From contig JAAXTX010000009.1 of NCBI GenBank assembly GCA_013336285.1, positions 1-32,040 on the forward strand: DNA of 32,040 bases, read 5' to 3'. The position numbers were made by a program, and so were the translations under genes. Positions 1-32,040 of the stretch are shown one piece after another. The stretch's first letter is position 1. Every line of letters starts with the position of its first letter. Origin of the DNA: Candidatus Moraniibacteriota bacterium. Lineage in GTDB: Bacteria; Patescibacteriota; Minisyncoccia; Moranbacterales; UBA1568. A model generated the notes under the pieces. It had not been told where the DNA came from and made no database searches. It was given only the letters and a program-made list of their open reading frames with translations.

Positions 1-1821
1 CGGATCGGAAACGTCGAAGAGCGAGAGTTTCACCTTGCTCTCCTCCCGCCCGATACCGAGAACGATATGCGGACCCAACGGATGCAGGTACGAGGAATAC
101 CCCGGGATCTTCAGTTCTCCGGTCTTTTTCGGATGTTCCGGATCGGAAAGATCCAGGACATAGAAGGGATCCGTTTCCTTGAAGGTCACCAGATACCCGC
201 GATCGCCGATGAATCGCGCGGAATAGATCCGTTCCCCCGCACCGAGACCGAGCAACTGACCAGTCACCCCGAGATTCCTATCGAGCACATACACATCGTT
301 CTCGCTCTGATCATTCGGAGTGGAGACCATAGGAAGGTAAGACCCGCGATTTCCGCCGACCGTCGTCGCGATGCGAAGACTACCGTCCGACTCGTCGAGC
401 GAATAGTCGTTGAGCGGCACTCCGGGAACGGACCCGGTCGCACCGATGGAAAAGTCACGGAGTGAGATTTTCACGATGCCGGTCCTTCCGAAGTCGCGGA
501 GATGTTTTTTCCCATAATCAGCCATCCGGTTCGTCATCTCGTTTTGCAGACGAAGCTGTTCATCCTGGCCTTTTCCCAATAACTCGTTCTGGAACAGACG
601 ACCGAATTCCATGGATTTCGCTTCCGGACCGATATCATACCCGGAAAGTCTTTCAAGACGCGCGCGGAAATCGACAGAGAACAGATCCCCGTTCTCGCGG
701 AAGAAATCAAGGATCGGCAGTATTGGATCGATCGATTCATCATAGGTGATGAACAGCGAATCGGTGCTCATATAGGCGACCGTCTGCCCCGATGAACCCG
801 TGAATGCGACCGTATCTCCGATCGTACCGGTCTGTGGATCGACGAACAAGGCCAAAAATACGGAATCGACCGAAGACACGGGGGTTCCCGGTCGATAGAT
901 ATCCGTGCACGCGATTTCCGAAGAGGTCGTTCCGGATGTCATCGTCCGGATCGGGCACGGGTTGGCGGTATTCACCCAGGTCCGCTCCACCAGATACAGT
1001 TTGTCTCCCGACTTCCGGGCTTCAAGAAGTATGCCGTTATCCGCGATAGTGAACGCCCATTTTTCCTTCGGATTTTTCCGGTCGGAAATATCATATCCGG
1101 TCACCGACCGGCCCGATGACTCGAACAACACCAATGTATTCCCGAAAAGAAGCGTCTCGCCCGTCTTTCCGATGGTACCGAGCAATGCCGCCTCACCCGC
1201 CGCCGAGACGGAAAATATATCCGTCGACGCGACCGGTTGATACGGTGGCATGAAGCCTATCTTATCCGTGACGCCGGCACCGGCGGAACCGGAAACCGCA
1301 GTCACTCCGTCCGCGGCGGGAGCGAGCATCGGCACGGGTTCGGGCCCGCCACGATACAGGTACCGCGGCTCACGCGAATAGTAGATATGGCTGCCGTCCG
1401 TCTTTACGATATCCGGTTCGTCGACACCTTCCGTGCGCACGTTCGTCTCGGATACCCGGAGTGCCGATTGATCCGATGCGCCGGATGGCGAGGTCGTCAT
1501 CGACAGCGGATTGGCAAATGACATCGCCGAACCTTCCTTCGACGACGTCGATCCGACATCCATCGCGCCGAAACCCTGTGCGGCACCGCTTCGAAACGAG
1601 CCATACCCGAGCGACTGCCCCTGGGACAGGTACTGCCGGAATTCCTCTTCGGACGCGAATTTTCCGACTCCCGGTTCTTTCCCCTTTTGAAGGATGTTAC
1701 CGACGGGTTCCGCCGCATCCCGAACGGAACGGAACAGAGGTATCGAAACGATCGCTCCGAATGAGAGAAGGGTGAGCAGTATCACGAGACCGGACACTAC
1801 CAATATCCTGTTTCGTTCCAT
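1..1821 (-). CDS. Secreted/membrane-anchored protein with C-terminal beta-propeller domain (Beta_propel-type); 3' end cut by window edge
   Basis: Open minus frame from ATG at 1821 (MERNRILVVSGLVILLTLLSFGAIVS..., N-terminal TM) to the window edge with no stop. Contains TNVRTEGVDEPDIVKTDGSHIYY, a hallmark-like motif of this family. Missing from the ORF track, probably because it lacks a stop in the window. Confidence 0.88.
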   Translation of the reverse strand, partial: MERNRILVVSGLVILLTLLSFGAIVSIPLFRSVRDAAEPVGNILQKGKEPGVGKFASEEEFRQYLSQGQSLGYGSFRSGAAQGFGAMDVGSTSSKEGSAMSFANPLSMTTSPSGASDQSALRVSETNVRTEGVDEPDIVKTDGSHIYYSREPRYLYRGGPEPVPMLAPAADGVTAVSGSAGAGVTDKIGFMPPYQPVASTDIFSVSAAGEAALLGTIGKTGETLLFGNTLVLFESSGRSVTGYDISDRKNPKEKWAFTIADNGILLEARKSGDKLYLVERTWVNTANPCPIRTMTSGTTSSEIACTDIYRPGTPVSSVDSVFLALFVDPQTGTIGDTVAFTGSSGQTVAYMSTDSLFITYDESIDPILPILDFFRENGDLFSVDFRARLERLSGYDIGPEAKSMEFGRLFQNELLGKGQDEQLRLQNEMTNRMADYGKKHLRDFGRTGIVKISLRDFSIGATGSVPGVPLNDYSLDESDGSLRIATTVGGNRGSYLPMVSTPNDQSENDVYVLDRNLGVTGQLLGLGAGERIYSARFIGDRGYLVTFKETDPFYVLDLSDPEHPKKTGELKIPGYSSYLHPLGPHIVLGIGREESKVKLSLFDVSDP

Positions 1822-1855
1822 AAAGAAAAATTAATGACACGTACATTGTATCATA

Positions 1856-1886
1856 ACGAAAATAAAACGACGCCCATGCGTCGTTC
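1856..1886 (-). terminator. Intrinsic terminator downstream of the DEAD-box helicase
   Basis: AACGACGcccatgCGTCGTT hairpin (1866-1885) followed on the minus strand by TTATTTTCG. Confidence 0.6.
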
Positions 1887-1909
1887 CATTCACGCTCCTT
1901 ACGGTTCGA

Positions 1910-3208
1910 TTATCGCCGTCCGCGACCGAAGTTCCTGACGTTCGGACGCGCATTCGCGGCGGTGCCCGCATCGATGAAGGTCAGGGCCTGGCCCATCTTC
2001 GTCCCGCGGCCGGTACGGCCGATGCGGTGGATGTAGTCCTCGTAGTTTTCCGGAAGATCGAAGTTGATGACATGGGTGATATCGGCAACGTCGAGTCCGC
2101 GTGCCGCGACGTCGGTCGCGACAAGCGCCTGGACATCCCCGTCACGAAAACGACGAAGTGCCCGCTCACGCTGACCCTGTGACTTGTCCCCATGAATCGA
2201 GTCTGCCCTGAACCCGCGTTTATCGAGGGCGAGCGCCAGATTGCTCGTTCCACGTTTCGTCTTGCGGAAGATAAGCACTTTCTTGAAATCCTCCTTGAGC
2301 AGGAGATCGTGCAGGATTTCGACCTTCTGATCGTTGTCCTTTACCGTAATGACGTTCTGTTCGACATTCTCCGACGTCGCGCGACTCTTCACCTCCACGG
2401 TGATCGGATCTTTGAGGAATTTCTGTGCCAGCTCGCCGATCTCTCGCGGCATCGTCGCGGAGAAAAACAATGTCTGGCGCTTTTCCTGCAACATGGCCAT
2501 GAGCTCCTTTATATCCTTCACGAAACCCATATCGAGCATGCGGTCGGCCTCGTCAAGCACGAGATTGTTGAACAGCGAAAGGTCGAGAACCCGACGCGAC
2601 ACGAGATCCTTGATCCGTCCCGGCGTACCGATGACGAATTCCGGCTTTCTCGAGATGGCCGCGATCTGTTTGGGAAATCCCGTTCCGCCGATTACGACAG
2701 CGGATCGGAGACCGAGCCCGCGGGTGAAATCACGAAACTCAGATTCCACCTGGAGCGCAAGCTCACGTGTCGGAACAAGAATAAGGGCCCGTTGGCTCCT
2801 ACTTCTGAGCGTTTTGTCGATAAGCGGGAGCAGGAAAGCCACGGTCTTACCCGTACCGGTGTTCGCGATACCGACGACATCACGGCCATCGAGCGCATGA
2901 GGGATTGCCCCGTCCTGGATCGGTGTCGGATTCACGAAACCGCGCGAAAACACGTTCCGCTTGATGCTGTCATGCATCTTGAAATCGGCGAAACGATGTG
3001 TCGGATTGAATTCCTCGGTATCCGTGGTCCGAATGGCTTTCTTTACGAACCGTGTCGGATCAAGGAGACGCTGGTCGACCGAAAGCTGTTTTTTCCGACT
3101 ACCCCCGTACTGTGACGGGCGGGAGGGTCCGGACGGACGTCCGCCACCGGCGCGGCGACCTTTGCCGATCTTCGAGATCATGCGCTTCTCTACACTCTTT
3201 CTCTGCAT
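1910..3208 (-). CDS. DEAD/DEAH-box RNA helicase (RhlE-like)
   Basis: Q-motif region FVNPTPIQDGAIPHAL, Walker A ANTGTGKT, PTRELALQ, VLDEADRMLDMGF, SAT, ATDVAARGLDV, HRIGRTGR. Start may be internal at MISKIGK (3181). Confidence 0.95.
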   Translation of the reverse strand: MQRKSVEKRMISKIGKGRRAGGGRPSGPSRPSQYGGSRKKQLSVDQRLLDPTRFVKKAIRTTDTEEFNPTHRFADFKMHDSIKRNVFSRGFVNPTPIQDGAIPHALDGRDVVGIANTGTGKTVAFLLPLIDKTLRSRSQRALILVPTRELALQVESEFRDFTRGLGLRSAVVIGGTGFPKQIAAISRKPEFVIGTPGRIKDLVSRRVLDLSLFNNLVLDEADRMLDMGFVKDIKELMAMLQEKRQTLFFSATMPREIGELAQKFLKDPITVEVKSRATSENVEQNVITVKDNDQKVEILHDLLLKEDFKKVLIFRKTKRGTSNLALALDKRGFRADSIHGDKSQGQRERALRRFRDGDVQALVATDVAARGLDVADITHVINFDLPENYEDYIHRIGRTGRGTKMGQALTFIDAGTAANARPNVRNFGRGRR

Positions 3209-3327
3209 ACTAAAATTTCTTCAGGGATAATTTCCCTATGACTTATATCGGCGACTTATGTTCGCCGTTTCCTACCTGGAAAGTCACATGAGATAAATCC
3301 CTGAAACCCTCGAAGTGGAAGTAAACA

Positions 3328-3356
3328 ATGATAACACGTATTTTGCTTCACGTCAA
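3328..3356 (-). promoter_or_regulatory. Putative sigma70-type promoter of the helicase gene (TTGACG-17 nt-TATCAT)
   Basis: Minus strand: TTGACG at 3356-3351, TATCAT at 3333-3328, 17-nt spacer, about 120 nt upstream of the first start codon. Confidence 0.5.
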
Positions 3357-3409
3357 TATTTTAGAGATAATACGGATATTATCCCTCCGATAAGGGAAAT
3401 GTAATAAAA

Positions 3410-3438
3410 ATCGGCCCGCGTTGACTCACGCGGACCGA
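3410..3438 (-). terminator. Intrinsic terminator-like hairpin downstream of the 3477-3911 gene
   Basis: CGGcCCGCGTtgactcACGCGGaCCG followed on the minus strand by ATTTTTATTAC. Confidence 0.55.
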
Positions 3439-3476
3439 AAACAAAAGTCGACGATATCCGACCCGACCATCCGTGG

Positions 3477-3911
3477 TCACGATTCGGCACGCTCCTTGAC
3501 ATCAAGGAACATGTAAGTTATCGACATGAGGAAACCCAGCCCTCCGCACGTCACGGTATATGCCGTCCATTCTATCAACCCCGCTCGACCGAACAACACA
3601 CCGATCAGGTCCGGTATTCCGCTTGCCGACGGCTGTAGCGACAACCACGGGTGAAACACCATCCAGAACATCGGGAACGCAATGAAACTGATTGCCCCGA
3701 AATACATCCCGACCAAAACGCCCCACGGCTGACTCGGTTTTCTCCGAATCAACAGCCAGAGAATCACTCCCCAAAGAGCGGAGACGACGAACGGCAGACC
3801 ATACCGGACCAACGGCAACGCCATCAGTTCCACTCCCAGAAACAGATTTCCGAAAATCGCGACGATAACGCCGGCAAAAATCGTCTTTTCGACAGTATCC
3901 AATGTCCTCAT
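3477..3911 (-). CDS. Hypothetical multi-pass membrane protein
   Basis: Several hydrophobic segments. Start MRTLDTVEK preceded by GGGAGGAGCGACA (SD); the track start at 3932 is longer. Confidence 0.65.
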   Translation of the reverse strand: MRTLDTVEKTIFAGVIVAIFGNLFLGVELMALPLVRYGLPFVVSALWGVILWLLIRRKPSQPWGVLVGMYFGAISFIAFPMFWMVFHPWLSLQPSASGIPDLIGVLFGRAGLIEWTAYTVTCGGLGFLMSITYMFLDVKERAES

Positions 3912-4014
3912 TGTCGCTCCTCCCGGCATCACGCCGATGTTTTATTAATGATCCGCTTCATGAACTCGGTTATTGACGCTGTATCATGTTACGGACTTCA
4001 TGTCAATGAGAACA

Positions 4015-4039
4015 CAAAGACAGCCCTGCGGGCTGTCTT
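4015..4039. terminator. Intrinsic terminator hairpin
   Basis: AAAGACAGCCCtgcGGGCTGTCTTT perfect stem between two genes. Confidence 0.65.
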
Positions 4040-4053
4040 TGGAAAAGACCCGG

Positions 4054-4263
4054 CTATTTCTCTTTCCCGAGACTCGTCGAGATCGACGCCACATATATGG
4101 CGGAAATGCCCACGAGTATATAGACGATCCTGGAAAGAATGGCGACGGAACCGAATATCGCCGAAACGAGGTCGAACCTGAACAGACCGAACAACCCCCA
4201 GTTCAGTCCGCCTACGATAAGCAGCACGAGCGCCACCCAGTCTAATACGTTGAGTTTACCCAT
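4054..4263 (-). CDS. DUF378 domain-containing small membrane protein
   Basis: MGKLNVLDWVALVLLIVGGLNWGLFGLFRFDLVSAIFGS... matches the DUF378 pattern (LxxIGxLNWGLxGLF). SD AAGGGGG upstream. Confidence 0.85.
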   Translation of the reverse strand: MGKLNVLDWVALVLLIVGGLNWGLFGLFRFDLVSAIFGSVAILSRIVYILVGISAIYVASISTSLGKEK

Positions 4264-4347
4264 ATGAACACCCCCTTTCATGTATAAGATCCGCTATCCC
4301 TTTCACAGAAACAAGATACCACGTATCGGGAAAGAATGTAAGTACGT

Positions 4348-6459
4348 TCAGTCCGCCTTCAACCAGAGTACGTCGGCAAGTCCGTCCGTAAAGAACGGGT
4401 CTCCGGAAAAATTCTTACCGAGCACCGGGTCGACGAATCGGACCTTGTCGGAGACGACGATTTCACCGGCTGCGGAAAGATCCCCCAAAAGGACATCACG
4501 TTCGGTGTCGATATCCGGCGCAATCCGATGCGTTACCAGCCATTTGATTCCGATATCGAGACTCGCGGTCCCGACGTATACCGATTCACCGTCCACCGTC
4601 ATGATCGGCGCCTTCCAAAAACGGGCATGGTGCCGCGATCGTACGGACCCGACAGCGGTCTGCTTCTGGAATCCGAAATCGTGCACGTGCGTATTCCAAA
4701 AGGACGGGGTCATCGGCGCGGTCGGATAACTCTGCTTCATGATCGCCGCTCCGGCGAGCCTGGTCATGTTCTCGATGGTCACCGGGTCGGAAAACTCCCA
4801 TCCCGCCCGGTCCATGGCCGCAATGAACGCGTCGTCATCCGTCGCGACGACGATGAAACTCAGCGGCTCCTGATTCGTTCCGGAAAAAGTCTCGGAGTAC
4901 CTCGGCAATCCGAGCCGGCCGAATGCACCGACGACATCGTCCGTAATTTCGGTCTGCACCGTCCGATCGACCGTGGCTCGTTGCGGATAATACGTCCTGC
5001 CCTGATAGACGTACCAAAGGACGGGAACGGCGACGATTGCGATGATCGAGACCTGACGGATCCCTGGGGACGAAAAAAGGTCGCGTGTTTCAGTTTTCGG
5101 TCTTCGGTTCGTTGATTCCGCCATACTGATACCGATGACGAGCCAAAGCGCGCCGAGCAGATGTCCGCCCCAGACATCGCTCAGGAAATGCACGCCGAGA
5201 TACAACCGGGAAAGTCCGACCGCCGAAATCGTCGCGAGCGCCAGGAAAAGGACAAGTGTCCGATACCGCCATCGTCGTTTCGCGGTGCGCAACAGGAAAT
5301 ACGCGATGAATCCGTAGAGCGCTGTCGCGAGCGCGGCATGTCCGCTCGGGAACGAGAACGACGACTCGATATAATAAGCTATCGACGGTCGAGGCCGGTG
5401 AACGAGATTTTTTCCGAGCGAAGCGAACAGCTGACTCCCTCCGACCGTCACTAGAAACGGCAGGATATATGACTTCCTGTTCCATAAGACGAGCAAGACC
5501 GAGAAGACGGCCATAACGATAATCACCATGTCCCGTCTCCCGAGCAGCGTAATCCACAGAAAGGCCCTTATGAATCCAGTATCCCTGAAGGCATACATGA
5601 GATTCGCGACACGCACGTCCACGGTCACGATGGGTTCCGCGGTCACGACACCCTCGATTACGCCGGAGAGGAGGGAGATTAGATACGTCGCGGCCAAAAG
5701 GGATACCGTGAGCGGCAAACCGGAAAAATTGGTTCGGTCGAACCGTCTTTTCATGAACGCGGTCAGAGCGGGGTGTCTTTTCAGGAATCCCCTGATTTCC
5801 GGAGTGTCCATGAAACCGCTCCATACCGATCGGATGACCGATTTGGAAATCCGAAAGAACGGACGGAGCCATTTGGCGAGTTGCCAGAGCAGCACGAGCA
5901 GGATCACGAGCAGGATCAGAAAAACGGACGCCCTCGTGAACCAGGTTTCTATCACTGCGGCCGCCCCGCCGAAGAAATATCCGAGCGCGATATGCGACCA
6001 GGACCAGAGTATCGCCACTGCCACGTCCCAGAGAAGAAATCGTCGCCAACTCATGTGAGACAATCCGGCGACAAACGGGATGATCGGCCTGAGCGGTCCG
6101 ATAAACCTCCCGAGAAACACGCTCTTCTCTCCGTGTGCCTGGAAGAATTTTTTTCCTTTTTCAAGGTACGTCGGGCGAAGGAAGCGATTGCCCTCGCGGA
6201 ACAGATCCTTCCCCTTCACGCCGAACCTATAGCCGATGGCATCGCCAAGTATCGCCCCGATCGTCACGAACCAGACCAGAATCCTGAAATGAAGATATCC
6301 TTGCGACGCGAAAAACCCGAACAGTATTATAATGAACGTTCCGGGAAACATGAGGCCGACGAAGGGCAGCGATTCCGCGAGCGCTATCGCGAACGCGAGA
6401 AAATAGCCGAGTGAACCCATGCGACTGAGGGATGGAAGCAGCGAGATCAGGGATTCCAT
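4348..6459 (-). CDS. DedA-family / PAP2 phosphatase / LssY C-terminal domain fusion membrane protein
   Basis: DedA-like N-terminus (ESLPFVGLMFPGTFIIILFGFFAS...GDAIGYRFG...FLGRFIGPLRPIIPFVAGLSHM). PAP2 motifs KxxxHRPRP, SFPSGHAA, SRLYLGVHFLSDV. LssY_C-like C-terminus (GWEFSDPVTIENM...HVHDFGFQK...HHARFW). Track start is 6528; 6459 preferred. Confidence 0.9.
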   Translation of the reverse strand: MESLISLLPSLSRMGSLGYFLAFAIALAESLPFVGLMFPGTFIIILFGFFASQGYLHFRILVWFVTIGAILGDAIGYRFGVKGKDLFREGNRFLRPTYLEKGKKFFQAHGEKSVFLGRFIGPLRPIIPFVAGLSHMSWRRFLLWDVAVAILWSWSHIALGYFFGGAAAVIETWFTRASVFLILLVILLVLLWQLAKWLRPFFRISKSVIRSVWSGFMDTPEIRGFLKRHPALTAFMKRRFDRTNFSGLPLTVSLLAATYLISLLSGVIEGVVTAEPIVTVDVRVANLMYAFRDTGFIRAFLWITLLGRRDMVIIVMAVFSVLLVLWNRKSYILPFLVTVGGSQLFASLGKNLVHRPRPSIAYYIESSFSFPSGHAALATALYGFIAYFLLRTAKRRWRYRTLVLFLALATISAVGLSRLYLGVHFLSDVWGGHLLGALWLVIGISMAESTNRRPKTETRDLFSSPGIRQVSIIAIVAVPVLWYVYQGRTYYPQRATVDRTVQTEITDDVVGAFGRLGLPRYSETFSGTNQEPLSFIVVATDDDAFIAAMDRAGWEFSDPVTIENMTRLAGAAIMKQSYPTAPMTPSFWNTHVHDFGFQKQTAVGSVRSRHHARFWKAPIMTVDGESVYVGTASLDIGIKWLVTHRIAPDIDTERDVLLGDLSAAGEIVVSDKVRFVDPVLGKNFSGDPFFTDGLADVLWLKAD

Positions 6460-6542
6460 AAGGAAACCGTGAAAAGATGAAAGGAAAGCCACACCCGATA
6501 TGTTCCCGTATTTCGGGAAAACAAGCAAGGATGCTTCCGCGG

Positions 6543-6840
6543 TCAGTCGGTTTTACGGCGTCCTATATTCCTAAGAACCTCGGGGAACCGTTCACCGAGA
6601 AGCCTCATCGAGTTCATGAGGGGAAGAAAGTCTGTAAGGAAATTATACGCCGCCGCGCCCTCCGGACCGAGTATCCGGGCAAAAACGAGCACGAGTCCGA
6701 TCACGTTCACGGTACCCCATATCACGAAATCCTGTTTCGCGATCGTCCCGACGGACCGTCCGATTTCGATCGCCTCGGGTATCTTGGAAAAGTCGTCCTT
6801 CATGAGCGCCACGTCGGCGGCTTCGATGGCCGCGTCCGTC
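6543..6840 (-). pseudogene. C-terminal remnant of a heavy-metal P1B-type ATPase
   Basis: Minus frame: RTDAAIEAADVALMKDDFSKIPEAIEIGRSVGTIAKQDFVIWGTVNVIGLVLVFARILGPEGAAAYNFLTDFLPLMNSMRL, the terminal portion of metal P-type ATPases. The catalytic upstream part is absent in this frame. Confidence 0.75.
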
Positions 6841-7080
6841 CGCCGCTTCCCGCTCGCCGATTCCGACCCATCGTTTCAATCGCTTCCAGAGAAGGATCCG
6901 CAGACCGAGGAGTTCCAAACCGATGACGATGATCCAGGACGCTGGAAACAACGGGATCAGATGCAGTAACAGACCGAATAGGACGAGAAAAGCGCCAAGT
7001 GGCTTCTTGAGCCATCCGTCCAGTTTCATCGTCTCCGTCATCCTGCTGATAGGATCGGGAGTTTCTTCCACGCGTTTCAT
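6643..7080 (-). CDS. Small membrane protein (first ~75 aa plausible) whose frame runs on over the P-type ATPase remnant
   Basis: MKLDGWLKKPLGAFLVLFGLLLHLIPLFPASWIIVIGLELLGLRILLWKRLKRWVG is a credible 2-TM protein. The C-terminus after GIGEREAADGR is low-complexity Arg-rich and overlaps the ATPase frame. Confidence 0.5.
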   Translation of the reverse strand: MKRVEETPDPISRMTETMKLDGWLKKPLGAFLVLFGLLLHLIPLFPASWIIVIGLELLGLRILLWKRLKRWVGIGEREAADGRGHRSRRRGAHEGRLFQDTRGDRNRTVRRDDRETGFRDMGYRERDRTRARFCPDTRSGGRGGV

Positions 7081-7171
7081 TTCTGCAGTATAACGTGAAA
7101 CGGCCCTGTTTCACAAAACCAGGAACGGGTATATCCGACCGATTTCCCGTTTCATTCATACCCCATATCGG

Positions 7172-7178
7172 CTATAAT
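7172..7178 (+). promoter_or_regulatory. Consensus -10 element (TATAAT) very close to the ATG at 7185
   Basis: ctaTAATaatgacATG; TATAAT at 7173-7178, ATG at 7185. Confidence 0.45.
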
Positions 7179-7184
7179 AATGAC

Positions 7185-8405
7185 ATGAATCACTTCGAGG
7201 AACCAGAAACGGACATCGTCGCACCTACCGACACGGTCATCCGGAAGGTACGGGATCTGCGTGCGTTCGGGAAGATCCTCGAATGGCACCGGGACGATCC
7301 CGAACGCCTCAAGGAGGTACTTGAGAATCCCGACCTGCTTCTCGACCATCTCGATCATGCGAACCGTCACCATGAGGAACGGTATAGCGAGACCTATCAT
7401 GCCTTCCGGGAAAAACTTCTCTTCCTGGCGAAGACACTCGATACCGAAGGACGTGAAGCGGGCGTCGGCACATCGAATACGTTCCGGGTCTTCGATCCGT
7501 CGACGGTTTCGGAACGGGTGTCCCCTTCCGTCGCCGGCTACATCGGTGAGCGGAAACTCAAGCAAATCACGCTCACCGGTCCGAACGGCGAACCGTATCT
7601 CGGCATCCCCGTGAATCCGGACCAGCCGGACCCCGTCGGCGCATACAGAAACGGCATGGCGATGCTCGCGTACGGATACGCCGCGAAAGGGGTTTTTCCG
7701 CAGCCGTTCTTCTTCGTGGAAGAGATCGGCGCGCATAACCTGCGGACCGGAAAACCGATTCCCGGATTGGAACACGAGGTAATCGGCATACAGGCTTTCA
7801 TGGAAGCGATACATGGTCCGTCCGTCGCACACATCATCGACCGCGACGGTCTTCATTGGCAGCATCGGTATTCCGCCCGCAAGGAGGATCATCTCCAGGA
7901 TTTTCTCCGATCGAACGCGGATTATGTCGCGTGGAGCGTGAGCGAGGCGGTTCGGGAATGGCCCGGACTCCTTCTAATCGACTGGAACGGGCTTCACCGG
8001 ACACTCGTCGAAAAGACGCGGCGCATGAACGGAATGGACGGCGGGTTGAAACTGTTCCATCACGATCTGCATTTCGGCAATACCATGATCCCGTTCAACG
8101 AGATCGGTTCCATACCCGATCCGCGCGGCATCGTCTTCATCGATCCGGACCTGAGCACCCTCTCCGCGGATCCTGCTCACGGACTTCGCAGGAACGATTA
8201 CCGCTACGAAAAGAAATCGACCGCGACGCGCGAGGAATTCTTCATGCCCGACAGCGTTCCCGACGGGTTGACCGAAGAAGAATGGGGCGGATCCATTCCC
8301 ATGGACGCCATGAGGCACCACGAGATCGTTTTCCGGGAAATCGAACGCAATTTCCGGAATGTCGGGAAATCGAATCGCTCCGGAAACATATCCGCGGCGG
8401 CATAA
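7185..8405 (+). CDS. Hypothetical protein with APH/protein-kinase-like catalytic motifs
   Basis: Long ORF; KLFHHDLHFGNTMI resembles the HxDxxxxN catalytic loop and GIVFIDPDLST a D-x-D metal site. Confidence 0.7.
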   Translation: MNHFEEPETDIVAPTDTVIRKVRDLRAFGKILEWHRDDPERLKEVLENPDLLLDHLDHANRHHEERYSETYHAFREKLLFLAKTLDTEGREAGVGTSNTFRVFDPSTVSERVSPSVAGYIGERKLKQITLTGPNGEPYLGIPVNPDQPDPVGAYRNGMAMLAYGYAAKGVFPQPFFFVEEIGAHNLRTGKPIPGLEHEVIGIQAFMEAIHGPSVAHIIDRDGLHWQHRYSARKEDHLQDFLRSNADYVAWSVSEAVREWPGLLLIDWNGLHRTLVEKTRRMNGMDGGLKLFHHDLHFGNTMIPFNEIGSIPDPRGIVFIDPDLSTLSADPAHGLRRNDYRYEKKSTATREEFFMPDSVPDGLTEEEWGGSIPMDAMRHHEIVFREIERNFRNVGKSNRSGNISAAA

Positions 8406-8421
8406 CCCGTAATGACACCCT

Positions 8422-8682
8422 ATGATCGATCACGATCAGGAAGAGATCACCGCTCCATCGACCCAGGAAGATCGCCTACGGACGGTCGCCGAAACGGCTC
8501 TCAACGAGTCCGGCATAGGCGGTCCCTGGCCGATCGTGGCGGATTGGCCGGACGGTCCACTGAAAGTTTTTGTGGCGCCGGCCGAATCCGACGGCGAACA
8601 CATGCCGAAGACCGTTTTACTCCTCATCGACTTCGATCATGCGGGTCACGGATACGTGGCTTTCCTCGGCGGCAACGACTGA
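8422..8682 (+). CDS. Hypothetical small protein
   Basis: 86-aa ORF 17 nt after the preceding CDS, non-shadow composition. Confidence 0.45.
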   Translation: MIDHDQEEITAPSTQEDRLRTVAETALNESGIGGPWPIVADWPDGPLKVFVAPAESDGEHMPKTVLLLIDFDHAGHGYVAFLGGND

Positions 8683-8689
8683 ACGGCTA

Positions 8690-9550
8690 TCAGATCGCCG
8701 CGACGAGAGCCGCTCCCGCGATCGCAAGAAACATACCGACAACCTGTCGGAAAGAAAGTCTTTCCTTGAAGACGAAACGCTCGTAGGCGGCCGCGATGAC
8801 CGGATTGGTCATATTGAGAACGGCGACGACCGCGACGGCGGACGTCATAAGGCCGAAATCATACGCGACCGCGCCGACGACACCGGCCAATCCGACCCAC
8901 AGAAACGTCCTTCCGTATCCGTCCGGAAAATCGAAGGATATTTTCTGAGACCGGAGCCGGATCGCGGAAATCACGAGAGCGGACGTCTCCACGATGAACG
9001 AGGTCGGGATCGGCCCTATAAGCCGGACCGGGTACCGGAACAGGAACATGACGACTCCCCACCCGAGACATGCGGCCACCGCGAACGGTATGCCGCTCTC
9101 ACTCCGGAGCAGCGCGGAATTTTTCCAATCACGGAAATCGACGGAAAGCAGGATCACTCCGGAAAGCGCCAGAACGAGACCGACCACGCGGAACACGCCG
9201 AACGGTTCACCGAGCACGTAGACCGCGAGTATCGCCGTGATGACGGCGGAAGAATTCGCGATCGGGGCGACGACCCCGACCCGTCCGTTTGATATCGCCC
9301 GATAGAAAAAATGAATCGGGAAGTATCCAGCGACACCGACCGCGACAGCCCACGCCAAACCCTGCCAGGAAAGGTCCTTCGGAAAGAAGAAGACGAGCAA
9401 CGGGATCTGCAAAATGACCAGAAAAACCTGTCGCCAGAACAACGACCGGTCGCTTCCGAGCCGGCGGGACGGATCGCGCGCCAGCACGCCCGACAGCCCG
9501 AGTCCGATCATCGCGATCAGACCGAAAATAATGGCGGACGATATACCCAT
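8690..9550 (-). CDS. EamA/DMT-superfamily transporter
   Basis: About 10 TM, GLIAMIGLGLSGVLAR..., two EamA-like halves, C-terminal NMTNPVIAAAYERFVFKERLSFRQVVGMFLAIAGAALV. Confidence 0.88.
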   Translation of the reverse strand: MGISSAIIFGLIAMIGLGLSGVLARDPSRRLGSDRSLFWRQVFLVILQIPLLVFFFPKDLSWQGLAWAVAVGVAGYFPIHFFYRAISNGRVGVVAPIANSSAVITAILAVYVLGEPFGVFRVVGLVLALSGVILLSVDFRDWKNSALLRSESGIPFAVAACLGWGVVMFLFRYPVRLIGPIPTSFIVETSALVISAIRLRSQKISFDFPDGYGRTFLWVGLAGVVGAVAYDFGLMTSAVAVVAVLNMTNPVIAAAYERFVFKERLSFRQVVGMFLAIAGAALVAAI

Positions 9551-9611
9551 ACGTACGATGACCGATTACCTTCCCCTTATTTTACGGCATGATACGGATA
9601 CTGTCGAAATA

Positions 9612-9650
9612 AAATCCCGACCGGCCAATGGATGCCGATCGGGATGATTT
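9612..9650 (-). terminator. Intrinsic terminator downstream of purN
   Basis: TCCCGACCGGC...GCCGATCGGGA stem; minus-strand tail TTTTATTT. Confidence 0.65.
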
Positions 9651-9656
9651 TTTCGT

Positions 9657-10328
9657 TCACGTTCCGATTCGGAAAATCGGCACTCTCGGATGGTCATAGA
9701 TGACCGTCTTCAGGTCTTCGGACAAGCGGATCCTGCCGTGTACGACCTCATTGAGAACCGCGGCCTGCCAGGAACGTTCCTTCTCATTCACGCGCGCGGC
9801 CAACGTTTCCGGGGTATCATCTTCACGTACCGGAATCGGGAATCGAAAAAGGACGGGGCCACGGTCGAATTCGGGATCCACGAAATGCATCGTGACGGCA
9901 CTCTCGATATTCCGATCTTCCCTATAGGCCCGTATGACCGCATCATGCACGTGATGCCCATACATCCCCTTGCCACCGAATAACGGAAGCGGTCCGGGAT
10001 GGATATTGACGGTCGTACGCGGGTCGAGCCCGACCGCGATCTTCAACCAACCGGACAGCATGACGAAGTCAGCCTCGTATTCCGCGACCAGACGACGATA
10101 TCCCTGCGCATCGAACGGCCCGTTCCAATACGTGAACGGGATTGAAAGTTCGTCCGCGAATCTTCGGACGCCGCCGTTCTCATGATTGGAAACCACTCCG
10201 ACGATCCGGGCATCGAGTACCGGAATCTTCGTCCCGGCGAATTCGACAAGTTCACGAAATCCCGAACCGCCACCGGTCGCGCTTCCGGACGCGAATACGA
10301 GAATCCTCGGTTTTTCCCCTGTTGCCAT
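9657..10328 (-). CDS. purN: Phosphoribosylglycinamide formyltransferase
   Basis: LVFASGSATGGGSGFREL, VVSNHENGGV, ADFVMLSGWLKIAVGL, TVNIHPGPLPLFGGKGMYGHHVHDAVI, MHFVDPEFDRGPVLFR. Confidence 0.93.
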   Translation of the reverse strand: MATGEKPRILVFASGSATGGGSGFRELVEFAGTKIPVLDARIVGVVSNHENGGVRRFADELSIPFTYWNGPFDAQGYRRLVAEYEADFVMLSGWLKIAVGLDPRTTVNIHPGPLPLFGGKGMYGHHVHDAVIRAYREDRNIESAVTMHFVDPEFDRGPVLFRFPIPVREDDTPETLAARVNEKERSWQAAVLNEVVHGRIRLSEDLKTVIYDHPRVPIFRIGT

Positions 10329-10503
10329 AGATCCCCCGTTTTTCTGGGTTTATTAAGATTGCCTCTCCTTATTTCATCGCGCTCACCATAGCAGAAGGTC
10401 ATCCGAACTGCAAACGTTCAAACGAGACACCTATGGGAAGAATTCCATCGGAACCATCCCGAACCGCCGGAAACATGACGAACGGGATCGGTCCTCCGGA
10501 CTG

Positions 10504-12243
10504 TCATGCTATGACGCTCTCGAGACGTTCCTCCTCAGCCCGCTTTCTTGTCTGTTCGGTTTCGGGAAACCGGTCGTCGATCACCTTGCGCGCGAGCGAC
10601 ATGAATCGTTCCTTCCCCTCGTTCGCCTCGGGTGAGTCGGTCGATACCTCGTGTTCGGAGAAACCAAACGTCGGATCTTCCGACCCTTTCGTTATGTCAT
10701 TCCCTTTCCGCCACCGGTTGAGCGCCCGCGAAGGATCGCCGCCGGAATAATAGACGACTTTCGACGGTCGCTGCTCCGGATTCAGTTGGAAGTACCGTTC
10801 CCAATATTCCTTCGAGGGAATCGTCTCTTTCGCCGTCTCATACCGGTTCTCGGCATGCTCGTTGAAATACGTGCGGAGAATCTTCCCGTATTCTTCCTGT
10901 TCGTCCTTCTTTCCCCAAACGTCGGCCAGTTTCGTGAGAAGATCGTTGTCAAGCAACGCTTTCCTCGCTTCGGGATCATTGATGCCGAATTCTTCGAAGG
11001 CACCGGCCGCAAGCTCCGCACGTTCCTTTTCCGGAAGCGTCGCCATCTTGTGTGAGAGATCCTGAACGAATGTCTGGATGAATCCTTTTTTCTCGCCGAA
11101 CCGCGCATCATAGATCTCCTGGACACGTTGTGTCGGCTCGATCGGTTCGCCATCCTCCCCGATCTCGTACCGGGAACCGGTCTCCGGATCGACCATCGCG
11201 TCTTCCGGGATGAACACGAGCCCCGCGTCGAGCGGCATACCCTCGTGATCCTTCGTATAGATGAACTTGTCATTGCGATCGCCTCCGTTGCCTTCCGTCA
11301 ACTTACCTTTCCCGCCGAACCGCAACTGCGATGCCGCATACGCCGCCGGAAACGCCACGAATATCTCGTTCCTGCGTTCGGATCCGTACATCTCATCCAT
11401 GACCTGCTCCGCGGCGAGGTGTACCGCCGAGGAATCCGCAAATCCGTTTTCCGTCACGAGGTTCGCCTCGAACTTGCTCGTTAACATGGCAAGTGCCTCT
11501 TCCCGCGACCCGAGTTTGTCCAGTCGGAGAAATTTCTCCATCGCTTCTTCTTTCCCGTGTTCCTTGAGCGCGATACCGAGATTCGAACGCAGTTTCCCGT
11601 CCTCGAGCATGGACTCGAAACCTCTCTGGAAATTTCCTTCTCCGGCAGTGTGCCAAATACTCCCCGCGTGGTCACGGATACCCTGCCGCGTCACGTGCGT
11701 AAGCATCTCGCCCGGGAAGCGCCGCATCAGAAGCGCATAGTCCTCGACGGACAGAGACGAGAGACGTTCCTCGGTGAAGTTCTCCGCGATGTCCTCCGGC
11801 GTATGTCCGGCATCGGCCCATTTTTTCTTCTCACCGTCGTAGAAACCGTCCAGGAGTTCGCGAGCCTCGCCGAAGTCCGGCTTCGCGGCTTCCGAACCGT
11901 TCACACGGTCCCGCGCCCGACCAAGCGGACCAAGCTTTTCCTCGAGTTTCGCTTTCGCCGAACGGTACGCGAAATAATCCTTCACCTTCGTCACGAGATT
12001 CCCGTTCTCGTACGCGCCTATCTCGCCGCGAAGGCCTTCCATCTCCTCGACGAGTCCGTTCCGTTCCTCCATATGACCGTCGTGTTCCGCCTGCCACCCG
12101 TCCCGCTTGCGACGGCTCTCGCGGATCGATGCGGCGAGCATGTCCCGCTCCTCCGAGGAATTCTTACGCGAGAATTCCTTCAGGAACTGTGGCGCTTCCT
12201 TGGTCTCCGTTTCTTCCGCAGGCATGAGTGCTCGCTCTTTCAT
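10504..12243 (-). CDS. Hypothetical large charged/coiled-coil protein
   Basis: Long ORF starting at MKERALMPAEETETKEAP; Lys/Glu-rich, coiled-coil-like N-terminus, helix-rich. Confidence 0.75.
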   Translation of the reverse strand: MKERALMPAEETETKEAPQFLKEFSRKNSSEERDMLAASIRESRRKRDGWQAEHDGHMEERNGLVEEMEGLRGEIGAYENGNLVTKVKDYFAYRSAKAKLEEKLGPLGRARDRVNGSEAAKPDFGEARELLDGFYDGEKKKWADAGHTPEDIAENFTEERLSSLSVEDYALLMRRFPGEMLTHVTRQGIRDHAGSIWHTAGEGNFQRGFESMLEDGKLRSNLGIALKEHGKEEAMEKFLRLDKLGSREEALAMLTSKFEANLVTENGFADSSAVHLAAEQVMDEMYGSERRNEIFVAFPAAYAASQLRFGGKGKLTEGNGGDRNDKFIYTKDHEGMPLDAGLVFIPEDAMVDPETGSRYEIGEDGEPIEPTQRVQEIYDARFGEKKGFIQTFVQDLSHKMATLPEKERAELAAGAFEEFGINDPEARKALLDNDLLTKLADVWGKKDEQEEYGKILRTYFNEHAENRYETAKETIPSKEYWERYFQLNPEQRPSKVVYYSGGDPSRALNRWRKGNDITKGSEDPTFGFSEHEVSTDSPEANEGKERFMSLARKVIDDRFPETEQTRKRAEEERLESVIA

Positions 12244-12499
12244 AAATATGCGGGATGTTTGTGTTATCGGACAGAAACTCTTTCGACGCCACACGGCACC
12301 ACGAAAGCGGACCGGCTGATATCTTTCAGTATACGCCACAAATCCTTCGGTTACATCATTCCGCTTATTCGAATCCGAATATCAGGTTTCACCTCATAAA
12401 AAAACTCTGAATAAGCCTCGAACGGAGCCTGTTTTCGATTTCATACCATCGTGGTCCGTTTCATACAAAAACACCGCGCCCTAAATATTGACTGAATTT

Positions 12500-13066
12500 A
12501 TGAATTATGCTATTACGAAACCACAAAAAGAAGTCTCAAAAAACCAAAAAATACCTTTAACAATGCAGATACTTTTCTACGACGACGCGTACGCCCTCCC
12601 CAGTCACAACCGGCATTTCGGCCCGCAACCGTTAATGATGTTCAGCCAGAAACCGGAATGCGCGGAGTGGCTGATCATGAATAAAGGAGAAATCTACCGG
12701 TGGGACCAGGTGGAATTCTGGCCGGTCCTTCAGGCATTGGCGGGTATGGATGTGCCATGCATGGCGCACGTATATCTGGTCAGTCAGATGACGTTCACCG
12801 AGAAGACCTACATCGTGGTATACAATCCGATAGTCGTGATAACGGACAAACCGGAAAACATCAGGACGAACAAGAACGATCTTCCGGTTCTTTCAGACTT
12901 TTCAGGATCCCTCATCGAGGTTCTCTGGACAAGTTGGCACCTCAACGAGGCCAAGAACTATTTCTCGGATCTCGATGCCGTCTATGAACCGGCACGGTTA
13001 CAGGAACTGACCGCTCATTGGCGAAATGTCTTCGAGAGCAAGATATCGTCCGTCGTGAAAGCCTGA
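12500..13066 (+). CDS. Hypothetical protein (orphan)
   Basis: ORF 12488-13066 (TTG start in track; ATG at 12500). Coherent globular composition, terminator immediately downstream. Confidence 0.65.
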   Translation: MNYAITKPQKEVSKNQKIPLTMQILFYDDAYALPSHNRHFGPQPLMMFSQKPECAEWLIMNKGEIYRWDQVEFWPVLQALAGMDVPCMAHVYLVSQMTFTEKTYIVVYNPIVVITDKPENIRTNKNDLPVLSDFSGSLIEVLWTSWHLNEAKNYFSDLDAVYEPARLQELTAHWRNVFESKISSVVKA

Positions 13067-13085
13067 CCTTTCCAACGGACAATCG

Positions 13086-13125
13086 AAAAAAAAAGCGCCC
13101 CGCATCAACGAGGCGCTTTTATTGT
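13086..13125. terminator. Bidirectional intrinsic terminator between convergent genes
   Basis: AAAAAAAAGCGCCccgcatcaacgaGGCGCTTTTTATT. Confidence 0.8.
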
Positions 13126-13135
13126 ACGAACGGAT

Positions 13136-13762
13136 TCAAAACGACGCTATCACGTCCGGCAGGGCTCCGAGTGTCGGGACGAACGCGTCGGCGTCGTATC
13201 GATCGGTTTTCGAATAGAGAACGATTTTCATCCCTGCCGCCCGAGCTGCCCGCACATCGCTCTCGGTATCACCCACGTAGACCGATTCCTCCGGTCTGAC
13301 CCCGAGACGGTTTACCGCCAGCAACAACGGATCAGGCGAAGGCTTGTGATTTTCCGTATCTTCAAACGTGACCGTCACCTTGAAATACGACTCCAACTCC
13401 GCAAGGCGCGGAGCCTCGAACACGCTCGACCGGACACGACTCGTCACGATTCCGAGTAGATATAGGCTTCCGAGAGTCTCGATCGTCTGCGCGGTGTCCA
13501 CCGGGACCTGCAACAGATCGAGCGGATACGGTACCACGCGATTCTTACCGATATCGTATATCGCGCGGATTTCGCTCTCCGAAGTCAGTCCGGAAAGTTC
13601 CTTGACCATGTCCCACATACTGAGATGGACCATTCCCGCATATTCCTCCCTGGTAAGCGGACGGCATCCGGCATAACGCGACAGATCCTGAAAGAATTTC
13701 AGATTCCCTTCGAAAGAATCCAGCAATACGCCATCAACGTCGAAAATGACCGATCGTATCAT
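13136..13762 (-). CDS. HAD-superfamily hydrolase (phosphoglycolate phosphatase-like)
   Basis: MIRSVIFDVDGVLLDS, GIVTSR, KPSPDPLLLAVNRLGVRPEESVYVGDTESDVRAARAAGM. Track start 13798. Confidence 0.88.
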   Translation of the reverse strand: MIRSVIFDVDGVLLDSFEGNLKFFQDLSRYAGCRPLTREEYAGMVHLSMWDMVKELSGLTSESEIRAIYDIGKNRVVPYPLDLLQVPVDTAQTIETLGSLYLLGIVTSRVRSSVFEAPRLAELESYFKVTVTFEDTENHKPSPDPLLLAVNRLGVRPEESVYVGDTESDVRAARAAGMKIVLYSKTDRYDADAFVPTLGALPDVIASF

Positions 13763-13873
13763 ACGTTTGGGAATACCGGATAAAGTTTCTCGCATCATTC
13801 CGCGACAACTTCACCGTGTGGGATGAATCTGCTCGCGTTCCGATCCATGTATCGTCGAACCGGAAAAATAGCA

Positions 13874-14680
13874 TCAGGCATCCGGGAATAGGACCGCGAA
13901 GTTGTCCGCGTACGTTTTCGCGACCAAGGTCGCCCGTTCACGGTCTTTCCCGTCCTTGAGCTGTTCGGATTGCGAGAGGATCCGCCACAAGGTGGCCCGG
14001 ATCGCCAGCTGTTGCAGATGAGGGACGTCGTCGAACACGGCTCGCTCCATGAACGGTTCCCTGTCCCAGACCGAGTCCGTCAGTATGACGGCCTTCGCGA
14101 ACGCCGCCGGCCGGAAATACATCGTGATATCGATGATCGCGGGCGGCAAAGTGTCGTGCAAAAGGAAATTTCCGGACAGGTCGCCATGGATCACCTGGTC
14201 AGGCAGGTCGATCGGGGCGAGTTTCGCCCGGAGCGGCTCGACGAACGCGGAAAGCTCCCCGTCCACGTCCCACGGTATCTCTCCCCACGTCATCTTGTCC
14301 GCGACAGACCAGACATTTTTCCGCTTCGCGATAAAGTCCGGCCGCGGGAAGGATTCGGTGAGCGCATGGAAGCTGTCGGCCGCCTTCACCTTCTCCGCAT
14401 ATCTTCCTTCCCGAACCGACCCCTCGAGAAACGACCAGGCACAATATCCGTCCTCGGACCAGTTCCCGCGAACCGAACGTATCGCGTTCGGTATCCGTAC
14501 GTTATCAAGTTCGACGGGCTGACCGAACGTTTCCCCCGACCAATTCGTCTCGCTCTCGTCGGCGACCGGCTTCAGGACGATATCCCCCGACCGATAGGTC
14601 TCTTCCTGTCCGCCGTGCAGGAGATACGGGACCTCGTCGGACCCGAAGGCCTTTGTGATGGAGAGCGATGGGATCTTCAT
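13874..14680 (-). CDS. APH-fold phosphotransferase-like protein
   Basis: MKIPSLSITKAFGSDEVPYLLHGGQEETYRSGDIVLKPV..., QVIHGDLSGNFLLHDTLPPAIIDITMYFRP (HGDxxxxN ... D). The track's N-terminal extension to 14995 is Arg-rich and probably spurious. Confidence 0.75.
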   Translation of the reverse strand: MKIPSLSITKAFGSDEVPYLLHGGQEETYRSGDIVLKPVADESETNWSGETFGQPVELDNVRIPNAIRSVRGNWSEDGYCAWSFLEGSVREGRYAEKVKAADSFHALTESFPRPDFIAKRKNVWSVADKMTWGEIPWDVDGELSAFVEPLRAKLAPIDLPDQVIHGDLSGNFLLHDTLPPAIIDITMYFRPAAFAKAVILTDSVWDREPFMERAVFDDVPHLQQLAIRATLWRILSQSEQLKDGKDRERATLVAKTYADNFAVLFPDA

Positions 14681-14759
14681 ATTCGTTCGATGATACGCGA
14701 AACGAGGCGGATGAGACACGCCTCCAATTCTACCACTCTTCCGGTTTTTCCCCCCGGTC

Positions 14760-15797
14760 TCACAGATACTTCCCGTACTTGTCCTTGGGGTAGTAACACC
14801 AGGGATTGGGATATTCGTCAGGATCCAGACAGCATTCCATGTCCAGATGCTTCCCTTTGTGCTGTTTGCTCTTCGACGGATGATCGTTCTTCTTCGCGCA
14901 GACGAGCCGCCCGTTCTCTTTCTTGTACGATACGGGGTGCGGTGCGGTGATTTTCGGCGGCGCGGGCTTCGGCGGAGCCGGTTTCGACGTTTCAACCTTC
15001 GGCGGTTCCGGCCGGACGATGCCGGTCAGCAGCACGCTTCCCGCGATCGGATAAAATTCCCGGAAATGCTCGTTGATCGAGATTCTCGGGTCACTGTTCG
15101 TAACTGCCCCGTCCGCAAGTATCGGCACGATGTCATAAACATACCGGTCCCGGATCATGGTGAAGAACAGTGTCGGCTGATAACATTGGTTTTCCGGCGG
15201 GATATAGATCTCGCTTGCCGGATAGTCTCCCGTATCGATCACGTGTCCCTCGATATTCTTGCACGACGGATCGGCCACAAGGGTACCATTCTTGAGCGGC
15301 GGGAATTCGTCCGTGCCGGAAAGCTCCTTCGCCTTCGCGACGTCATAGATCACCACGTCGAACCCGATATAGGTACCGCCGGTCGATGGGCTCCGGAACC
15401 GGTAGCGGTATTCCCACGTCGAGCCCTTGGGCGCGGATACGTTCACGGGAACGGACCAGTCCGAAGGATACCGGAGTTCGAACCCGTAATACGGATTGGC
15501 ATAAAGCTTCCACGTCGACGTATCATAGGGAGCCTCGATCGCCTGCACTTCGCTCGCCACCTGTTCCTCGGAGAGCGGCGGCTGCTCGACTACCGTTCCG
15601 GCGACCTCCGGCACGGGAACGTCGGGCAACACGTTGAACGAACCCAGATGCCCCGTAAGGAACAGGAACGTGCCCGCCACGAGAATCGCCACGAGGGTTA
15701 TGGCCGCGTCGCGCTCGATATTCCTGCGGCAGACCATGCCGTCACAGAATATCCAGAAATTCGATTTCAACCTTTCTCCGACAGTCTTCCGGTTCAT
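14760..15797 (-). CDS. Membrane-anchored secreted protein with PsbP-like (YPSDW) domain and Cys-rich C-terminal tail
   Basis: N-terminal TM (AAITLVAILVAGTFLFLTG), YYGFELRYPSDWSVPV, Pro/Lys linker (KPAPPKPAPPKITAP), C-terminal GRLVCAKKNDHPSKSKQHKGKHLDMECCLDPDEYPNPWCYYPKDKYGKYL. Confidence 0.75.
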   Translation of the reverse strand: MNRKTVGERLKSNFWIFCDGMVCRRNIERDAAITLVAILVAGTFLFLTGHLGSFNVLPDVPVPEVAGTVVEQPPLSEEQVASEVQAIEAPYDTSTWKLYANPYYGFELRYPSDWSVPVNVSAPKGSTWEYRYRFRSPSTGGTYIGFDVVIYDVAKAKELSGTDEFPPLKNGTLVADPSCKNIEGHVIDTGDYPASEIYIPPENQCYQPTLFFTMIRDRYVYDIVPILADGAVTNSDPRISINEHFREFYPIAGSVLLTGIVRPEPPKVETSKPAPPKPAPPKITAPHPVSYKKENGRLVCAKKNDHPSKSKQHKGKHLDMECCLDPDEYPNPWCYYPKDKYGKYL

Positions 15798-15920
15798 ACG
15801 CCCGTGTGACAATCGTATATGAAATCTCCGATAGGAATGTCAGTCTAATCCTGTTCGCTTCGTTTGACAAGTCACATCGACCGGACAGACGTACCGCATC
15901 CCGGAACTCCATTTTCGCCG

Positions 15921-15950
15921 AAAAATTAAGGCTTATAAAAGCCTTGAAAT
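15921..15950 (-). terminator. Hairpin AAGGCTTataaAAGCCTT, possible terminator of the GT/kinase operon
   Basis: Perfect 7-bp stem (15928-15945) with T-rich minus-strand tail; about 170 nt after the operon's last gene. Confidence 0.5.
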
Positions 15951-16116
15951 ATGATCGTTTTCAATTTTGAGTGAAGTAAGTGAAGTAAATGACAACATGA
16001 TATATTATCCGATGCCGTTGTCTTCGCGTGCCCGGGTCTCGTTTCGGAAATGTCCGCCGGCACGGGAAGCGCGACTGCGGTGAAAAAACGAATCCCGCAT
16101 CCCCTTTCGATTCGCA

Positions 16117-17226
16117 CTACGCCGAAAAATATTTCGTCTCGATGAAACGTATGACGTCGCTCTTCCCGTCCCCGCGCAGAAGGACATCGGCATCGCGTCG
16201 GATTGCTTCCCGGAATCCGTCCAGCCGATCCACGAACTCGCCGAGCGACCGCCGGTCGAATGCGTCGTGTCGCGATCCGAATCCGTTCCGATCGATCACT
16301 TCCGCATTCATCTGCTGTTCATAGACTTCCGGAAGCGGCATCGCGAACACGGGAATCCCGAGATGCATCGCCTCTGAAAGCAGCGTATGACCCGCGGTGG
16401 AAACGATACCCGAGCACCTTGTCAGCGCGGTATCGAACGCCGTGCTCCCATGTCGATGGATCGATACGTTGCCGATCGAACCGTCCATCTTCGTGTCGGG
16501 AGCGAAAACGTCGAATCGGATATCGGGACGGGAACGGCAGATTTCCACTATTTCAGAAACGTCCTGACGAAGACCGTCCTGCGCGGTGAGATACACGAGA
16601 ATCGAGTCCGGATGATCCGGAACGTTCACGGTACGGACGACCGACTCCCTCAGGATCGGGGCGAATATCCGCACCTCGTATCCCGGGATCCGATCCGGTA
16701 CGTCGAAAAACGAACAGGCGATGCGTTCGTTCGCCTCGGGAAAGAACAGTTTGAGGCGGGCCGTCTCGTCCAAATACGTCCGACCGTGAAGTTCTTCCGG
16801 AAACCGTCCGATCAGGTACTTGCTCTGCTGGTCGATCGTGACGAGCGGCGATCCGTGCCCGTACGCGTATCGGGCGCAGACCGGTTCGTAATCGCTTATG
16901 ACGATATCCGGGGTCCCGATGACCCGTTCCGCTTCCGCCATGGCCCGACCGTTTATCGTCGCGTAATCTTTCCGATTCGACCCGAGTGTCCTCGTCGCGT
17001 CGAAGTCGATCCCGTCGCGATTTCCGACATAATACGGCACCGCCACTTCCAGAACCGTTATCCGTTCGTCAGCAGCGAACCGATCGGAATAGAATCCGTA
17101 ACTCGATTCATACGCGAAAATGACGATCCGTGCGGACTCGGCGAAATGCTCGATAAGCGGAAGTTGTCTCAGGGTATGACCGTTTCCGATACCGCACACC
17201 CCGTAAAGAATGGTCCGTTCCCTCAT
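16117..17226 (-). CDS. GT-B glycosyltransferase (MJ1255-like family)
   Basis: MRERTILYGVCGIGNGHTLRQLPLIEHFAES (GxGHxxR motif), C-terminal GIVSTAGHTLLSEAMHLGIPVFAMPLPEVYEQQMNAEVIDRNGFG. Confidence 0.8.
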   Translation of the reverse strand: MRERTILYGVCGIGNGHTLRQLPLIEHFAESARIVIFAYESSYGFYSDRFAADERITVLEVAVPYYVGNRDGIDFDATRTLGSNRKDYATINGRAMAEAERVIGTPDIVISDYEPVCARYAYGHGSPLVTIDQQSKYLIGRFPEELHGRTYLDETARLKLFFPEANERIACSFFDVPDRIPGYEVRIFAPILRESVVRTVNVPDHPDSILVYLTAQDGLRQDVSEIVEICRSRPDIRFDVFAPDTKMDGSIGNVSIHRHGSTAFDTALTRCSGIVSTAGHTLLSEAMHLGIPVFAMPLPEVYEQQMNAEVIDRNGFGSRHDAFDRRSLGEFVDRLDGFREAIRRDADVLLRGDGKSDVIRFIETKYFSA

Positions 17227-18119
17227 ACGCCGGAAAGTTTCTCGGCGACGAATACGGACGATCCGGTGATCGACCCGACCGGAACCGTCGCAAGCGTATC
17301 CCGCAGTTTTTTCGACAAGTACCGGCCGAGTTCGTCATCCGCGGTCCCCATGAAGACGTCTTCGAGCCGATCCAGCACGACATCGGCATTCACGGCATCA
17401 AGAAAGAACGGGAACAGCGCGTGAAGCGCCGACGAATTATCCAAGATCACACATTCACTCCGTGAGTCATCCACACGGACGATGGCGATGTGTCGGATCG
17501 CGACGGCATCGGAGACGGAAAGACGGTCAGGCGACGGCAGCCCGGCATATCTCCCCCATTTCGCGACGAGATCGGTCGCTCCGATCACGGCCATCTTCTC
17601 TTTTTCCGGTTCGCGCACCGTAATGGTCGGCGTTCCGGCCACGGCATTCAGACAACCGTCCTCCCCGAACGAAATGACGGTCTTGTTTCCCGAAAAAAGC
17701 CTCGTGCCGGGTCGCTCCATCATCCGAAGCGTTACCGAAGTCTTGCCCGCGCCCGAATGTCCGACGATGAGCACATAACCTTGGTCCGTTCCGACACAGG
17801 CCCCGTGCACGCAGAACAAACGACGTTCCAGCAGTCTCGTCCTGACCATGCCGTACAGGAGATGAGGGAGATAATCGGGAAAGCGCGATTCCCACGCATC
17901 GAAGATCCGTACTCCGGTTTCGGTACGCGCCATCCGTCGCTCCGTCGATTCGACATGTTCGATCGTCACATCGGCACGGCCCGACACGGAATCCGCGCGA
18001 ACGATCCCGGGAACGTATGACCGAAACATCGTCTCATCCCCGTCCGAAAGATCGAGAGGGTGATCGCTCCCCACGCCGACGGACAACGTGTTCGCGACCG
18101 AAAATCGAAGTGTGTGCAT
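17223..18119 (-). CDS. HprK-like P-loop kinase (HPr kinase/PEPCK-like fold)
   Basis: LFCVHGACVGTDQGYVLIVGHSGAGKTSVTLRMM (Walker A), FSGNKTVISFGEDGCLNAVAGTPTITV. Start MHTLRFSVAN at 18119; stop overlaps the next start (ATGA). Confidence 0.72.
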   Translation of the reverse strand: MHTLRFSVANTLSVGVGSDHPLDLSDGDETMFRSYVPGIVRADSVSGRADVTIEHVESTERRMARTETGVRIFDAWESRFPDYLPHLLYGMVRTRLLERRLFCVHGACVGTDQGYVLIVGHSGAGKTSVTLRMMERPGTRLFSGNKTVISFGEDGCLNAVAGTPTITVREPEKEKMAVIGATDLVAKWGRYAGLPSPDRLSVSDAVAIRHIAIVRVDDSRSECVILDNSSALHALFPFFLDAVNADVVLDRLEDVFMGTADDELGRYLSKKLRDTLATVPVGSITGSSVFVAEKLSGV

Positions 18120-18123
18120 AGTT

Positions 18124-19218
18124 TCAGTCCTTCGCGATGACGAATCCACATACCGCGTCGACGACCGCCTGGGCGCCCCCGGTTCCGAATTTGTCGAGCA
18201 GGCCCGCGGCGGCACCGATATTCTTCCCGACGACGGCTTCATATGAACAGCGGACGGCATCGGACAATGCTCCGGCAGGGGACACCCCGTTCACGGCCTC
18301 GGAAATATTTCGCAACACCTCGGGCTGCTCGGCGAAATAGTCGATCGGACAGTCGAGTTCGGACCAATCGACGACGGCGTCGACCATGCCGTTCCGACGC
18401 AGGAGTTCCAGCTGCTGTCCCTGACTGTCGTTCGCGGGAGGAAGCCACACGACGGGAATACCATATTCCGCCGCATCGTAGATGTTCCCCAGGCCCGGCG
18501 TCATGAAGGCATACCGCGTCTCGGCGAGGATATCGAGCATCCCGTTTCGCGGATAGCTCTTCGCGCGTCCGTCCGAAAGTCGCCGTGCGATCGCGCCGCT
18601 CGTGGCGATGACGATCCCGTCCCCCGGCGGCACGCATCCGAGTATCGCCCCGACGCACGACTCCGCATATCGCACCGCCTCGTCCACCGACCAGAACGGG
18701 TTCTGCAGACCGCCGAGATTGATGAGCACATGCTTCCCGGACGACCGTCTGCGTCCGGCGACGATCGGAGGAACGACACGGACCGACTCCGGAAACGCGT
18801 CCGGCTCCGACGCAAGCCGTTCCCTGACCCCGAAGAAATCCTGCGGGAGGTACAGATCGCATCCGCATACCGCTGCCGGCACTTCCTTCCAATACCACGT
18901 CAGCGGATCATATATGATTACCGTCGACCCGCATGCCTTCGCCCGCTCAGCCATACCGAAATCCGTCGCAGTCAGGAAGACGTCGTATCCGGACAGGACC
19001 GCGTCGACATCCCTTTCCGACCGTTCCGACAGATCGAAAATATCGTCGTACGGCAGCGGCCGCTGCAGATCCAGAGTGTGACCGGAGCCGATATAGGCGA
19101 TATGACCGAATCGTTCACGAAACATCGGAAAAAACGTCGCGATGGCGGCGGCCGGACCGAAGCCGAACGGCTCGGCATTCAGCAGGAGGCGTTTGGAAAC
19201 AAGGGATGATTCATGCAT
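18124..19218 (-). CDS. GT-B glycosyltransferase-like protein (possibly cytosylglucuronate-synthase-like)
   Basis: LLLNAEPFGFGPAAAIATFFPMFRERFGHIAYIGSGHT; FMTPGLGNIYDAAEYGIPVVWLPPANDSQGQQLELLRRNG, typical of a GT-B donor-site region. Confidence 0.7.
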   Translation of the reverse strand: MHESSLVSKRLLLNAEPFGFGPAAAIATFFPMFRERFGHIAYIGSGHTLDLQRPLPYDDIFDLSERSERDVDAVLSGYDVFLTATDFGMAERAKACGSTVIIYDPLTWYWKEVPAAVCGCDLYLPQDFFGVRERLASEPDAFPESVRVVPPIVAGRRRSSGKHVLINLGGLQNPFWSVDEAVRYAESCVGAILGCVPPGDGIVIATSGAIARRLSDGRAKSYPRNGMLDILAETRYAFMTPGLGNIYDAAEYGIPVVWLPPANDSQGQQLELLRRNGMVDAVVDWSELDCPIDYFAEQPEVLRNISEAVNGVSPAGALSDAVRCSYEAVVGKNIGAAAGLLDKFGTGGAQAVVDAVCGFVIAKD

Positions 19219-19366
19219 CGGTCTCAGTCATATCTATACGGCAAACAGACCATTCACACCCCTATTTTCCGACATTCCCTCACAACTGTAAAGCGGCTAT
19301 CCGCGGATGATTCGCATGCTCACCGAAAAAACAAGCCTCGTTCAAGCCTTCTTTTCCATCGGTTTC

Positions 19367-19531
19367 CTACCGCGTAAACGATGCGACCGCCAGGCCGATA
19401 TAGTACGGCCAGAGCACGATCGCGAGCAGTCCCTGGAAGAAGGCCAGGTGCAGGAACCCGATCGTGAACAGCCACCCGGCGAACCACGAGAACGCGGTGA
19501 ACCCGTGCTGCTCGACTTTTATCTTATCCAT
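19367..19531 (-). CDS. 54-aa small membrane protein, absent from the supplied ORF track
   Basis: ATG at 19531: MDKIKVEQHGFTAFSWFAGWLFTIGFLHLAFFQGLLAIVLWPYYIGLAVASFTR*. Two hydrophobic segments; sits 22 nt after the upstream gene. Confidence 0.75.
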   Translation of the reverse strand: MDKIKVEQHGFTAFSWFAGWLFTIGFLHLAFFQGLLAIVLWPYYIGLAVASFTR

Positions 19532-19553
19532 ACGAGTATGAATAACGGATTAC

Positions 19554-20330
19554 TTATTTGAAAGGTTTTCCGCAACCGATACCGGTCCGGTGAACATTCT
19601 CCGCTATCATATCGAGTATCCGGCTCACCCGCGCGTCCTCCTCATAATACACATACGAGAGTTCGTCGATCTTCTTGTCGGTCCGGATAAGATACGACTT
19701 TTGTGAGACCTGTTTCCCCTCTGCCGTTCCGTTTCCGATCGACGGGAAAAAGACCGCGTCATACCCTCCGATCTTCAGGTCGCGGTGTTCATATTTCTTG
19801 AACCAGAAAACCGAGCTGTCGTTGAAACCCGCGAAGGCGTCCTCGATGCCCGAATCGCTCCGGTTGGGAATGCAGCTCACATAAATCTCGCCGCCGTTTT
19901 CCGTCGACGCGTACCGGACGGGATGTTCCCCGTAATAGGGCGACCGGAGCACGATGCCGGCACTCGGATCTCCCGGCCGAACGACCGTCCAGTCGCTCGG
20001 ATACCGTATCGAGATACCCAACCCGTCATCATTGATTTTTTTCCATTTCGAGAAGTCCTCCACCTGCCATTTTGACTCCGCCGCCACGGCCGAGGACGCC
20101 CGTTCGTCCGGCTGCTCCATCGCGACGCTTGGGGCGGGCTCGGCAGGCACGGTTTGATCCGTCCGTTCCGGGACGGCTGCCGGTTCCGTCTCCGCCGCCG
20201 GGACGCGTTCCGGTGCGAATACGATGCCGGGCCACTCCCCTCCGAACGCGACGTATCCGAAAACCGCCATGCTGACACCGAGCAGAAAGATGATCGCGCC
20301 GACGACCGCCTTCTTATGGATATCGTTCAT
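19554..20330 (-). CDS. Membrane-anchored protein with PsbP-like (YPSDW) domain
   Basis: MNDIHKKAVVGAIIFLLGVSMAVFGYVAFGG..., GLGISIRYPSDWTVVRPGDPSAGIVLRSPYYGEHP. Track start 20420. Confidence 0.75.
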   Translation of the reverse strand: MNDIHKKAVVGAIIFLLGVSMAVFGYVAFGGEWPGIVFAPERVPAAETEPAAVPERTDQTVPAEPAPSVAMEQPDERASSAVAAESKWQVEDFSKWKKINDDGLGISIRYPSDWTVVRPGDPSAGIVLRSPYYGEHPVRYASTENGGEIYVSCIPNRSDSGIEDAFAGFNDSSVFWFKKYEHRDLKIGGYDAVFFPSIGNGTAEGKQVSQKSYLIRTDKKIDELSYVYYEEDARVSRILDMIAENVHRTGIGCGKPFK

Positions 20331-20334
20331 AGGT

Positions 20335-20811
20335 TTATGTTCCGAATGAGACCGGCACCAGGAAACTTTCGGCATGTTCCGGAAGCCCCGAAGGATTGTC
20401 CTTGGAAAAGACGATGGCACCGGTCCCCGCCCCCTTCGGGTCGAAGGTCACCTCCGCCTGAAACGGCACCGGTCCTTCCATCATCCAGTCCCCCGTGGCC
20501 TGCGCCGTACCGCTGCCGAGCATGTCACCGTTCCCGTCGACAATGCTCACGGGAAAACTTCCCTCGGAGAACCAGTTTCCGGCCGCTTCGCCGGTCAGTT
20601 TCACGGGACTCGTTATCACGGCACCCGATATCGGAAGCGTGACTTTGATATCCGATCCCTCGACGACCGCATCGTCGGCGCTCGCCGCCGTTTGTTCCGG
20701 GACATCCTTCGGTACGGGAGATTCCTCTTGCGCTCCCCTCCCGATCGCAAGGAATATGAACGCCACCAGACAGAGACCGAGTACGGGGATGATGATCCGT
20801 TTTCCGTTCAT
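20335..20811 (-). CDS. Gmad2 immunoglobulin-like domain protein
   Basis: Signal anchor, then IKVTLPISGAVITSPVKLTGEAAGNWFSEGSFPVSIVDGNGDMLGSGTAQATGDWMMEGPVPFQAEVTF, a Gmad2-type pattern. Confidence 0.85.
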   Translation of the reverse strand: MNGKRIIIPVLGLCLVAFIFLAIGRGAQEESPVPKDVPEQTAASADDAVVEGSDIKVTLPISGAVITSPVKLTGEAAGNWFSEGSFPVSIVDGNGDMLGSGTAQATGDWMMEGPVPFQAEVTFDPKGAGTGAIVFSKDNPSGLPEHAESFLVPVSFGT

Positions 20812-20842
20812 AGTATGTTCCCGATATGCGACGATCCGTATC

Positions 20843-21424
20843 TCATTTCACCAGGACGAGCGCCTTGCCGTATCTGACAGGGACTTCGACGAAGTTCATG
20901 TCGAGCGGCTTCATCCGGTTTTCGTATTCCGAAAGCGGAACGGAGAAGTACCCGTCCGGCTGAAGTCTCCCTTCCGTCCCATAGTCCGACGAATCGAACA
21001 CGTGGATCGCGAGACCCCCTTCCTTCAGCGCGTTGTACGAATTCATCATCACGTCCCACTGTTTTTCCGTCTCGATGAACTTCAGGAGGACATGGGCATA
21101 GGTGATATCAAACGGCCCGCCCGTGAGCGACTTCGTACAGTCATGCGCGATGATCCGGTCCTCCCCTTCCAGGTGTTCGGTCGTGATGTCGAACGTCGTC
21201 ACCTCCACCGGCTTCCCGAGGAGTTCCGAGAATATCCGTTCGTGATGCGAGACGAACCGCCTATCCCCGCTCCCCATCACCGCCACCCGCACGACTTCTC
21301 CTTCCGACTTCAACGGGGTGCGTTCGAATATCGCCTTCAGCTCGGCTTCCTTTTCATCCGCCCGCCGAAGGATTTCCTCATCCGAATATCCGGCATATTT
21401 CTCATGGTATCGGGAAAGGGTCAT
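20843..21424 (-). CDS. SAM-dependent methyltransferase-like protein
   Basis: VVRVAVMGSGDRRFVSHHERIFSELLGKPVEVTTFDITTEHL..., FDITYAHVLLKFI, NALKEGGLAIHVFD. Confidence 0.7.
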   Translation of the reverse strand: MTLSRYHEKYAGYSDEEILRRADEKEAELKAIFERTPLKSEGEVVRVAVMGSGDRRFVSHHERIFSELLGKPVEVTTFDITTEHLEGEDRIIAHDCTKSLTGGPFDITYAHVLLKFIETEKQWDVMMNSYNALKEGGLAIHVFDSSDYGTEGRLQPDGYFSVPLSEYENRMKPLDMNFVEVPVRYGKALVLVK

Positions 21425-21611
21425 AAGGTCGTAAAATGTTTCTTTCCGTTATTCCGCCCAAGCATCGGACCACCGGCATCAAGACGCATGAACAACCTGA
21501 GTGTACCACATCAGGAGCATAGTGTGTCGAAAAGATTGACATATCGGCAATAAACTGTTTCCATGCCATATTGTTGTTTAAATCTTATATAAACGATAAA
21601 AGGAGGCGACC

Positions 21612-23174
21612 GTGCAAGATAAAAGGCAAAACGACAACTTCGACATCGAAAGGATGTCCAGAGAAACCGGTATTTCAATAGATACCATCAACCGTACGCT
21701 CGGTATGAAACCGGAAGTGACACGACCGAGACAGACCCAGATCGACCCGGACACCGAGGCAAGGGAGGCGTATCGTTCCGCTCCGGAAGGTTCGGAAACG
21801 AGAAAGAACGCCTTTGAGAAATGGCTTGGGCTCGTGACCACCGCACATGAGGCGAAAGTCGTGCATGATGCCGCGTCCGACGATTCGAAGATGCAAAAAA
21901 CGGCGTTTGAAAAGTGGCTCACGCTCGTGACAACCGCGACGGAAGCGGAGGAGGCGTACGATGCGGCGCCCGCCGGTTCGGAAGCGAAAAATACCGCACT
22001 TGAAAAGTGGAACGCGCTTTCGTTCAAGCAGGTCAAAGAAGCGACCGATGTCGAAGCGGCGGAAGCCGCGTACAATGAAGCGCCCGACGGTTCGGAAGCG
22101 GAAAAAGCCGCGGTGGAAAAATGGCTCGGACTCGTGACCACGTTCGATGAGGCGGAAGACTTGTACAACTATACGCCGAGCGGTTCGGAAGCGGAAAAAG
22201 CCGCGGTGGAAAAATGGCTCGGACTCGTGACCACCACCGATGAGGCGGAAGCGGTATATGATGCAACGCCTGACGGTTCAGCGGCACAATATTCAGCGCT
22301 GAATATATGGCTGGATCTCGCTACCACTATCGATGAAGTGAGAGAGGTCTACGATAACGCCCCCGAGGGTTCGAAAGTTCATACAGCCGCACTGAAAAAA
22401 TGGAACGGACTTTCGTTCAAACAGATCGAAGAAGCGACCGATGTCGAAGCGGCGGAAGCCGCATATGATGACGCGCCGGACGATTCGGATGCGCAAAATG
22501 CCGCGCTGACCAAGTGGCTCGAGCTGTCGACAGACGTCGATGACGCGGAAGCCGTATACGAAGCGGCACCGAGCGATTCAGAAATTGAAAAAGCGGCACT
22601 GGACAAATGGATCGGATTCACAACCACCCCCGAGGAAGCGGAAGCCGCATACGATGCCACACGCGACGGTTCTGAAGCGCAAAGGGCCGCGTTGAAGAAG
22701 TGGAACAGACTGTCCCTCAAACGGCTTGAGGCGGCAGTCACTGTCGAAGACGTGGAAACCGTGTACAATGATGCACCGACCGATTCGGAGGCGCAAAGGG
22801 CCGCGATCGAGAAATGGCTCGGACTGGCAAGCACGGCGAAAGAAATGAAGGCCGCACACGATGCCACACCGAGAAATTCGGAATCACGAAAGGCCGTACT
22901 GAAAAAATGGGACAGGCTCTCGCTCAGGCAGGTCGACGCGGCGATCACCATCGAGGAAGTGATCGCGGCGTATGATGACGCGCCGGACGATTCGGAGGCA
23001 CGGAGAGTCGCGCTTGAAAAGTGGAACGGACTTTCACTGATGCAGATCAGGGCAGCCACGACCGCGGGCAAAGCCGAAGCCGCGTTCCGTAGCACGCCGA
23101 ATAATCCGGAAACGAGAAAAACGGCGATGCGAAAAATCGCGAGCTTCTACGGATGGCAGGAACAGCCGCGGTAG
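21612..23174 (+). CDS. Helical-solenoid repeat protein (about 14 repeats of 31 or 37/38 aa) with HTH-like N-terminus; GTG start
   Basis: SD AAAAGGAGG then GTG at 21612; IERMSRETGISIDTINRTLGM; repeats of the form EAEAAYDxAPDGSEAxKAALEKWLGLxTT and EKWNGLSxxQxxxATxVE. Confidence 0.85.
   Translation: MQDKRQNDNFDIERMSRETGISIDTINRTLGMKPEVTRPRQTQIDPDTEAREAYRSAPEGSETRKNAFEKWLGLVTTAHEAKVVHDAASDDSKMQKTAFEKWLTLVTTATEAEEAYDAAPAGSEAKNTALEKWNALSFKQVKEATDVEAAEAAYNEAPDGSEAEKAAVEKWLGLVTTFDEAEDLYNYTPSGSEAEKAAVEKWLGLVTTTDEAEAVYDATPDGSAAQYSALNIWLDLATTIDEVREVYDNAPEGSKVHTAALKKWNGLSFKQIEEATDVEAAEAAYDDAPDDSDAQNAALTKWLELSTDVDDAEAVYEAAPSDSEIEKAALDKWIGFTTTPEEAEAAYDATRDGSEAQRAALKKWNRLSLKRLEAAVTVEDVETVYNDAPTDSEAQRAAIEKWLGLASTAKEMKAAHDATPRNSESRKAVLKKWDRLSLRQVDAAITIEEVIAAYDDAPDDSEARRVALEKWNGLSLMQIRAATTAGKAEAAFRSTPNNPETRKTAMRKIASFYGWQEQPR
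22088..22234 (+). repeat. Exact 54-bp direct repeat inside the solenoid gene (22088-22141 and 22181-22234), 93-bp period
   Basis: cggttcggaagcggaaaaagccgcggtggaaaaatggctcggactcgtgaccac occurs twice, offset 93 nt (31 codons). Confidence 0.85.
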
Positions 23175-23193
23175 CGCCATCCTCAAATACGAA

Positions 23194-23230
23194 GCCCGGA
23201 CAGCACAATGTGTCCGGGCCTTTTTATTTT
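23194..23230 (+). terminator. Intrinsic terminator of the repeat-protein gene
   Basis: GCCCGGACAgcacaatgTGTCCGGGCcTTTTTATTTTG. Confidence 0.9.
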
Positions 23231-23267
23231 GCAAAATAAAAAGGGTCAGCGTGCGTTTCGCTGACCC
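23230..23267 (-). terminator. Intrinsic terminator of the caspase-like gene
   Basis: Minus strand: GGGTCAGCgaaacgcacGCTGACCCTTTTTATTTTG. Confidence 0.88.
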
Positions 23268-23276
23268 ATGGGCCTT

Positions 23277-24174
23277 TCACAAGGGCGTCTGCTCGCTCAT
23301 TTGTTGCCGATAGTTCCGTTCGTTCTTGAGGAACGCCTCGTACGTATCCGGATTGATGGCCGCTCCATGACGGATGATCATCGGATGCTGCATTCCCTCC
23401 TTGAAGTATTCGTCATTGCGAAGGGCCGACAGGAACGCTTCCTCGATACTGATGCATCCGTCCCTATTCCGATCACCGGAACTCTCCCTGAAAGCGGAAA
23501 AGAACGCCTGTGGAAACGAATCCGACTTGCTTGTTTCGTCGGATTTCGATGCCGCTATCGCGATATAATTCTTATTCGCGGCGATCTTCTCGGCAAACCC
23601 GCCCCCCGTAGCACTGATCGAACACGAATACCGCATGCTTGGTGCGGAGTTCGCTGAAATACGACGCGAATTCGTTCGCATTGATATCGTTCCCGGACGT
23701 GCAGCTGAGCGTCGATACCGTGACCTCGCGTTTGCCGTTCAGGTCGGATATCGTCGTTTGGTCGCCATGATCGGTGGTATACACGAAGAACCTGTCTTCC
23801 GGCCGTATGCGGTCCCGGAGATGCCGTATCAGTGTCCTGATATTGATATTGGACGCCTCCCCGTCCACCGGATACCACGGCTTCCTGTCTCCGTCGCCGT
23901 CCAGGATATATATTTCCGACCGGCGATACCCGTTTTCAAGCAATACCTGATAGATGATGGAAGTATTACCCTGATATCGATCGTCGGAATTCCCGCTGAT
24001 CACGATGGCGAATTTCGACGGCTCCTTTACCGGAGCTTCGTTTTTGAACCGCTTCGTAAGACTGGCCGAAGGCGTCGTCTCCTCCGCAGGTTCATCAGGG
24101 AAACAGCCCGTCAGAAACACCATAAGAACGAGCAACGGTACCGAAAAGATTCGATACGCGAAACGAATTTTCAT
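23277..24174 (-). CDS. Lipoprotein caspase/legumain-like (C13/C14-fold) cysteine peptidase with EF-hand-like loop; frame interrupted in a G6 run
   Basis: Joins track ORFs 23572-24174 and 23277-23681. Lipobox VFLTGC; catalytic FFVYTTDHG and FVFDQCYGG; continuing in the shifted frame GGFAEKIAANKNYIAIAASKSDETSKSD...DRNRDGCISIEEAF. Confidence 0.8.
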
Positions 24175-24223
24175 CTGATCCCCCTTTGATTGATGATTAT
24201 CTTAGTTGTTAAATTAACGGGAT

Positions 24224-24251
24224 AATATACACTATTTTTTAAATATGTCAA
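24224..24251 (-). promoter_or_regulatory. Putative sigma70-type promoter of the caspase-like gene (TTGACA-16 nt-TATATT)
   Basis: Minus strand TTGACA (24251-24246), TATATT (24229-24224), about 50 nt upstream of the ATG. Confidence 0.6.
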
Positions 24252-24376
24252 TACATTGGTTTTTAACAGGCCGATCATCTTCGATTCGTATGTCGATTCA
24301 TCGGCATTTTTCGTAAAAACAAAAGAAGGCCTTTGAATAGCCTCCCCTTATCCTTCAGAAATCATATTCAACCGGA

Positions 24377-25045
24377 TCACCCGCACAAATGAGGCAGGGG
24401 CGTATCCGTCACGCGTTGTTCCTTGTACTCGTCGTCGTTTTTGAAAATCCCGAGCCGTTCATATCCTTCCCAGGTATCCATGACGATTCCGGAATCGCTT
24501 TGCCAATACCAATGCAGGAACCGTATACCGCGTTCCTTGAATTCCTTGAGGGTATCCTTCATCTCTCCTTGTACCCCGAAACGTTTCGAAAAGTAGTCCG
24601 AAAGGATGGCGGTATCCAGACAGTTCGGCTCGCCGTCCCGTTTCATGAAGGACGACAGCTCCTGCTCGCCACCGAGCGTGAATCGTTTCACCACGTCGAG
24701 CGACCCCTTCCACCTCGGTCTATGGGTGAGGATCCACAGCGACACGGCCTGCATCTTCAGGGCCTCTTCGGAGAAGTTCATGTCCTCTATCATCCTACCG
24801 GCGACATCCGGCTCGATTCCCCGAGTATTGAATCGCAGATTGTTCGTATCGACAAGCGGCGCCAGGGCTTCGAGGTTCTTATCTCGCAGCGACTCGTATA
24901 TCGACTCCATCTCGGAAAACCACCGGTCGAGTTTTTCCACATCCCCTTCGTAGACGCGATACGAACGCATCCCGAACCGCTTATCGAATACCGGCGGTCG
25001 GTTCTCGGATACTTCTTTCGGAACGAACGATTCGTATGTTCCCAT
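24377..25045 (-). CDS. Hypothetical protein with transglutaminase-like Cys-His-Asp pattern
   Basis: GEPNCLDTAILSDYFSKRFGVQGEMK ... IRFLHWYWQSDSGIVMDTWEGY. Confidence 0.6.
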   Translation of the reverse strand: MGTYESFVPKEVSENRPPVFDKRFGMRSYRVYEGDVEKLDRWFSEMESIYESLRDKNLEALAPLVDTNNLRFNTRGIEPDVAGRMIEDMNFSEEALKMQAVSLWILTHRPRWKGSLDVVKRFTLGGEQELSSFMKRDGEPNCLDTAILSDYFSKRFGVQGEMKDTLKEFKERGIRFLHWYWQSDSGIVMDTWEGYERLGIFKNDDEYKEQRVTDTPLPHLCG

Positions 25046-25153
25046 ATATGTTTCTCAGCCCGATTCAAGGACCCCTTTTTCGTTACCAGTATACCAGTTT
25101 CGACACGGGGCACCCAAGGGATGAATCGACCAGGCTCCGGCCCGCACCGACAA

Positions 25154-25195
25154 AAAAAGAGGGCGGCTTCCATAAGAAGCCGCCCGAATATTTAA
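25154..25195 (-). terminator. Intrinsic terminator of the GIN-domain gene
   Basis: Minus strand GGGCGGCTTCttatgGAAGCCGCCCTCTTTTTTT. Confidence 0.92.
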
Positions 25196-25222
25196 CCGCC
25201 GAACCTTCCCGACCGCGTGTCG

Positions 25223-26146
25223 TCATTTTCCGACACAAATCTCGCTCTGACCGCCTTCCCGCCGACGTACGCTTCCGGTCGGCCTGCCGGTGACCCGTAT
25301 CTCGCTTTGACCGCCGGACTCGCCGTTGAAATCGTGACAGTCGCCCGTTATCCTGATCTCGCTTTGTCCGCTGGAATCGGCTTCGACATCGTTCAGGTTC
25401 CCCTGGACATCGATGGTCGATTGTCCGGAGGTCGTCAGCGTCGCATTTCCGGAAGCGTTCCGGACACGGCATTCCGATTGACCGGAGCATTTCACTTTCA
25501 TGCCGTTCACGCCGTCGGCTCGGAGATTTTTCTGGCCGCTCACCTCAGCGGAGAGTCTGCCCCCCAGATCAACCGCTTCGAATTGCTCCACGTCGAAGAC
25601 TTCCAGATCCGTCCCCTTGGGAGCCTTGACGATTATCTTGGGAATACCTCCCTCGATAACCTCGGCCTTGGCTCCTCCCGATATCACCTTCCCGTTGATT
25701 ATGACAAGGTTGTTTCCCCCGCAGATCACTTTCCCGCCGGAAATGACGACGTTACCGCCGCTGCCGGTGATCGAAATGGATCGTCCGCCCCTCGATACGA
25801 CGGTCACGCCGCCTTTCAAACCCTTTCCCTTGATCCGGATTTGGTTCGAGCCGTTCTGAGTGACCCCGATATCCTCAAGCAGTTTTTCATTGCCGTCGAT
25901 CTCCATCAGCACGATGCCCGCCTCGCCGACGGAAACTTCGACTTCCGCCCAAAGGTCCTCGAACGACAGCGTCAATCCCTGACCGACCTGGCACTCCGTG
26001 TATTCATTCTTCATCCGCAACTCCGCTTTTGATTGTTCCTTTGAATTTCCCCGCTCATGTGACTGCGAAAATATCGCAGACAAACGACTGACCGGGCCGA
26101 AAATGATATCCGGTGACAGACCGAAAAAACCGCGCAGATTCGCCAT
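25223..26146 (-). CDS. DUF2807 / GIN-domain (adhesin-head-like) beta-solenoid protein
   Basis: SD AAGGAGGT before ATG at 26146; repeated SGQSExRV motifs (SGQSECRV, SGQSTIDV, SGQSEIRI, GGQSEIRV, GGQSEICV). Confidence 0.8.
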   Translation of the reverse strand: MANLRGFFGLSPDIIFGPVSRLSAIFSQSHERGNSKEQSKAELRMKNEYTECQVGQGLTLSFEDLWAEVEVSVGEAGIVLMEIDGNEKLLEDIGVTQNGSNQIRIKGKGLKGGVTVVSRGGRSISITGSGGNVVISGGKVICGGNNLVIINGKVISGGAKAEVIEGGIPKIIVKAPKGTDLEVFDVEQFEAVDLGGRLSAEVSGQKNLRADGVNGMKVKCSGQSECRVRNASGNATLTTSGQSTIDVQGNLNDVEADSSGQSEIRITGDCHDFNGESGGQSEIRVTGRPTGSVRRREGGQSEICVGK

Positions 26147-26349
26147 GCGTATCCACCTCCTTTTTTACGTTTATTGGTTAAGGTACAAGAATGACCACTA
26201 TACGATATTCTCCGGCATTGTCAACGCGGGAACCCGATGCCGATACCCGGTCGTTCAGGATTTCAGCCGATACGGGTTCCGCCGAAAACCCCTCCCCCTC
26301 CGGACACTCGGAACATATCCGATTACTCGACTCTACGTCATCGGAAGTA

Positions 26350-26377
26350 TTGACAAAAATAAGAAAAGTACTATAAT
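26350..26377 (+). promoter_or_regulatory. Consensus sigma70-type promoter (TTGACA-16 nt-TATAAT)
   Basis: TTGACA 26350-26355, TATAAT 26372-26377, upstream of the lipoprotein at 26426. Confidence 0.75.
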
Positions 26378-26425
26378 GTCACTTCATAAATATGAACGGT
26401 TTTTTAAACAACAAACGGAGCGAAC

Positions 26426-26728
26426 GTGAAAATATCACCGATTTCATTTGTTTTGCTGGCCGGATTGAGTCTCAGTCTGGTCGGTTGCAACGCCGATAAG
26501 TACGCCGAATCAGCGGCGAATGTCGGCAAACCTGCCACCAAGACGGCAGCGATCATCGATTACGGGAACGGGGTCTACTATTTCCCCCATACCGAAGCCG
26601 ATTTCGGAAACGCCCTCTCGAAGTTCCGAAAAGATCATCCTGAGCTCAGGCAGACCACGGCAGTCGGAAACGGGACCGGCGGCGCCGGTTCTGACATCGG
26701 TTATTTCGTAACCTTCGAAAAAAGATGA
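26426..26728 (+). CDS. Small lipoprotein (GTG start)
   Basis: MKISPISFVLLAGLSLSLVGCNADK (lipobox LVGC); consensus promoter upstream and terminator downstream. Confidence 0.8.
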   Translation: MKISPISFVLLAGLSLSLVGCNADKYAESAANVGKPATKTAAIIDYGNGVYYFPHTEADFGNALSKFRKDHPELRQTTAVGNGTGGAGSDIGYFVTFEKR

Positions 26729-26749
26729 ATCGCGAGAAAATAGCGAAAC

Positions 26750-26785
26750 CACACCGATTGGCCACCTAGCGCCAATCGGTTTTCT
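26750..26785 (+). terminator. Intrinsic terminator of the small lipoprotein gene
   Basis: ACCGATTGGCcacctagcGCCAATCGGTTTTCTT. Confidence 0.88.
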
Positions 26786-26815
26786 TATCCGTAAACGGAT
26801 GTCTCATGCCGCCAG

Positions 26816-27424
26816 TCAGATCTTCCGGAGCGCGATCGTGAACCAGTACTGCTCGCGGAGATTCTGCCGGTCGAGATATTCCGTCTTGTACCTGGGCCCC
26901 GCCAGTTCCTGAATGGCCTCCGGCCGGTAGTAGAAATAGGTCCTCGTGCCGAAATCGTCCGTCCGGGTCACCCCCTCGTCGGCATAGTCCCCCTCCTTGA
27001 GCGAGATATAGAAAATACCGCCCGGAACCAGGGCGTCGTGCGCTTTCGCAAGCACGGCTGCCACGCTTTGTTTGTCCGAATGCAGAAGGGACGCGAACGA
27101 TACGATCACATCGATCCCCTGCGGGAAATCGTACGCCTCGACATCGGCCACCTCGAACCGCCCTCTCGGTACCCGCTCCCGCGCGATACTCACGAACGTT
27201 TCCGATATGTCGATGCCCAGGTACCGGTCGGTCCGCTTCAGGATCTCCTCCGCGTCCCGCCCGCTCCCGCACCCGATCTCGAGGATGAACGGATTCTCCT
27301 TTCCCAGCATGCCGAACAGCCGTCCGACATCCTCGACCCGCGCGCCGATGTCGTCGAACTTCCACGTCATCTCCCGCGCGCTCTTGTTGTACGTATCCAC
27401 CATCTGCCGTTTCTTGTCGGTCAT
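26816..27424 (-). CDS. Class I SAM-dependent methyltransferase
   Basis: FILEIGCGSGRDAEEILKRTDRYLGIDISETFVSIARE; FEVADVEAYDFPQGIDVIVSFASLLH; ALVPGGIFYISLKEGD. Confidence 0.92.
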   Translation of the reverse strand: MTDKKRQMVDTYNKSAREMTWKFDDIGARVEDVGRLFGMLGKENPFILEIGCGSGRDAEEILKRTDRYLGIDISETFVSIARERVPRGRFEVADVEAYDFPQGIDVIVSFASLLHSDKQSVAAVLAKAHDALVPGGIFYISLKEGDYADEGVTRTDDFGTRTYFYYRPEAIQELAGPRYKTEYLDRQNLREQYWFTIALRKI

Positions 27425-27571
27425 AATTTTATACCTTATGCCAGACATATTTCCGTCGGTCTGGCGAAGACATTGTCCGATTTTCTGGAAAGGATACCCG
27501 TCCCTTTTTCTGCCTTCCTGTCATAAGTACGTTCCGGACCGCATGACGACCGCGGAACGTGATCATGACGA

Positions 27572-28717
27572 TCAATCCTTGACATGAGCATCAACGACCG
27601 CGCGAAAATCCTCCGTCTCCAAGACGGACCCGTTCGCGTTCGTCAGGCCATAGGTCGGTCCGATGTCCTTCAGCTTCATGTTTCGGTCCATATCCTTCGG
27701 GAGACCAAGCTCCTTTCGGAACGCGTCGAAGGGCACGCCGGTCTTCTCGATGACATAGTGAAGCGTATTGCTTCCCCGGATATCGGCGGTGTTCACCTCG
27801 CCGCGCGCGTTGACGATATTGGATTCCGGCTTCGTCTGCCACAAAGGCGTGAACGGCAAGGCGACAAGAGGCAAAACGACGACAAGCGCGACGAGCAGCG
27901 CATACCGTCCTTTCGACACGCGTTTTCCGAATACGGTATAACCGAGACTCCCCTTCGGACAGTTCCCCACACATTTCCCGCAACTCACGCAGTCCGCCGA
28001 ATCGATGACGTCCGCGGTCGCGATATTGAGATTGGCCGGACAGTTCCTGTCGCATCGCGCACACCCGACGCACGTCGACGCGTCACGCCGTATCCGGAAA
28101 AACCCGACCTTTTTGACCAGCCCGAAAAACGCCCCGAGCGGACAGAAGTATCGGCACCACAGACTTTTCGAAAACAGTGACCCGACTACCAGTACCGCCA
28201 GAATCCCATACCCTACCGGCTTTTCCGCGAACTCGTTTCCGAAGTGCATCAACGCGTTGTACGGATCGTACGCCCGGAATACCAGGTCACCGAGATAGAA
28301 GGAATAGTAGACGATGACCGCGAGCACGAGGTACTTCACGTACCGAAGATAGCGGTCATACTTCTCCGGGATCTCCACGTCGTTCTTGATTCCGATCCTG
28401 CGCCCGAGCGCCCGCATCCACTCCTGTATCGCGCCGAGCGGACAAAACCACCCGCAGAACACCCGGCCCAAAACGAGTGTCGCGACGAGAAACACCGCGA
28501 GCAGTACGAACGAACTCGTGAAGACGCGCTTGAGAAACTCCCCCGTAAAGATCAGCGTAAAAAAACTCTCCACCGCACCGAACGGACAATACGCATCGAT
28601 CGGGGCCGCCTGTTCCACCCCGCGAAGCATATGCGAGGCCGCGAGAAAAAAGACGACCGCAACGACCGCGATCTGCGCCACGGTCCGCAGGGAGATTTTC
28701 CGAAACATGTCTTTCAT
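27572..28717 (-). CDS. NapH/polyferredoxin-type 4Fe-4S membrane protein
   Basis: Multi-TM; CGWFCPLGAIQEW, CRYFCPLGAFFG, CVGCARCDRNCP, CVSCGKCVGNCPKG. Confidence 0.9.
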   Translation of the reverse strand: MKDMFRKISLRTVAQIAVVAVVFFLAASHMLRGVEQAAPIDAYCPFGAVESFFTLIFTGEFLKRVFTSSFVLLAVFLVATLVLGRVFCGWFCPLGAIQEWMRALGRRIGIKNDVEIPEKYDRYLRYVKYLVLAVIVYYSFYLGDLVFRAYDPYNALMHFGNEFAEKPVGYGILAVLVVGSLFSKSLWCRYFCPLGAFFGLVKKVGFFRIRRDASTCVGCARCDRNCPANLNIATADVIDSADCVSCGKCVGNCPKGSLGYTVFGKRVSKGRYALLVALVVVLPLVALPFTPLWQTKPESNIVNARGEVNTADIRGSNTLHYVIEKTGVPFDAFRKELGLPKDMDRNMKLKDIGPTYGLTNANGSVLETEDFRAVVDAHVKD

Positions 28718-28825
28718 ACGTTCGATCTTACGGTTATACGAAACAAGAACACCGCCTGTACGAAAGACAGTATACCTCTTTTAAGACGTTTCCTCCGCAC
28801 GATTCGTTTTCATCGGAAAATGAAG

Positions 28826-28850
28826 GCTTTTTAGAGCCTTCTTTTCGGTC
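28826..28850. terminator. Terminator-like hairpin (GAAGGCTttttaGAGCCTTC)
   Basis: Stem flanked by T-rich sequence on both strands. Confidence 0.5.
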
Positions 28851-29096
28851 AGTTTTCGATTTGAGGGAAAACGAGGAAAACGGACGTCTTTCGCGTCGAC
28901 CACCTTCACCCTTTCCGTCTTTGCGATCCAGTACCCAGATGAAGAGATCCAACCCCGCCGTTTACAGACGATAAGACCGACGTCGAAAACCGTTCTCCTG
29001 GACTGCCGCGGTCGCGGACTCCCTCGCAGAGACGGACTGCATGAACGGAATCGGATCGCTTCGCCAGGGCGCTGACCGTGAGGCCGATGCCGCGCG

Positions 29097-29666
29097 CTAC
29101 TCTTCCGCATACTTCACCTCGACGACCTTGTTCCCGATATGCCTCTCACGTTTCAATTCCCCGTCCTCGTCAATGAATTTCCTCGTATCGAACGTGTTGT
29201 ACCCTGCCTTTGGATCTTTCGAGACCGGAAGGACAAAACTATTTTTCGGATCATCCCGATCTATGAACTGCACGAAAACGCGACCGGCATTCCGCACTTC
29301 CTCGTTACCGCGTAGCTCAGAACTATTCTCATCGACAACCCTCATGGTCCGTCCGTGAAGCTGCGCGTATCCCAAAAGAACCTCATCGAACTGAAGTCCG
29401 TTCTCGATGCCACGGAAGATATCCGGATACAGCTCAGCCGCCTTGGCTCCGATCATTTCGAACGGAGGAATGAAGACAAGCGTGTCCTGAGGCTCATTCA
29501 GTTCCCCTGTCTTGGTCTTGAACCGCTGCGTCCGGCCATCGGGCAGGTACCGGTATACGGATCCGCGGGCCGTAACGATCTCGGTCGGGCGTTTTTCCTT
29601 CCGCTCCGCACTCGGCACTTTCTCAGCTTCCACAGGTGCTCCCGGCGCAAATTGAGTCTCCTTCAT
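29097..29666 (-). CDS. Hypothetical protein
   Basis: Coherent 189-aa ORF, charged N-terminus, GSVYRYLPDGRTQRFKTKTGEL... Confidence 0.65.
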   Translation of the reverse strand: MKETQFAPGAPVEAEKVPSAERKEKRPTEIVTARGSVYRYLPDGRTQRFKTKTGELNEPQDTLVFIPPFEMIGAKAAELYPDIFRGIENGLQFDEVLLGYAQLHGRTMRVVDENSSELRGNEEVRNAGRVFVQFIDRDDPKNSFVLPVSKDPKAGYNTFDTRKFIDEDGELKRERHIGNKVVEVKYAEE

Positions 29667-29703
29667 ATATCGAAACTCTTAGAATATTCTCCTTCCCAGT
29701 ATA

Positions 29704-30444
29704 CTATCCCAGATCGCACCCTTCCCAACTGTCGATCGTTTCCTGGTATCCCCGATCGATGGCGTACCGGCGCACCGCCTTGAAGACCTCTTTCTGCAAA
29801 CCGATATCCCCCGTCTCGAAGAGCCGACCGAGTATCGAGACGAATTCCCCGGCACTCCAGGGAAGGTGTTCCAACGGGTGATGTTCCAGGGCCCACAGGA
29901 TATACTTGCTGTACGGTTTTATCCGACCCTCGGCGGAGAACACGAACGCGAGCAGGCACTGCGCCGACTCGGTGGCATCGATACGCGAGGCGAACGCGTC
30001 CCCGTCCCTCCCGTTCTTCAGCGAACGATAGTAATGATTGATATAGGCGTCGAGATCGGCCTTCGCAGTCTCTTCGATGCGGTCTTTCGGGATCGTCCCC
30101 TTCTCGTCAATGATGCGCTGGATCTCCCCGTCCGTCCGATCGAACACCGTTTTGACGTGCGCGAAATTGTACCGGTCCCATTCCATCGGAGACCGGAACG
30201 ACGCGTATTCGCGAAGCGATTCGAGCGTATGTACGAAGATGTCAAACTTGTACGGCGTTATGGTCGAAGGGTAGGTCCGCTTCGCGGTCTCGACATACCC
30301 GTCCATCACGACGATAGAGATATCGTAATCCGAATGTTCGGTCACGAAGCCCTTCCCCCTTCCTCCAGTCAGCGCGAAACCGAGGACTTGGGAATCATTC
30401 CTCGCCGCTTCCAGTATCCGCTCGTATGTCTCGTCATTCGTCAT
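29704..30444 (-). CDS. Nucleotidyltransferase-fold protein
   Basis: VLGFALTGGRGKGFVTEHSDYDISIVVMDG (GG..DxD pattern) plus KFDIFVHTL. Start uncertain (30444 or 30462; track 30504). Confidence 0.7.
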   Translation of the reverse strand: MTNDETYERILEAARNDSQVLGFALTGGRGKGFVTEHSDYDISIVVMDGYVETAKRTYPSTITPYKFDIFVHTLESLREYASFRSPMEWDRYNFAHVKTVFDRTDGEIQRIIDEKGTIPKDRIEETAKADLDAYINHYYRSLKNGRDGDAFASRIDATESAQCLLAFVFSAEGRIKPYSKYILWALEHHPLEHLPWSAGEFVSILGRLFETGDIGLQKEVFKAVRRYAIDRGYQETIDSWEGCDLG

Positions 30445-30714
30445 ATCTTCAGTATCGCACATTCCTTCTCTTCCATCCGCATTCGAATCCTTCATTCGGA
30501 GCACAGCATGCCATTAAATGGTATGACAAGAAGGAGCTAAAAATGTACTTGACCCCTTTTCCATTCCAGCTGATTGAAGAGTAATGACAAGTTGCCCAAT
30601 ATAAGAAAGCTGGCGAAACCGTACGCGAATTTAAGAGCATTGCCCTTATTGGATAAAATAGAAAGATATAAATATACATATCTAAGCCTAAAATTTATGC
30701 TTTCATCCAATACT

Positions 30715-30742
30715 TTGCTTAATTTCCATTTTTGGATATAAT
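30715..30742 (+). promoter_or_regulatory. Putative promoter of the AAA+ ATPase gene (TTGCTT-16 nt-TATAAT)
   Basis: TATAAT at 30737-30742, 34 nt upstream of the ATG. Confidence 0.45.
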
Positions 30743-30775
30743 TGGAATGTAATCTTCAAACAAAAATATAACATT

Positions 30776-31888
30776 ATGATTTCTACAGAAATTATCATAA
30801 ATTTAATAAACTCATTCAAAAAAAATGATCGTCAGGAAATTGATAATGTCATTAAGAGTCTTATAGAAACTGCAGAAAAAAGAAAACAATACAAGTTAGC
30901 AAAAAAGCTGCGTGAAACATATGCATTAACTTCAGAAAATCATTTCCTCCCTTCCTCTCACACACCATCGAAATTTTCCAATTCGCATGAGCAAGATTCA
31001 AAACTTTTTGAAATAAGAAGATCTAAAATTAGAATTGGAGATATAATACTTTCAGATACAAACAAAGAAACACTCCAAGAAATAATAAACAATTATAAAA
31101 AAAGAGATCTTTTAAGAAAACATGGATTAAGTAATGATAGCAGATTGATTCTGCACGGCCCTCCCGGAACAGGAAAAACGCTATTCGCCTATGTTATTGC
31201 GGGAGAACTAGGTGTGCCGATTTACCATGTATACCTAGATTCACTCATTTCTTCATATCTCGGAGAAACAGGAAGAAATCTAAAGGAAATATTTAGAGAA
31301 GCATCAACAAATGATTGCATTTTACTATTAGATGAATTTGATGCGATAGCAAAGCATCGTGATGATTCACAAGAATTAGGAGAACTAAAAAGAGTAGTGA
31401 CAGTTTTGCTTCAAAATATTGATGACCTTAGCCCTGATACTATATTAATCGCAGCAACAAACCACGATCATCTCCTTGATTCGGCGGTATGGAGAAGATT
31501 TGATTATGCTCTCAAAATGGATGTGCTTTCCACCCCACTTCGAAAATCATTAATTCAAATGAATCTAAATAAGAATAATATTGATGTAAGCATCTTAGCT
31601 GAACTTTCGGAAGGCTTATCTGGCGCAATTATAAAACAGATTATTAATAAGAGTCTCAGAAAATCATTGCTTGATAAAAATGCTAGTGCTTTAGAAAAAA
31701 TTTTGATTGAGAACTTTTTAATTGAAACTGCGGGAAAAAATGATAAGCTAAAGGGTGGCCAAAGAAAAAACTTTATAAAAGCAATCAAATATCTAAGAAA
31801 AAGTGACCAATCGAAATACACCTTTGAAAAACTTGAAAAAATTACTGGGATTTCCTCTTCAACAATTCACAATATAATTAACAAATAG
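30776..31888 (+). CDS. AAA+ ATPase, SpoVK/Ycf46-like, resembling the ATPase of AAA-ATPase/subtilase (IetAS-type) pairs
   Basis: RLILHGPPGTGKTLFAYVIAGELGVPIYHV (Walker A), CILLLDEFDAIAKHR (Walker B), LIAATNHDHLLDSAVWRRFDY (sensor/Arg finger); N-terminal helical domain; HTH-like C-terminus FEKLEKITGISSSTIHNIINK. Confidence 0.88.
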   Translation: MISTEIIINLINSFKKNDRQEIDNVIKSLIETAEKRKQYKLAKKLRETYALTSENHFLPSSHTPSKFSNSHEQDSKLFEIRRSKIRIGDIILSDTNKETLQEIINNYKKRDLLRKHGLSNDSRLILHGPPGTGKTLFAYVIAGELGVPIYHVYLDSLISSYLGETGRNLKEIFREASTNDCILLLDEFDAIAKHRDDSQELGELKRVVTVLLQNIDDLSPDTILIAATNHDHLLDSAVWRRFDYALKMDVLSTPLRKSLIQMNLNKNNIDVSILAELSEGLSGAIIKQIINKSLRKSLLDKNASALEKILIENFLIETAGKNDKLKGGQRKNFIKAIKYLRKSDQSKYTFEKLEKITGISSSTIHNIINK

Positions 31889-31921
31889 TAGTTAATAAAA
31901 AAAATTATTTATGCAAATCAA

Positions 31922-31948
31922 CTACCCCGCAGCAGAGCTGACGGGGTA
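31922..31948. terminator. Hairpin (ACCCCGcagcagagctgaCGGGGT)
   Basis: 6-bp GC-rich stem immediately after the transposase-like stop codon on the minus strand. Confidence 0.5.
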
Positions 31949-31959
31949 TCGTGCCGCAG

Positions 31960-32040
31960 CTATTGCATGTAGTCGAACAACGTCAGTGCGTCCTGGTGGA
32001 GTTGTACGTATTCCTTTTCAGTCCCCTGATTTTTTACGTA
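31960..32040 (-). mobile_element. C-terminal end of a probable IS transposase/integrase-core protein (cut by window edge)
   Basis: Minus frame YVKNQGTEKEYVQLHQDALTLFDYMQ*; abrupt composition change from the AT-rich island. Identity rests on recollection of Patescibacteria IS ends. Confidence 0.4.

Follow-up and report, generated by a model that had tools for sequence, protein, structure and literature searches.

The locus raises a simple question: why does a gene for a secreted peptidase change reading frame immediately after its catalytic cysteine, and does this break belong to the cell or to the consensus sequence? The window, meaning the whole analysed stretch of 32,040 nucleotides, is one entire contig of the 1.35-Mb draft genome of a Patescibacterium (Candidate Phyla Radiation), which comprises 81 contigs and is rated 100% complete.

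Results

A frame break next to the catalytic cysteine

ORF 1 lies on the minus strand (24174-23572) and translates into a lipoprotein of 200 aa, with a signal peptide and the lipobox LTGC (Cys24) at its start. As the original prediction described, it carries the motifs FFVYTTDHG and FVFDQCYGG, and after DQCYGG it runs into nine unrelated, off-frame residues (RVCREDRRE) and a stop. ORF 2, on the same strand in the next frame (23681-23277), has its own ATG at 23681; its first 24 residues are off-frame sequence, followed by the expected continuation GGGFAEKIAANKNYIAIAASKSDET. The frame changes at a run of six G (23607-23602, minus strand), and skipping one base at this run gives an uninterrupted joined protein of 298 aa. 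Blind to the finding, a Viterbi model of coding sequence that had been trained on the genome's long ORFs placed a one-base insertion at this very run. The features of the locus are as follows:

23572..24174, minus strand: ORF 1, N-terminal half of the C13-like peptidase, with His136 and Cys188 (PF01650, 23.4 bits)
23277..23606, minus strand: second half of the peptidase, part of ORF 2, with GGGFAEK and onwards, the EF-hand-like loop DRNRDGCISIEE and the C-terminus
23602..23607, minus strand: G6 run, two residues past the catalytic Cys codon, where the model placed the insertion
24222..24251, minus strand: promoter-like site, TTGACA, 16 or 18 nt, TATATT or TATTAT, by an 11/12 match to the consensus only
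23243..23267, minus strand: terminator-like hairpin of 9 pairs, 7 of them G-C, with a T tail, directly past the stop of the second half

The gene had also been credited with a consensus promoter and a strong terminator. A promoter-like and a terminator-like site are present; promoter-like sites, however, are no more frequent in the region than in shuffled sequence (2 against 1.8), whereas terminator-like sites are in excess (7 against 1.5). Convergent with the peptidase gene is a gene for a 520-aa protein (21612-23174, plus strand) with repeats of about 31 residues (93-bp period, 22051-22279); a profile search of this protein gave no family above cut-off.

A C13-type peptidase domain on a lipoprotein

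Scoring the joined protein against PF01650 (Peptidase_C13; curated cut-off 22.8 bits), a check suggested by the original prediction, raises the match from 23.4 bits (E 5e-5) for ORF 1 alone to 41.5 bits (E 1.5e-10); ORF 2 alone gave no PF01650 match in the Pfam profile search. The same profile is matched by 27 of the 29 family members. Across the 29 aligned sequences H136, G137, Q187 and C188 are invariant; H136 and C188 form the His-then-Cys dyad of clan CD and align with the catalytic sites of legumain. When compared with the PDB, the family profile finds plant and animal legumains and metacaspase-4. The structural model of the joined protein (pLDDT 84.4, pTM 0.82) has the caspase/legumain fold, and its top Foldseek match is active legumain (4awb; E 3.2e-10, TM 0.57/0.65). 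Taken together, the profile, the model and the invariant residues identify the protein as a lipoprotein with a peptidase domain of the C13 type (clan CD). The legumain-like identity originally proposed is thus upheld by 28 homologues, a confident model and a legumain as the closest structure. In the alignment, a conserved R-Y falls opposite the Arg in the RHQ stretch of legumain, which is at most suggestive of cleavage after Asn/Asp.

The protein shares with legumain (asparaginyl endopeptidase, C13) the His-Gly ... Cys dyad in the same order (H136, C188). Unlike legumain, it is a 298-aa lipoprotein that has no C-terminal prodomain of the legumain kind, Gln precedes its Cys, an EF-hand-like loop follows the second half of the fold, and its frame is broken in the genome. 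C13 peptidases are already listed for bacteria and archaea (PMC4357240); therefore, the family is not new, and the locus is a new member of an already known peptidase family, in a broken state. Since the frame changes at 23607-23602, the locus is either a broken family member or the product of an error, and it should not be taken for an enzyme proven to work.

Several other matches were set aside. The EACC1-associated caspase profile (NF047832) reached 13.2 bits against a cut-off of 140, and the NCBIfam match to NleH was weak and far under its cut-off. The PDB matches of the single protein to Kv-channel-interacting proteins only mirror the EF-hand-like loop, and the best stretches of the designed 'Pizza' proteins among the profile matches cover about 10 residues.

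Relatives read through the junction in one frame

The scan for relatives took one genome per species and returned 28 loci, all of which (28/28) read through the junction in one uninterrupted frame. Past the catalytic Cys these relatives have in common GGF, the next strand and an HP/PQ-type motif, and here these elements lie in the second frame. The second frame also carries the D-x-[DN]-x-D-G EF-hand-like loop, which the alignment shows in 20 of the 27 relatives that reach it. The closest relative, from a DPANN archaeal MAG (Nanoarchaeum sp.; L012), aligns over residues 1-283 with 42% identity (46% before the junction and 47% after it). Among the gene windows of the genome, the upstream part ranks at percentile 60 and the downstream part at percentile 66 by coding score; codon usage is normal in both, and GC by codon position is in agreement. 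Normal codon usage downstream, together with conservation equal to that upstream, shows that the two frames belong together and that the break is either young or an artefact. Aligning orthologues around DQCYGG had been proposed as a means of judging the fusion; all 28 relatives continue in the joined frame. The position of the run, the blind placement of the insertion and the single frame of the relatives confirm that the frame break in this legumain-like lipoprotein gene is real and correctly read.

The C13 relatives from Portnoybacteria (L013) and DPANN archaea (L012 and L016) resemble the joined protein in size range and domain order, at 33-42% identity, and a signal peptide or lipobox is also found in L012 and L013. 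Their genes differ in being uninterrupted, and L013 has no EF-hand-like loop. Longer relatives come mainly from Bacteroidales and Fermentibacteria-type MAGs, most of them with the loop.

Five congeners were searched and the peptidase gene is absent from all of them, which argues that it is dispensable. The conserved flanks of the locus are rearranged in these genomes, and they were thus set aside as a source of orthologous alleles. Two short stretches of the window, 30329-30490 and 19366-19562, are 83-87% identical to congeners and are arranged differently there. The former opens a nucleotidyltransferase-like gene that survives in the congeners only as its first ~40 codons; the latter encodes a 54-aa membrane-like protein. 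A contaminant contig is unlikely, because codon usage follows that of the genome and stretches of the contig align to congeners with 65-87% DNA identity. A viral origin was also rejected: no related protein was found in viral contigs or phage records, and one plasmid gave a weak C13 match.

Frameshifts, homopolymers and mismatch repair in the genome

The error statistics rest on 461,563 of the 1,346,173 bases of the genome, with 458 predicted genes. In this sample the Viterbi model proposed 20 shifts, mostly at overlapping gene pairs or contig ends, with a few ambiguous cases. Only two mid-gene breaks are convincing: the G6 run of the peptidase gene and, elsewhere on this contig, the remnant of a P-type ATPase gene. 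Of a heavy-metal P-type ATPase (TIGR01525, 39.8 bits), this remnant (6543-7080, minus strand) retains only the C-terminal ~80 residues; it is fused, out of frame, to an ORF for a small membrane protein and looks like a decayed gene. The sample holds some 45 runs of at least six G or six C, and the runs of 6 to 9 examined inside clear genes are in frame, for example a G8 in triosephosphate isomerase and a C9 in a glycosyltransferase-like gene (both assigned from translations). Since such runs are intact inside other genes, the assembly is not generally wrong at them. Longer tracts lie between genes or at gene ends, namely a G10 (L070:1871-1880), a G9 (L051:5533-5541) and a C8 (L063:16033-16040), and as candidate sites of tract-length variation they outrank the G6 run.

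A profile search of the genome detected neither the MutS (PF00488) nor the MutL (PF01119) domain; among 14 control genomes, the MutS domain was found in 11 and the MutL domain in 11. With neither detected, mismatch repair appears to be missing and slippage mutations would go unrepaired, which raises the chance of a mutation and of a switch alike.

Near the end of the contig, at 30776-31888 (plus strand), lies a gene for an AAA ATPase that matches IetA of the IetAS anti-phage system (PADLOC, E 7e-102). It looks AT-rich compared with its surroundings, and its partner gene would fall past the contig end at 32040.

Discussion

We consider a recent loss-of-function frameshift by slippage in an accessory gene, possibly polymorphic, to be the probable explanation, by somewhat better than an even chance. 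The locus would then be an accessory gene for a secreted, membrane-anchored legumain-like cysteine peptidase (family C13, clan CD). One replication-slippage insertion in the short G run, left uncorrected where MutS and MutL are undetectable, would truncate the protein to about 200 residues. The truncated product would keep the His and the Cys; as the second half of the fold is gone, it is predicted to be inactive. The event appears to be recent, because both halves still look coding and carry no second lesion, and it may be polymorphic in the population. Neither further stops nor a second shift was found in either half. About 3.6% of single substitutions would create a stop; thus, a gene free of selection is estimated to have acquired a first stop by ~0.03 substitutions per site, and a stop-free state beyond ~0.1 substitutions per site would, by the same kind of estimate, be rare. 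The presence of another decayed gene, the P-type ATPase remnant, on the same contig also speaks for a recent loss. Against it, the intact promoter, terminator and codon usage fit a living gene equally well as a very young dead one.

The surplus G could instead be an artefact of metagenome assembly or sequencing, with an intact gene in the cell. Codon usage, conservation and the promoter-like and terminator-like sites all look alive, the genome is a draft in 81 contigs, and a homopolymer is where indel errors fall. Yet among 461,563 bases and 458 genes this gene is broken in its middle together with only one evident remnant, and the other G and C runs of 6 to 9 inside genes, including the G8 of triosephosphate isomerase, are in frame. 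A consensus error is disfavoured by the rarity of frameshifts and by these intact runs, and we regard it as the main rival, possible but doubtful. It is also conceivable that the G run flips in and out of frame and that a fraction of the cells thereby turns its surface peptidase on and off. The gene encodes a surface lipoprotein, it has a mononucleotide run inside its coding sequence, and MutS and MutL are undetected; in being out of frame by one unit of a G tract, it resembles the phase-variable poly-G surface genes of Neisseria (PMC5953494). However, poly-G phase variation is called from G9 upwards, with G7 as the shortest tract cited as switching (PMC5953494); the tract here has six G against the cut-off of nine and, unlike the Neisseria tracts, is not conserved. 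Among the 28 relatives the longest G run at this place is 5, in one sequence, and mostly it is 2. Five or more G at the Gly-Gly site are expected in 34% of synonymous sequences, and G5 or C5 appears somewhere in the gene in 62% of synonymous draws under the genome's codon usage. Longer runs elsewhere in the genome are in frame. We consider such a switch unlikely. The broader proposal, that a Patescibacterium lacking mismatch repair employs G tracts even this short as switches that can be reversed, in this case for a legumain-like surface peptidase, seems to us unlikely.

A full-length product might also arise from the broken gene by a programmed +1 ribosomal frameshift or by polymerase slippage at G6. 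The sequence GGG GGG C lets the Gly tRNA re-pair once shifted by +1, and translation would then yield the conserved protein; but none of the 28 relatives has a frame shift, and the slip site has no stop codon, the zero-frame stop being nine codons off. CGG, the codon in the A site, is used for Arg more often than any other and is served by a cognate tRNA-Arg(CCG), so that it is not a hungry codon, and no stimulating RNA structure was found downstream of the run (z -0.43). The marks of a programmed frameshift gene would be a slip site that is conserved and places a rare codon or a stop in the A site, or else such a structure; the locus has neither, and we consider recoding very improbable. Finally, the two halves could be translated separately to form a genuine two-chain enzyme, in the manner of caspase subunits. 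ORF 2 does start with an ATG of its own (23681), and the frame breaks right behind the catalytic Cys. The first 24 residues of ORF 2 and the last 9 of ORF 1 are nevertheless off-frame, and all relatives are single chains, so that this arrangement is scarcely credible. Among the four options of the original prediction, a recent inactivation and an assembly error stand, while the other two do not show the signatures expected of them: for a slippery on/off switch the tract is too short and is not conserved in the 28 relatives, and for a programmed +1 frameshift the slip site is not conserved, the codon is not rare and the RNA structure is absent.

A literature search on sequence-based switching in the Candidate Phyla Radiation found little, and if the reads held a mixture of G5 and G6, the locus would provide a case of it. 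In a host genome with no detectable MutS or MutL, short homopolymers may mutate faster. The locus also reveals a small group of legumain-like lipoproteins common to Patescibacteria and DPANN archaea.
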